Positions 1 to 50,038 of a stretch of DNA of 50,038 nt are shown piece after piece. Under the pieces are notes generated by a model. The model was not told where the DNA came from. It saw only the letters and a program-made list of their open reading frames with translations, and did not search any database. Positions within the stretch are counted from its first letter, which is position 1. Each line of letters opens with the position of its first letter. Location: IMG/VR virus record IMGVR_UViG_3300042890_000639, positions 1 through 50,038 of that record; one strand, given 5' to 3'. This DNA comes from a virus. The position numbers were made by a program, and so were the translations under genes.

Positions 1-160
1 AGGCTCACAGGGCATACAAGGACCAACGGGACCCACAGGACCACAAGGCGAGACTGGTCCTACTGGCTCGGTTGGTCCGACGGGTCCGACAGGGCTCACG
101 GGCGCTACGGGTCCACAGGGCGTAACGGGACCGACTGGTCCTACAGGCGCACAGGGTCCG
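1..160. repeat. Terminal direct repeat, left copy
   Basis: This stretch matches positions 49879-50038 base for base except at position 34 (C here, A at 49912). The match runs exactly to the window ends and keeps the reading frame of the fibre gene, so the contig most likely closes into a circle of 49878 bp. A second real copy of a collagen module is the alternative. Confidence 0.85.
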
Positions 161-1933
161 ACAGGCGCTCAAGGTATTCAAGGTGTAACGGGTCCCGTCG
201 GATCGACAGGACCGACTGGTCCGCAGGGCATACAAGGTCCTACGGGTCCGACAGGACCACAAGGCGTCTCAGGACCAACAGGACCACAGGGCGACATTGG
301 TCCGCAGGGACCTACGGGTCCGACAGGACCTACGGGAGCCCAAGGTATCCAAGGTGTCACGGGTCCGACAGGCGAGACAGGTCCGACGGGACCGACTGGT
401 CCTACGGGAGCCGACTCGAACGTCACGGGTCCGACAGGACCTACAGGAGCTGCTGGACAATCGTCGAGCTTCTACAACTACAAGGTACACACGACGACGA
501 CGACAGGCAATCCGGGCAACGGGCGCGTCGGCTACGACAACGCGACGCAGATCTCCTCGACGATCCTCCGCATCAACCACCTCGATCAGGACGGCAATGA
601 CATTGACCTTTTCCTCGGTCAGCTCAAGTCGGGAGACCTTGTCTACCTCCAGCATAAGAATAACTCACTCGACTTCCAGCACTTTACAGTCAACGGAACG
701 GTCGTCGATTACGGCAACTCCTACCTCGACGTCCCCGTCGCCTTCGTCACCTCGGGCGGAACAGGAACCACAAACTTCTCGAACAGCCTCGACGTCCTCC
801 TCGTCATCTCGGTCGTCGGTCCGACAGGACCCACAGGACCCACAGGACCCACAGGAGCCGCCAGCACCATTACTGGTCCTACTGGTGCTACTGGTCCTAT
901 GGGCGAGACAGGTCCTACAGGCTCGACAGGACCGCAAGGTCCTACAGGTCCGCAAGGCATCGACGGTCCGACGGGTCCTACAGGACCGCAGGGAGACCTC
1001 GGTCCGACGGGACCTACAGGATCTCAGGGTATCGACGGACCGACTGGTCCAACAGGCGCACAAGGCGCTACAGGACCTCAAGGCGACATAGGTCCTACGG
1101 GACCGACAGGAGCCGTAGGCGCGACAGGTCCACAGGGGATCGACGGACCCACAGGACCACAGGGCGACATTGGTCCTACTGGTCCACAAGGCGACGTAGG
1201 TTCGACAGGACCTCAAGGCGCGACAGGTCCGACAGGTCCGCAGGGATCTACAGGACCGACGGGACCGATCGGAGAGACAGGACCCACAGGACCACAAGGC
1301 GAGACTGGTGCTACTGGTGCTACTGGTGCGGCGAGTACCGTAACAGGACCTACGGGCGCGATCGGTCCGACAGGACCGACAGGAGCGACAGGCGACGCCT
1401 CTACCGTCACGGGACCAACGGGACCAACAGGACCACAGGGTCCTATTGGTGCGACTGGTCCGACTGGTCCGACTGGTCCGCAAGGAGAGACAGGACCGAC
1501 GGGACCGCAAGGCGTCATAGGCGAGACGGGTCCGACGGGACCGACAGGACCTACGGGAGCTGCCTCGACCGTAACGGGACCGACAGGCGCAACTGGATCG
1601 ACAGGACCTACGGGCGCGACGGGGACATTCTCCGTAGCGCAGGTCGTCAACACTCAGACAGCCTCGTACACACTTGTAACAGCCGATCTCGGAAAGATGG
1701 TCACGCTAAGTAATGCCTCAGCTCTCAACGTCACCGTCAACTCCTCTCTCGGTCTAACGGCAGGACAGAGTATTGACATTCTCCAGCTCGGCGCTGGTCA
1801 GGTAACTGTCGTCGCCTCGGGAACAACTGTCAACGGTACGCCGGGTCTCAAACTCCGAACCCAATACTCAGCGGCAACCGTCTACTGCGTAGGCTCCAAC
1901 TCCTATGTCGTCATTGGCGATCTGAGCGCGTAG
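2..1933 (+). CDS. Collagen-like tail fibre, 3' part (5' part at 49574-50038)
   Basis: The frame is open from the first bases to the TAG at 1931-1933. If the circle closes, the whole protein starts at TTG 49574 and has about 745 residues. It is built of Gly-X-Y collagen repeats dominated by Gly-Pro-Thr, interrupted by a non-collagen domain of about 120 residues (nt 452-812) and ended by a compact domain of about 100 residues (nt 1627-1930) rich in Thr, Val and Ser. Such repeats form trimeric stalks in phage fibres; the two globular parts probably trimerise the stalk or bind the cell surface. It follows the neck/tail genes and overlaps the next fibre gene by one base. Gly before Pro is always GGT or GGA, never GGC or GGG. 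The fibre role is inferred from composition and position. Confidence 0.85.
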
Positions 1934-2928
1934 TGCCTATCCACCGAGGGTCCTTCGGAGGAGCAGTCAACCTCCTCCCTTCGGCTTCTGTCACCTCTGC
2001 GAACCAGAACCAAAATGCCGCCATTCTTAGCGGATCTGTCACCGCGAACGGAGCCTCGACGACCGTCGTATTCGACTACTCGACGTCGGCGACATTCGCG
2101 ACGTTCTCGAGCGTCACCGCGTCACCGAGCCCCGTAACAGGCTTCTCCGCGACGGCTGTCTCCGCCACTATCACGGGACTCGCCGAGGCTACGACGTACT
2201 ACTACAGGATCCGAGCCACGAGCAGTATCGGCACGACCACGACGTCGGGGCTGTCCTTCAAGACGTGGGGACTAATCCAGTACGCAAACGGAACGCCGGG
2301 TTCGTACGGAGTCTCGATCCCCGTCGGCGCAGGAACAGCCCCGACACTTCGGTACGTATTTATTTTCGGCGGAGGCGCTGGCTCGGGCTACGCAGGTGGC
2401 GGTGGCGGTGGCTATCGACTCCGAGACTCGTATGCCTACTCAGGAACCAACGGAGTCATTACCGTCGTCGTCGGCGGAGGCGGAGGCGCGCAGGCGGCTG
2501 GAGCGACGTCCTCGATCGGAGGCGCAAACCTTACGACGTTGTCTGCTGGTGGCGGAGCTGGCGGAAGTCCTGCTTGGGGAGGAAACGGTGGAGGAGTCGG
2601 CTCAGGCGACAACCCCGGTTACGGAGGCGGAACTGGAGTGGCGTTCTACGACTCTAAGACAGGAGCCCCAATCGCTCAAGGCGCTGGAGGCGGTGGTGGC
2701 ATCGGCGGAGGTGGCGGCAACGGAAGCGGAGCCGTCAACGATACGGGAGGCAACGGAGGTCCCGGAGGTTCGGCATACGGCTGGACAGGCGGCGCTGGAG
2801 GCGGCGGAACAGGAAGTGCGACCAATGGCTCGGTCGGTAGCTCGTCAGGTTGGGGAACAGGAGGCACAGGCACTAACGCTGGAGGCTCTAGCGGTCTCGT
2901 CACTTTCTACTACTATGGTCCCGTATGA
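1933..2928 (+). CDS. Glycine-rich tail fibre protein with FN3-like N-terminal domain
   Basis: A 331-residue protein starting at GTG, whose first base is the last base of the preceding stop. Residues about 20-110 look like a fibronectin type III or similar beta-sandwich (Thr/Ser/Val alternation, a TTYYYRIRATSS stretch). The rest is extremely glycine-rich (runs such as GGGGG and GGAGGG) and ends in a short hydrophobic aromatic tail. This architecture is common among accessory or receptor-facing fibres of actinobacterial phages. The following gene starts within its stop codon (ATGA), so the two are translated together. The exact ligand cannot be read from the sequence. Confidence 0.75.
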   Translation: MPIHRGSFGGAVNLLPSASVTSANQNQNAAILSGSVTANGASTTVVFDYSTSATFATFSSVTASPSPVTGFSATAVSATITGLAEATTYYYRIRATSSIGTTTTSGLSFKTWGLIQYANGTPGSYGVSIPVGAGTAPTLRYVFIFGGGAGSGYAGGGGGGYRLRDSYAYSGTNGVITVVVGGGGGAQAAGATSSIGGANLTTLSAGGGAGGSPAWGGNGGGVGSGDNPGYGGGTGVAFYDSKTGAPIAQGAGGGGGIGGGGGNGSGAVNDTGGNGGPGGSAYGWTGGAGGGGTGSATNGSVGSSSGWGTGGTGTNAGGSSGLVTFYYYGPV

Positions 2929-4040
2929 CGCTCCCCGATTACTCACCGTTCGCTGTCCAGTCCGATAAGGCGTTCTACGTGCTCGACACGATCGAGAACG
3001 ACGACGTCGCCCTGCTTCGTAGGACACCTGCTGGTGACGATCCTTTTACCGAGTTCTCCGCGTATCGCCTCGAGAACGGGCAGATCCTCCTCGCCTTCGA
3101 GGAGCATTTCCGTCACGCGCCGAAGGGCAACCTCGTAGCCAAGACAGCCGACCGCGAGGAGATCGTCAATCTCTCGCTGTACGACAGGCTCCGCCCTCAT
3201 TACGATCTCGGGACAACAATGCCGACAGGCGACAAGGGCGTATTTCTATTCCTCGACTCGCAACTCATAGAGGGCGCGGTCATCGAGGGTCGGTGCGACA
3301 CGGCATCTTACGGACCTCGAAAGTATCTCGGACCTACCGAGAACTACGGAGAGCGCCTCTCCGAACTCGCTCAGATCAAAACCTACGAGCCTGTTCTCTC
3401 TGTCAACGGAGTCGCTCACCTCGTCTACCTTCACCGAGAGGACGACGCTGACGCTCGAGACTATGTCGTCAACGAGGATCCTGTCCCCTTCGTGGGCGTA
3501 ACCCTGTCCGAGGCGCTCAAGCTGATCCACGAGTGGGCTCTCGTCGCCGAACCTCCGTTCTCTAGCGTCGAGGAGATCGCTACCGACGCTCGAGACTTCC
3601 TCTCCGCGATCGGCTTCTACCCCGGTCTCGTCGGTAATCAAGCCGAGATGCAGGTCGCGCGTTACCTTCGGGGAGACAGCGACGCTCGACGTCGTCCCTC
3701 CTCGCCCGAGGACAATACCGACGAGCTGCGACTCTGGCTCAAGAAGCGCGTGGCTCACGGATCGCTCGCTGGCGCGCTGTCGATCTACCCGAACTCGGGA
3801 GACGTCGCGCAAGCTGCCGAGATCGACCTACTCAACATTGAGAGCGACTACGCCTCCTCGCTGTTCTTTTTCGGAGTCGATCCCGAGGGACATTCTTTCG
3901 CCGAGGCGGAGAGAGGGATCTCCGCGATCAGCGACACTCGCGGAGGCGCTAAGCAGTTTATGGAACTCAAGGTCCGCGTACTTCGAGAGAAGCAAGCGAT
4001 CGCGACAATGCTTCGCGATAATCCGTCTGCCGACATCTGA
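2925..4040 (+). CDS. Putative virion-associated protein, unknown function
   Basis: A 371-residue soluble protein with no signal peptide or membrane segment. I recognise no family. It is acidic and mixed alpha/beta in appearance. It overlaps the glycine-rich fibre gene by four bases and is followed by a glycosyltransferase, so it is probably co-expressed with the fibre genes. A structural, fibre-chaperone or enzymatic role are all possible; I assign none. Confidence 0.6.
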   Translation: MTLPDYSPFAVQSDKAFYVLDTIENDDVALLRRTPAGDDPFTEFSAYRLENGQILLAFEEHFRHAPKGNLVAKTADREEIVNLSLYDRLRPHYDLGTTMPTGDKGVFLFLDSQLIEGAVIEGRCDTASYGPRKYLGPTENYGERLSELAQIKTYEPVLSVNGVAHLVYLHREDDADARDYVVNEDPVPFVGVTLSEALKLIHEWALVAEPPFSSVEEIATDARDFLSAIGFYPGLVGNQAEMQVARYLRGDSDARRRPSSPEDNTDELRLWLKKRVAHGSLAGALSIYPNSGDVAQAAEIDLLNIESDYASSLFFFGVDPEGHSFAEAERGISAISDTRGGAKQFMELKVRVLREKQAIATMLRDNPSADI

Positions 4041-4060
4041 CGGCACTACACTCGATCCGT

Positions 4061-5104
4061 ATGAGGATCGCTGTCTACACAATCGCCCTAAACGAGGAGC
4101 AGTTCGTCGAGCGATGGGCTACGTCAGCTCGAGACGCGGATTACCTTCTGATTGCGGACACGGGATCGACCGACCGTACCGTCGAGATCGCTCGAAGTCT
4201 CGGAGTCAATACCGTCTCGATCGCGGTCTCGCCTTGGCGGTTCGACGACGCCCGTAATGCGGCGCTCGCTGTCCTCCCGATCGACGTCGATCTCTGTATT
4301 GCGCTCGATATGGACGAAGTTCTCGTCGAGGGCTGGAGAGGACATCTCGACAAGATCGAACCAGAGACCACGCGCCCTCGCTACAAGTATGTATGGTCGT
4401 GGCTGTCCGAAGGCGAAGCAGGTCTCGTCTACGGAGGAGACAAGATCCACCGACGACACGGATACCGATGGAGACAGCCCGTTCACGAGACACTTACTCC
4501 GACATCTCCCGAGAAGCAGGAGTGGATCGGTCTCGAGATCCACCACCACCCCGACGGAGCGAAGTCTCGATCTCAATACTTTCCTCTCCTCGATCTCGCC
4601 CGTCGAGAGTCTCCTCAAGACGAACGGACAGCGTTCTACTACGCTCGCGAACTGTATTACCACCGTCGCTTCGACGAGGCGATCGTCGAGTTCGGTCGGT
4701 TCCTGTCTCTCCCGACAGCGACGTGGGCTCCCGAGCGCGCAGCTGCGATGCGCTTCCTCGGCAAAATGGGTCACGATCCGATGCGCTGGTACACGCTCGC
4801 TACACTCGAGAGTCCCGATCGACGAGAGCCTTGGGTAGATCTCGCGCAATACCTACACGATCAACGCGATTGGGACGGCTGTCTCCTCGCTACGAAGCGC
4901 GCGCTGTCGATTCGAGAAAAGGCAATGGAGTACCTCTGCGAAGCAGAGGCGTGGGGCGCTCGACCTCACGACCTCGCCTCGATCGCTCTCTGGCACTTAG
5001 GCAGACGCCTCGAGGCGGTAGAACAATGTCGAGTAGCACTCGGAATCGAACCAAACGACTCACGCATACAGGGCAACCTCACAATGATGTCAGGCGAACC
5101 ATAG
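4061..5104 (+). CDS. Family 2 glycosyltransferase with C-terminal TPR-like helices
   Basis: A 347-residue GT-A fold glycosyltransferase: N-terminal VYTIALNEEQF, the ADTGSTDRT nucleotide-binding turn at residues 32-40 and a DXD-type metal site, ALDMDE, at residues 81-86. The C-terminal half (about 190-347) is helical and repetitive, like the TPR-containing phage and SunS-type GT2 enzymes. It probably transfers a sugar from a nucleotide donor to a virion protein, since it lies among fibre and tail genes; a role in DNA glycosylation after base hydroxylation cannot be excluded. A TACACT box at 4047-4052 lies eight bases before the ATG, so it may have its own leaderless transcript. Confidence 0.85.
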   Translation: MRIAVYTIALNEEQFVERWATSARDADYLLIADTGSTDRTVEIARSLGVNTVSIAVSPWRFDDARNAALAVLPIDVDLCIALDMDEVLVEGWRGHLDKIEPETTRPRYKYVWSWLSEGEAGLVYGGDKIHRRHGYRWRQPVHETLTPTSPEKQEWIGLEIHHHPDGAKSRSQYFPLLDLARRESPQDERTAFYYARELYYHRRFDEAIVEFGRFLSLPTATWAPERAAAMRFLGKMGHDPMRWYTLATLESPDRREPWVDLAQYLHDQRDWDGCLLATKRALSIREKAMEYLCEAEAWGARPHDLASIALWHLGRRLEAVEQCRVALGIEPNDSRIQGNLTMMSGEP

Positions 5105-5129
5105 TGATTTATGAGTAGTATCTGATCTC

Positions 5130-5450
5130 GTGGCTACCTCTCCTCCTCGCTCTCGCCCTCCTCGCACACCTACTCCGAAGCCTCCCATAGAGACGACGCC
5201 AGAGGTCGCTGTCGCTGTCCTATTCGAGCGCCTCGGTCACGTTATGGAGAAGGTCGACAATCTCTCACAGAAGCTCGACGATCAGGACGCTCGTCGATCT
5301 GAGCACCTCAAGGATCTCGAGGCTCGCGTCGCCGAGATCGAGAGTCAGGTCTCGGGAGTTCGCTGGTTCCTCGCTGGAGTCGCGATCGCTGGAGGCGCGA
5401 TCGGCGGATCCGTCGCCGCAGGTGTCGCCAAGGCGCTCGGACTCAGCTAG
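5130..5450 (+). CDS. Coiled-coil protein with C-terminal membrane segment
   Basis: A 106-residue protein: a Pro-rich N-terminus (1-25), a charged heptad-like coiled coil (about 35-78) and one hydrophobic Gly/Ala-rich segment (about 80-100). This resembles XhlA-type holin-associated proteins or small membrane-tethered phage proteins. It starts at GTG 5130, with a TAGTAT box at 5116-5121 eight bases upstream and no Shine-Dalgarno, so it may be leaderless. Its stop shares a base with the next start. The membrane topology is inferred from hydrophobicity only. Confidence 0.65.
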   Translation: MATSPPRSRPPRTPTPKPPIETTPEVAVAVLFERLGHVMEKVDNLSQKLDDQDARRSEHLKDLEARVAEIESQVSGVRWFLAGVAIAGGAIGGSVAAGVAKALGLS

Positions 5451-5887
5451 TGAGCACCTCGGTCAAGATTGACCAGAGCGCCCTGCGCGGACTCATGGCG
5501 AGTCCCCAAGGTCCCGTATGGATCGACATACAGCGACGCACGAACCGAGTCCTCAATCAGGCTCGTCGTAACGCGCCTGTCGACGAGGGACGTCTCCGCG
5601 CGTCTCTCGCGATGGAGATGCGCTCCGCAGGCGGTAATCCGATCGGGCGAGTCGGAACCAACGTCGAGTACGCGCTCTATGTCCACGAGGGGACAGGAGT
5701 CGAGGCAGGTCGGGGATACATCGTTCCTGTGCGCGCGCGAGTCCTCCGTTGGGCTGTCAAGAACAACTCAGGCGTAGGACGTCGGCGTTACAAGGGTGGA
5801 GCGACAGGCAACTACGTCTACGCGAAGCGATCTCGCGGAGTCAAGGCGCGCCCGTTCCTACGCGATGCGCTGTCTGCTGCGAAGTAG
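5450..5887 (+). CDS. HK97 gp10-like tail completion/connector protein
   Basis: A 145-residue protein starting at GTG on the last base of the previous stop. It has the typical order of the HK97 gp10 family: an N-terminal helix, ARRNAPVDEGRLRASL at about residues 38-53, a VEYALYVHEGTG segment, and a C-terminal KARPFLRDAL motif. Members act at the head-tail joint or tail terminator of siphophages. Its place just before the tail chaperones and tape measure fits, although the other connector genes lie about 6 kb upstream on the circle, beyond the fibre genes. Confidence 0.85.
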   Translation: MSTSVKIDQSALRGLMASPQGPVWIDIQRRTNRVLNQARRNAPVDEGRLRASLAMEMRSAGGNPIGRVGTNVEYALYVHEGTGVEAGRGYIVPVRARVLRWAVKNNSGVGRRRYKGGATGNYVYAKRSRGVKARPFLRDALSAAK

Positions 5888-5900
5888 CTCCTACCTATCT

Positions 5901-5908
5901 GCTACCAT
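5901..5908 (+). promoter_or_regulatory. Extended -10 promoter of the tail chaperone gene
   Basis: TGC followed by TACCAT at 5903-5908 forms an extended -10 box. The ATG at 5916 lies exactly eight bases after the last T, where transcription should start, and there is no Shine-Dalgarno, so the mRNA is probably leaderless. No good -35 is visible. Confidence 0.55.
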
Positions 5909-5915
5909 AAACCCT

Positions 5916-6329
5916 ATGACACGCCAGAGAGCATTCCAGACAGCAACAGCCCGTCGACGCGCGAATCCGATCGAGTGGGTGATCGACGACGTTACGGTCC
6001 GCCTCAAGGCTTCCGTAGATCTGATCGAGATCGCCGACCTCGTCGAGACGCTACAGGCTCCCACGCCCGAGGGCGTGAGCGACATCAAGGCTTCGCAGAT
6101 CAAGCGCGAGACGTTTCTCGACATTATTCGACACTTCCTCGAACCCGGCGCGCATAACGCCTTCGACTCGATCGCAGGAGACCTCGACTTCGCAATGCTG
6201 TCTGACATGATCCAAGAACTCGTTACGGAATATACAGGTCAAGCAAACCCTACGCAGGAGCAGTCGTCGTCGGGTGGATCGTCCGAAACTGGGAGCAGTT
6301 TGACGGCTGGTGCTCCAGCCGAGGCGTAG
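5916..6329 (+). CDS. Tail assembly chaperone (G-type product)
   Basis: A 137-residue protein in the invariant siphophage position directly before the tape measure gene. The N-terminal part (about 1-100) is the conserved chaperone domain, and the C-terminus is Ser/Gly-rich and unstructured. It probably coats the hydrophobic tape measure during tail assembly. The next frame is open from 6206 to 6523, and a canonical slippery heptamer lies in the overlap, so part of the ribosomes should make a longer G-T fusion. I chose ATG 5916 because of the extended -10 box spaced for a leaderless transcript. Confidence 0.85.
   Translation: MTRQRAFQTATARRRANPIEWVIDDVTVRLKASVDLIEIADLVETLQAPTPEGVSDIKASQIKRETFLDIIRHFLEPGAHNAFDSIAGDLDFAMLSDMIQELVTEYTGQANPTQEQSSSGGSSETGSSLTAGAPAEA
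6245..6251 (+). promoter_or_regulatory. -1 ribosomal frameshift slippery site AAACCCT
   Basis: In the zero frame the bases read A AAC CCT, the X XXY YYZ pattern for simultaneous -1 slippage. The downstream frame is -1 relative to the chaperone frame and open from 6206, so a shift here gives a 202-residue fusion. Programmed -1 shifts at this gene pair are well known in siphophages. Confidence 0.8.
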
Positions 6330-6523
6330 ACCCAACTCAGATGTCGGCTGACAGAGCCGTCAATACTTACCTTTACGCGATCCGCGAACACGCAGACGAA
6401 AAGGATCTCGCAACGATCGAGGAAGCCCTCACTCCTCCTCGTCAGTATCGTGTCAGAGGTGTACCTAGCTGGTACGGCGACGACGACGATGCGTGGCAAC
6501 AATTCGCTAGTCAACGCAAATGA
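6251..6523 (+). CDS. Tail assembly chaperone, T extension made by -1 frameshift
   Basis: This frame supplies about 90 residues appended to the first 112 residues of the upstream protein after slippage at AAACCCT. It contains NWEQFDGWCSSRGVD, and ends in PSWYGDDDDAWQQF, close to the tail-chaperone extension of mycobacteriophages, where a PxWWxG/DxxD-type ending is usual. An internal ATG at 6341 exists, but the open frame reaches well upstream of it, which supports the fusion over separate initiation. It should bind tape measure protein and then be released from the mature tail. Confidence 0.75.
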   Translation, partial: YAGAVVVGWIVRNWEQFDGWCSSRGVDPTQMSADRAVNTYLYAIREHADEKDLATIEEALTPPRQYRVRGVPSWYGDDDDAWQQFASQRK

Positions 6524-6525
6524 TC

Positions 6526-6567
6526 GACTAATCCCGGAGTAACAGGCGTGTCGCTCCGGGATTAGTC
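6526..6567 (+). terminator. Hairpin terminator after tail chaperones
   Basis: A perfect 14-base-pair stem (6526-6539 with 6554-6567, arm GACTAATCCCGGAG) with a 14-base loop. There is no downstream T tract, as is common for actinobacterial terminators. It sits between the chaperone stop and the tape measure promoter. Confidence 0.75.
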
Positions 6568-6590
6568 TCCCATAGCACACTCGATTGCCC

Positions 6591-6596
6591 TACAAT
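6591..6596 (+). promoter_or_regulatory. -10 box of the tape measure gene
   Basis: TACAAT lies six bases before ATG 6603, just after a terminator, and no ribosome binding site is present. This supports a leaderless transcript and argues against the in-frame TTG at 6585, whose codons would encode the promoter itself. Confidence 0.5.
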
Positions 6597-6602
6597 GCGT
6601 GT

Positions 6603-8948
6603 ATGCCCCAAGTAGGAGAAACATACATTGAGGTTCGCGCCGATACCTCCAAGGTCGGCAAGGACATTGAACAGGGCGTCACGCAAGAAGTCAAGAAGGC
6701 TGAGAGGGCTGTCGAGGGCTTCGCTGACGCGTGGAAAAAGGTCGAACTCAAGGGCACGAAAGGTCAACTCAAGGACCTTACAGATAAGGCGGTCGTTCCT
6801 GCTGGTATTGCGCTAACTGCTGTCACGGGCGCTTTTACGTTTATGGCTAAGAAGGCGGAGGAGGCGGAGATCGCCCAACGACGTCTCGCCTCAGTTATGT
6901 CCTCAATGGGCTACGCAGGAGCGACAGCGAGAGTATCTGCCTACGCCGACGAACTCGAAAAGACTCTTGCGGTCGACGGCGAACTCATCAAGGCAACGCA
7001 GACGAAGCTCGCAACATTTGCCAACCTGACTAAGACCGTAGGACAGACAGGAGGCGCGTTTGACCGCGCCACCGTCGCCGCGCTTGACCTCGCAGCTGCT
7101 GGTTTCGGATCCGCCGAGACGAACGCAGTCCAACTCGGTAAGGCGCTACAGGACCCGATCAAGGGCATCGGAGCCCTCGCTCGAGCTGGTGTCACCTTTA
7201 CCGCGCAAGAAAAGGAAAAGATCAAGACGCTCGTCGAGTCAGGTCAGACTCTCCAAGCGCAGGACCTTATCCTCAAGGCGATCGAGACTCAGGTCGGAGG
7301 GACAGCTGAGGCGTCGAAGTCGTCGTTCGCGGCGATCCAGATCTCCCTCGAGAACGCCGCCGAGTCGATCGGATCCGTCCTGCTTCCTGTGATCGACACT
7401 CTCGCAGGAGTGTTTGCTGGCTTCGCGTCCTTCGCGGAGGAAAATACGGGGCTGTTCATTACTCTCGGCGTAGTCATCGGAGGGATCGCCGCCTCGGTGA
7501 TCGCGGTCAACACGGCTCTCAAGATCCAGATGGCAATCGAGACCCTCGCCGCAGGCGTCAAGGCGACCTACGCGCTTATCACGGGGACAGCGACAGCGGC
7601 GACAGGAGCAAATACCGCCGCCCTCGTCGGTCAGACCGTCGCGACAGCGAACGCGACCGCCGCTCAGGTAGGTCTAAATACGGCAATGGCGCTCAACCCG
7701 ATCGGGCTGATCATTGTCGCGATTGTCGCGCTAGTCGCGGCGTTCGTCGTCGCCTACAAGAAGATCGAGTGGTTCCGCAAGGGCGTCAATGCGGTCGTCA
7801 ACGCGATTATTGGCTACTTCGAGTTCATGATCAACTCATGGATCAAGGTAATCAACGGTCTCACGTCGGGTATCAACAAGATCGGCGGACTCCTCGGCAA
7901 GATCGGTATCGACATTCCCAAGATCGGACAGATAGCCGAGGTGACATTCGGGAGGATCGGCGAAGCCGCAACGAAGGCGGCGTCGGCGGCGGACTTCCGT
8001 AAGTTCGAGGAGTCGACGAAAAATGCCGGAGAGGCTGCCGAGGAGACGACTCCGAAAGTCGCCGCCCTTGGAGGAGCTGCGGAAAAGACAGCGACGAAGG
8101 TCAAGTCGCTCCGCGACGAGTTCGGTAAAGGCTTCGAGGACAACCTCAAGAAGGCTGGAGACGTCCTCGACAAGGCGCGTAAGGCGTTCAGCGACTTCGC
8201 TGTCGACGTCGGCAAGGCGGTCACAGGAGCGTTCTCGTTCAAGGACGCCTTCGACGCAGGAACGGAGTCGGGATCGGGCTTCCTCGCAGCTCTCAACGCT
8301 CAAGCCGTCAAGACTCAGAACTTCGGAGTCCTTGTCAATCGACTGATCGCAGGCGGATTGTCCGAGGCAGCTCTACAGCAGGTCCTTTCCGCAGGTGTCG
8401 ACGCTGGCTCCGCAATCGCGACGGAGTTGCTGTCCTCCGCCGACGGGATCCTTCGAGCCAACACTCTGACCGCGCAGGTACAGGCGGTCGGCGATCAGGT
8501 CGGTCTCAACGCGGCAGGCAACTTCAAGCAGGCTGGCGTTACCGCAGGAGAGGCGCTCGTCGCAGGTATCAGCTCGGTCATCAACAAGTATCAAGTGAGC
8601 CTCAAGAGCAAGAAGCTAACCGCAAGACAACTCGCGAAACTCCAGAAAGAGTTTGCGGTCGACGTCTCTTTCCAGTTCTCGCAAAATGTCCCCGAACTCG
8701 CTAACGGCGGCATTTTCTCAGGCGCGCAGAACGCGATCATCGGAGAGGCTGGAGCAGAGGCAGTCATTCCCCTCACGCGTCCTCGTCGCGCTCTCGATCT
8801 GATGGAGCAGTCAGGTCTCGCAAGCCTCGCTCGAACTTCGGGCTCTGCCGTCAACATTGAGAGTGCTACATTCGTCTCACCGATCGACGCTCAGCTCCTC
8901 GCCGCGAAGGTGATGGTCGCCGAACGCGCAAGGAGTTTCGCCCAATGA
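6603..8948 (+). CDS. Tape measure protein
   Basis: A 781-residue tape measure, which sets tail length and is ejected with the DNA. It opens with the typical VGETYIEVRADTSKV start, has a long Ala/Lys-rich helical region, hydrophobic segments around residues 280-390, a further helical region and, near the C-terminus, the ANGGIF...GEAGAEAVIPL motif seen in many actinobacterial and Gram-positive tape measures. At about 1.5 angstrom per residue, a helical ruler of this size predicts a tail of roughly 110-120 nm. The gene follows the chaperones and ends in a four-base overlap with the distal tail gene. Confidence 0.93.
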   Translation: MPQVGETYIEVRADTSKVGKDIEQGVTQEVKKAERAVEGFADAWKKVELKGTKGQLKDLTDKAVVPAGIALTAVTGAFTFMAKKAEEAEIAQRRLASVMSSMGYAGATARVSAYADELEKTLAVDGELIKATQTKLATFANLTKTVGQTGGAFDRATVAALDLAAAGFGSAETNAVQLGKALQDPIKGIGALARAGVTFTAQEKEKIKTLVESGQTLQAQDLILKAIETQVGGTAEASKSSFAAIQISLENAAESIGSVLLPVIDTLAGVFAGFASFAEENTGLFITLGVVIGGIAASVIAVNTALKIQMAIETLAAGVKATYALITGTATAATGANTAALVGQTVATANATAAQVGLNTAMALNPIGLIIVAIVALVAAFVVAYKKIEWFRKGVNAVVNAIIGYFEFMINSWIKVINGLTSGINKIGGLLGKIGIDIPKIGQIAEVTFGRIGEAATKAASAADFRKFEESTKNAGEAAEETTPKVAALGGAAEKTATKVKSLRDEFGKGFEDNLKKAGDVLDKARKAFSDFAVDVGKAVTGAFSFKDAFDAGTESGSGFLAALNAQAVKTQNFGVLVNRLIAGGLSEAALQQVLSAGVDAGSAIATELLSSADGILRANTLTAQVQAVGDQVGLNAAGNFKQAGVTAGEALVAGISSVINKYQVSLKSKKLTARQLAKLQKEFAVDVSFQFSQNVPELANGGIFSGAQNAIIGEAGAEAVIPLTRPRRALDLMEQSGLASLARTSGSAVNIESATFVSPIDAQLLAAKVMVAERARSFAQ

Positions 8949-9823
8949 TCTACCTCACCGATCCTGTCCTCGGTCGCCTCGACCTCGATTGCGCCGACGG
9001 CTTCGTAGTGACATCGTTCGAGATTGGCTTCCCCGAGGTTCGCGAAGTTATGACTCCTCGATCGCTGTCCGACGGATCGGTCGATACGACCGCGTATCTC
9101 GGTCCTCGCCCCGTCACCGTCGCCCTCCGCTTCGATCAGACCAAACTCGCAACGCAGAACCTCCTCGATCTCGTGACGCCTTTCCTGTCTCCGCGCTACC
9201 GTCCGCAGGTCGTCTGGACCGTACAGCAGAACGACGTCGGCTGTATCGGACCGTCCTCGTCGGTCGAGACGACACGCTCTCTACGCGTACGAGGTGTCGA
9301 CGGTCCTCTCGTCGTCGACGCTCCGAAGTATCTCTCAATGGTCCTCCAATGGATCTCGCAGGATCCCTACACCTCGGGACTAGATCAGCATTGCGCTGTC
9401 GCCCTCATTACAGGCTCGGAGGAGTTCGGTCGTACGTATGATCTCGAGTTCGACCGCGAGTATCCGTACTCACCGCAATACGGCGTTACCTCTTTCACGC
9501 CCCTCGGTAACGCTCCGATGGACTGGACAGGAACCGTCACCTCGGAACTCGTCGATCCTCAGCTCCTCGTCAACGATACGACGATTACCTTCTCGGGGCT
9601 GACGCTCCTCGCAGGACAGACGATCGACATCAACACTCAGGAACGCACGATCCTTCGCAACAATGACCCCGAGGACTCGCTCTACGGCATTACGAACTTC
9701 GCAGATTGGACGTGGGACGAGATCCGCCTCACGCCCGGCGAAAACCAGATCCGCCTACAGGCTGACTCTTACACGGGATCCCCGTCGTTCACGCTCTGCT
9801 ACTTCGATAAGTGGTTCTCCTAG
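8945..9823 (+). CDS. Distal tail (Dit-like) minor tail protein
   Basis: A 292-residue protein directly after the tape measure, the canonical place of the distal tail protein. The N-terminal half (DPVLGRLDLDCADGF, then SLSDGSVDTTAYLGPRPV) matches the usual Dit pattern in which the tail tube docks on a beta-sandwich, and the C-terminal half is a second beta-rich, possibly carbohydrate-binding domain. It should form the hexameric hub joining tube and tail tip. The start overlaps the tape measure stop (ATGA). Confidence 0.8.
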   Translation: MIYLTDPVLGRLDLDCADGFVVTSFEIGFPEVREVMTPRSLSDGSVDTTAYLGPRPVTVALRFDQTKLATQNLLDLVTPFLSPRYRPQVVWTVQQNDVGCIGPSSSVETTRSLRVRGVDGPLVVDAPKYLSMVLQWISQDPYTSGLDQHCAVALITGSEEFGRTYDLEFDREYPYSPQYGVTSFTPLGNAPMDWTGTVTSELVDPQLLVNDTTITFSGLTLLAGQTIDINTQERTILRNNDPEDSLYGITNFADWTWDEIRLTPGENQIRLQADSYTGSPSFTLCYFDKWFS

Positions 9824-9826
9824 ATC

Positions 9827-10909
9827 ATGGCAGGGACCTATCTCGTCGCCTACGGTCCCTCGTCGGGGACAGGACCTGCGTCGGTACTTACGTTCTTTGA
9901 CGAATGGCAACTCACGAAAAACCTCGATGACGGCTGTACGTTCTCGTTCTCCTGTCCCGGAGACAGCCTCCCCGGCGTCGAGATCTCCGAGCTGGCGACG
10001 GACATCTGGTTATACCTTGACGGAGTCCTGATCGAGCGTTTCCGTGTTCTCGAGGTGACACAAGATTGGACCTACGACGGGAACAATCAGATCGCGGTCG
10101 CTTGCTGTTGCTACCGACGTCTCCTCGCTTCGCGCTACGTCAACTCCGCCCTGTCCTACACGGGTCTATCGCAGGGACTTATCGTTGCTTCTCTGATCTC
10201 CCATACTCAGTCGCAGGTCAACGGCAACCTCGGAATCGTGTTGGGGTCGGCTGGTCCTGTCGTCCCTCGAGATCGCTCGTACGAGATCGGCGCGAACATT
10301 CTCGAGTCAATCGTCGAACTCTCTCAGATTGCTCAGGGTATTGTTTGGAGGATCGACCCGTTCGGGGCGCTCATTGTCACGCAGATCCCGACGACCTATC
10401 CTGCCCCGAATCCTCAGCCCGTCGTCCTCGGAGCGAACGCCCTGTCGATTACGAAGCCGAGCGGCTCCGCGCTGTTCGCCAATGTCGCGATCGTCACGGG
10501 AGACTCTGTCGTTACGACGCCCGTCGTCGTCCCTACGGCAGGGCTGTCGACCGACCCTCGAGGACGTTGGGAGAAGTTTCGAGGTCTCCCACAGGAACAG
10601 ACTCAAGCCAACCTCACTCAGCAAGCCAACGGGATTGTCACCGAGTCACAGAGTCCGCAGATCGTCTACACGTTCTCCCTCGAGCCGATCCGCTACTTCC
10701 TCGACTCTAACTACGACCTCGGAGAGATCGTGACCGTCGTACAGCCGGGGACCGTTGTCCCCTCGACAGCGAACCCGACGATCTCGATCCTGACGGTTCC
10801 TGCTGTTCCTGTCATCTCTCAGATCATCTCTCAGTCGATCTCTCAAGACTCCGACGGTCTCGTAACGGTACAGATGCAGGCGATCGCCTTGCCTGAGAGT
10901 GGAGGCTGA
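9827..10909 (+). CDS. Tail hub/minor tail protein (ReqiPepy6 gp37-like)
   Basis: A 360-residue protein beginning MAGTYLVAYGPSSGTG. It resembles the gp37-like tail proteins of Rhodococcus phage ReqiPepy6 and relatives, which form the baseplate hub under the distal tail ring. Beta-rich with few charged helices; a CCCY stretch near residue 90 is unusual. It follows the Dit-like gene with a three-base gap, consistent with a tail-tip operon. No peptidoglycan hydrolase domain is visible. Confidence 0.7.
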   Translation: MAGTYLVAYGPSSGTGPASVLTFFDEWQLTKNLDDGCTFSFSCPGDSLPGVEISELATDIWLYLDGVLIERFRVLEVTQDWTYDGNNQIAVACCCYRRLLASRYVNSALSYTGLSQGLIVASLISHTQSQVNGNLGIVLGSAGPVVPRDRSYEIGANILESIVELSQIAQGIVWRIDPFGALIVTQIPTTYPAPNPQPVVLGANALSITKPSGSALFANVAIVTGDSVVTTPVVVPTAGLSTDPRGRWEKFRGLPQEQTQANLTQQANGIVTESQSPQIVYTFSLEPIRYFLDSNYDLGEIVTVVQPGTVVPSTANPTISILTVPAVPVISQIISQSISQDSDGLVTVQMQAIALPESGG

Positions 10910-10913
10910 TCTC

Positions 10914-11561
10914 GTGACTCGTCCCCGTACTACGACGTCGCCGACCGACGCTCTCGGAGCCTCGCTCTCGGACTCTAAGAGTCGCCTCGTCAATCTCGAA
11001 GCTCTCGCGCACAGGCACGACGTCGGTCCCTCGGCGCTCGGTCCTGTCGGAATGATGGTCGACTATGTCGGCACGACAGCCCCGACAGGGTGGGCAATAA
11101 TGGACGGCTCGACGATCACGGGCGGACAGACTCTCTACCCGTCGCTTTGGGCTGTCCTCCCGAGCGTATTCAAGAGTGGCGCAGACATTGTCCTGCCCGA
11201 TACACGGGGTCGAGTCTCGGTCGCTCGCAATCCGTCAGACGCGGACTTCGACAACGTCGGAGACACGGGAGGCGCTAAGACCGTCACGCTCTCGACCGCC
11301 GAGATCCCGTCTCACAATCACACGCAGAACGCTCATGGTCACACGCTCGGACCCGGACAGTCTTTCGGTATGTCTTTCGGAGGTAACGCAGGAGCCTTTA
11401 CTACCCTTATCGCACAGGTCCAATACATCAACCAAGGCTCCTATCAGGGACCGTACGAGGCAAGTGCGAACACGGCTACGAATAATCCGACGGGCGGAGG
11501 CGGAGCGCATAACAACGTCCAGCCCTACATAGTTTTCTCCAAGATCATCAAACTGTCCTAG
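10914..11561 (+). CDS. Short tail fibre with phage tail collar domain
   Basis: About 215 residues. The collar domain is clear: GMMVDYVGTTAPTGWAIMDG, then YPSLWAVL and LPDTRGRV, then IPSHNHTQNAHGH and a NVQPYIVFSKIIKL terminus, as in T4 gp12 and Mtd-type collars. I prefer GTG 10914 over the in-frame GTG 10899 because GGAGG (10901-10905) is well spaced for it and 10899 would overlap the previous gene. The protein is a probable receptor-binding fibre. Confidence 0.85.
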   Translation: MTRPRTTTSPTDALGASLSDSKSRLVNLEALAHRHDVGPSALGPVGMMVDYVGTTAPTGWAIMDGSTITGGQTLYPSLWAVLPSVFKSGADIVLPDTRGRVSVARNPSDADFDNVGDTGGAKTVTLSTAEIPSHNHTQNAHGHTLGPGQSFGMSFGGNAGAFTTLIAQVQYINQGSYQGPYEASANTATNNPTGGGGAHNNVQPYIVFSKIIKLS

Positions 11562-11598
11562 CCTCCACAGAGGCACTACATTCGTGTAGTATTCGGGT

Positions 11599-12882
11599 AT
11601 GGCTGTAATCGCGAACTGGCTCCAAAATGTCGACTACCCGGCGCGTATTGACCGTGTCCTCTACGACAATCTCTGGGAACAAGGCGTCATTGGAGCTTCC
11701 TCTTTCGCTGTCACTCAGCGCGGAACTCCAAGTATGGCGGTCGACGTCGCCGCTGGCGTCGCTGTCATTACGGGAACTGATCAATCCTTTCAGGGTAAGT
11801 ATCTCGCCCGAGATGAAGCCGTGACAAGTAACCTAACTATCGCAGCTGCGCCCGGCTCGGGAACTCGCTATGACATCGTCATTGTTCAGGTTCGCGACAC
11901 TAACGCAGGCGGACCTGCTGGAGACGACGCTCGAGTATTCGTCGTACAGGGGACAGCCTCGGCGACTCCTGTCGATCCGACGATCCCGACCTCCTCGATC
12001 CCTCTCGCTCGAGTCCGTGTTGCTTCGGGGACAGGCTCGATCACGAACGCCCTAATCGACAACCTCCGCGTAGAAGCGCGCCTGATCGGAGCGACCCCTC
12101 CCTCTGGGTCACTTATGCCTTTCGCAGGCACGACAGCGCCTCCCGGCTACCTCCTGTGCGATGGTACGGCATACTCTGAGACTCTCTACCCTGCCTTGTT
12201 TGCGGTCCTCGGATCGACCTACGCGACGATGGGCGGACAGGCGGCTCCTGCGGCTGGAACATTCCGCGTTCCTCTCATGAACGGGCGAGTCGTCGTCGGT
12301 CTCGACGGCACTCAGACAGAGTTCGACGCTCTCGGCGAGACAGGCGGAGACAAGGCGAGTACGGCTCCCCACACTCACCCGATTCCTCATACGCACACGA
12401 TCGACCACGATCACCCGTCGTTCAATACGACAACGGCTGGCACTCACGATCACGCGGCGACGTTTAGCCTGACAGCTGACGCCAACGGAGATCACGATCA
12501 CGGCGTATCTCAGAGCAACCTCGAGAACCACGTCCACGGTTTGAACGCTAAGCAAACCTCCAGCACGAGTCACACTCATACTGGAAACACGACTGTCGCC
12601 GCAGGAATAAGTGGAGGAACCGATAACACTCCGACGACTACTCCTCCATCGTTCGTCTTTATTGGTGTCGACGTGCTCAACAATGGAACGCATAGCCACT
12701 CGGTCTCGGGCTCGGTTACTGTTACCTCCGGACAAGGTGGACACGCTCACGCGATCGACGTCCCTGCGTTCTCGGGTACGTCGGGAGCCGTCTCGACTGC
12801 TAACTCGGGAGCTTCCTCAGCTGCCGTCGCCTCGGGCAACCTACAGCCTTACGCGGTCCTGAACTACATCATCAAAACCTGA
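11599..12882 (+). CDS. Tail collar fibre with histidine-rich metal-binding region
   Basis: A 427-residue fibre. Residues 1-160 look like an attachment module (NWLQNVDYPARIDR, QRGTPSMAVDVAAG), followed by a collar domain (SLMPFAGTTAPPGYLLCDG at about 174-192, FRVPLMNGRVVVG) and a stretch with about nine HxH pairs (residues about 255-400) before the common NLQPYAVLNYIIK end. In T4 gp12 similar HxH pairs hold metal ions inside the fibre trimer. It is a paralogue in architecture of the preceding gene. TAGTAT at 11587-11592 six bases before the ATG suggests a leaderless transcript. Confidence 0.83.
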   Translation: MAVIANWLQNVDYPARIDRVLYDNLWEQGVIGASSFAVTQRGTPSMAVDVAAGVAVITGTDQSFQGKYLARDEAVTSNLTIAAAPGSGTRYDIVIVQVRDTNAGGPAGDDARVFVVQGTASATPVDPTIPTSSIPLARVRVASGTGSITNALIDNLRVEARLIGATPPSGSLMPFAGTTAPPGYLLCDGTAYSETLYPALFAVLGSTYATMGGQAAPAAGTFRVPLMNGRVVVGLDGTQTEFDALGETGGDKASTAPHTHPIPHTHTIDHDHPSFNTTTAGTHDHAATFSLTADANGDHDHGVSQSNLENHVHGLNAKQTSSTSHTHTGNTTVAAGISGGTDNTPTTTPPSFVFIGVDVLNNGTHSHSVSGSVTVTSGQGGHAHAIDVPAFSGTSGAVSTANSGASSAAVASGNLQPYAVLNYIIKT

Positions 12883-12893
12883 TCGGAAACTCA

Positions 12894-13352
12894 ATGGACA
12901 TCTCAGACGCCCTTGCCCTCGCCGCGATCGCTCATACGGTCGACTCACGCGCCAAGTACCGCCCGATCCCCGAGACAGGACCTGCGCTCAATAGTGTCTA
13001 CGTGATCGGCGACGAGACAGCCGACGCGCTCTCGAAGGCTCTCGCTCTCGAGGAGTGTCCTCTCCTGTTCGTCGCGGCGACGGGTCGAGTCCTTGTCCTC
13101 CGATCTGGTCTCACGGGCGCTGTCGCGCTCGAGGCTGTCGACACTCCAACCGATCCGCAGACCGAGATGCTTTCCGCGATCGGCAAGGCGCTCTACGAGA
13201 TCGCGAAAGTCCCATTCAAGGATTTCTACTCAGCTCCGTTGTCGGGACGAAAGAAGCCGAAGCCCGAGCCTCCGATCGAGTCCTTCGATGAGGTTCCCGT
13301 CGCCGCCGATCCGACTCCCGAGGAAGTTGACACCTCGGAGCCCACCGAGTAA
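12894..13352 (+). CDS. Conserved-looking small protein, unknown, end of tail operon
   Basis: A 152-residue protein of unknown function. The N-terminal 110 residues are probably folded and alpha/beta; the last 40 are acidic and Pro-rich. Upstream GGAAACTCA serves as a weak ribosome binding site. It is the last gene before a strong terminator, so it is co-transcribed with the tail-tip genes and could be a fibre chaperone or minor virion protein. Confidence 0.6.
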   Translation: MDISDALALAAIAHTVDSRAKYRPIPETGPALNSVYVIGDETADALSKALALEECPLLFVAATGRVLVLRSGLTGAVALEAVDTPTDPQTEMLSAIGKALYEIAKVPFKDFYSAPLSGRKKPKPEPPIESFDEVPVAADPTPEEVDTSEPTE

Positions 13353-13390
13353 TCTCCCGTACGTCATTGGATTGAGTACCCTCGGTCCGT

Positions 13391-13427
13391 CGAAAAGGAC
13401 AGCGTTTCTCGTTCGCTGTCCTTTTCG
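13391..13427 (+). terminator. Strong hairpin terminator closing the late tail operon
   Basis: A perfect 14-base-pair stem (13391-13404 with 13414-13427, arm CGAAAAGGACAGCG) with a 9-base loop. The right arm carries a run of four T. It separates late tail genes from the operator-controlled early region that begins 15 bases later. Confidence 0.9.
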
Positions 13428-13441
13428 CATTTCTGCCCGAC

Positions 13442-13477
13442 TTGACAAGCCGACTCGAGTCGGCTAGAATGGTCCGT
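13442..13477 (+). promoter_or_regulatory. Operator-promoter 1 (palindromic spacer)
   Basis: TTGACA at 13442-13447, a 17-base spacer containing CCGACTCGAGTCGG (13450-13463), and TAGAAT at 13465-13470. The ATG at 13478 is eight bases after the -10, so the transcript should begin on the start codon. The in-frame TTG at 13442 would translate the promoter and is not the start. Confidence 0.85.
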
Positions 13478-14011
13478 ATGGACCAATACACGAAAGACAA
13501 GAAGCTGATCGCATCAGCCATGAAGCGCGTCACCACAATAGGGCGCGAGAAATACAACATTGAGAAAGAAGCCGCGAAGCTGTGGAAGCTCCTCGAGCCT
13601 TATCACAAGGGCGCTCGGCAGCCGAGGATCGAGATGATGACTCGGGGATGCCGAGTCGATCGCGAGGGATTGGTCTGGCAAGGCATCGGCGGCGCGGCTG
13701 GACTCGCCGACTACAATCGCTGGACCGTGATGCTGAAGGTCGCACCGAGTTACGAGACACTCGCGCACGAGTTGGTCCACTTCGCTGTCGGCACTCGAGG
13801 TGTCCGAGGTCGCCGCGAGGTTCACGATCGAGTGTTCTACAACTGCCTCAAGGACGTGTTAGAGCGTCGCTTCAAGATCCACATTTCCTTCTACGAGGTC
13901 TCGCGCTACGGCTACGAGGTCGACGGGATCATCGAGGAGCAACTCTACGAGAAGGACGTATTCCGAGTATTCCGCAAGGAACCCAAGCCAACCGAGGAGG
14001 GCGCGCAATGA
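13478..14011 (+). CDS. SprT-like zinc metalloprotease
   Basis: A 177-residue protein with the zincin motif HELVH at residues 97-101 and another histidine at 116, in the compact single-domain arrangement of SprT/Spartan-like proteases and related phage proteins. A glutamate-coordinated zinc site is expected; the substrate is unknown, but cellular SprT proteins act on DNA-bound or DNA-crosslinked proteins. It is the first gene after the late terminator and is driven leaderlessly by operator-promoter 1, so it is probably early. The start at ATG 13478 follows from the promoter. Confidence 0.75.
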   Translation: MDQYTKDKKLIASAMKRVTTIGREKYNIEKEAAKLWKLLEPYHKGARQPRIEMMTRGCRVDREGLVWQGIGGAAGLADYNRWTVMLKVAPSYETLAHELVHFAVGTRGVRGRREVHDRVFYNCLKDVLERRFKIHISFYEVSRYGYEVDGIIEEQLYEKDVFRVFRKEPKPTEEGAQ

Positions 14012-14028
14012 CCGACGAAACTAAAGAC

Positions 14029-14064
14029 TTGACTCGCCGACCCGAGTCGGCTAGAGTGGTCCCT
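14029..14064 (+). promoter_or_regulatory. Operator-promoter 2 (palindromic spacer)
   Basis: TTGACT at 14029-14034, 17-base spacer with CCGACCCGAGTCGG (14037-14050, one base off the palindrome) and TAGAGT at 14052-14057. ATG 14065 follows at exactly eight bases. An upstream ATG at 14008 is in frame but would read through the promoter. Confidence 0.82.
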
Positions 14065-14487
14065 ATGGACCAGCACACAGACACCGACCAAGACAGCGAA
14101 CTCGACCGCCGCCCGTCAGAAGGCGTCTGGTACACCTTCGGCGGAAAGATCGTCAAGAAAACATTAGTGGACGACCTACTTTGGGAACTGGGGCGCGAGT
14201 GTAAGAAGCTCGGATTCGCCCTGACTCCCACGGGCTCGGGCTACGACATACAAGCGCCCTTCCCTCTGACATTCGACGATTCCCTCGAGGCTCGGTTCGG
14301 GGTCGAGATCGGCTACTGCTCGAGTCACTACCTCACGATCGTCGATCAAGCTGACAACGGGAACTACAGCCCTCCTCGCCTGATCGCAAACATTCGCAAG
14401 GCACTCAAGGCACTCAGGTCGGGAGAACAACTACTGACCGAGTGTACGACGACTGACTGCGACGAGTGCGAAGCCGCACAAGAATAG
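14065..14487 (+). CDS. Unknown early protein under operator-promoter 2
   Basis: A 140-residue acidic protein of no family I recognise. The N-terminal 25 residues are polar and probably disordered; the remainder is alpha/beta with a C-terminal cysteine pair (DCDEC near the end). It begins Met-Asp-Gln like the neighbouring gene under operator-promoter 1, because the promoter cassette includes the first two codons. It is followed at 14 bases by another small gene, suggesting an early operon. Confidence 0.65.
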   Translation: MDQHTDTDQDSELDRRPSEGVWYTFGGKIVKKTLVDDLLWELGRECKKLGFALTPTGSGYDIQAPFPLTFDDSLEARFGVEIGYCSSHYLTIVDQADNGNYSPPRLIANIRKALKALRSGEQLLTECTTTDCDECEAAQE

Positions 14488-14501
14488 AAAGAAGCACAGC
14501 A

Positions 14502-14720
14502 ATGAACAATCCAGATCAACCGACCTCGTCGATCGAGGTCTCGTGGACCAAGGTCGGCGGCGACTGGCGGATCCGTGTCTACGGCACGACCGACAATCTC
14601 TCAGGCAAGGTCGTCAACGTCTCGACGAAAGAGGGCAAGACCAGTCAGGTCCTCCTCGGCGAGATGATCGAGGAGCGCGGATCGTCGATCCGTATCTACG
14701 CGACAGGAGAACGCCAATGA
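14502..14720 (+). CDS. Small early protein, unknown
   Basis: A 72-residue protein with an alternating beta pattern (IEVSWTKVGGDWRIRVYG) and a basic middle. ATG 14502 is preceded by AGAAAGAAG, a purine-rich ribosome binding site, and is preferred over in-frame upstream codons that overlap the previous gene. Function unknown; expression is coupled to the next gene by an ATGA overlap. Confidence 0.65.
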   Translation: MNNPDQPTSSIEVSWTKVGGDWRIRVYGTTDNLSGKVVNVSTKEGKTSQVLLGEMIEERGSSIRIYATGERQ

Positions 14721-15025
14721 GTCGCTGTCCCGAGTGCGATCGGGTCCTCGCCGCCGAGGACTACTACGGTCACGATTGCGAAGTCGCTACGGCGGCGGAT
14801 CCTGTCTACCCGTCGAACCTCTCGATCTGGCGCAACGTCGTCAACCTCGCCGAGGCTCAACTCATCGAGGAGCGATCCGCGAAGGGTGAGGTATTCCCGA
14901 TCGACTACGCCGACGCAGAGCTGGCTCGTATGACCTCCGAGGAGGAGGTCCGCGACGCTCGTCGCGAGGACCGTCGAGCCCTCCAGTCCCTCACGAATAT
15001 GATCGTGCTCGGAAACGGATTCTGA
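14717..15025 (+). CDS. Small zinc-ribbon-like protein
   Basis: A 102-residue protein beginning MSRCPECDR with a following HDC, a Cys2-His-Cys arrangement (residues about 4-20) suited to bind zinc. The rest is helical and charged. It overlaps the previous stop by four bases. The function is unknown; nucleic-acid or protein binding is the usual role of such small phage fingers. Confidence 0.65.
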   Translation: MSRCPECDRVLAAEDYYGHDCEVATAADPVYPSNLSIWRNVVNLAEAQLIEERSAKGEVFPIDYADAELARMTSEEEVRDARREDRRALQSLTNMIVLGNGF

Positions 15026-15140
15026 TCTCGCCTGACGGACAGCAGGCAGAACCCCGACACAGGGGTCCAATAGAGTCGTTCTCAGATTGAGACGTCGCTA
15101 CTGTCCACACCAATCCACCAATCCATTAGGAGACACGCCA

Positions 15141-15659
15141 ATGCCCACTACCGATCCGTCGACGACCCTCGCCAAGGCTCTCAAGAGTCTTGAGGGAATC
15201 GACCCGACACTTATCACCGAGGGTACGCCCTCAGACCTAGCACGTCGCTTCGACCTGCTCTCTCGACTCGTCTCTGCCTCGCGCCTGCTACAGGACGAGA
15301 TTACCGAGTCGCTGTCCGCTTCTATGGAGGACGACTCCCTCGTCATCGCTGGCGTCGGCAACGTCGTCCGCAAGGCGAAGTATTCGTCAACGTGGATCCA
15401 CGACTCGAGCCGCGAGCAGATGTTCGACGACGCTGTCCGCGCGATCGTACAGAAGCTCGCAACGGACAAGATGACAGGCGAGGTTCACCCTGCCCTGTCG
15501 AACGCAATCCGCGAGACCTACAACCTCCTCGACTCGAGCTTCTCGTTCGGAGCCGATCCCAAGACAGGCTTCCGCAAGCAACTCGGTCTACAGCCCGACG
15601 AGTACCGCGCGAAGCGACAGACCGGCTTCTCGATCTCGATCGAAGGGGAGCGCGTATGA
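15141..15659 (+). CDS. Unknown protein coupled to the ERF annealase
   Basis: A 172-residue, mostly helical protein. Its ATG at 15141 has AGGAG (15128-15132) eight bases upstream; an earlier in-frame start at 15087 has no such site. TAGAGT at 15071-15076 in the 115-base upstream gap is a possible -10. The gene overlaps the ERF-family gene by four bases, so a role in recombination, for instance as a partner or nuclease accessory, is plausible, but I see no catalytic motif. Confidence 0.65.
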   Translation: MPTTDPSTTLAKALKSLEGIDPTLITEGTPSDLARRFDLLSRLVSASRLLQDEITESLSASMEDDSLVIAGVGNVVRKAKYSSTWIHDSSREQMFDDAVRAIVQKLATDKMTGEVHPALSNAIRETYNLLDSSFSFGADPKTGFRKQLGLQPDEYRAKRQTGFSISIEGERV

Positions 15660-16372
15660 GCTGGACCTCCTCTCCCGAGATACAGAACATCTCTGCTTCT
15701 CTCGTCAAGGCTCTCGGCGAACTCTCCGACGTGCCAAAAGGTCGCGAGGCTAAGATCCCGACCAAGACAGGAGCGTCGTACGGCTACCGCTACGCGGACC
15801 TCGCCGACGCGCTCTCGATGATCCGCCCGATCCTCGCGAAGTACGACCTCGCTGTTACACAGACAGCCTCGAACCCCGATCACGACACGGTCGCCATTAC
15901 GACGACTCTGCTACACGGCTCTGGACAATGGATCACCTTCGACCCTCTCCTCCTTCCGAACGGTCGGACCGCGCAGGAGACAGGATCGGCGATTACCTAC
16001 GGGCGTCGCTACTCGCTACTCGCTGTCCTCGGACTCGCCGCCGAGGACGACGACGGGGCTGGAGCAGCTCCGCGTCAACCTCGCAACGCTCCGACACGTC
16101 CTGCGGAACGCGAGAGCGCGCCCGTCAAGAAGGCTCCCGTCGCCGCGACACCCGAGGCAGACGAGATCAAGAGAATGCTGGCGGAGGTGACAGCCGATAC
16201 AGCGAAGTCGATCAAGGCGGAGTTCCTCAAGGAGTTCGGCAAACTCGCCGACCTCTCGATCGAGAAGCAACAGGAGGCTCGTGATTGGGTCGCGCTCAAG
16301 ATCGCAATGGCGGACCTCGCCGACGCGGAATGGATCGCCTCGGCGAAAGACGAAACGGAGGAGGGACAATGA
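15656..16372 (+). CDS. erf: ERF-family single-strand annealing recombinase
   Basis: A 238-residue protein with the ERF signature: YRYADLADALSMIRPILAKY (about residues 42-61), a TTTLLHGSGQW strand pair, and ETGSAITYGRRYSLLAVLGL (about 105-124) followed by an acidic EDDDG. ERF proteins form rings that anneal complementary single strands, promoting phage recombination and circularisation. The C-terminal third is a basic/Pro-rich linker and a helical tail, probably for a partner. Its presence with no phage polymerase suggests that replication relies on host enzymes. Confidence 0.9.
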   Translation: MSWTSSPEIQNISASLVKALGELSDVPKGREAKIPTKTGASYGYRYADLADALSMIRPILAKYDLAVTQTASNPDHDTVAITTTLLHGSGQWITFDPLLLPNGRTAQETGSAITYGRRYSLLAVLGLAAEDDDGAGAAPRQPRNAPTRPAERESAPVKKAPVAATPEADEIKRMLAEVTADTAKSIKAEFLKEFGKLADLSIEKQQEARDWVALKIAMADLADAEWIASAKDETEEGQ

Positions 16373-16701
16373 GCATCAAGCTGACCGACCTACAGCGTTC
16401 TGTTCTGTGCTGGCTCGAGACGACAGGCGGAGTCATTCCCAAGAAAGAGGGATTGTTCGCGCGTAATAGCGAACTAGGGCACGAGATCATTATGACTCTC
16501 CAGAACCTCGATCTCCTCAATAAAGAAGTCTGGGAGGACAGGGCGTGGACCTATCCTCTGACCGAGGAGGGAGTAGCTCTCGCCAAGACATACCGCTACG
16601 GCTCCTGTCCCTCGTGCGTTCGAGGCTTCTGCGTCTGTCGCGTACGCCTTGTCTGCGCGTCGGGCTGTGGCTCACAGGGCTGTCACGGGAGTCACGAGTG
16701 A
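16369..16701 (+). CDS. Winged-helix-like protein with cysteine-rich tail
   Basis: A 110-residue protein. Residues 1-75 resemble a winged helix (LTDLQRSVLCWLETTGG...LTEEGVALAK), and the C-terminal 35 hold seven cysteines and two histidines (CPSCVRGFCVC, CASGCGSQGCHGSH), probably a zinc-binding tail. It overlaps the annealase stop. A DNA-binding regulator or recombination accessory is likely; nothing shows the target. Confidence 0.65.
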   Translation: MSIKLTDLQRSVLCWLETTGGVIPKKEGLFARNSELGHEIIMTLQNLDLLNKEVWEDRAWTYPLTEEGVALAKTYRYGSCPSCVRGFCVCRVRLVCASGCGSQGCHGSHE

Positions 16702-16976
16702 GCGCGGAAGTGTCTCGTCGACGTGTCCTCACATTCACGGTGACGGTCTCGATCGACGTCGACAAGGGGAACGAGCTGACAGGAGATCAGGGCTGGATCA
16801 GCCCCGACGGAGATTTCCAGAAACCAATGACGGGACTCGAGATCCGATCGGATCTCCTCGCTTGGAGTCTGGCTCGACAAGTATTCGACACCTACGGAGA
16901 AACTCTCGACGCTGTCGTTCTCGACGCGTTTGCTCGGATCGGCGACGAGATCGCTACCGAGTTTTCTGAGTTCTAA
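16698..16976 (+). CDS. Small unknown protein, end of recombination operon
   Basis: A 92-residue protein starting at GTG inside the previous stop (GTGA). N-terminal beta strands (VLTFTVTVSIDVD) are followed by helices. It is the last gene before a hairpin and a long non-coding stretch. No function assigned. Confidence 0.6.
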   Translation: MSAEVSRRRVLTFTVTVSIDVDKGNELTGDQGWISPDGDFQKPMTGLEIRSDLLAWSLARQVFDTYGETLDAVVLDAFARIGDEIATEFSEF

Positions 16977-16984
16977 CGAGCTGA

Positions 16985-17024
16985 GAGCCCGAGGAGTGCG
17001 CTATGGTTGGCGACCCTCGGGCTC
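16985..17024 (+). terminator. Hairpin terminator after recombination genes
   Basis: A 10-base-pair perfect stem (16985-16994 with 17015-17024, arm GAGCCCGAGG) with a 20-base loop, eight bases after the stop of the preceding gene. No T tract. Confidence 0.65.
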
Positions 17025-17450
17025 GTCGCCCGTTCCCAATCCTGTTCCGCAAGAGAGGTCCCTCACATTCTACAGCATTCCGAGTAAGACTCGATGACAC
17101 TAATACTCAGATCGACGGCGTAGGTGGGCTCACCCAATTTCGTTAACGGGAACAATCTCGCCGAGCGACATCTGACTGCTTAGTCGCCACCCAGAGGGCG
17201 TGAGAACCCTCGACTCGCGGTGGTCACTCGATGAACAGAGATGTCGCTTCCCCGATCCGCAACGAATGTCATAAGGGCATTTGCCGAGGGAGAGGGGCTG
17301 ACGCTGGCTTAGCAGACTCTAAGAGGGGGTGCGTATTTCTTGAGAAAGAATGCGTGGCACGCTCGTTGTACCTGAGACTCGTATTGTTCTTTTACCCTTC
17401 GTCGCTGTCTCACCCTGACGAAAGGGGGTGGGGGCTCTACACAATCTCAA
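17025..17450. other. Long non-coding stretch with predicted stem-loops
   Basis: About 425 bases without a credible gene: the only sizeable frame (from 17231) has no ribosome binding site and runs into promoter sequence. The region is less regular in base use than its surroundings. Short stems are visible at 17165-17169/17183-17187 (GCGAC/GTCGC), 17194-17198/17207-17211 (GAGGG/CCCTC) and around 17330-17352, and a G-rich run lies at 17424-17435. It could encode a structured RNA, be a replication origin or be decayed coding DNA. Confidence 0.4.
17395..17426 (+). terminator. Hairpin at the end of the non-coding stretch
   Basis: CCCTTCGTC (17395-17403) pairs with GACGAAAGGG (17417-17426) with one bulged A and a 13-base loop, followed by a G-rich run. 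It may end a transcript of the non-coding region and isolate the next operator-promoter. Confidence 0.5.
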
Positions 17451-17451
17451 C

Positions 17452-17465
17452 CCGACCCGAGTCGG
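17452..17465 (+). promoter_or_regulatory. Orphan operator copy
   Basis: CCGACCCGAGTCGG lies 46 bases upstream of the next full operator-promoter but lacks both a TTGACA-like -35 and a TANNNT -10 at the right spacing. It could be a second binding site for the same regulator or a decayed promoter. Confidence 0.6.
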
Positions 17466-17489
17466 CAAGAACAGAGAGAACAAGGATCC

Positions 17490-17518
17490 TCGACAACTCG
17501 ACCCGAGTCGGCTAGAGT
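17490..17518 (+). promoter_or_regulatory. Operator-promoter 3 (HNH gene)
   Basis: TCGACA at 17490-17495, 17-base spacer with TCGACCCGAGTCGG (17498-17511), TAGAGT at 17513-17518. Unlike the leaderless members, the start codon lies about 14 bases into the transcript and has its own AGGAG. Confidence 0.75.
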
Positions 17519-17538
17519 CCAACTCGACAGGAGATCAG

Positions 17539-17859
17539 ATGAAGCGATCAGGACCAATACAGCGACGGACACCTCTCAAGAGATCCACACCGAAGCGACA
17601 GCGACGGACAGGACTCGACAGCGACGTGCGTACGACCGTGTTCCTTCGGGACAAGGGCTGTAAAGGCAGAGAGCTGATACCTGACCTGACCTGTTGGGGA
17701 CGACTCGACCCTCATCACATTCTACGGAGATCGCAGGGAGGTCGGGACACGCCCGACAACCTCGTGACCCTCTGTAGGGCTCACCACGACTGGGTACACG
17801 CGTACCCCGAGTCGTCACGCAACCTCGGTCTCTTACGGAGACCTCAACCAAAGGAATAA
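17539..17859 (+). CDS. HNH endonuclease
   Basis: A 106-residue HNH nuclease: a basic N-terminus (1-25), then HHILRRSQGG at 59-68, DNLVTLC at 73-79 and AHHDWVH at 81-87, giving the His-Asn-His core, with cysteines at 41, 52 and 79. It has a ribosome binding site AGGAG at 17529. Small HNH proteins may be packaging partners of terminase, free homing endonucleases or anti-host nucleases; here it lies 10 kb from terminase beside the non-coding stretch and under an operator-promoter, so early function or homing seems likelier. Confidence 0.8.
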   Translation: MKRSGPIQRRTPLKRSTPKRQRRTGLDSDVRTTVFLRDKGCKGRELIPDLTCWGRLDPHHILRRSQGGRDTPDNLVTLCRAHHDWVHAYPESSRNLGLLRRPQPKE

Positions 17860-17863
17860 TCCA

Positions 17864-18328
17864 ATGACACTAATGAAACAGCAGCTAGACCTTTTCGGGG
17901 AGATCGTCCCCGAGGTCCGTCAAGTAATGTGCTGTCCGCATTGTTCGGGCAGGGGAGTGATCCCCGTCGACGAAGCGACAGCCCGTACCGCCGATCCCCG
18001 AACCTCGAAAGAGGCTGGCGATCGACACTCCTCCGACCCGAGAAGCTTCCGTCGAGGATCTCGGCAGGCTCGTGTCCTCGAGGCGCTCTCTCTCCAGCCC
18101 TACACCGCGCAGGAAGTAGCGGTCGCTGTTGTCGGGGCGGAGGCTCCTCTCTCGGCGCTCGAGGGAACGCGGAGACGTGTCTCCTCGCTCAAGAGGATCG
18201 GACTCATTCGCGAGACAGGCGTGGAACGCTGTAATCCGGGAAGCGGAACTTTCTGCTCCGTCTACGAGGTGACGGATCTCGGTCGCGACGTGCTCCGACG
18301 TCTCCTCGAGACAGGCTCATCGGTATGA
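17864..18328 (+). CDS. DNA-binding protein with zinc finger and winged helix
   Basis: A 154-residue protein. CCPHCSGRG at about residues 23-31 is a knuckle-type finger half; TADPRTSKEAGDRH follows, a motif of a phage family whose second half is a winged-helix domain (about residues 65-150, QARVLEALSLQPYTAQEVA and a VSSLKRIGLIRETG turn). It sits in the early region after the HNH gene with a purine-rich site before the ATG. It may control transcription or replication; the target is unknown. Confidence 0.65.
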   Translation: MTLMKQQLDLFGEIVPEVRQVMCCPHCSGRGVIPVDEATARTADPRTSKEAGDRHSSDPRSFRRGSRQARVLEALSLQPYTAQEVAVAVVGAEAPLSALEGTRRRVSSLKRIGLIRETGVERCNPGSGTFCSVYEVTDLGRDVLRRLLETGSSV

Positions 18329-18675
18329 GTCGACTCCTCACTCAGGGCGAGATCGAGGCGAACATTGCCGAGCTGAGCGATCTCCTCGAGGAGCAGACCT
18401 ACCTGTATGCCGAACAATCTGAGGCAGCTGCGATCACCGAATCGGATTACAAGATCCGAATGGCGAGAGCGATCGTCGGCTTCGCCAATGATCCCTCAAT
18501 CAAAATGACCCAACACGAGCGACAGGCTCGATGCGACCTTCATTGCGCGTCGGAGTTTCGAGACTGGAAACTCGCCGAAGCGCAGAGACAGTCAACGAAG
18601 GAGGCTCTCCTCTCGCTCCGATCTCGTCTCGACGCTATGCGAACCCTGTCCGCAAATGTCCGACACGCCACCTAG
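18325..18675 (+). CDS. Conserved early phage protein, helical
   Basis: A 116-residue, almost entirely helical protein with the segment ERQARCDLHCASEFRDWKLA typical of a widespread actinophage/siphophage family of unknown function often found near recombination and replication genes. It overlaps the previous gene by four bases. Confidence 0.65.
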   Translation: MSRLLTQGEIEANIAELSDLLEEQTYLYAEQSEAAAITESDYKIRMARAIVGFANDPSIKMTQHERQARCDLHCASEFRDWKLAEAQRQSTKEALLSLRSRLDAMRTLSANVRHAT

Positions 18676-18689
18676 AAAGAAACTCCCCA

Positions 18690-18923
18690 ATGACCGACAC
18701 GAAAAAGAACGACGTTGACGAACTCAAACGTCTCGAGAGACTAATCGCCCGAGGTATCAAGGCATACGACGAACGAAACGCTCTCATCGTCGCCCTCGTC
18801 AACCGAGGGCATAAGCAGATCGACGTCGCTCGGATTATCAACCGAGAGCGCGAGAAGCTCGGCGTTGCCCTGATCACGCCCGACGCGATCGCCGCCACAA
18901 TCAAGAGAGCCAACGCAGGGTAG
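18690..18923 (+). CDS. Small HTH protein, paralogue of the gene at 22645
   Basis: A 77-residue protein. Aligned with the protein at 22645-22905 it shares LERxIxRGxxA, ERNxLxVxLV, GxxQxDxxRxxNRxR and TPDAIxxxIKR, so the two are paralogues. The GHKQIDVARIINRER segment (about residues 44-58) reads as a helix-turn-helix. One or both are candidates for the protein that binds the shared CCGACTCGAGTCGG operators. Its stop is directly followed by operator-promoter 4. Confidence 0.7.
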   Translation: MTDTKKNDVDELKRLERLIARGIKAYDERNALIVALVNRGHKQIDVARIINREREKLGVALITPDAIAATIKRANAG

Positions 18924-18952
18924 TTGACTCCTCGACTCGAGTCGGCTATCCT
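18924..18952 (+). promoter_or_regulatory. Operator-promoter 4
   Basis: TTGACT at 18924-18929, spacer of 17 with TCGACTCGAGTCGG (18932-18945), TATCCT at 18947-18952. The gene starts at ATG 18985 after a leader of about 25 bases containing AAGAAAG. It begins immediately after the stop of the small HTH gene. Confidence 0.8.
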
Positions 18953-18984
18953 GCCGACGACAATACAACAAGAAAGACACGCCA

Positions 18985-19362
18985 ATGACAACAGACAATA
19001 CCGACTACCGATCACATACGACGACTCCGTTTCGACGAGAGGAGAGACGTACTCACGTTCGCGAGACCTTGTGGAGCTTCTCGGGAATGCGATCCCTGAG
19101 CGCCTCGTACAGCGACGGTCTCCACCGAGTCGCTTTTATCACTCACGACAGGAACGACAATCGTCAGACCACGATGAGCGTTCACAGGACCGAGGAGATC
19201 GAGGTCGACCCCGACGACGAACTCGCTCTGACGATCTCAATCCGAAGCTCCGACGGAGTTCGTCTGACTCTGTCGCTCCACGACGTCACACTCTCGCAAC
19301 TTATGGAGGCGCTCGATACAGCCCTCCTCTCGAAGGCGTCGATCGCGACGGAGACAGTATGA
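18985..19362 (+). CDS. Unknown protein upstream of the DNA methyltransferase
   Basis: A 125-residue protein; no family recognised. The first 35 residues are basic/polar, then mixed beta and a C-terminal helix. It is coupled to the methyltransferase by an ATGA overlap and expressed from operator-promoter 4. The open frame that extends upstream in another register is promoter sequence and not part of either gene. Confidence 0.65.
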   Translation: MTTDNTDYRSHTTTPFRREERRTHVRETLWSFSGMRSLSASYSDGLHRVAFITHDRNDNRQTTMSVHRTEEIEVDPDDELALTISIRSSDGVRLTLSLHDVTLSQLMEALDTALLSKASIATETV

Positions 19363-20414
19363 CTCAAGAGTTCGCAACCGAGCGCAGGGCGACGATCCTC
19401 GTCGGAGATGTCCTCGACCGCCTCGCCGACGTCGCGGACCGATCGGTCCAATCCTGTATCACGTCTCCTCCGTACTGGGGTCTGCGCGATTACGGGACAG
19501 GCGAGTGGATCGGGGGCGATCCCGACTGCTCGCACCGTCGTGACTCGAAGTATTCGGAGATGACCTCGACAGGGCACAAGAACCTCGCCCTCGGCGGAGT
19601 CGGAGACGGGATCTTCAAGACACTCTGTAGGCAATGCGGAGCGCGTCGCGTCGACAGCCAGCTTGGACTCGAGGAGACTCCCGACGAGTACGTCGAGTCG
19701 ATGGTCCGAGTCTTTCGTGAGGTGCGACGTGTCCTCGCCGACGACGGAGTCCTCTGGCTCAACCTCGGCGACTCCTACTCGGGATCCGGCAAGGGTCCAG
19801 CAGGCAACCTCGGCGCGACCAATAACGAGCGTCATATGGAACACGCGCACAGCGCGATAGTTCCCGACGGTCTCAAGCCGAAGGACCTCGTCGGGATACC
19901 TTGGCGAGTCGCCTTCGGTCTACAGAAGGACGGCTGGTATTTACGGCAGGACGTGATCTGGCATAAGCCTAATCCGATGCCCGAGAGCGTCCTCGATCGC
20001 TGTACGAAGGCTCACGAGTACGTATTTATGCTGACGAAGTCCGCGCGTTACTTCTTTGATAATGACGCGATCCGCGAGACGAGCGTCTCAACCGTTACCG
20101 AGGACGGGGAGCAAGATACACGGAATAAGAGATCTGTCTGGACGATTGCGATCAAGGCGTTCAAGGGCTCTCACTTCGCTGTTATGCCCGAGGCACTCGT
20201 CGAGCCCTGTCTCCTGTCCTCGAGCAGGAGGGGCGATCTCGTCCTCGATCCTTTTACGGGGTCGGGAACTGTCGGCGTCGTCGGGCTACGACACGGGAGG
20301 AGCTTCGTCGGAACGGAACTCAATCCTGCCTACGCGATTATTGCTCGAGACAGGATCTCCGAGGACAATCCTTTATTCAATGTCGTCGTTATTGACGAGA
20401 AGGAGACACTATGA
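19359..20414 (+). CDS. DNA amino-methyltransferase (N4-cytosine or N6-adenine)
   Basis: A 351-residue SAM-dependent methyltransferase of the beta class: catalytic TSPPYWGL with S36-P-P-Y-W40 near the N-terminus and the SAM-binding DPFTGSGT at residues 297-304 near the C-terminus, followed by GTELNPAY. Between them lies a target-recognition region with a probable zinc site (DCSH, CRQCGA). An SPPY signature usually goes with N4-cytosine, though it does not settle the base. No cognate nuclease is adjacent, so it is an orphan enzyme that probably protects phage DNA. I chose ATG 19359 because upstream codons read through operator-promoter 4. Confidence 0.9.
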   Translation: MTQEFATERRATILVGDVLDRLADVADRSVQSCITSPPYWGLRDYGTGEWIGGDPDCSHRRDSKYSEMTSTGHKNLALGGVGDGIFKTLCRQCGARRVDSQLGLEETPDEYVESMVRVFREVRRVLADDGVLWLNLGDSYSGSGKGPAGNLGATNNERHMEHAHSAIVPDGLKPKDLVGIPWRVAFGLQKDGWYLRQDVIWHKPNPMPESVLDRCTKAHEYVFMLTKSARYFFDNDAIRETSVSTVTEDGEQDTRNKRSVWTIAIKAFKGSHFAVMPEALVEPCLLSSSRRGDLVLDPFTGSGTVGVVGLRHGRSFVGTELNPAYAIIARDRISEDNPLFNVVVIDEKETL

Positions 20415-20998
20415 CCGCGCCGCTAGACCTAGACCTACAGATGACCGCGCTCCTCGACAGCGCAATACAGATGTGGAAGCAGGACGGTTGCGTGATGACC
20501 TGCTCCTACGCTCTCGGCTACAGCGCACACGCGTTTGCTCAGCCGTACGAGCCGAAGGGAATGGAGGTCGCTGTCGAGACACGCGTCGCGCTTCACGCCC
20601 TGATCGCCTCGGTCGTCAACGCTCGGTACATTGGGCGAATCGACGAGAGCTGGACTCGGCTGAGCGACGTCGGAGAACCCGACCTCGTTCACGGGGATCT
20701 CGAGCGAATGGCTGATTACGATCCAAACGTCGCGACAGCGATCTGCGTACAGGCGTATGACCTCGAGACAGAGAGGTCGTACCTTCACATGGCAACGCTG
20801 ACCCTTCACGACGACGGATCGCAGTATTGGCGACGGACATACTCCGAGGACGTCGAAGGTCGGATCGTCGGAGGATCGCAGCTAACAGCCCGAGTCATAC
20901 CGATCATCTCCAACGACACGGACCTGAGCGCCGAGGTCGTCGAGGGCTTCCTCAACGCTGTCGGCTGGACAATGGCTGTGGCGAGCGCGGAGGCATAA
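20411..20998 (+). CDS. Unknown protein after the methyltransferase
   Basis: A 195-residue protein overlapping the methyltransferase stop. No motif recognised; mixed alpha/beta, mildly acidic. Its coupling to the methyltransferase suggests early expression. Confidence 0.6.
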   Translation: MTAPLDLDLQMTALLDSAIQMWKQDGCVMTCSYALGYSAHAFAQPYEPKGMEVAVETRVALHALIASVVNARYIGRIDESWTRLSDVGEPDLVHGDLERMADYDPNVATAICVQAYDLETERSYLHMATLTLHDDGSQYWRRTYSEDVEGRIVGGSQLTARVIPIISNDTDLSAEVVEGFLNAVGWTMAVASAEA

Positions 20999-21081
20999 TG
21001 AAACTTCCTAACTGGATCGGCTTCTATACGGCTGGCGCGGCTGTCCTTTACGCGTTTTGGAGGTGGCTTCGTGGAGTGTGA
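20998..21081 (+). CDS. 27-residue membrane microprotein
   Basis: ATG 20998 overlaps the previous TAA stop, and the frame encodes 27 residues with one hydrophobic segment (IGFYTAGAAVLYAFW) and a basic end. It overlaps the next gene by 11 bases. Coupling on both sides supports translation; the function is unknown. Confidence 0.5.
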   Translation: MKLPNWIGFYTAGAAVLYAFWRWLRGV

Positions 21082-21598
21082 GTACGCCGAGAGGCTGGCG
21101 CGTCGCCTGTACGGAGGGATCGAACGTCAAGACTCCCTAACTAACCTGCTACAGGCAGGAGGTCAGCTCGAGGCGCATTACCGAAAGATCTGCCCCTGCT
21201 ACGGCTTCGCTCCTGTCGACCGCATTGCCGTTATCGAGCCCGACGTCGAGCAACAATGCGAACCCGAGAAAGAGACGAGATCCTTCGCACACGGTCTCCA
21301 CGCCTACCGCGTCTACAAGTGTCGGTGCGAGATCTGTACCGTCGCGAGTAGGGAGGCGCGAAAGCGATACCGACCTCTCTCGGACTCGGTCAAGGTTCGA
21401 CTCGACGGTCAACCTCTAATCGACAGACTCACGAGGGACGGTCGTCTCAGCGCGGTCGAGAACTCCAAGATCTCAGGCTGGCGCAAGGACGGAATCGGGA
21501 TCTACTCGGCTGACAAGTGGTGTATTCGACTCGGGTATCACCCGATCGAGATCTGGGGACAGGACTTCTACGTCTCGATCGAGCCCTTCTCGGATTAG
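21071..21598 (+). CDS. Actinophage protein with HGxxxYRxxxCRCxxC motif
   Basis: A 175-residue protein starting at GTG 21071 behind GGAGG. The middle has HGLHAYRVYKCRCEIC followed by a basic helix REARKRYR, a short motif recurrent in mycobacteriophage and other actinophage proteins, probably a small zinc- and DNA-binding unit. The C-terminal part (NSKISGWRKDGIGIYSADKW) could be a second helix-turn-helix. The stop overlaps the end of a convergent gene on the opposite strand by four bases. Confidence 0.65.
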   Translation: MECEYAERLARRLYGGIERQDSLTNLLQAGGQLEAHYRKICPCYGFAPVDRIAVIEPDVEQQCEPEKETRSFAHGLHAYRVYKCRCEICTVASREARKRYRPLSDSVKVRLDGQPLIDRLTRDGRLSAVENSKISGWRKDGIGIYSADKWCIRLGYHPIEIWGQDFYVSIEPFSD

Positions 21599-21786
21599 TG
21601 GTTGACGGCTCCGTCGGCTCCGTAGATCCGCACACCGACGACGCAGGGATCGTCTCCTCCGTCGAACTGCTCGATCTCCGCCTCGGTAATCGGCAATCCT
21701 TCGTGCGTGTCGCACGTCGGCGCTGAGCAGAAGCCTCTCTCCTGTCCGTACTCAATCCATTCGCGAAGCGTCATCTCGGTTGTCAT
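21595..21786 (-). CDS. Small acidic protein, the only clear minus-strand gene
   Basis: A 63-residue acidic protein (starts MTTEMTLREWIEYG; CSAPTCDTHEGLP at about residues 20-32; ends in a VRIYG strand). Its family-like composition is common in actinophages. Reverse-strand TACACT (complement of 21794-21799) lies seven bases before its ATG, giving a leaderless start. It is oriented against all other genes and converges with the preceding one. Possible regulator; function unknown. Confidence 0.65.
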   Translation of the reverse strand: MTTEMTLREWIEYGQERGFCSAPTCDTHEGLPITEAEIEQFDGGDDPCVVGVRIYGADGAVNH

Positions 21787-21793
21787 ACGCTCG

Positions 21794-21799
21794 AGTGTA
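21794..21799 (-). promoter_or_regulatory. -10 box of the minus-strand gene
   Basis: TACACT on the minus strand with ATG (complement of 21784-21786) eight bases further, the same spacing as the leaderless + strand genes. No -35 consensus is visible. Confidence 0.45.
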
Positions 21800-21811
21800 A
21801 CGTGGAGCAGT

Positions 21812-22591
21812 ATGGCGCTCGGATCTCGAACACTCCTAACGCAGAACTCCGAGCTGCGCCCTGATCACATTTGGAACTATGCCATACCTGCTTGGTACGT
21901 TGTTCTCCCGTCAGGCGAGAGGTTCAAGACCTGTCCGAACGCAGGAGCCTGTGCTCAGGTGTGCTACGCGAGGAACGGAACTTATCGCTTCTCAAATGTC
22001 CTCGAGGCGCACACTCGGAACCTCACGCGCTACCTCGACGATCCGGGTCAATGGCTCTCGGATCTACACGGAGAGCTGGCTCAGGCTAAGTTCCGACCGA
22101 CAGGCGTCGCGCGTCGAGTTACGGGAGATCTCGATCCCTACCTGCGTCAATGGGTCGATCGAGGAGGCTCGGCGATCCGTATCCACGACTCAGGTGACTT
22201 CTTTTCATTGGAGTATCTCCGCGACTGGATCTACACGGCGCGCCTCTTTAGCGACGTGCTGTTCTACGCCTACACGAAAGAGGTCTCCCTCCTCAAGAGT
22301 CTCGACCCCGACGAGATCCCTGCGAACTTCCGCTACCTGTTCTCGACGGGCGGACTCGAGGACAGCCTGATTGACCCCGACAGAGATCGCCACGCCGACG
22401 TGTTCCCGACCGAGGAGGCAATCGCTCTCGCTGGCTATCAGAGTCAAGAAGCCTCGGACCTCCTCGCGATCCTTCTCAATACGACGAGGATCGGGATCCC
22501 TGCTAACAACATTCCGCACTTCAATAAGAAGCTCGACGGGCGTCGCTTCTCCGAGATCGGTCGACAGGATCGAGCGCAGGGACAGGAGTAG
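21812..22591 (+). CDS. Mycobacteriophage TM4 gp88-like protein
   Basis: A 259-residue protein of the gp88-like family: CPNAGACAQVCYARNG at residues 41-56 with cysteines 41, 47 and 51, followed by HTRNLTRYL, and later RIHDSGDFFSLEYLRDW and YAYTKE. Three close cysteines plus an alternating alpha/beta pattern suggest a metal or iron-sulphur site in a barrel-like enzyme, but the spacing is not the classic radical-SAM CxxxCxxC. ATG 21812 is preceded by GGAG; the frame is open further upstream but lies over the minus-strand gene. It sits directly before the hypermodification operon, and an enzymatic role there is possible but unproven. Confidence 0.7.
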   Translation: MALGSRTLLTQNSELRPDHIWNYAIPAWYVVLPSGERFKTCPNAGACAQVCYARNGTYRFSNVLEAHTRNLTRYLDDPGQWLSDLHGELAQAKFRPTGVARRVTGDLDPYLRQWVDRGGSAIRIHDSGDFFSLEYLRDWIYTARLFSDVLFYAYTKEVSLLKSLDPDEIPANFRYLFSTGGLEDSLIDPDRDRHADVFPTEEAIALAGYQSQEASDLLAILLNTTRIGIPANNIPHFNKKLDGRRFSEIGRQDRAQGQE

Positions 22592-22628
22592 AGAGTCTCT
22601 ACCTACCTCTGTCGGTAGCCCTCGTTGG

Positions 22629-22637
22629 TGATACCAT
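22629..22637 (+). promoter_or_regulatory. Extended -10 promoter of the hypermodification operon
   Basis: TGA directly followed by TACCAT (22632-22637). ATG 22645 is exactly eight bases after the box, without a Shine-Dalgarno, so the operon transcript should be leaderless. Confidence 0.6.
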
Positions 22638-22644
22638 TTACGCA

Positions 22645-22905
22645 ATGGCTCCGACACCTCCTCCACTTCCCCGATCCTCGAAAGAACAGAAACTCGAGGC
22701 ACTTGAGCGCGAGATTGTTCGAGGACAGCGCGCCCTTCTCGAACGCAATCGCCTTGTCGTAGAACTCGTCACCTCGGGCTACACGCAGGCGGACATTACG
22801 CGCCGCCTCAACCGCCAGAGGACAGCCCTGAGCGCGGATCCCCTCACGCCCGACGCGATCCACGTCATCATCAAAAGGACTCCAACGAAAGAGGACAATA
22901 AATGA
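22645..22905 (+). CDS. HTH protein heading the hypermodification operon
   Basis: An 86-residue paralogue of the protein at 18690 (same LERxIxRG, ERNxL, GYTQADITRRLNRQR and TPDAI blocks). The GYTQADITRRLNR segment is a probable helix-turn-helix. It overlaps the ParB-like gene by four bases and so belongs to the operon, perhaps as its regulator or as a DNA-targeting partner of the modification enzymes. Confidence 0.7.
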   Translation: MAPTPPPLPRSSKEQKLEALEREIVRGQRALLERNRLVVELVTSGYTQADITRRLNRQRTALSADPLTPDAIHVIIKRTPTKEDNK

Positions 22906-23534
22906 AAACTATCCAGCAAGAGTTCGACCCTTCGATCTCGGTTGCAGACCTGTCCGAGCACCCCGACAACCCTCGCCGAGGCGACTCCAAGGCTGTCAAC
23001 GAGAGCATCGCCGCCAACGGCTTCTACGGGGCGATCCTCGTACAGAAGTCGACGGGTCGCGTTCTAGCTGGTCACACTCGCCTCAAGGCAGCGAAGCAGA
23101 GTGGCGCTACTGAGGTCCCCGGAATCTGGCTCGACGTCGACGACACTCAAGCGAAGCGGATCCTCCTCGCCGATAACCGCACGAGCGACCTCGCGTACTA
23201 CGACGACGACGCCCTTTTCGCTGTCCTCGGGTCGATCCTCGAGGAAGGAGACAGCCTCAAGGGGACAGGCTACGACGACGCGACCTACACGCTCCTTCTG
23301 CGTAATGACGAGCACCCCGGAGACCTTTACGTCGGGAACGTCGAGCAGGGAATGACGCCCGGCGACCGAGGACCGATCTACGACGCGAGCGACATTCGCT
23401 CGATCATTCTCCCGTTCCAAGGCGAAACCTACGACGAGGTCGTACAGAACCTCACGGCTCTCCGATCTCGCTACGACGTCAAGACGAACGCCGACGTAGT
23501 AAGGATTGTCCTCGGTAAGGCAGTCTCCGAGTGA
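22902..23534 (+). CDS. ParB/Srx-fold protein of the base-modification operon
   Basis: A 210-residue protein with a ParB N-terminal-like domain: HPDNPRRGD (about residues 20-28), SIAANGFYGAILVQ and GRVLAGHTRLKAAKQSG (about 52-68), where the GHTR replaces the usual GERR. ParB-like proteins recur next to TET/JBP and other DNA-modifying enzymes in phages, where they are thought to act as ATP/CTP-using or nuclease-like accessory factors. It overlaps both neighbours by four bases. A plasmid-partition role is unlikely because no ParA is present. Confidence 0.85.
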   Translation: MKTIQQEFDPSISVADLSEHPDNPRRGDSKAVNESIAANGFYGAILVQKSTGRVLAGHTRLKAAKQSGATEVPGIWLDVDDTQAKRILLADNRTSDLAYYDDDALFAVLGSILEEGDSLKGTGYDDATYTLLLRNDEHPGDLYVGNVEQGMTPGDRGPIYDASDIRSIILPFQGETYDEVVQNLTALRSRYDVKTNADVVRIVLGKAVSE

Positions 23535-24475
23535 AGCGCGTCGTTCTACAGCGACGTGTACCAACGGTTGTCTGTACGTCTCTCGACGTCGGAGACAGGA
23601 CTCGTACGGTCCGTTCCTGTGGGGAGATGATCCCGTACACGCCGAATAAGCCCTGCCCGAACTGCGGACGTAAGCAGATCCGCGCCACAGCGCCAGCCCC
23701 GAGCCCCGACTCCCTCATCATCAACGAGACCGCCTGTATCGTCGACGCCGATCTCGACGAGGTCGTCGCGGTCCAGATCCTTGGCGAACAGCAACTCGCC
23801 TCCGCGATCGCACAGCAGCTGCGTCACGTTACGCAATGGGAGCGTGTCGGCAACGAAGGACGTCTCTCGGGGATCTCTGTCGAGCACAATACGTTTGGTT
23901 ACGCAGCTCCTGCGCCTCTCCGATCCCGTTGGGCGTGTACGCGCTGTCGCTTCGACCGCAACTACCCCGACGCCGCCGAGCTGATCTACGACTTCGTCTA
24001 CACCGCCGAGCGCCGATTCCGCGAACACGCGCCCGACGCCTACCGTCAATCCGCCGAGGCTGTCCTCGACTCTGTCCCGAATGCGTGGCTCATTCGTGGG
24101 ACACCTTGGACCTCGGGGATCATCAACAATACCGCCGCGCTCCCGTTCCACAAGGACTCAGGGAACATCAGAGGTTCGTGGTCAGCAATGATCGCCTGTC
24201 GACACGGGATCGACGGAGGGCTCCTCTACCTCGCGGACTACGACGTCTACCTCGCTGTCCCTCACGGCTCAATCTCTATTTTCGACGGTCAATCTGTCTT
24301 ACACGGCGTCACGCCTTTCACGGTGACGTCTCACGATGCTTGGCGCTACACGCTCGTTGCTTACGCTAAGAATGGAATGAAGTCTTGCTCTCCGAACCCT
24401 GCCGACGAGGTCGAGCGCGCCGCGATCCGAGCGACCGACGCCGACCGTCGCAAGGCGGAGCGCCTCCGTAAGTGA
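23531..24475 (+). CDS. TET/JBP-family 2-oxoglutarate/Fe(II) DNA dioxygenase
   Basis: A 314-residue dioxygenase starting at GTG. The double-stranded beta helix is clear: H207 and D209 in PFHKDSGN, GGLLYLADY after it, H258 in LHGVTPF as distal iron ligand and R272 in WRYTLVAY as the 2-oxoglutarate anchor. The HxD...GN and HGVTP blocks are those of the TET/JBP family, which hydroxylates the methyl of thymine or 5-methylcytosine in DNA. Two CxxC pairs (C42/C45, C136/C139) may bind zinc. As no C5-cytosine methyltransferase is visible, thymine is the likelier substrate, giving 5-hydroxymethyluracil. It is coupled to the ParB-like and pyrophosphorylase-like genes by four-base overlaps. Confidence 0.85.
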   Translation: MKRVVLQRRVPTVVCTSLDVGDRTRTVRSCGEMIPYTPNKPCPNCGRKQIRATAPAPSPDSLIINETACIVDADLDEVVAVQILGEQQLASAIAQQLRHVTQWERVGNEGRLSGISVEHNTFGYAAPAPLRSRWACTRCRFDRNYPDAAELIYDFVYTAERRFREHAPDAYRQSAEAVLDSVPNAWLIRGTPWTSGIINNTAALPFHKDSGNIRGSWSAMIACRHGIDGGLLYLADYDVYLAVPHGSISIFDGQSVLHGVTPFTVTSHDAWRYTLVAYAKNGMKSCSPNPADEVERAAIRATDADRRKAERLRK

Positions 24476-25554
24476 CCCTGACGACGCTCCCCGAGGACGC
24501 GGATCTACGCCGACCCGAGTATCGGCGCGAGGTGTTCCTTCGGTTCTACGACTATCACACGAAGTACGGGACTCACCCCGGACTCGTCTACCTCATCATT
24601 CCTAGTCTCGCCGAGAAGCTCGGCTGGACAACCGAGGAGACTCTCTGGTTCTCTTTCCTCAATGGCTGTACGCAACACCCCATTACTACGCTTCGCCTGT
24701 GGCGAGAGGCTCCGTCGATCGACGACGCGGACAGGCTCGTCGCTTGGCTCGAGGAGAACGTCGACTCGATCGTCGTCGACACGGACCGCCGATACCATCG
24801 TCGAGCGATCCCGAAAGCGATACACGGCTACAGGACTCTCCTCAACGGATCCTTGCAGGAGGACTTCTGGAGATCGACAGCGAGCGAGGGCTGGAGTGCG
24901 ACGTGGACCGCGGCTCGTGCGATCCCGACCTTCGGCAGACTCTCGGCGTGGTCGTTCTGCGATTACCTCCTCTGCTCGGGCGTCGCTGTCTCTCCTAACG
25001 ACCTGATGCTCGAGGATCGAGCTGGCTCCCGATCGCACCGTAACGGGCTCTCGATCGTCTCGGGGCGCGACGACCTAGATCACCACGCCAGCAACCCGAC
25101 CTTCGACGGGCGCTACACGGGAGAGGACCTCGAATACCTCGCTCAGGTAGGCGACGATCTCCTCCTCGAGGCACAGACACGAGCGACAGGACAGCCGTAC
25201 GCGCGTTTCGTCAACAGACTGACCCTCGAGTCGGCTCTCTGTACCTACAAGTCATTCCACCGACCTAACCGTCGGTATCCAAACGTCTACGCAGACATGA
25301 ACTACGACAGGATTGTGGGCTCGCGAGGAGTCGCGACTGACGCTGACCTCGACTTATTCTGGGAGATCCGCGCGGAGCGTCTCCCCGTAGAGCTGAGACT
25401 CGAGGACAATCTCGGAGACCCGGGTTGCGTCGCGCTCAAACAGAACTGGTACAGAGAGACAGGACGGTTGCCGATGATGTCGGGAGAGTACGCGGACATG
25501 AAGTGCGAGTTCGACGATCTCGTACGCACCAACTCGTTCGGAGTGTTCCGATGA
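24472..25554 (+). CDS. alpha-Glutamyl/putrescinyl-thymine pyrophosphorylase-like amino acid:DNA transferase
   Basis: A 360-residue helical protein that I place in the aGPT-Pplase clade, a helix-hairpin-helix DNA-glycosylase-like family. Supporting blocks are the N-terminal RREVFLRFYDYHTKYG, IPTFGRLSAWSFCDYL at about residues 146-161, and SRSHRNGLSIV at about 183-193. Known members displace the (pyro)phosphate of phosphorylated 5-hydroxymethyluracil in DNA with an amino acid or polyamine. Its position between a TET-type oxygenase and PLP and kinase genes is the arrangement predicted for thymidine hypermodification. The nucleophile used here (glycine, serine, glutamate or a polyamine) cannot be read from sequence. 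Confidence 0.7.
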   Translation: MTLTTLPEDADLRRPEYRREVFLRFYDYHTKYGTHPGLVYLIIPSLAEKLGWTTEETLWFSFLNGCTQHPITTLRLWREAPSIDDADRLVAWLEENVDSIVVDTDRRYHRRAIPKAIHGYRTLLNGSLQEDFWRSTASEGWSATWTAARAIPTFGRLSAWSFCDYLLCSGVAVSPNDLMLEDRAGSRSHRNGLSIVSGRDDLDHHASNPTFDGRYTGEDLEYLAQVGDDLLLEAQTRATGQPYARFVNRLTLESALCTYKSFHRPNRRYPNVYADMNYDRIVGSRGVATDADLDLFWEIRAERLPVELRLEDNLGDPGCVALKQNWYRETGRLPMMSGEYADMKCEFDDLVRTNSFGVFR

Positions 25555-26456
25555 CGATCGGGTGGGACGAGGTCCTGACGGCTACTACGCCTTGGGAGAA
25601 CCGAGGAGGGCGCTGGTATAAGCGCGAGGACTATTGCGCGCCGCTCGGCTACGGCAAGGTCAACGGAGCGAAGTTCCGTCAATGTCTCTTTCTCCTCAAC
25701 CGAGCTGCCGAGGCAGGGTACTTAGGCATCACGACGGGAGCCTCTGTCCTGTCGCCTCAGCTCCCAATGAGCGCGTGTATCGCGGAGTACGTCGGGCTTC
25801 CCCTGCGGATCGTCATCGGAGGAACGACCCTCGACAAGGCGATACGCCACAGCAACGTCAAGATTGCTCTCGAGTTCGGAGCCGAGTTCCGTACGATCAA
25901 GGTCGGCTACAACCCTGCCCTACAGTCGGCTGTCAACAAGGACGTAGAGGAGACAGGGCGCTACCACCTCCGCTACGGCATCTCTCCCGACCCCGACGAC
26001 GACTCCGTCATCGCGTTCCACAAGGTCGGCGCGGCTCAGGCTCAGGGGATCCCCTCGGACCTCCGTCACCTCGTCATTCCCTGCGGATCGGCGAACTCGA
26101 CGATCTCGATCCTTCTCGGGCTGTCGCTCTACCCTCACTCGATCGAGAAGGTCACGCTCATCGGGATCGGACCGAACAGAGAGAGCCTTATCGAGGACAG
26201 GCTCGACCTATTCCGACAGAAGCTCGGAGTGTCCCTTCCGTCCTCGCTCGAGGTCGAGATGCACGATCTCCACTCCTCGGGACTCGTCTCGTACGGCAAG
26301 CGCGTCCCTCAGTCGCTCGACGGGATCACGTTTCACCCGACCTACGAGGGCAAGGTCGTCAATCATTTGCTCTCGCACCCCGACGTAGCCCGAGGCTTCA
26401 CCGAGGGAGACTCGACAACAGGGCTCTGGATCATTGGATCCGAGCCGAAAGGATAA
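25551..26456 (+). CDS. PLP-dependent fold-type II enzyme for modified-base maturation
   Basis: A 301-residue enzyme of the tryptophan-synthase-beta/ACC-deaminase fold. KREDYCAPLGYGKVNGAKFRQ-like N-terminal sequence places the probable Schiff-base lysine at K41; TTGASVLSPQ (61-70) is the substrate-binding loop, and PCGSANST (177-184) the phosphate-binding loop. Phage relatives of this type act on amino acids attached to thymine in DNA, by decarboxylation, elimination or replacement. It overlaps the transferase gene by four bases. A free amino-acid substrate cannot be excluded. Confidence 0.75.
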   Translation: MTIGWDEVLTATTPWENRGGRWYKREDYCAPLGYGKVNGAKFRQCLFLLNRAAEAGYLGITTGASVLSPQLPMSACIAEYVGLPLRIVIGGTTLDKAIRHSNVKIALEFGAEFRTIKVGYNPALQSAVNKDVEETGRYHLRYGISPDPDDDSVIAFHKVGAAQAQGIPSDLRHLVIPCGSANSTISILLGLSLYPHSIEKVTLIGIGPNRESLIEDRLDLFRQKLGVSLPSSLEVEMHDLHSSGLVSYGKRVPQSLDGITFHPTYEGKVVNHLLSHPDVARGFTEGDSTTGLWIIGSEPKG

Positions 26457-26458
26457 CT

Positions 26459-26998
26459 ATGAGAACGATCTACGTCATCGGAGCGCCCGGCTCGGGGAAG
26501 TCGTCTGCCGTTCTACGGGCGACAGAACTCGTACATTGGGGGACACCGACGCAACTCCTCACACCGATCCCACACCTCGACTACGGCGCAGGCTGTATCC
26601 AGCTCGGCAAGGTCCGCGAGTCAGGCTTCTCAGGGACCGACGCTCTCGGCATGGCGATCAACCCGAAAGCGATCGAGTTCATCTCCTCTCGCCCTGCGAA
26701 CGTCGTCCTCGCCGAAGGGGACAGGCTCGCCAACTCGGGCTTCCTTACCGCCGCTGATCAGGCAGGTGTCCTCACGATCGTGTGGATCGACGTCGCTCCC
26801 GAGGTCGCTAGAGAGCGCGCTCGAGCCCGAGCCCTACGCCTCGGCACGAAGGAACAGACAGAGTCGTGGTGGAAGGGGCGCTACACCAAGACGCAACGCC
26901 TCGCAGGAGGCTGGTCGCACGTACGTATCGACGGGACACAGAGCCCCGAGGTCGTCGCACAGGCGCTCGCTGATGTCCTCCCGACACCTCGTTACTGA
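26459..26998 (+). CDS. P-loop kinase, candidate 5-hydroxymethyluracil DNA kinase
   Basis: A 179-residue P-loop NTPase of the nucleoside/nucleotide kinase type: Walker A GAPGSGKS at residues 8-15, a VVLAEGDRL Walker B-like strand at about 81-89, and an RERARARALRLG lid. A small kinase at the end of TET/aGPT/PLP operons is predicted to phosphorylate 5-hydroxymethyluracil in DNA so that the transferase can substitute it. It starts two bases after the PLP gene. A generic nucleotide kinase is the alternative. Confidence 0.78.
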   Translation: MRTIYVIGAPGSGKSSAVLRATELVHWGTPTQLLTPIPHLDYGAGCIQLGKVRESGFSGTDALGMAINPKAIEFISSRPANVVLAEGDRLANSGFLTAADQAGVLTIVWIDVAPEVARERARARALRLGTKEQTESWWKGRYTKTQRLAGGWSHVRIDGTQSPEVVAQALADVLPTPRY

Positions 26999-27015
26999 TA
27001 GCGTCAACTACCGAA

Positions 27016-27216
27016 ATGGGTAGACCGACCGAATACGAGACTCCGCGCATACAAGTGTTGGTGCGCTTCGTCCCGAGAGACCTCCTCCTCGTCAAGGCGG
27101 AAGCAAGTCACTTGGGGATTAGCGTCAACCGCCTGATTGAGAGAGCCGTACAGGATTGGATTATCCGCGAGGCAGGCGAGACCGCCGATCTCGTCACTAC
27201 GAAGGACACGCAATGA
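27016..27216 (+). CDS. Ribbon-helix-helix-like small DNA-binding protein
   Basis: A 66-residue protein with RIQVLVRFVPRDLLLVKAEA (beta strand and first helix) followed by GISVNRLIERAVQDWII, the Arc/CopG ribbon-helix-helix pattern. It lies between the hypermodification operon and the terminase genes and overlaps the next gene by four bases. It could repress the packaging or modification genes and is another candidate for the operator-binding protein. Confidence 0.7.
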   Translation: MGRPTEYETPRIQVLVRFVPRDLLLVKAEASHLGISVNRLIERAVQDWIIREAGETADLVTTKDTQ

Positions 27217-27938
27217 CCGCTAAGAAGGCAACCCCGAAAGCGACCGCCAAGACACCTCCGACCAAGACAGCGCGCAAGCCGAGAGCCCGTCGAGAGGTGG
27301 CGGAGCGTTCCGTAGACCTCGCGAAAGCGACCAACCTTGCCCTCGCTGGGGCGACGTACAAGCAGATCGCCTCCGAGCTGGAGGTCGACGAGGAGACGGT
27401 CCGATACCACTTGCTCTCTCCCGAGGGACAGCGAGCCCTTCGCTACGCGGTCAACGACCTACAGGAACGGACCGATCGCTTCCTCGCCTCGGCTCACCTC
27501 CAAGCGATCCGGCGTCTCGTGCGTGAGATGGAGGAGGCTGAGAAGTCAGGCGACAGGATCCGAGCTGCCTCGGCAATCACAATGCTGGCGGCGCGACGGA
27601 TCGAGATCACAGGCGCGAACGGAGGTCCTGTCGAGGTCGATACGACGTTCGCGACGCTCCTCGACGAACGTATCTCTCGAATGAGAGAGAGGTCTCGCGC
27701 GGTAATCGACACTACGGCAGTAACGGCAACGATCGAACCAGAGCCCCAAGAGACTCAGAATGAGGTCGTTGAGATTGCCCCGACTCACAGCGCCCCTCAA
27801 GAGATCACAGCAACCAACGCTGGTGTCCTTGAGGTCGTTGGTGTCCTTGAGGCTGTCCCCGAGCCGACACCTCTGCCGACAAGGACTCGACAGCCTGCTG
27901 GACTCGCGCCGGGTCAGGGACTCCGCGCAAGGCGATGA
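27213..27938 (+). CDS. terS: Putative terminase small subunit
   Basis: A 241-residue protein: a Lys/Ala/Pro/Thr-rich basic N-terminus (1-35), a helix-turn-helix TYKQIASELEVDEETVRYHL (about residues 48-67), a long central coiled-coil-like helical region and an acidic/Pro-rich tail. HTH plus oligomerisation helices immediately before the large terminase, with a four-base overlap, is the usual small-terminase arrangement, which recognises the packaging start site. The assignment depends mainly on position. Confidence 0.7.
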   Translation: MTAKKATPKATAKTPPTKTARKPRARREVAERSVDLAKATNLALAGATYKQIASELEVDEETVRYHLLSPEGQRALRYAVNDLQERTDRFLASAHLQAIRRLVREMEEAEKSGDRIRAASAITMLAARRIEITGANGGPVEVDTTFATLLDERISRMRERSRAVIDTTAVTATIEPEPQETQNEVVEIAPTHSAPQEITATNAGVLEVVGVLEAVPEPTPLPTRTRQPAGLAPGQGLRARR

Positions 27939-29341
27939 CGACGATCGACACCCGACAATGGGAACGTATGAGCGACGCGGAGAAGGCGATCCTGTCCGGC
28001 GAGATCGACACGATCCGAGAGGGGCTGTCCCCGTCTCAGCTCGAAACTCTGATGTACCTCTGGGAGTTCTGGCGACGTCCTAATCAGGCGCGCCCCGAGG
28101 GACTCGGTACTCGCTACCGCGCGTGGATGCTGATTGCTGGACGAGGCTTCGGCAAGACTCGCGTCGGAGCCGAGACGACGCGACAGATGATCGAGAGGGA
28201 ACCGCGCATCGCCCTCGTCGGACCGACAGCCGCCGACGTACGCGACGTAATGGTCGAGGGCGAGTCGGGTCTCCTGTCTGTCTTTCCTCCCTCCGAGCGC
28301 CCGATCTACGAGCCCTCGAAACGTCGAGTGACATTCCACAATGGCGCAATGGCGACCTTGTTCTCGGCGGAGGAACCCGATCGACTTCGCGGACCACAGC
28401 ATGGTTGGGCGTGGGTCGACGAGCCTGCCTCGATGCCTCGAGGGGAGGACACTCTCTCGAACCTGCTCCTCGGTCTCCGCCTCGGCAGGGAGCCTTGGGC
28501 GCTACTCACAGGTACTCCGAAGCCAGCGCGCTGGCTCAGGAACCTCTCACAGCGAGACGACACTCTCGTCACGACAGGATCGACCTACGACAACGTCGCC
28601 AACCTCGCGCCGGGCTTCATCGACGACGTCCTTGGGCGATACGAGGGAACGCGCCTCGGGCGACAGGAGCTACACGCGGAGTGGCTCGACGACGTCGAAG
28701 GGGCGCTCTGGACCGAGCAGATCCTCGACCGATCCCGTCTGACGTCGTTCGACGTCCGTCAACCTTGGGCTGGACTCAATAAGCACCTCTCCGATCGAGG
28801 GCTCCCGTCTCTCCTCGAGCGTCGCGCGTGGAGGATCATCGTCGCTGTCGATCCGCCGGGCGAGACAGCCGAGTGCGGAATCGTCGTCGCCTGTGCGCCT
28901 ACGCAGGGCAGAGCTGGTGTCGATCACGCGGTAGTCCTCGAGGATTGTTCGATGGGCGGTCGACCCGAGGAGTGGGGAGCGCAAGTAGCCTCCGCCGCGA
29001 AACGGTGGAACGCGGAGCGCGTCGTCGTCGAGTCCAATCAGGGCGGAGACATGGTTCGCGCAACGATCCACGCAGTCGAGCCGACGCTCCGAGTCGAAAA
29101 GATCACAGCCCGTCTCAGCAAGGCAGCTCGAGCCGAGCCCGTGTCGGCGCTGTACGAGCGAGGTCTCGTCCACCACGCAGGCTTCTTTCCGATGCTGGAG
29201 AGCCAGATGGTGAGTTGGGTCCCGAACGAAGGCAAGAGTCCCGACCGTATGGACGCGCTCGTCCACGCTGTCGCGTCGCTCCTAATCGCACAGCCCGTCG
29301 TACCCGGCTCCGTCATCTCCCCTACTCGACGTCGCCTCTGA
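27935..29341 (+). CDS. terL: Terminase large subunit
   Basis: A 468-residue DNA-packaging motor: Walker A GRGFGKT at residues 69-75, Walker B WAWVDE at 158-163 and the LLTGTPKP coupling motif make the ATPase; VAVDPPG in the C-terminal half begins the RNase H-like headful/cos nuclease with later acidic residues (VESNQGGD; DRMDALVHA). Its size is typical of actinophage terminases. It overlaps the small subunit by four bases, but the portal lies 4.4 kb further on, with an accessory block between. Confidence 0.95.
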   Translation: MTTIDTRQWERMSDAEKAILSGEIDTIREGLSPSQLETLMYLWEFWRRPNQARPEGLGTRYRAWMLIAGRGFGKTRVGAETTRQMIEREPRIALVGPTAADVRDVMVEGESGLLSVFPPSERPIYEPSKRRVTFHNGAMATLFSAEEPDRLRGPQHGWAWVDEPASMPRGEDTLSNLLLGLRLGREPWALLTGTPKPARWLRNLSQRDDTLVTTGSTYDNVANLAPGFIDDVLGRYEGTRLGRQELHAEWLDDVEGALWTEQILDRSRLTSFDVRQPWAGLNKHLSDRGLPSLLERRAWRIIVAVDPPGETAECGIVVACAPTQGRAGVDHAVVLEDCSMGGRPEEWGAQVASAAKRWNAERVVVESNQGGDMVRATIHAVEPTLRVEKITARLSKAARAEPVSALYERGLVHHAGFFPMLESQMVSWVPNEGKSPDRMDALVHAVASLLIAQPVVPGSVISPTRRRL

Positions 29342-29357
29342 CGACTAAGATCGGCGT

Positions 29358-29648
29358 ATGACTCCTTTCCTGCTCACGCTCGTCGCCCTGTCCACCTACC
29401 GCCTCACGCGTCTCGTGACCGCCGATCGCATTACGCAACGGATCCGCGAGTGGGCGATCGCCAAGGGCGAGATGCTCGGCTACCTCGCGACGTGCGACTG
29501 GTGTCTCTCGATCTGGGTCGCGCCTGTCCCCTCTGTCCTCGCGATCGCGTTCCCCGAGAACCGCCTCGTCCTCCTCGCGTTCGTCGCTCTCTCGGCGTCA
29601 GCTCTGACGGGTCTGATCGCGACGATCGAGAGCCGTATCGATCGCTGA
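29358..29648 (+). CDS. DUF1360-like small membrane protein
   Basis: A 96-residue protein with hydrophobic N- and C-terminal segments and ALSTYRLTRLVTAD then LATCDWCLSIWVA (Cys-x-x-Cys), the DUF1360 pattern of small membrane proteins found in actinophages and bacteria. TAAGAT at 29346-29351 lies six bases before the ATG, so it may be leaderless. Possible envelope or lysis-timing role; unproven. Confidence 0.7.
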   Translation: MTPFLLTLVALSTYRLTRLVTADRITQRIREWAIAKGEMLGYLATCDWCLSIWVAPVPSVLAIAFPENRLVLLAFVALSASALTGLIATIESRIDR

Positions 29649-29669
29649 AAAAATAATCGTGCTAAAGAC

Positions 29670-29705
29670 TTGACACGCCGACTCGAGTCGGCTAGAGTTA
29701 TTGAC
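29670..29705 (+). promoter_or_regulatory. Operator-promoter 5 (DUF6884/dpdA pair)
   Basis: TTGACA at 29670-29675, 17-base spacer with CCGACTCGAGTCGG (29678-29691), TAGAGT at 29693-29698, ATG 29706 exactly eight bases on. An A-rich stretch (29648-29656) upstream resembles an UP element. Confidence 0.87.
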
Positions 29706-30176
29706 ATGGACACATACCGCATCGGCAACAAGATCCCAGTCATCGTCATTCCTTGTGGCGGAGCCAAGGCTTCCGAGGCTTGCGCAGCTCGCGACCTTTA
29801 CATCGGCTCAGCCTTTCAGGAGCAACTCGCTGGCGCGATCGCCGAGGTCGGCGAGAACAACGTCTACATTCTTTCCGCACTTCACGGTCTCATCGGCATC
29901 AACGACGTCATCGCACCGTACGACGTCAAGATGGGCGACAAGGGCTCGATCAGCAAGAGTGACAAGGGCTTCCAGCGCCTCGTCCTCGGGATCATCTGGT
30001 ACGGACTCGAGGACGACGCTCTCGACGTTTACGCGATGCTTCCGAACGCATACTTCTCGATCTTTGACAAGGCAATGCGCTACTGCGAAGCTGTCCCTCC
30101 TGCTCAGACCTACGAGGCAACAGCAGGCATCGGCGAGCACAAGGCGATCGCCAAGAAAATGCGCCAAGTGGCGTGA
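29706..30176 (+). CDS. DUF6884-like protein coupled to dpdA
   Basis: A 156-residue protein: VIVIPCGGAK at about residues 12-21, RDLYIGSAFQ, then NVYILSALHGLI and VIAPYDVKMG, the DUF6884-like pattern also seen in YaaA-like and archaeosine-type domains. It overlaps the DpdA gene by four bases and shares its operator-promoter. I recall DUF6884-type domains occurring with DpdA, which suggests a joint role in 7-deazaguanine handling, but this is memory and context, not proof. The start at ATG 29706 is set by the leaderless promoter; codons upstream are promoter. Confidence 0.65.
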   Translation: MDTYRIGNKIPVIVIPCGGAKASEACAARDLYIGSAFQEQLAGAIAEVGENNVYILSALHGLIGINDVIAPYDVKMGDKGSISKSDKGFQRLVLGIIWYGLEDDALDVYAMLPNAYFSIFDKAMRYCEAVPPAQTYEATAGIGEHKAIAKKMRQVA

Positions 30177-30967
30177 GGTTCTACCTCGGGACAGATCAAC
30201 CCGTATGGCTGGAGAGGGCTGACCGCCCTCTCTTTCTGTCTTGGAACAGCGTCGCTCGATCTCGCCACACGGCTCGAGTGGATTGGGCTCTCGACTCGGG
30301 AGGCTTCACGCAGATCGTTCGACACGGGAGTTACGAGACGGATCCCGAGACCTACGCTCGAGGCGTCGCTCGACTCCTGTCCGACGTCGGGCGTCTCCAG
30401 TTCGCTGTTGTACAGGATTACCCCTGCGCGCCCCTCGCGCTCGAGATGACGAGCCTCACGGTCCTCGACCACCAACGGCTGACGATCGAGTCGACTCTCG
30501 ATCTCGCGTCGATCGCTCCCGAGTTGCCTTGGGCTCCTGTCCTCACGGGGATCACCCCGAGCGACTTCCTCCGCCACGCAGACGCGTACGAGAAGGCTGG
30601 CGTGGACCTCGGATCGTTCGAGACGATCTCGATCGGCGCGCTCGTCGGGAGATCGTTCCCTGACCAGCTCGCTGTTCTGACGGCTGTCGACACTCTCGGA
30701 CTTCCGTATCACGGGCTCGGGATCAAGGGTCGGACACTCCGAGCCACTTGGCAGCTGCTCCAGAGTGCGGACTCAATGGCTTGGTCGATGACAGCGCGAC
30801 GAGCTGACGGTCCTCTCTGTCGTCCCGACGCAACTCACCAGAGGTGTAAAGGCTGTCTGATCTACGCACAGCGTTGGGCACAGAAGCTCGAGGACTCGCT
30901 CCAGCAAGACACTTTTCAGCCCTCTCTGTTCCCTACGTTTCAAGGGCAAAAAAATAATCCGTCATAA
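30173..30967 (+). CDS. dpdA: DpdA-like DNA 7-deazaguanine transglycosylase
   Basis: A 264-residue TGT-family enzyme, shorter than tRNA TGT (about 380). It keeps LDSGGF with D41, QDYPC at 81-85, TGITPSDF at 125-132, IGALVGR at 154-160, HGLGIKG at 180-186, the probable nucleophile D200 in SADSMAWS and a zinc site C216, H222, C225, C228. These are the features of phage DpdA proteins, which exchange guanine in DNA for a 7-deazaguanine such as preQ0. No queC, queD, queE or folE-like gene is visible in the window, so the base must come from the host or from salvage. It starts at GTG within the previous stop; its last codons lie in a repeated promoter cassette. Confidence 0.85.
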   Translation: MRFYLGTDQPVWLERADRPLFLSWNSVARSRHTARVDWALDSGGFTQIVRHGSYETDPETYARGVARLLSDVGRLQFAVVQDYPCAPLALEMTSLTVLDHQRLTIESTLDLASIAPELPWAPVLTGITPSDFLRHADAYEKAGVDLGSFETISIGALVGRSFPDQLAVLTAVDTLGLPYHGLGIKGRTLRATWQLLQSADSMAWSMTARRADGPLCRPDATHQRCKGCLIYAQRWAQKLEDSLQQDTFQPSLFPTFQGQKNNPS

Positions 30968-30997
30968 GACTTGACACGCCGACTCGAGTCGGCTATC
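30936..30997 (+). repeat. 62-bp direct repeat, copy A
   Basis: Identical over 62 bases to 40223-40284. It spans the last codons of dpdA, an A-rich tract, the -35, the palindromic spacer and the first four bases of the -10 box, so the whole promoter cassette has been copied. Confidence 0.95.
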
Positions 30998-31006
30998 TTT
31001 ATACAC
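30971..31006 (+). promoter_or_regulatory. Operator-promoter 6
   Basis: TTGACA at 30971-30976, spacer of 17 with CCGACTCGAGTCGG (30979-30992), TATCTT at 30994-30999, ATG 31007 exactly eight bases on. The -35 begins three bases after the dpdA stop. Confidence 0.87.
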
Positions 31007-31741
31007 ATGGACACATACACCACAGCAACACTCACCCCGGTCGAGATCGACACTCTCGTTCTTGACCTCTCTTGGAAGCAAGTAACGACAGCCGATCGCC
31101 TCGCTGGTCAGCACGACTTCCTTACCCGTTTCGTCGGTCGCGAACAGCACGTCGGCTACGGCTACAAGTCGACCTACTTCCACCCAACCGAGGACCGCAC
31201 AATGGTCGCAGGCGAGGCTTACGCGATCGCTCGCGAGATGCTCGACAATGCTCCAATGACCTACGACGACGGAACTCCACGAGATCGCAAGTTCATCTGG
31301 AGCCACCGAGGAGCAACCCTCGACGAGGAGACCTTCGCTCGTATCGCCAACCTCGAGACAGAACTCGCCAAGATCACCTCAGAGCTGACAGCCCTCGAAG
31401 CCGAGTACGTCGCTCGCGGAGGTTGGGATCGCTACTTCCTCGTCGCCTCCTCCTCGGGTCACATTCACTCGTCAACCTCCTGTCACACCTGCAACAAGGG
31501 TAAGAACCCAACGCAGTTCGCCCTCGTTCCTTCCCTCTCGAACATGAAGGTAGACGTCGCTGTCGAGGCACTCGGCGCAGGGCTCTGCTCGATCTGCTTC
31601 CCTGACGCGCCTGTCGAGATGCAAGAGCAGATGAAGATCAGCCAGTCGCTCGCGACAATCCTTCGCGAGAAGGGCGAGTCCGCATTCGTCGAGGCTCGCC
31701 AGAAGGCACAGGCTCGCGCCCTCAAGAAAGCAGGTAAGTAA
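31007..31741 (+). CDS. Unknown actinophage protein with zinc-like Cys/His cluster
   Basis: A 244-residue protein. Middle coiled coil (about residues 105-135, LETELAKITSELTALEAEYV), then GHIHSSTSCHTCNKGK (about 153-168) and GAGLCSICFPDAP (about 196-208), giving two CxxC pairs plus histidines that could bind zinc. The arrangement recurs in actinophage proteins of unknown function. It is expressed leaderlessly from operator-promoter 6 and begins Met-Asp-Thr-Tyr like the gene at 29706. Confidence 0.65.
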   Translation: MDTYTTATLTPVEIDTLVLDLSWKQVTTADRLAGQHDFLTRFVGREQHVGYGYKSTYFHPTEDRTMVAGEAYAIAREMLDNAPMTYDDGTPRDRKFIWSHRGATLDEETFARIANLETELAKITSELTALEAEYVARGGWDRYFLVASSSGHIHSSTSCHTCNKGKNPTQFALVPSLSNMKVDVAVEALGAGLCSICFPDAPVEMQEQMKISQSLATILREKGESAFVEARQKAQARALKKAGK

Positions 31742-31742
31742 G

Positions 31743-31997
31743 ATGACGCTCGACGAGCTGATTGACCGTCTGACGGAGATCCGAGAGGAGGTTGGAGGCG
31801 AGTTCCCCGTCAGGGGAGCCTTCCAGCCGTCCTACGTTCTGCTCGCTGAGATCGACGCGATCTCGACGATCACCGAGTCAGGCGACGCCAACGGAGTGTT
31901 CATCGCTCTCGCCGACAGCCGTGAGTACGGCTCGGGGATCCACTACTCCGACGAGGTCGTCTACGCGACGATCTGCGACGAGGAGGAGTACGCGTGA
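31743..31997 (+). CDS. Small acidic protein, unknown
   Basis: An 84-residue acidic protein (MTLDELIDRLTEIREEVGG start, DEEEYA end) one base after the preceding stop region and overlapping the next start. Family not recognised; it may be an inhibitor or adaptor given size and charge. Confidence 0.6.
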   Translation: MTLDELIDRLTEIREEVGGEFPVRGAFQPSYVLLAEIDAISTITESGDANGVFIALADSREYGSGIHYSDEVVYATICDEEEYA

Positions 31998-32242
31998 GAG
32001 TATCTCGCCGATCCCCTGAGCACCCCGTATTTGCGATCCCTCGTAACGGTCGCTGTTCCTGCGTATGTGGCTGTACGCACGTCCTGTCCCGTCACGAGAT
32101 GGACGAGGTAGGCGACTGGTGCGACGCCTGCTTCGACGAGGGCGGACACGCCCCGACCCGACAGGGCGACGCCCGATCCTTCGACACCGATCCAACACCA
32201 CCACACGGCATACGCCGACCTACAACAGGAGATACACAATGA
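31994..32242 (+). CDS. Small zinc-binding protein
   Basis: An 82-residue protein starting at GTG. CSCVCGCTHVL (about residues 21-31) and WCDACFDEGGH (about 42-52) provide five cysteines and histidines for a zinc ribbon. The C-terminus is Pro-rich. Overlaps both neighbours by four bases. Function unknown. Confidence 0.6.
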   Translation: MRVSRRSPEHPVFAIPRNGRCSCVCGCTHVLSRHEMDEVGDWCDACFDEGGHAPTRQGDARSFDTDPTPPHGIRRPTTGDTQ

Positions 32243-32628
32243 GAAACACCGAGCTGGAGAGGATCGCCACGATCCTCGCGACATCTCCGAAGGGGACCGA
32301 CGTCGTCAACGAGATCTGGCAGTACCTTGTCGGCTGTGGGGTCGACCCCGACTGGTTCCGCGACGAGCCCGAGGAGACGCCTTTCGTCGAGGCTGGCGCG
32401 ACATTTGCCGTAGGTCAAGTGCTCAGCGTTCGATCCCTCGGAGATTACGACTGCGTGTTCGCCTTTACCGTCGTCAAGCGATCGACGAACTTCGTCACGC
32501 TCGACTGGCGAGGACAGATCAAACGAGTCGCGATCCGCAAGTGGTCCGACGACGTCGAGTATTGCTACCCTCTCGGGACCTACTCGCTCGCCCCTCTCCT
32601 TCGCGCCGACTCGGAGGTGACGCAATGA
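32239..32628 (+). CDS. Unknown small protein
   Basis: A 129-residue protein; helical first 50 residues then a beta-rich part (FAVGQVLSVRSLGDYDCVFAF). ATG 32239 is preceded by ACAGGAGA, a good ribosome binding site. No family recognised. Confidence 0.6.
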   Translation: MRNTELERIATILATSPKGTDVVNEIWQYLVGCGVDPDWFRDEPEETPFVEAGATFAVGQVLSVRSLGDYDCVFAFTVVKRSTNFVTLDWRGQIKRVAIRKWSDDVEYCYPLGTYSLAPLLRADSEVTQ

Positions 32629-32810
32629 GCACCCCATCACGCGTAATCGCCCTCCTCAAGAAGGCTCACGAGGCTCTCGAGGACGCTCAGGCTCACGCCA
32701 ACGGCTTCGACCGCGCTGTCCTCGGGCGAGACCTCGACGACATTCGATGGAGGCTCGGCGATCTGCTCAGCACGATCGAGATCGACGACAGACTGGACGC
32801 GACACGATGA
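32625..32810 (+). CDS. Small helical protein, unknown
   Basis: A 61-residue helical protein coupled by ATGA overlaps to the genes on either side. No family recognised. Confidence 0.55.
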   Translation: MSTPSRVIALLKKAHEALEDAQAHANGFDRAVLGRDLDDIRWRLGDLLSTIEIDDRLDATR

Positions 32811-33127
32811 GCGACATCTACTCGCACGAGGCTGTTGAGTTGGAGTTGTATCTCACTAACGACTTCGCTATCCACAGGGCGTATCTACAGCCCTGTCTAA
32901 AGAGCCTTGCCAAGCATCACGACCGAGGAGACTTCTATCGAGACAAGGCGCTAGTTGCGCTGTCCCGAGTCGTCAATTCGGCGGCGAAACAGTACAACCT
33001 TGAGCATGGCTCGATGACGACTAAGTGGTCTGAGTTGTTCCCGAAGGGTGACCGGGATCGAGTCGCCAACAAGATTCTTGACGATTTCTTGACCGAGTTG
33101 CGCCTCGGCAATCGCTTCTGGGAGTAG
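32807..33127 (+). CDS. Conserved phage helical protein
   Basis: A 106-residue protein beginning MSDIYSHEAVELELYL, a pattern I recognise from many phage genomes (SHEAxELxLYxxND with RGxYDxxKAxxxxxxLVxxAAK-like sequence later). Function unknown. It closes the accessory block and is followed by a terminator. Confidence 0.7.
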   Translation: MSDIYSHEAVELELYLTNDFAIHRAYLQPCLKSLAKHHDRGDFYRDKALVALSRVVNSAAKQYNLEHGSMTTKWSELFPKGDRDRVANKILDDFLTELRLGNRFWE

Positions 33128-33150
33128 GGCTTCCGCCCGATCGGGACCTC

Positions 33151-33185
33151 AACGCCACGACCTTGCCCTCCGAGGTCGTGGCGTT
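33151..33185 (+). terminator. Hairpin terminator of the accessory block
   Basis: A perfect 13-base-pair stem (33151-33163 with 33173-33185, arm AACGCCACGACCT) with a 9-base loop, 23 bases after the last accessory gene. No T tract. Confidence 0.8.
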
Positions 33186-33289
33186 CGACGTCTCTGTTCG
33201 CTAGGGTCGTATTACCGAGCCATAGCGCCCCTACTCTCCAGAGCCACCGAGCCCGAGAGCGCCCCTGTCGCCTACAGAAAGACTGCTTT

Positions 33290-33757
33290 ATGACTAACCG
33301 CATCAAGATCGGAACAGCCCTCGTGATTGCGATCTCCTTGACTCTCCCGATTGGGCGAGCCACCGCGTCACCCGAGGTCGTAACGATCCTTGGCGCGAAA
33401 AAAGGTCACAGCCTCTACAACGGAATACTTCCAGATCAGTATTATCACTCCTTGGCAGTCTGCGAGACCGGGCGGAACTGGAAGCACTCGACTCGTTCCT
33501 ACACGGGCGGATTGGGAATCTACAGAGGCACTTGGCGTAGGTGGAGTAACTCCTCGAGCGCCAAGGGTAAGACACCTCAGTATCAGGTTCGTGTCGCGGA
33601 CAAGATCGCGTTTCTCGGTCATACGGAACCTGACGGGGAGTTCGTTTATCCCGTAGGTCCTTACGGTTGGGGATGCGTGAAACACTCAGAGAACCTCCAA
33701 GGCTTCATCTGTCGCTCGAAGGACAAGGTCGTACAACGCTGGAAGCGTTACTGCTGA
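33290..33757 (+). CDS. Secreted Rpf-like peptidoglycan hydrolase
   Basis: A 155-residue protein with an N-terminal signal peptide (about residues 1-26, RATA then SPEVV) and a resuscitation-promoting-factor-like transglycosylase domain: LAVCETGRNW with catalytic-type E59, YTGGLGIYRGTWRRW at about 71-85 (usual form YYGGLQFSxxTWxxxGG), and two C-terminal cysteines. It should cleave peptidoglycan outside the membrane. It has its own transcription unit after a terminator, directly before the portal. It could help entry as a minor virion enzyme, or aid lysis together with the M15 endolysin at 39563. Confidence 0.75.
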   Translation: MTNRIKIGTALVIAISLTLPIGRATASPEVVTILGAKKGHSLYNGILPDQYYHSLAVCETGRNWKHSTRSYTGGLGIYRGTWRRWSNSSSAKGKTPQYQVRVADKIAFLGHTEPDGEFVYPVGPYGWGCVKHSENLQGFICRSKDKVVQRWKRYC

Positions 33758-33798
33758 CATACTGCTACTTCGCTCTCGTCATTGTGTAGTCTTAGTCT

Positions 33799-35667
33799 GT
33801 GCCAGACCGTCGCCCGAGAGCCCGAGCCCCTCAGTTCAATAGCCTTGTAGCAGCTGCCGAGATTATGCTCGCGCCCAATCTAGGTGTCCGCGCGTCGTCG
33901 TCGGTCTCCGTACACGGCTGGCATCACGACGCTTGGGATTACTACGACAACATTGGAGAGCTTCGCTTCGGGATCAACTGGATCGCCAATGCGATGTCTC
34001 GCGTCAACCTCGTCGCAGCTCGCCCACCCGACAGCCCCGGCGGAGATCCGATCATTATCGACTCCGAGGACCCGATCAACACTCCAGCGCAGAAGCGCGC
34101 CGCCGAGATCGTCGCTCAGATCGCAGGCGGACAATCGGGACAAGGGCAAATGCTTCTTTCCTTCGGTATCCACCTCTCCGTCACGGGCGTAGCTTGGCTC
34201 GTTGCCGAGCCGTCCCTCGACGATCCCCTCTCCGATCGCTTCGATACTTGGCTGGTCCTGTCGACCGAGGAGATCCGCGAGACGCGCGAAGGCAGAGTCG
34301 AGATCCGAGTCGGCGAGAAACGCTGGAGAGATCTACACCCGAACGCGATCGTCGTACGCGTATGGCGCAAGCACCCTCGACGTTCGTGGGAGCCTGACGC
34401 TCCTGTCCGAGGTGTCCTCGCTGTCCTGTCCGAGATCGACCTCCTCAACCGTCACATACACGCGACAGCGACGTCGCGCCTCGCAGGAGCTGGAGTCCTC
34501 GCGATCCCTTCCGAGGCTGTATTCCCTCCGGGTCAGGGACCTCAAGCGTCTCAGCCTGTCGACCCCGACGACCAGAACACCACAGCGCCCGAGGATGGTT
34601 TCGTTGACACTCTGATTGACGCGATGACCACGCCCCTCATCGACCGAAGCTCGGCAGCTGCTGTCGTCCCTCTCGTCGTCAAGGTCCCCGGCGAACTCGT
34701 CGACAAGATCAAGCACCTGACATTCTCGACACCTTTCGACGATCGCGTAATGGAGCTGATGGATCAAGCGATCAAGCGCCTTGCGCTCGGGCTCGACATA
34801 CCGCCCGAGGTCCTCACGGGGACAGGCGGAATGAACCATTGGGGCGCTTGGCAGGTTGCGGAGGAAGCGATCACGCTCCACATTGAGCCCCTCTCCGAGA
34901 CCGTCGTCCACGCACTCACGATCGGCTTCCTCGAGGCGGCTCTGACCGCCGAGGGCTACGACCCGAACGAGGCAATGATCTGGTACGACACGTCGGACCT
35001 GCGGACTAAGCCCGATAAGACCGCGAGCGCACTCGAGGCGTACGATCGAAACGAACTCTCAGCCGACGCCCTCCTTCGCGAGATGGGCTTCTCACCCGAG
35101 GACGCCCCCGACGACGAGGAGCGCAGGCGCAACGTCCTGCTCTCTGTTGTGCGCGGAGCGCCGACGCTGGCACCGGGAATCCTCATCGACCTCGGCTACC
35201 TCAGCGCGCCCGAGATCGCCGAGGGAGTGTCTGTCGTCGAGGACGCGAAGGCGTCAGCCGTCCCCGAGATCACAGCGCCAGCACCCGAGAACACGGTCCC
35301 CGAAACGCAACCGACGAGCGTCGTACAGGCGGCTCTGCTTGCTTCTTGCGACATGATGGTACGCCGAGCCCTCGAGCGAGCTGGATCTCGTCTCCGATCG
35401 GCGGCTGGGAAGGGACAGCCCGGCGGAGCCTCGTCGGTAGTCTGCGCGGATCCGTCTGCGCTACATACGCACTTTGACGCGACAGCCCACTCTGATCTTG
35501 GCTCGCTCCTCGAGGGAGCGTGGATCCTTGTTCCCGAGATCGCGGACCGCTACGGCGTAGACGCTGACGCGTTGAGCCTGTCTCTCGATACCTACACGCG
35601 AGCCCTTCTCGCCTCGAAGCAGGAGCATCGTTATGGACGCCTTGAGAGCGCCCTCCGACCTTCCTGA
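33799..35667 (+). CDS. Portal protein
   Basis: A 622-residue protein in the position of the portal. It shows IGELRFGINWIANAMSRV near residue 52, a long central region with LAVLSEIDLLNRHIHATATSRLAGAGVL, and RLALGLDIPPEVLTGTGGMNHWGAWQ at about 332-357, the clip/wing pattern of actinophage portals; the last 110 residues are helical. Twelve copies should form the DNA gate. It starts at GTG 33799 with TAGTCT (33787-33792) six bases upstream, so may be leaderless. The end overlaps the MuF-like gene by 35 bases. Confidence 0.88.
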   Translation: MPDRRPRARAPQFNSLVAAAEIMLAPNLGVRASSSVSVHGWHHDAWDYYDNIGELRFGINWIANAMSRVNLVAARPPDSPGGDPIIIDSEDPINTPAQKRAAEIVAQIAGGQSGQGQMLLSFGIHLSVTGVAWLVAEPSLDDPLSDRFDTWLVLSTEEIRETREGRVEIRVGEKRWRDLHPNAIVVRVWRKHPRRSWEPDAPVRGVLAVLSEIDLLNRHIHATATSRLAGAGVLAIPSEAVFPPGQGPQASQPVDPDDQNTTAPEDGFVDTLIDAMTTPLIDRSSAAAVVPLVVKVPGELVDKIKHLTFSTPFDDRVMELMDQAIKRLALGLDIPPEVLTGTGGMNHWGAWQVAEEAITLHIEPLSETVVHALTIGFLEAALTAEGYDPNEAMIWYDTSDLRTKPDKTASALEAYDRNELSADALLREMGFSPEDAPDDEERRRNVLLSVVRGAPTLAPGILIDLGYLSAPEIAEGVSVVEDAKASAVPEITAPAPENTVPETQPTSVVQAALLASCDMMVRRALERAGSRLRSAAGKGQPGGASSVVCADPSALHTHFDATAHSDLGSLLEGAWILVPEIADRYGVDADALSLSLDTYTRALLASKQEHRYGRLESALRPS

Positions 35668-37309
35668 CCCGAAGGACCGCAGGGAGACAGAGGCGTGGCT
35701 CGAGCGCCGATCTGACGCGCTCGCCGAGTCGATCGCCCGATCCCTCAAGAAGGTCATTACGACCGCGTACGACCGTTTCCTCGCGACACTCCCCGAGACC
35801 TCGATCGTCTCGTCGCTGACGGCGGCTGGCGACTTCCACGCCTTTGACTCGATTGTCGGTGACTGGAGACTGATCTACGAACGAGAGATCGCGCCCGAGA
35901 TCGAGGAGACGTACCTCTCGGGAGCCCTGTCCGCCTTTACGCAAGCGCCGGGGACCGACGCGATGAGCGACGAGGAGGTCGCGTCGTGGGCTCGCGTCAC
36001 GAATGATCAGGCGCTCTCGTATATGAGCACAGCATCGAACCGTCTCGCTGGAGTCGGAGACACGATCTGGAACGATGTCCGCGATCGAGTGTCGTCGGCT
36101 GTCGCCTCGGGAATGAGCAATGAGGAACTGAAGGATCAGATCGGGAAGCTCTCGGACTTCTCGGAGTACCGCGCAGACACGATCGCAAGGACCGAGACGA
36201 TCGGAGCCTACGTCAACGGAGATTGGGAAGGCGCTCAGCTCCTCGGCGAGTTCGGACCCGTCGAGAAGGTCTGGGTAGCGACAGGAGACGCGCGAGGTCG
36301 CGAGTGGCATACGGACATGATGAGCGAGTCGATCCCCGTCGACGAGCCGTTCGACGTCGACGGTGAGCCGATGATGTACCCTCACGATCCAAGCGGATCC
36401 GCGTTCAACGTCGTCAACTGCCGTTGCTACGTCGAGTTCCTGTATCCGGGCGACACTCGCCCCGACGGATCAGTAATCCCCGAGCAGGAAGCGATAGCGG
36501 AGGAGGGAGGACAGGAACTCGAGGAGATCGACGTCGAGGAAGTCCCTCTCGAGCCGACTCCCGTTCCTATGGATTATTTTACCGCGATAACAGAAAGGAA
36601 CATTGAGGAAGTTCTCGATCGAGTCGCTGGTCCTGCTCCTATCAAGAAAAATAACAAGTATTACAAGTCAGACGTCAAGAACCACGAAGCAAGGCGCGAG
36701 GCAACGCGACAGAGAATCGCCGAGGCTAGCAGAACCTCAGTCCGAGGAGACGTGATCGTGCTCGACCTCGAGGACATAGGGCAGGAAGCGTTTGACGTCG
36801 TCACAGCGCAACTATCGGAGCTGATCGACGGCAATCCCATCTCGGCTCGTGGAATGTTCGTCGAGATCGTCGAGACAGTTGACGAGACAGTTAACGCGGC
36901 TGGCAGTATGACGATTACTAAAGATGCTCGTTTCTACGGAAATATGAGACTGAGCGCCAAGCAAATGCGAAGTTCGGCAATCCAGAAGGAAACGGGCTTC
37001 TTTAGTAGGGCGGGAGGAATTGAAGCGCGCCGCTACACGATTATTCACGAGTACGGTCACGCAATCGACGCTGGAGACCTTCTTTTAGGAGGATTGAGCC
37101 CTGCCGACGCTCGCCGAGTCCAATCCGCAATGTCAGACAAGATCAACCTTCTAGGCAAGCACAGCCGAGCTGGCAACCTCTCTCAGTACGGAAGCACAAA
37201 CATTTACGAGGGATACGCGGAGGCGTTCGCTGACTTCTGGATCAGCAAGGGCAAGAGCACCAACCTTGCGACGATAGAGTATGCGAAGGCATTCGGCTGG
37301 AGGTTATAA
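35633..37309 (+). CDS. MuF-like head protein fused to a C-terminal metallopeptidase domain
   Basis: A 558-residue fusion. Residues about 1-290 form a Mu F-like minor head protein (RADTIARTETIGAYVNG, REWHTDMM, then NVVNCRCY). After an acidic/Pro linker (about 290-315), the C-terminal domain carries the zincin HEYGH at 472-476 and EGYAEAFADF at 526-535 supplying the likely third ligand. MuF fusions with toxin-like C-termini are known, especially in temperate phages; this one could be an injected effector peptidase or a toxin released on infection. From about nt 36570 the DNA is AT-richer, with AGA/AGG and AAT/AAA codons rare elsewhere, suggesting acquisition of the tail domain. Confidence 0.85.
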   Translation: MDALRAPSDLPDPKDRRETEAWLERRSDALAESIARSLKKVITTAYDRFLATLPETSIVSSLTAAGDFHAFDSIVGDWRLIYEREIAPEIEETYLSGALSAFTQAPGTDAMSDEEVASWARVTNDQALSYMSTASNRLAGVGDTIWNDVRDRVSSAVASGMSNEELKDQIGKLSDFSEYRADTIARTETIGAYVNGDWEGAQLLGEFGPVEKVWVATGDARGREWHTDMMSESIPVDEPFDVDGEPMMYPHDPSGSAFNVVNCRCYVEFLYPGDTRPDGSVIPEQEAIAEEGGQELEEIDVEEVPLEPTPVPMDYFTAITERNIEEVLDRVAGPAPIKKNNKYYKSDVKNHEARREATRQRIAEASRTSVRGDVIVLDLEDIGQEAFDVVTAQLSELIDGNPISARGMFVEIVETVDETVNAAGSMTITKDARFYGNMRLSAKQMRSSAIQKETGFFSRAGGIEARRYTIIHEYGHAIDAGDLLLGGLSPADARRVQSAMSDKINLLGKHSRAGNLSQYGSTNIYEGYAEAFADFWISKGKSTNLATIEYAKAFGWRL

Positions 37310-37509
37310 TGAGCGAAGCAAACGTAGTTGTAGACACTTTCGACGGGTCCATAATCGTTACCCTTGATTACTCGACTATGTCCGCGACAGAGTTACGGAC
37401 GTATGTCTCGCTCGGCTATCCCGAGGCGATCGACGAATACTTCCGACGCGACTCGCGAGCCGACCAGAAGCTCGATCCTTACGCACCCGTACAACTCCCC
37501 GAACCCTGA
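37309..37509 (+). CDS. Small protein downstream of the MuF-peptidase fusion
   Basis: A 66-residue protein whose ATG overlaps the last base of the MuF stop. Its first half shares the AT-richer composition of the peptidase domain, so it may have arrived with it. Immunity or chaperone partners often follow toxin domains, making that a reasonable guess; nothing in the sequence itself shows it. Confidence 0.6.
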   Translation: MSEANVVVDTFDGSIIVTLDYSTMSATELRTYVSLGYPEAIDEYFRRDSRADQKLDPYAPVQLPEP

Positions 37510-37511
37510 CG

Positions 37512-38726
37512 ATGAGGCGTCTCCTGTCGCTCGTTAGCCTCGTCGCAGTCGCTTTCGGCACTCTTGCGCCACACTCCGCCGAAGCCTCGTCTCAGGGGCT
37601 CTCCGTTACCGCCTACAGTATTTCGGAGTTCCCTCCGACACGCTCCGACACGGAGCACCCTCTCTGTGGCTTCCGAGTCGACCCTTTCGTAAACATACAG
37701 TACGAGTACGATCCGATCGGCAGCTGCGGAGGAGACGCGTTCCTCGTCCATTACGAAGGCTTCGTGACGATCCCCGAGGGCGTGTCCTCTGTCCGCTTCG
37801 CGATCGCAAGCGACGACGGCAGTCACTTTACAATCGACGGTACGACGTTTGGCGACTGGTCAGACAAGGGCTGTAGCGCGGACTACTCGCCTCGACTCGC
37901 CTTCCCGACAGGATCTCCCCTCGCCCTTGACGGCTGGATCTACGAGAACGGAGGCGGAACCTGCGCCATGCTTATGTGGCAGTTTGACGCCGACAATGCG
38001 GATTGGAACATCGTGCCACCCGAGGCATTTACTGTCGACGCTGTCCCTCCGACAACCACGACAAGTACCGTGACAACGTCGACGACAACGACCACGACAG
38101 CCACGACCACCAGTACCACCAGTACCACTTCGTCCACCACGTCAACCTCGACAACCTCGACGACGATCCCGGCGACGACGACATCTCACCAGCTCCCGAG
38201 CAGTACGGTCAGCCCGAGTAGCACCGCCGCCCAAGCAATCAGTAATCCGCCGACCGCAACTCTCTCCTCGACCGTCTCGCCAGCTCCGACGACTACGGCA
38301 GTCATTATCGCTCCGACAAGTACGCTAAACGCTCCGACGACTATCACGCCAACAACACTATCGGCGACGACGACCTCCGTCGTCACGAAGCCCGACGCTC
38401 CGACAATGTCCTCTACCGAGGCTGTCGAGCGCGCGACGGATCCCGAGGTCGTAGCGTCGCTGTCCTCCGAGGAGGCGGAGATCGTGTTCGCCTCGATCGA
38501 CGAGTCGGCTCTCACAATGGAGGAGGCGTCTCTCATTGTCGAAGCCGTACAGAACGCGCCCGACGAGGTCCGCGAAGCGTTCGAGGAGAAGGTCAACGTG
38601 TTCGGCGGAAAGACTGACGACTACGTCCCTCTGTTTTCCAACATTCCCGTTGGAGAAAGACGTACAATGATTGCGGCGACAGGAATGCTAACGGTCGTTC
38701 CGCCACCGAGACGGAGATTGACGTGA
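37512..38726 (+). CDS. Secreted PA14-domain protein with Thr/Ser-rich stalk
   Basis: A 404-residue protein: signal peptide (about 1-25), a PA14-like beta domain (about 30-175; VHYEGFVTIPEGVSSVRFAI, SDDGSHFTIDG, cysteines that could form disulphides), a long Thr/Ser/Pro-rich low-complexity stalk (about 180-300) and a helical acidic C-terminal domain. PA14 domains usually bind carbohydrates. It should be exported, either to decorate the host envelope or to act in lysis or superinfection control. It sits just before the holin-like genes. Confidence 0.7.
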   Translation: MRRLLSLVSLVAVAFGTLAPHSAEASSQGLSVTAYSISEFPPTRSDTEHPLCGFRVDPFVNIQYEYDPIGSCGGDAFLVHYEGFVTIPEGVSSVRFAIASDDGSHFTIDGTTFGDWSDKGCSADYSPRLAFPTGSPLALDGWIYENGGGTCAMLMWQFDADNADWNIVPPEAFTVDAVPPTTTTSTVTTSTTTTTTATTTSTTSTTSSTTSTSTTSTTIPATTTSHQLPSSTVSPSSTAAQAISNPPTATLSSTVSPAPTTTAVIIAPTSTLNAPTTITPTTLSATTTSVVTKPDAPTMSSTEAVERATDPEVVASLSSEEAEIVFASIDESALTMEEASLIVEAVQNAPDEVREAFEEKVNVFGGKTDDYVPLFSNIPVGERRTMIAATGMLTVVPPPRRRLT

Positions 38727-38893
38727 ACAGACATACCGAGTTCGTAAAGGAAAACCTCTGGGTATGGGCTACGGCTGTCGTCGTCTACCTGACGCTGTCG
38801 GGCTGGATCCGATCCTTCGTCGGCTGGCTGTCGATCGTCATCGTTCTCCTCCAGATCGTTCTCCACGTCGTCGGATCGGAGGACGAGGAATGA
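38723..38893 (+). CDS. Small two-helix membrane protein, holin candidate
   Basis: A 56-residue protein starting at GTG in the previous stop. Two hydrophobic segments (about 12-24 and 30-49) are separated by a short turn and followed by an acidic tail (SEDEE). Size, topology and position ahead of the endolysin fit a class II holin, but another two-segment protein lies just downstream. Confidence 0.6.
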   Translation: MNRHTEFVKENLWVWATAVVVYLTLSGWIRSFVGWLSIVIVLLQIVLHVVGSEDEE

Positions 38894-39114
38894 GAAGGCT
38901 CGCCCTGTCCCTCGTTGCCGTGTTCGGCGTGTTCCTCTTGCTCGTTCTGACGGGCTGTGGCTACGACGGGAGTTACCGCTACCCCTGTCAAGATCCTGCG
39001 AACTGGCAGCTCGAGGAGTGTCGACCTCCGATCTGTAATGCTTCCGATACCTGTACGACCGACCTGATCCCCGAGGAGGACATCGCGAATGAGCCCGACA
39101 CTACGCAACCCTGA
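38890..39114 (+). CDS. Small lipoprotein
   Basis: A 74-residue protein with a signal peptide ending in the lipobox LTGC (cysteine at about 23), then four further cysteines and an acidic tail. It should be anchored on the outer face of the membrane. Located in the lysis block; superinfection exclusion or spanin-like roles are possible. Confidence 0.7.
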   Translation: MRRLALSLVAVFGVFLLLVLTGCGYDGSYRYPCQDPANWQLEECRPPICNASDTCTTDLIPEEDIANEPDTTQP

Positions 39115-39391
39115 GAAGCGCCACACGCCCGAGGAGATCCACGCTCGGCTGATCTTTATCATTGGACTGACGCTCGCCTTCGTGTTCGCGATGAGCGTCC
39201 TCGTAATGCTCTGGTCTCTCGTATTCGTTACGCAACCGATCACCAAGCAAGCGCCCAATGACGCCGCATTTATCGACCTCGTCTCTACGCTCTGCGTGTT
39301 TATGACGGGCTCGCTCGCTGGTGTATTATCAGCTAACGGACTCAAGTCCAAACCGAAGGAGCAACAGAATGAACCTCAGCCCACAGAATAA
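39089..39391 (+). CDS. Membrane protein, second holin candidate
   Basis: A 100-residue protein with two hydrophobic segments (about 22-46 and 64-86) and a charged Pro/Gln-rich C-terminus. It overlaps the lipoprotein gene by 26 bases and the next gene by 23. Either this or the protein at 38723 could be the holin; phages of actinobacteria often carry two such genes. Confidence 0.6.
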   Translation: MSPTLRNPEKRHTPEEIHARLIFIIGLTLAFVFAMSVLVMLWSLVFVTQPITKQAPNDAAFIDLVSTLCVFMTGSLAGVLSANGLKSKPKEQQNEPQPTE

Positions 39392-39566
39392 AGCAATGAT
39401 CGAGTCGTACCTCCGATCTCTCGTCGGGACAGGCATCGCCGCCTACACCGCCTCGGGAGGCGATCCGAAGTCGACACTCAACGCGATCTGGGCGAGCCTG
39501 ATCCCCGTCGCTCTCCGCTTCGTCAACAAGAAGGACGGCTCCTTCGGTCTCGGAGCTGCGAAGTGA
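39369..39566 (+). CDS. Small lysis-block protein, unknown
   Basis: A 65-residue protein with one moderately hydrophobic segment (WASLIPVALRF) and GTGIAAYTASGGDPKS. ATG 39369 has AAGGAG well placed upstream. It is coupled to the endolysin gene by an overlap. Similar short proteins accompany actinophage endolysins, function unknown. Confidence 0.55.
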   Translation: MNLSPQNKAMIESYLRSLVGTGIAAYTASGGDPKSTLNAIWASLIPVALRFVNKKDGSFGLGAAK

Positions 39567-40129
39567 CGAACACGAAGCGCCCCTACACGGGCTTCGACAA
39601 GATCGGCAGGGCTGTCCCTCCGGGCGTCGCGAAGTTCATGGATCTCCTCGAGCGCCGATGGAACCTCTCGAACCTCGGGATCCTTCAGGTCCGCGCGATG
39701 CGATCCGCGCCTGCTCAGTTTCAGGGCAAGAACGCCGATCAGCTCGAGAAGCTCCCCGATTACAAGAAGTGGATGAGCGTTCACGCGACAGGTAGAGCCC
39801 TCGATGCTGGTTACAGCAACCGTAAGACAGCCCTCGAAGCTTGGGAGTGGTGTCTCGCTCACGCAACCGAACTCGGTATCGAGGAGATCCACGACTACGC
39901 CTTCGACCCCGACGGTAAAGGTCCCGGCAAGGCGTGGGGTCGCGGTTATCGCTGTAGTCGAGCTGACAAGGCGAGTGGCGTGAAGGTGTATTCGGAGTCC
40001 GACAATGCCGGAACGCCCGGAGGAAAGTGGCTCCATTTCGAGATCTCTCCAGCTATGGCGGCTAGCGCCGAGGCGATGGAGACCGCGTGGAGGTCGATCC
40101 CTAAGCCCGAGGTAATCACCAAGAACTGA
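39563..40129 (+). CDS. M15-type peptidase endolysin
   Basis: A 188-residue enzyme of the VanY/M15 D-Ala-D-Ala carboxypeptidase-like fold: H74 and D81 in VHATGRALD bind zinc with H158 in GGKWLHFE, and the central HDYAFDPDGKG region is typical of actinophage members. It should cut peptide bridges of the cell wall at lysis. It has no signal peptide, so it depends on a holin, two candidates for which lie directly upstream. Starts at GTG in the previous stop; a terminator follows. Confidence 0.82.
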   Translation: MTNTKRPYTGFDKIGRAVPPGVAKFMDLLERRWNLSNLGILQVRAMRSAPAQFQGKNADQLEKLPDYKKWMSVHATGRALDAGYSNRKTALEAWEWCLAHATELGIEEIHDYAFDPDGKGPGKAWGRGYRCSRADKASGVKVYSESDNAGTPGGKWLHFEISPAMAASAEAMETAWRSIPKPEVITKN

Positions 40130-40173
40130 CTCCTCTCGAGTTACACGAACGATCAGACGGGACATCTGATCTG

Positions 40174-40220
40174 AGGCTCTCCGATCTCCGATCCCCCCAG
40201 ACGTAGAGGTCGGAGAGCCT
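40174..40220 (+). terminator. Hairpin terminator after the endolysin
   Basis: A 14-base stem (40174-40187 with 40207-40220, arm AGGCTCTCCGATCT) with one G-U pair and a 19-base loop, followed by TTCGTTT. It ends the lysis operon just before the copied promoter cassette. Confidence 0.85.
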
Positions 40221-40222
40221 TT

Positions 40223-40284
40223 CGTTTCAAGGGCAAAAAAATAATCCGTCATAAGACTTGACACGCCGACTCGAGTCGGCTATC
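40223..40284 (+). repeat. 62-bp direct repeat, copy B
   Basis: Identical to 30936-30997. Here it is fully intergenic and supplies the promoter of the following gene. Confidence 0.95.
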
Positions 40285-40293
40285 GTTAGTGAC
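40258..40293 (+). promoter_or_regulatory. Operator-promoter 7
   Basis: TTGACA at 40258-40263, spacer of 17 with CCGACTCGAGTCGG (40266-40279), TATCGT at 40281-40286, ATG 40294 exactly eight bases on. Confidence 0.87.
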
Positions 40294-40479
40294 ATGGACA
40301 TACACCACACACACAGAAATACACCCGAGCCAAAGAAAGTACGGATCTCGATCCGCGATTGGGAAGTCGCCAACTCCCTTCCCGACGTTGTCGGATACCT
40401 CACGTATCTCGAGGCTCGTCAGAACGGCTCATCGCACATCTACGCAATGAACCTCGCTTGGAAGGCGATCGCACAATGA
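40294..40479 (+). CDS. Small unknown protein under operator-promoter 7
   Basis: A 61-residue protein beginning MDIHHTHRN. Its ATG is set by the leaderless promoter. No family recognised. It overlaps the next gene by four bases, leading a short operon of four small genes inside the late region. Confidence 0.65.
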   Translation: MDIHHTHRNTPEPKKVRISIRDWEVANSLPDVVGYLTYLEARQNGSSHIYAMNLAWKAIAQ

Positions 40480-40697
40480 GCACCAAGTACGTCATCAAAC
40501 TCGTCAGCCCTCGCTACCCGAACTCAAGGAGTTTCCTCCACTCAGTTCGCGCACGTCGGATCACCAAGACTACGCACCCTGCTCTCGCTCGTATGTTCGA
40601 GACTCCCGAGCAGGCTCAGGAACTGATCGACGCTGTCGCCTATCAGACAGGCTACGCGTGGGAGATCCACAGCTACATGGGAAAGGGCGCGCAATGA
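40476..40697 (+). CDS. Small basic protein, unknown
   Basis: A 73-residue basic protein with a ferredoxin-like alternation (KYVIKLVSPRYPNS, PEQAQELIDAV). Possible regulator or RNA/DNA binder. Overlaps both neighbours. Confidence 0.6.
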   Translation: MSTKYVIKLVSPRYPNSRSFLHSVRARRITKTTHPALARMFETPEQAQELIDAVAYQTGYAWEIHSYMGKGAQ

Positions 40698-40930
40698 GCG
40701 CGCCCCTCTCCCTCGGCAAATACGATCTCTGGGAACTCTGCGACGTCGAGTTCGTCGAGAGCGACGGACTCGTCTACGGACTAACCGAGTGCTGTCAGGC
40801 GTCCGCGACGGGGACCGACGACGGTACTGCCTGTCGCTCGTGCTACGAGCCCGTTGCCGACTCGCTCGGATCCTGCTGGACGGTCGCCGAGTTCGACGTC
40901 TACCTCGAGCGAACAGGACAGCGCAAGTGA
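40694..40930 (+). CDS. Small cysteine-containing protein, unknown
   Basis: A 78-residue acidic protein with CC, then CRSC, then one more Cys, which could bind zinc (LTECCQASATGTDDGTACRSC is the relevant region, about residues 32-52). No family recognised. Confidence 0.55.
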   Translation: MSAPLSLGKYDLWELCDVEFVESDGLVYGLTECCQASATGTDDGTACRSCYEPVADSLGSCWTVAEFDVYLERTGQRK

Positions 40931-41511
40931 GCGAGCCGATCGTCTACAAGATCACGACGGAGTTCGTGACCGACCGCACCCTCGAGATCGAGGAGCTGGT
41001 CGCCCTCGCGCAGTCCTCCTACCGCAAGGTTGTCGAACCCGACGCGGACTCAATGGACGAGGACGAGCCTTACGTCGTCGTCGATCCTGTCCTCCGCGTC
41101 TGGGCTGGCGACAACGAGATCGGCGGTCTCAACCCCAAGCCCGTGTACCACGTCTACCTTGCCTTCTACGAAATGTACGAGAAGGACAACCGAGGCACGA
41201 CCCGAGACGTAGCTGACGACTTTTACGAGGAGTGTTTCATTTCGTGGGACGACGCGAACGTACGATCCGACTTCTACCTCGATCAGTACGAAGGCTTCGA
41301 CGGAGTCCGTATCGTCTCGGGCGTACGCATGATCACGGTCTCCGCGCGGATCCACGAGATCCTCTCTAAGAGTGATTGGGGAACGAGCAACTGGGAGAGC
41401 TGGACGCTCGAGGATCACAAGGAATGGATCAGGTGGTGCGAGGAGGAACGCTGGAACAGCGACAATCGCGTTGCCGAACATCTGAGATACAGGACCATGA
41501 CCCGTCCATAG
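40927..41511 (+). CDS. Unknown acidic protein
   Basis: A 194-residue acidic protein starting at GTG in the previous stop. It contains a beta-rich middle (PYVVVDPVLRVWAGD) and a helical C-terminus rich in Trp and Glu. No family recognised. Last gene before a terminator. Confidence 0.6.
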   Translation: MSEPIVYKITTEFVTDRTLEIEELVALAQSSYRKVVEPDADSMDEDEPYVVVDPVLRVWAGDNEIGGLNPKPVYHVYLAFYEMYEKDNRGTTRDVADDFYEECFISWDDANVRSDFYLDQYEGFDGVRIVSGVRMITVSARIHEILSKSDWGTSNWESWTLEDHKEWIRWCEEERWNSDNRVAEHLRYRTMTRP

Positions 41512-41531
41512 TCAACCCTGTATCTCCGATC

Positions 41532-41560
41532 CGACCCTCGACTCCCTGAGTCGAGGGTCG
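41532..41560 (+). terminator. Hairpin terminator with T-rich tail
   Basis: A perfect 12-base-pair stem (41532-41543 with 41549-41560, arm CGACCCTCGACT), 5-base loop, followed by TTTCGTTTCT. The clearest factor-independent terminator in the window. Confidence 0.92.
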
Positions 41561-41569
41561 TTTCGTTTC

Positions 41570-41578
41570 TGCTAGCAT
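41570..41578 (+). promoter_or_regulatory. Extended -10 promoter of the methyltransferase-like gene
   Basis: TGC directly before TAGCAT (41573-41578), immediately after the terminator. The start codon lies about 40 bases downstream behind GAGGAGAG. Confidence 0.5.
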
Positions 41579-41625
41579 TTGCTGAGCGAGGATCGCGACG
41601 TCGCGGACCCGATCGAGGAGAGACA

Positions 41626-42366
41626 TTGACGACCAAGACAGCACTCATCTGCGGTAGGTATCTCCTCCCCGTCAAGCAAGGCGAAGTCAGGAAGGTCGGA
41701 GAGGGACGCGCTCTCGGCTACTACGAATACATCAACTCGCGCACCCTCGAGACAGGCAAGAACCTCCTCTGCGTACAGCATCTCTTGCGAATGCTTCCAA
41801 CGGGGCTGTCTGTAATCGAGCCCTTTGGCGGAGTCGGAGCGTTCTCAGCTCTGATCCAAGGGCAAGTGGAACCGCGCAGTCACAAGATCTACGAGATTGA
41901 CGAGCCCTGTCTCTCTCAACTCGAGTTTGCGTTCGCCGATCGAGCTGGCGTCGAGGTGTCCTACGGGAACGCTCACGATCTCCTCGGAACGGAACGCGCC
42001 GACCTTTACGTCTGCGACTTCCCGTTTATGACGATCAAGCGATACGAGGAATGGGGACAGGAGTGGAGGCGTATGACAGCGCAGGAGCCACAAGCGATCC
42101 TGTGGATGGACGGAGCCGTCTCGTACCTACATCTCCACACGGACAACTACTCGAGGCTTAGCGGTATGACGGTAACTCGCGACCCTCTCACTTACGCTCA
42201 CGCTATGTCCGCGAAGCTCTACGAGGACACGGGCTACAGCATTGTCGCGACAGCCTACTCTCACGCCTGCTCCTACTTCCTTGCGAAAAAGGGCGCGCCG
42301 AGAGAGATCTCGATCGTGAAGTTCCCAGCAGGATCCGGAGAAAAGGGCTACAAGTGGGTGCGGTAA
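41626..42366 (+). CDS. Methyltransferase-like protein with DFPF motif
   Basis: A 246-residue Rossmann-like protein starting at TTG behind GAGGAGAG. IEPFGGVGAFS at residues 64-74 resembles the SAM-binding motif I, YEID at 89-92 the acidic end of the second strand, and CDFPF at 130-134 sits where DNA amino-methyltransferases have (D/N/S)PP(Y/F). The changed second position (F for P) may mean altered substrate or loss of activity. It lies between the lysis region and the capsid protease. Its target, DNA or protein, is unknown. Confidence 0.65.
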   Translation: MTTKTALICGRYLLPVKQGEVRKVGEGRALGYYEYINSRTLETGKNLLCVQHLLRMLPTGLSVIEPFGGVGAFSALIQGQVEPRSHKIYEIDEPCLSQLEFAFADRAGVEVSYGNAHDLLGTERADLYVCDFPFMTIKRYEEWGQEWRRMTAQEPQAILWMDGAVSYLHLHTDNYSRLSGMTVTRDPLTYAHAMSAKLYEDTGYSIVATAYSHACSYFLAKKGAPREISIVKFPAGSGEKGYKWVR

Positions 42367-42418
42367 TACGCATTGACGGGAAGGAGATCTTAGGTCCTAG
42401 CACGTCGGCTACTTCGAG

Positions 42419-42427
42419 TGCTACATT
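42419..42427 (+). promoter_or_regulatory. Extended -10 promoter of the capsid protease gene
   Basis: TGC before TACATT (42422-42427), with ATG 42435 exactly eight bases on and no Shine-Dalgarno: a leaderless start. The in-frame upstream codons from 42354 are therefore untranslated in this transcript. Confidence 0.6.
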
Positions 42428-42434
42428 GACTACT

Positions 42435-44546
42435 ATGAGACTCCAGATCGTTCCAGTCGTCGATGACCCGAAAGGGCGCGACCTCGACGTCCTCGGTCAA
42501 TCTGTATCCGTCGAGGTAGAGGTCGAGGTCAACAAGGGCGACAAGGAAGGCGAGGAGGAGACTCTCGAGTCCTGTCCTCCAGCCACGCAGGACGTCGCTC
42601 TCAATCTCAAGAACCGCGAGAAGTCGATCAAGGTCGCAGCTTACGGACCTCTCAACCCGAGCGAACCGAACGAGGACTTCTGGCAGGTCAAGGCGGACCG
42701 CTGGAAGGTAACAATCGACGAAGCCAAGACAGCCCTCTGCGGTAACTGCGCCGCGTTCGATACGACCGATCCAATGCGATCCTGTATCGAGACAGGACTC
42801 TCAGGTGAGAGCGATGAGTGGTCGGCTGTCGACGCTGGCGACCTCGGCTACTGTGAGGTATTCGACTTCAAATGCGCGTCAGCTCGTACCTGCGACGCTT
42901 GGATCGCTAGATCGGAAGGACAGATGATGATGGACCCCGAGGACGAGATGCTTCCTGACGACGTCGAGGAGGACTTCCACACGATGATGGTTCTCGAAGG
43001 TGTATGGACTGGAGACGGACGCTACATCGAGGAAGGCGCTCTCGGTTGGAGAGATCTCCCTCTGCCTCTTATGGCGACGGACCGCACTACCGAGGGTCAC
43101 ATGAACGCGGTACTGATCGGTCGTCTCACACGGATCGAGCGAATGGGTCGAGAGATCCACGCCTACGGCTCCTACGTCAAGACTGACGATCCTTCCGCGA
43201 TGAGCCTACAGAACCTTGTAAGGAACGGAGAGCTGCGCGGAGTCTCTGTCGACCTCGACTCCCTCGAGTACGAGGTAATCGTTCCTACAGAAGCTCCTAC
43301 AGAGACTCTCGATCCTGCTACGGGCGAGGTCGCTGTCTCGATGGACGATCTCAAGATGAGAGTCACCTCGGCTCGCGTAATGGGCGCGACGGTCGTCCCG
43401 TTCCCTGCCTTCCAAGAAGCCTTTATCGAGAACGTCGCCGCGCTCACCGCGTCGATCGCTGTCCGTCCCGAGGTAACGGGCTGGATCTCGCAGTTCGCCT
43501 CCTACTCTGACATTGACTTCACACCTCCGCAGGGAGCGCGTGACGAAGCCGAAAAAGGTCTCGAGTGGCGTTCGGAGTTTGGTCGAGGAGGAACCGAGGT
43601 CGGAGTCGCTCGCGCTCGCGACATCTCGAACGGGAAGTCTCTCTCTCCCGACACCATTACGCGAATGGTCTCTTACTTCGCTCGTCACGAGGTCGATAAG
43701 CAGGGGACAGGCTGGAGCCCCGGCGAGGACGGATTCCCTTCGGCAGGTCGTATTGCTTGGGCACTCTGGGGAGGAGATCCCGGAATGACGTGGGCAAACA
43801 AGATCAAGAACTCGATGAGCACACGAGACGAGCGAGGCTCGATCGTCGCCTCGGGACACCCGATCGAGGCTCCCGTCGTTCCTCCTTCCTCGTGGTTCGC
43901 TAATCCTCGACTGACTGAGCCGACTCCTCTGACGGTTGACGACTCGGGACGCGTCTACGGACATCTCGCGGTATGGGGACAATGTCACGTTGGCTTCGGC
44001 GATCGCTGTATCCAACCTCCTCACAGCCCTGCCGCATACGCGCACTTCCTCACGGGCGAGATCCTCTGCGACGACGGCTTCCGCTTCCCCGTCGGACAGA
44101 TCACAATGAACTCAGGACACGCTCCGCAGAGCGCCTCCGCGAGTCAGACCGCCGCTCACTACGACAATACGGCGCTGGCAGCTGCCGACGTTACGGCTGG
44201 AGAGGACGACTTCGGGATCTGGGTCTCGGGCGCTCTCCGCACAGGGCTCGACGCCTCGGACATTCGTGCGCTTATGGCTTCCGACGTCTCAGGCGACTGG
44301 CGACGGATCGGAGGATCCCTCGAACTCGTCGCTGTCCTCGCAGTAAATGTTCCGGGCTTCCCCAAGATCCGCGTGAAGGAGTCCCTCGGACTCGTCGCCT
44401 CTCTGTCGCTACCTGCGTACGAGGGAGACAATAAGCACCGCGAGGATCTACTCGCTCGAGCCGCCCACCGTATCGCGACCTCGATCGGGCGCTCGAAAAC
44501 AGATCGTATTGCCGAAATCGCTCGGCGTATTAAGGGAGATAAGTAA
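42435..44546 (+). CDS. Multidomain capsid maturation protease
   Basis: A 703-residue protein. After a Cys-rich domain (about residues 95-160, CGNCAAFD, YCEVFDFKC, RTCDAW) comes a herpes/HK97-like S78 protease core: H222 in EGHMNAVLIG and S271 in LRGVSVDL, 49 residues apart exactly as H65 and S114 in HK97. Then follow a phage domain (about 385-470) with ARARDISNGKSLSP and AWALWGGDPGMTW, and a C-terminal domain (about 500-670) with GHLAVWGQCHVGF, HYDNTA and SGDWRRIGG that recurs in actinophage head proteins. It should trim scaffold from the capsid. The start follows the leaderless promoter; length is far above the 200 residues of simple proteases. Confidence 0.85.
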   Translation: MRLQIVPVVDDPKGRDLDVLGQSVSVEVEVEVNKGDKEGEEETLESCPPATQDVALNLKNREKSIKVAAYGPLNPSEPNEDFWQVKADRWKVTIDEAKTALCGNCAAFDTTDPMRSCIETGLSGESDEWSAVDAGDLGYCEVFDFKCASARTCDAWIARSEGQMMMDPEDEMLPDDVEEDFHTMMVLEGVWTGDGRYIEEGALGWRDLPLPLMATDRTTEGHMNAVLIGRLTRIERMGREIHAYGSYVKTDDPSAMSLQNLVRNGELRGVSVDLDSLEYEVIVPTEAPTETLDPATGEVAVSMDDLKMRVTSARVMGATVVPFPAFQEAFIENVAALTASIAVRPEVTGWISQFASYSDIDFTPPQGARDEAEKGLEWRSEFGRGGTEVGVARARDISNGKSLSPDTITRMVSYFARHEVDKQGTGWSPGEDGFPSAGRIAWALWGGDPGMTWANKIKNSMSTRDERGSIVASGHPIEAPVVPPSSWFANPRLTEPTPLTVDDSGRVYGHLAVWGQCHVGFGDRCIQPPHSPAAYAHFLTGEILCDDGFRFPVGQITMNSGHAPQSASASQTAAHYDNTALAAADVTAGEDDFGIWVSGALRTGLDASDIRALMASDVSGDWRRIGGSLELVAVLAVNVPGFPKIRVKESLGLVASLSLPAYEGDNKHREDLLARAAHRIATSIGRSKTDRIAEIARRIKGDK

Positions 44547-44731
44547 TGGGCTGTGGCTGTCGCAAGAACACGGGGACCGACGCTCGTCGCGTCAACGACG
44601 CCTCTGGCGCTTATCAAGTGTGGCGCAACGGCTCCTACACGGGACGCGCTTTCGCCTCGATCGGATCCGCGCAGACCTATGCGAACCGCATCGGCGGAGA
44701 GGTCCGTACAGCCCCTACAGAAAATACCTGA
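44546..44731 (+). CDS. Small head-operon protein, unknown
   Basis: A 61-residue protein beginning MGCGCRKNTG, with an AYQVWRNGSYTGRAF segment. It sits between capsid protease and major capsid genes in many actinophages; the role is unknown. Starts on the last base of the protease stop. Confidence 0.65.
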   Translation: MGCGCRKNTGTDARRVNDASGAYQVWRNGSYTGRAFASIGSAQTYANRIGGEVRTAPTENT

Positions 44732-44737
44732 CAATCG

Positions 44738-44767
44738 TTGACACTCGCGCCGATCGAGTGTTACAGT
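44738..44767 (+). promoter_or_regulatory. Strong late promoter of the capsid operon
   Basis: TTGACA at 44738-44743, 18-base spacer, TACAGT at 44762-44767. Transcription should start near 44774, giving a leader of about 93 bases before the major capsid ATG with GGAGA at 44856-44860. The spacer lacks the shared palindrome, so this promoter is under other control. Confidence 0.75.
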
Positions 44768-44866
44768 CATTACAAGCTTCTGTACGCCTAGCGACAGAAC
44801 AGCGAACTTGGGCAAGGCTCGGATCGCGTCTAAAGCAATCATTCCTACTTTTGACGGAGAACCCAG

Positions 44867-46453
44867 ATGCAAACCCAAATGCCCACCGACATTGTCAGCG
44901 CAACAGACGAGGACCTCGCTACAACCGAGTCTCAACTCGTTGCCGAGTTCGACAAGATGATTGACGAAGGCTCGTCAGACGTCGCTGTCCTTACCGAGAT
45001 CGCAGAAGCGATCGAGACCGTTCGCGCAGAGTCGAACAATCGCGCAGTAGCCGCAGAGGAAGCAGCTCAGGCTGTCGCTCTCCTCGCTGAGCGCATTCGC
45101 CCTGTCGCCGAGACAGATCCCGAGGACGACTCGCAAGAAGCCGAAGATGCTCCAGAAGCATCACAAGAAATCACCGCAACGGAAGTTGCCGAAACAGAGG
45201 AGCGTGAACTCGTGACCGCGAGCGCAGACAAGTCAACCGTAAAGGCTCCGTCAGCTCGTGCTGTAGCACGTCGCTCACCTAGCCCCGAAGCACCGAAGCC
45301 AACCGCTGAAGTCGTCATCACAGCAGCTGCGGACATTCCGGGCTACGCAGGTGGCGCGTCGATCGACAAGATCGGATTGGCGAAGGCGATGCACTCGAAG
45401 GCTCGCACCCTCTCCAACGGCTCAGGCTTCGTTCCTGTTGCTTCGATCCAGATCCCGAACGAGAACAAACTCGGCGCGGACCTCTCTTACAACATGGACG
45501 TTCTCGACCGTGTCACCGATCCTGCTCAGTCATTGACTGCGGCTGGCTGGTGTGCTCCAAGCAACAACCTCTACACCTTGTTCGGTATCGAATCGGGCGA
45601 CGGTCTTATCGACCTCCCGACCGTTCAGATCACCCGAGGCGGACTCAACGTGCCGAACTTCATCGGCATCACCGCCGCCGACAATGCGCTGTGGAACTGG
45701 ACAGAAGCCGATCAGGACGACGCAGAAGCAACTAAGCCTTGTCTCTACATTCCTTGCCCTAGCTTCACGGACTACCGTCTCGCCGCTGAGGGTCTCTGCT
45801 TGACCAACGGCAACCTGACGGACCGCGCGTTCCCTGAACTGACGGCTCGCTTCGTCGGTCTCACGATCAACGCTCACCTCCACCGTCTCTCGGGCGTCAT
45901 CATTCAGGAGATCGTCGACTCGGCGACAGCCGTCTCAGTAGCGGCTGTCGACTCGTCGGCTGGAGGAACAATCCTCAACGCGATCGACCTTCAGGTCGCT
46001 GACTACCGTTCGCAGTATCGCATGGCAGTCAACTCTGTCCTCGAGGCTGTGTTCCCACTCTGGACTAAGGAACTGATCCGCGCCGACTTCGCAATGCGTA
46101 ACGCCGCTGGCTACAGCAACGTGACCGACGCCGACATTGACGCGCACTTCGCGGCTCGCAAGGTCCGCGTTCAGTTCGTTCACGACTATCAGCCAATGTA
46201 CGTCTCGTCACCGCGCCTGTCGTTTCCAGCGTCGCTCCAGTTCTTGCTGTATCCAGCAGGTGGCTACGTACGTGGCGACGGTGGCACGATCGACCTCGGA
46301 GTCGTCCGCGACAGCGTTCTCAACGCAACCAACGACTACACAGCCGCTTGGACCGAGCAGCTGTACCTCGTTGCTCAGCTCGGACCTGACGCTCGTAAGG
46401 TAACTGTTGGCTACGACGTAAATGGCGTAACGGGCTGTTGCCCAGTCGCCTAG
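44867..46453 (+). CDS. Major capsid protein with N-terminal scaffold domain
   Basis: A 528-residue HK97-type capsid protein. Residues about 1-150 are acidic, helical and Ala/Glu-rich, the delta/scaffold region expected to be removed by the upstream protease; the folded shell domain follows (IPNENKLGADLSYNM, then FPELTARFVGLTINAHLHRLSG, VRVQFVHDYQPMYV near the C-terminus). High similarity in pattern to actinophage capsids and the strong promoter with long leader support it. The cleavage site may lie near residues 150-165. Confidence 0.85.
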   Translation: MQTQMPTDIVSATDEDLATTESQLVAEFDKMIDEGSSDVAVLTEIAEAIETVRAESNNRAVAAEEAAQAVALLAERIRPVAETDPEDDSQEAEDAPEASQEITATEVAETEERELVTASADKSTVKAPSARAVARRSPSPEAPKPTAEVVITAAADIPGYAGGASIDKIGLAKAMHSKARTLSNGSGFVPVASIQIPNENKLGADLSYNMDVLDRVTDPAQSLTAAGWCAPSNNLYTLFGIESGDGLIDLPTVQITRGGLNVPNFIGITAADNALWNWTEADQDDAEATKPCLYIPCPSFTDYRLAAEGLCLTNGNLTDRAFPELTARFVGLTINAHLHRLSGVIIQEIVDSATAVSVAAVDSSAGGTILNAIDLQVADYRSQYRMAVNSVLEAVFPLWTKELIRADFAMRNAAGYSNVTDADIDAHFAARKVRVQFVHDYQPMYVSSPRLSFPASLQFLLYPAGGYVRGDGGTIDLGVVRDSVLNATNDYTAAWTEQLYLVAQLGPDARKVTVGYDVNGVTGCCPVA

Positions 46454-46495
46454 TCGATCCGTACACGAAACTTCACTTGAGATAGGACAGCACGA

Positions 46496-47281
46496 ATGGG
46501 ACAGAACCTCCAAAACTGGCAGTTAGTAGAACAGCCCGTTGTAGTTCCACACCCATTCGGGCTGTTCTCTCAGGCGGAACCTCGTCTGACAACAGATGAG
46601 CATTGGCGTCTCGGAGTCCAATGGCAAACGCAAGCCTGTATCCAAGACTTCGTAACCGCAGGTCCGTGTATCGAAAACGATCCGAACCCGTTGACGTCAA
46701 ACTCCGCTTGTACCATCAAGCAGTACGAACCGTTCACCGTCTACGCCTACAATACGGACGCGATTCCGGGACACTCGCTCGCCGAGCACCGTGATCAGAC
46801 CGTCCAGAGGCTCGTCAACGCAGAGCAACTCGCTGTCGAGCGTCGTTTCTGGACAATGCTCAACGCGGACCTCGACGCAACGATCAACGCAACCGCCTAC
46901 ACCCCGACCTACGCTCTCGCTGTCGCCGAACACGCGATCGCCGAGGCGTATCCGGGTACGGGCATGATCCACATGAGCCGTCAAGCTGCCACGATCCTGT
47001 GGGCAAACCTTGTCGTATCAGGCGGAAAGATGCAGACGCTCCTCGGAACGCCTGTCGTGATCGGCGCTGGCTATGACAATGCCGACGGAGCGCCTGTCGC
47101 TACCTCAGCTCTAATCGCTACGGGTCCTGTCGTCCTCTATCGGGGCGACATTGACACCCGTGAGCAGGCAATCAACCTCGCTCATAACGAAGTGTCTTAC
47201 ATCGCCCAACGGGACTACGTCCTCGGTTGGGATTGTCAGGCAATAAAAGTAACTACAACCCTCGACCGCCCCGTCTCGTAA
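46496..47281 (+). CDS. Second abundant head/virion protein candidate
   Basis: A 261-residue protein directly after the capsid gene. It has NTDAIPGHSLAEHRDQTVQRL and QLAVERRFWTMLNADLDATI in its middle, and beta-rich ends. Actinophages often encode a second structural protein here, of unsettled role; a pentamer-specific shell protein or head decoration are options. Expression from the strong capsid promoter suggests abundance. Confidence 0.6.
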   Translation: MGQNLQNWQLVEQPVVVPHPFGLFSQAEPRLTTDEHWRLGVQWQTQACIQDFVTAGPCIENDPNPLTSNSACTIKQYEPFTVYAYNTDAIPGHSLAEHRDQTVQRLVNAEQLAVERRFWTMLNADLDATINATAYTPTYALAVAEHAIAEAYPGTGMIHMSRQAATILWANLVVSGGKMQTLLGTPVVIGAGYDNADGAPVATSALIATGPVVLYRGDIDTREQAINLAHNEVSYIAQRDYVLGWDCQAIKVTTTLDRPVS

Positions 47282-47293
47282 AAGGAAACAATC

Positions 47294-47950
47294 ATGGCAA
47301 CTCAGATCCTCAAGTCAATCAAGGGCAAGACTGTCCGCCTTACTCGTCTCGACTCGTGCGGTGACGTAGTGTTCGGCTCCTGCTCCTCGATCGTCTCAGA
47401 CTGCTTTATCAGCGTCACCCTCTCGGGCGAGTTCGAAGCTGGAACCGAGTATGTCCAGAAGTCAGCGTGGGGCGACCTCTGTATCAACGACCTCGACCCC
47501 GACATTCTCAAGCGAGTAAATGTCTCGATTGACTTCGCGGAACTCAACCCCGACGCTCTCGACTTCATCACAGCCTCGAACCCTGTCGTCTCGGGATCCG
47601 ACACGATCGGAGCCTCTTGGGGAACTGATCCGAACGAGACATCGTTCGCGCTCGAGGTCTGGACCAAGCGCACAGGCGTCGACTGCGACCCGAACGATCC
47701 AGAGTGGGGATACTTCTCAGTTCCTTACGTTCGTAATGGGAAGCTCGACGGAGATCTCGTAATCGAAAACGGAATGCTCACCGCAACGGTCGTTGGTGCG
47801 GCTTTCGGCGCTCCTGCTTCGTGGGCAGGAACTCCCTACGCCACTAACCCTTTCGTAGTCAACTTCCCAGCCGGAGACATTTTCGGTATGGTCGTGACAA
47901 CGACTCAACCTCCTTCCGACACCGGCGGTTGCGTCGCTCTCGCCGACTAG
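47294..47950 (+). CDS. Putative major tail tube protein
   Basis: A 218-residue beta-rich protein (KTVRLTRLDSCGDVVFGSC start, SVTLSGEFEAGTEYVQKSAWG, then VSIDFAELNPDALDFIT). The pattern and size fit actinophage tail tube subunits, and the gene lies in the head-tail operon. A capsid decoration protein is the main alternative. Seven cysteines are unusual for a tube protein. Confidence 0.65.
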   Translation: MATQILKSIKGKTVRLTRLDSCGDVVFGSCSSIVSDCFISVTLSGEFEAGTEYVQKSAWGDLCINDLDPDILKRVNVSIDFAELNPDALDFITASNPVVSGSDTIGASWGTDPNETSFALEVWTKRTGVDCDPNDPEWGYFSVPYVRNGKLDGDLVIENGMLTATVVGAAFGAPASWAGTPYATNPFVVNFPAGDIFGMVVTTTQPPSDTGGCVALAD

Positions 47951-48007
47951 ATCATCTCAATCTCTCAGGAGAAGTAATACGGCGTAAGAAAGGTAGGAGG
48001 TCTAGCC

Positions 48008-48718
48008 ATGAACTGCGATGATTGGTCGGTCCAATACCCTTGTGACGTCAGTACCGAGGATCCCGAACTCGTCGATCTCGCTCGTCAGTCCGCTCAGCAA
48101 ATGCTGTGGGCGCTGTCGGGACGTCGCTACGGTATCTGTACGACGACCGAGGAATACTCAATGCCTTGCGCTGGAGGCTGTGCGTTCCCTTGGGGATACG
48201 ACTTCGGTCCGGGCGTCGAGTGGAGGCTCCAACGTGATTGGGGACTTGCCTACCCTCGTCTCTGTTGTCGGATCCGACTCGCTCAGGCTCCTGTCCGATC
48301 CGTCGAATTAGTCATCGTCAACGGAGAGGTCCTCGATCCCGATGAGTATCAACTCCAACGCGGTCAGCTCGCTCGCCTCGGTCAATGCTTCCCCTGCGAA
48401 CAGGAGTGCGACGTCGCTCCGATTATGGTTACTTACACCTACGGCATCGACGTCCCTGCGCTTGGGCAGCTCGCCCTCGGAGAACTTACCTGCGAGCTTC
48501 TAGCAGGTCTAAACGGAGGAGACTGCCGTCTCCCCTCGAACGCTGTCTCTGTTACGCGACAGGGCGTTACAGTCGACTTAGGTGACGCCGCTGTTCTTAT
48601 GGCGCAGAACCGTATCGGTCTCCCGATCTCGGACGCCTTTATTCGCTCGGTCAACCCCGGCAAACTACATCAGCCGTCTGGGGTCTACTCGCCAGACGTT
48701 CCTCGGAGAGTTCGTTGA
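48008..48718 (+). CDS. Head-to-tail adaptor-like protein
   Basis: A 236-residue protein behind a strong TAGGAGG site. The first 60 residues are helical (EDPELVDLARQSAQQMLWALSG), typical of gp6/gp15-like head-tail adaptors; the rest is unusually rich in cysteine (about 12), with RLCCRIRLAQAPV. It should form a ring under the portal. It overlaps the next gene by four bases. Confidence 0.7.
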   Translation: MNCDDWSVQYPCDVSTEDPELVDLARQSAQQMLWALSGRRYGICTTTEEYSMPCAGGCAFPWGYDFGPGVEWRLQRDWGLAYPRLCCRIRLAQAPVRSVELVIVNGEVLDPDEYQLQRGQLARLGQCFPCEQECDVAPIMVTYTYGIDVPALGQLALGELTCELLAGLNGGDCRLPSNAVSVTRQGVTVDLGDAAVLMAQNRIGLPISDAFIRSVNPGKLHQPSGVYSPDVPRRVR

Positions 48719-49215
48719 GTGATCGTCGATCTCCGCAATCCGTCTCGAACTGGCTCCTCTGTCTAATCGACGAGGCGCTCGTACAGGCTGGACGAGACAC
48801 AATCAACCGCGCATACGTCGCGGCAGGACAGATTGCTTGGGACGATTGTTGCGGAATGCTCGTCGTCGGTCCCGAGCGCGTGTACCGATCGGTCCAGTTT
48901 CCTAACGAAGCGAACGGACCTGAGTATTGCGATAAGGGCGACCTCACTCTCGATCTCGTCGTCGTCCTTGTCCGTTGCGTACCCGTCGTCAACGATCGAG
49001 GACAGGCTCCCTCGAGCAAGGATCTCAACGACTCGTATCAGAGCCTCCTCGAGGACGCGGCGATCGTATGGAACACAATCGACTGCGCGGATCTACCTTC
49101 GGATTGGCAGAGGGCAAACCTCTCTCAGTCTTTCGTAGGCGCTCAGGGAGGCTGTATCGGAGTCGAAACTCGAGTTACAATCGGGCTGTCACAGAAGGTC
49201 TGGAGTATCGCATGA
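48715..49215 (+). CDS. Head-tail joining/neck protein
   Basis: A 166-residue protein starting at TTG in the previous stop behind GGAG. Mixed alpha/beta with LTLDLVVVLVRCVPVVNDRGQAPSS in the middle, as in actinophage neck or tail terminator proteins. Position between the adaptor and a small tail protein supports this. Cysteines are again frequent. Confidence 0.65.
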   Translation: MSDRRSPQSVSNWLLCLIDEALVQAGRDTINRAYVAAGQIAWDDCCGMLVVGPERVYRSVQFPNEANGPEYCDKGDLTLDLVVVLVRCVPVVNDRGQAPSSKDLNDSYQSLLEDAAIVWNTIDCADLPSDWQRANLSQSFVGAQGGCIGVETRVTIGLSQKVWSIA

Positions 49216-49577
49216 GTATCCCTACGAAGCCTGCGGCGACGTGGCGTATCCTCGTCGATCAGGGCAAGACATTTGATCGCACAATCATTTACAAGGTCGG
49301 CGGAGTCCCCTTCGATAACACGGGCTACGAAGCTCGTATGCAGGTCCGACGGAACTACAACTCTGTTACGCCTGCGCTGTCGCTGTCCTCTGTCGGCGGA
49401 GAGATTGTCCTCGGCGGTGCGAACGGTCAGATCGGCTGGAACGTGTCGGCGGTGGACATGGAGGACATCAACGGAGAGTACGTCTACGATCTCGAACTCT
49501 ACGATCCCACCGACGTCGACATCGTGATTGGAGTTGTTCGAGGGACCCTCGTCTCACGCACAGAGGTAACGCATTGA
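49212..49577 (+). CDS. Small beta-rich tail/fibre-attachment protein
   Basis: A 121-residue protein resembling BppU N-terminal-like modules: [36 protein letters not shown] is the conserved region (residues about 10-45, key elements [10 protein letters not shown] and G-x-x-ARMQVR). Such modules dock fibres on the tail tip. It directly precedes and overlaps the collagen-like fibre gene, so it may anchor that fibre. Confidence 0.7.
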
Positions 49578-50038
49578 GCACCGAGGATTGCTGTCCCGAA
49601 GCCGTACTCGTCGAGACTCAGGCGCTCCTCGTCGTCGAGGACGACTGCTCGGTTATTGTCGAGGTTACGAGTGGCGCACAGGGCGACCCCGGACCAACAG
49701 GACCAACAGGACCACAGGGCGCTACTGGTCCTACTGGTCCGATCGGTCCGACAGGAGCGCAAGGCGAGACGGGTCCTACGGGTCCTACGGGCGCGGTAGG
49801 GGCGACAGGACCACAAGGCATACAAGGCGTCACAGGACCTACGGGTCCTCAAGGTATCCAAGGCGTCACAGGACCGACAGGCTCACAGGGCATACAAGGA
49901 CCAACGGGACCAACAGGACCACAAGGCGAGACTGGTCCTACTGGCTCGGTTGGTCCGACGGGTCCGACAGGGCTCACGGGCGCTACGGGTCCACAGGGCG
50001 TAACGGGACCGACTGGTCCTACAGGCGCACAGGGTCCG
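49574..50038 (+). CDS. Collagen-like tail fibre, 5' part (continues at 161)
   Basis: The frame starts at TTG 49574 within the previous stop (TTGA) and runs to the window end. About 35 non-collagen residues ([19 protein letters not shown] start) are followed by Gly-X-Y repeats. It is exactly 155 codons to the last base, and the frame continues at position 161 after the terminal repeat, giving a 745-residue fibre. The N-terminus presumably attaches to the tail via the preceding BppU-like protein. Confidence 0.85.
49879..50038. repeat. Terminal direct repeat, right copy
   Basis: Matches 1-160 with one mismatch (A at 49912, C at 34). See the left copy for its meaning. Confidence 0.85.

Follow-up and report, generated by a model that had tools for sequence, protein, structure and literature searches.

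The window, that is, the whole stretch of DNA analysed here, is an IMG/VR viral record of 50,038 bases. Profile searches of its open reading frames revealed the genome layout of a tailed phage. The 50,038-base record has no end repeats and does not form a circular contig; a gene absent from it might therefore sit outside. A search against RNA families returned zero matches. The following features were located:

1-13 kb of the window: tail genes
between the tail genes and the cluster: ERF recombinase, HNH and DNA methyltransferase
22645..22905, + strand: small protein of 86 aa, possibly HTH DNA-binding (open reading frame; upstream of ParB in relatives)
22902..23534, + strand: ParB-like protein, 210 aa (PF02195, phrog_723)
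23531..24475, + strand: TET/JBP-type Fe(II)/2-oxoglutarate dioxygenase, 314 aa, predicted thymine hydroxylase (PF12851, residues, fold)
24472..25554, + strand: amino acid:DNA transferase (ADDT = aGPT-PPlase2), 360 aa (PF18724, phrog_3271, ViI homology)
25551..26456, + strand: PLP-dependent fold-type II enzyme, 301 aa, K41 (phrog_3650, ViI homology, model)
26459..26998, + strand: P-loop kinase, 179 aa, GAPGSGKS, predicted 5-hydroxymethyl-dU DNA kinase (PF18751 Ploopntkinase3)
27935: large terminase
33799: portal
44867: major head protein

With the window portal as the query, the closest portals are those of Pseudanabaena phage Pam4 and of Streptomyces and other actinophages, and actinophages account for the majority of the 848 records matched. 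In the isolate collection, relatives of the window TET and kinase come exclusively from actinophages. Because the relatives of these three proteins are mostly or all actinophages, the host of this uncultivated phage is likely actinobacterial.

The six genes of the cluster are joined by four 4-base overlaps and then a 2-base gap before the ATG at 26459, at the coordinates given in the initial annotation. The families it had named for the ParB-like protein, the TET/JBP enzyme, the transferase, the fold-type II PLP enzyme and the P-loop kinase are borne out by Pfam and PHROG profiles and a structural model. Its assignment of the first gene to an HTH protein did not find such backing: the 86-aa protein gave no significant match to an HTH or other profile in Pfam or PHROG, and its HTH identity is weakly suggested at best. 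The gene is kept upstream of ParB in the related loci L002, L005, L006 and L008. The ParB-like protein matches PF02195 (ParB_N) at 5.3e-6, barely above the Pfam cut-off, and phrog_723 at 3e-34. Among the 119 TET locus groups whose upstream sequence was long enough, 84 have a detected ParB no further than 1.5 kb upstream of the TET.

Single-sequence PDB searches with the TET, ADDT and PLP proteins found no relatives, and fold and profile searches were needed. The TET protein matches PF12851 (Tet_JBP) at 7.7e-9, with 35.4 bits against a Pfam cut-off of 34.9. An alignment of 20 phage TETs showed that H207, D209, H258 and R272, the residues singled out in the initial annotation, are invariant. The top 26 PDB matches of the TET model are all TET2, CcTET, NgTET1 or CMD1 (Foldseek), and a profile built from the 20 sequences matches NgTET1 with an E of 2e-4. 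By its iron triad, its 2OG-binding Arg and its TET-like fold, the window protein belongs to the TET/JBP dioxygenases. We considered reading its preference for T or 5mC from the active site. N212, which aligns with the HxD+3 aspartate of NgTET1, does not discriminate between the two, and this approach was rejected. In RefSeq, relatives of the TET carry the label 'queuine tRNA-ribosyltransferase', which is probably a transferred error; one GenBank entry names the enzyme 'thymidine hydroxylase'.

The ADDT matches PF18724 ('Amino acid:DNA transferase') at 4.6e-11 and phrog_3271 at 4e-68, and it is 28% identical to orf00247 of phage ViI over nearly the full length (E 3e-26). The PLP protein gave no match in the Pfam search and matched phrog_3650 at 2.5e-66; it shares 31% identity with ViI orf00226, again over nearly the full length (E 1e-47). 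K41, the lysine that had been picked out for this protein, is invariant in 69 relatives. The best PDB match of its model (pLDDT 96) is D-cysteine desulfhydrase/ACC deaminase (fold type II) with an E of 2e-13, and against TIGR01275 it scored 20.8 bits where the cut-off is 289. The PLP enzyme is a divergent phage subfamily outside the curated D-cysteine desulfhydrase/ACC deaminase family; its predicted role is in processing the amino acid once this has been attached. ADDT and PLP enzyme form a conserved pair in TET and non-TET phages alike, and the two are fused in loci L227 and L234. The kinase matches PF18751 (Ploopntkinase3) at 2e-24 and partners ParB-TET in many loci. Two points about it count against the pathway proposed below: it appears to differ in type from the ViI kinase, its phage relatives all being actinophages, and close homologues of it precede the terminase in B1 mycobacteriophages (Colbert), where the neighbouring genes do not include a TET.

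The initial annotation had allowed that the proteins starting at 24472 and 25551 might fall into unrelated metabolic families; both proved to be homologues of ViI proteins instead. A function other than DNA modification, in amino-acid metabolism or on an RNA target, is in our judgement extremely improbable. The likeness of the PLP enzyme to metabolic desulfhydrases and the RefSeq label on the TET relatives could be cited for it, but the homology of ADDT and PLP enzyme to ViI pathway proteins, the TET fold and the retention of the cluster across many phage groups all speak for DNA modification.

An inspection of the cluster suggested a possible pathway. We consider it likely that the cluster acts on the already replicated DNA of the phage itself and makes a hypermodified thymine there, a ViI-like base. 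The TET would hydroxylate T in DNA at its methyl group, giving 5-hydroxymethyl-dU, a step with strong circumstantial support. The P-loop kinase would then phosphorylate the hydroxyl, as its family and the 5hmdU DNA kinases of the M6/ViI type suggest. By homology, the ADDT would let an amino acid displace the (pyro)phosphate, most likely serine as in ViI. Lee et al. reportedly showed in 2018 and 2021/22 that ViI adds serine and that the PLP enzyme then decarboxylates. Homology to ViI orf00226 suggests that the PLP enzyme of the window would likewise decarboxylate the adduct to yield a base like 5-(2-aminoethoxy)methyl-dU, this product being the least certain part of the scheme. The ParB-like protein may, speculatively, serve as a DNA-binding or recruiting partner of the TET. 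The modification probably protects the phage DNA from host nucleases.

T might also be hydroxylated in DNA with a product unlike that of ViI, either because another amino acid is attached or because the reaction of the PLP enzyme is an elimination, racemisation or deamination. Such an outcome falls within the pathway above, with an identical hydroxylation step, and we regard it as possible but doubtful. The nearest solved relatives of the PLP fold are desulfhydrases and deaminases rather than decarboxylases, the identity to the ViI proteins is only 28-31%, and in some relatives, Hangman among them, no PLP gene adjoins the ADDT and kinase genes. Conservation of the ADDT-PLP pair across TET and non-TET phages, sometimes as a fusion (L227, L234), argues in turn for the ViI-like product.

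If the TET supplies hydroxymethyl-dU, phages with the tailoring enzymes should carry a TET or a thymidylate-synthase-type enzyme, never both. Whole-record profile searches found the thymidylate-synthase family PF00303 neither in the window nor in any of 20 TET records (0/20), and a second set gave none in 35 TET+ADDT environmental records (0/35), although in at least one of these, L163, the match to TET is weak. The family is present in 9/9 TET-less ADDT/PLP isolates (named phages), none of which has a TET, and in 12 of the 15 TET-less ADDT/PLP records that made up the rest of the environmental set. The environmental contrast gives a Fisher p of 4e-9 for sequences that are related and hence not independent. 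The three TET-less environmental records without PF00303 may be fragments; one of them, L145, falls within a TET-bearing clade of the tree and has its gene at a contig end. Of the 34 environmental records classed as TET-less, 33 gave no hit with a TET profile. The remaining one, L046, encodes a TET-ADDT fusion in a single open frame of 666 codons. A quick tree of 110 transferases indicated at least 4 switches between TET and the thymidylate-synthase-type source. Phylogenetic relatedness inflates the TET/PF00303 counts; the repeated switches and the fusion are free of that weakness. All the above support the proposal, made in the initial annotation, that the TET would take the place of the dUMP route to hydroxymethyl-U. 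From the observed protein families, gene linkage and pattern of replacement between TET and dUMP enzyme, we infer that the cluster would act after replication and on T.

The oxygenase could in principle work before replication on free thymidine nucleotides, with hydroxymethyl-dUTP then incorporated, and the downstream enzymes would fit equally well. We hold this to be very improbable. The scanned ORFs of the window include no DNA polymerase or nucleotide-pool genes, and so give no sign of a hydroxymethyl-dUTP pool; the TET-ADDT fusion and the linkage to ParB suggest a DNA substrate. To our knowledge, TET/JBP enzymes all act on DNA.

A further question is whether the substrate is T or 5mC. The TET could oxidise 5-methylcytosine made by a host or phage methyltransferase, the downstream enzymes then hypermodifying 5-hydroxymethylcytosine and not T. 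There are published phage TETs that work in C5-cytosine hypermodification (Burke et al. 2021, PNAS, as cited in PMC12730594), and the solved TET structures matched by the window TET are mostly 5mC enzymes. With a 5mC substrate, a C5-methyltransferase would be expected to be common. A profile search found no C5-cytosine methyltransferase (PF00145) in the window, and the enzyme is absent from nine isolated TET phages; among the TET+ADDT records it is missing in 33/35 and present in 2/35. It occurs in 8 of 29 records with the same TET family but without ADDT (Fisher p 0.03). As the methyltransferase is commoner without ADDT, the TET family may include both T-type and 5mC-type members. Locus L005, which holds the next-nearest TET relative (77%), carries a C5-methyltransferase; a homologue of the N6/N4 methyltransferase encoded in the window was looked for there and not seen. 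The tailoring enzymes of the window are those of T-hypermodifying phages, and the TET swaps with a thymidylate-synthase-type enzyme, a source of hydroxymethyl-dU. Oxidation of 5mC in this cluster therefore appears improbable to us.

The related loci were surveyed as 190 locus groups, with gene content read within the retrieved stretch around each locus. TET, ADDT, PLP enzyme and kinase occur together in 55/190 and TET, ADDT and kinase in a further category of 20/190, while TET and thymidylate synthase share the same stretch in 0/190. Related TET-transferase locus groups number about 75, mostly from IMG/VR. Gene order varies among the groups and clustering persists, also when set against shuffled gene order. 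The tailoring sets that follow ParB-TET differ between phages, with the assignments in the L-loci made by eye from sequence: the kinase alone (Nigel, L013), a glycosyltransferase and a deacetylase (Altadena, Bolt007), glycosyltransferase-like proteins (L008, L014, L011) or an FkbM-like methyltransferase (L012). A deazaguanine pathway via DpdA/DUF6884 downstream was considered and rejected, as DpdA is found in only one other locus group of this survey and mycobacteriophage Orion, with a singleton DpdA, lacks 7-deazaguanine.

More broadly, the phage TETs paired with ADDT may genuinely hydroxylate thymine in DNA, with ParB as their guide, and so constitute a widespread post-replicative and possibly sequence-selective alternative to the dUMP-hydroxymethylase route, the two having been swapped repeatedly, in one direction or the other, under the same tailoring enzymes; we give this wider proposal an even chance. 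In T-hypermodifying phages with worked-out chemistry, hydroxymethyl-dU is thought to be loaded before replication. If the reading of the window is true, a TET front end would need neither a takeover of the nucleotide pool nor a special polymerase, and it could mark chosen sites. It would be a TET of a bacterial virus acting on T, and its cluster would offer a simple four-enzyme in vitro route to amine-bearing DNA. Actinophage genes labelled 'queuine tRNA-ribosyltransferase', 'adenylate kinase' and 'terminase small subunit' would gain a functional reading.

Among known systems, trypanosome JBP (base J) belongs to the same TET/JBP family and hydroxylates T in DNA, a likeness by family, whereas glucosylation follows there and not the amino-acid transfer proposed for the window. 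In the phage TET/C5-methyltransferase/glycosyltransferase systems (Burke et al. 2021, as cited in PMC12730594), a TET also makes a hydroxymethyl handle for tailoring, but on 5mC, and the window has no C5-methyltransferase. Iyer et al. are said to have predicted TET/JBP-based hypermodification in phages in 2013.

The DNA of Salmonella phage ViI (Vi01) contains 5-(2-aminoethoxy)methyl-dU (5-NeOmdU) in place of some 40% of T (PMC11721090). For ViI-type phages the nucleotide pool is regarded as the source of the hydroxymethyl-dU in DNA, which is afterwards phosphorylated and substituted (PMC6449724), and for a related phage the genes have been given as thymidylate synthase, aGPT-Pplase2 and P-loop kinases resembling the ViI ones (PMC10458263). 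The ADDT (orf00247) and PLP enzyme (orf00226) of ViI are homologous to those of the window, with a DNA kinase acting in between, as is proposed for the window. ViI differs in having a thymidylate-synthase family enzyme, no TET, another kinase and scattered genes, whereas the window has one gene block with the TET as the sole candidate source of hydroxymethyl-dU. The window system probably works like ViI downstream, yet it lies outside the ViI pathway proper because the PF00303 hydroxymethylase is absent from the window. Glutamicibacter phage Montesquieu has an ADDT-PLP-kinase block as in the window (ADDT 40% identical), but with a thymidylate synthase/pyrimidine hydroxymethylase in place of the TET. 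In the Coopervirus Mycobacterium phages Hangman and Prince, gp1-gp4 encode ParB-TET-ADDT-kinase followed by the terminase (ADDT 43% identical); unlike the window, this block has no PLP gene.

The closest annotated arrangement is that of Rhodococcus phage Tonitrus, described in 2025 as a putative thymidine hypermodification (THM) system (PMC11955845), with ParB-like, tet-like, aGPT-Pplase2 and 5hmU DNA kinase genes in one locus. The window is of the same type, since a single block unites its ParB, TET, aGPT-PPlase2/ADDT and P-loop kinase genes. The Tonitrus transferase is more divergent and no PLP homologue was detected adjoining it, so that the window has a ViI-type PLP enzyme beyond the Tonitrus set. 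In the literature searched, we found no measurement of hypermodified T in Tonitrus virion DNA and no biochemical demonstration of TET-based T hypermodification in phages, key earlier papers lying outside that literature. The novelty claimed in the initial annotation therefore stands for the biochemistry, within that literature, and does not stand for the gene arrangement, which the Tonitrus annotation already contains. What the present analysis adds is the replacement pattern, the TET-ADDT fusion and an explicit connection with the ViI pair, though earlier literature may contain parts of this. Compared with the demonstrated systems, the window has its front end replaced; compared with the predicted ones, it is another member.

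Besides the putative modification cluster, the window carries the following genes.

Window 21707-22591: GP88-family protein (PF17338), encoded immediately before the cluster's first gene
Window 29670-30176: DUF6884 gene, overlapping the DpdA gene
Window 30173-30967: DpdA gene (PF23859, 1.7e-51)
Window 899-1930: probable tail fibre with collagen-like repeats (PF01391, 4.6e-33)

The GP88-family protein carries the cysteine motif C-x6-C-x3-CYA, and homologues lie near TET in 12 further locus groups. Among the compared loci, only L002 and L004 also have both DUF6884 and DpdA. Singleton DpdA is present in many B1 mycobacteriophages; in Orion, a mycobacteriophage with a singleton DpdA, 7-deazaguanine is absent. 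A second base modification in the window phage, besides the one predicted for the cluster, is possible but unsupported.

The B1 mycobacteriophages retain the kinase ahead of the terminase with no adjoining TET gene, as in Colbert (L035). In phage records TETs carry the label "queuine tRNA-ribosyltransferase" (phrog_6059), while their partner kinases go under "adenylate kinase" or, as phrog_800, "terminase small subunit"; both sets of labels are probably annotation errors propagated via RefSeq. The amino acid:DNA transferase (ADDT) is fused to TET or PLP in three related loci, and a methyltransferase accompanies the cluster of L005, a close relative.

L035:1-567: kinase, preceding the terminase
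L046:3789-5786: TET and ADDT in a single open frame
L227:7875-10145: PLP and ADDT in a single open frame
L234:7107-10394: PLP and ADDT in a single open frame
L005 record, G002:C1:34068-36455: C5-cytosine methyltransferase, 866-aa frame upstream of the TET cluster

In Arthrobacter phages Altadena and Bolt007 (L018, L024), ParB-TET is followed by a glycosyltransferase and a glucosaminyl deacetylase, and this gene set suggests a hydroxymethyl base that would bear an aminosugar.
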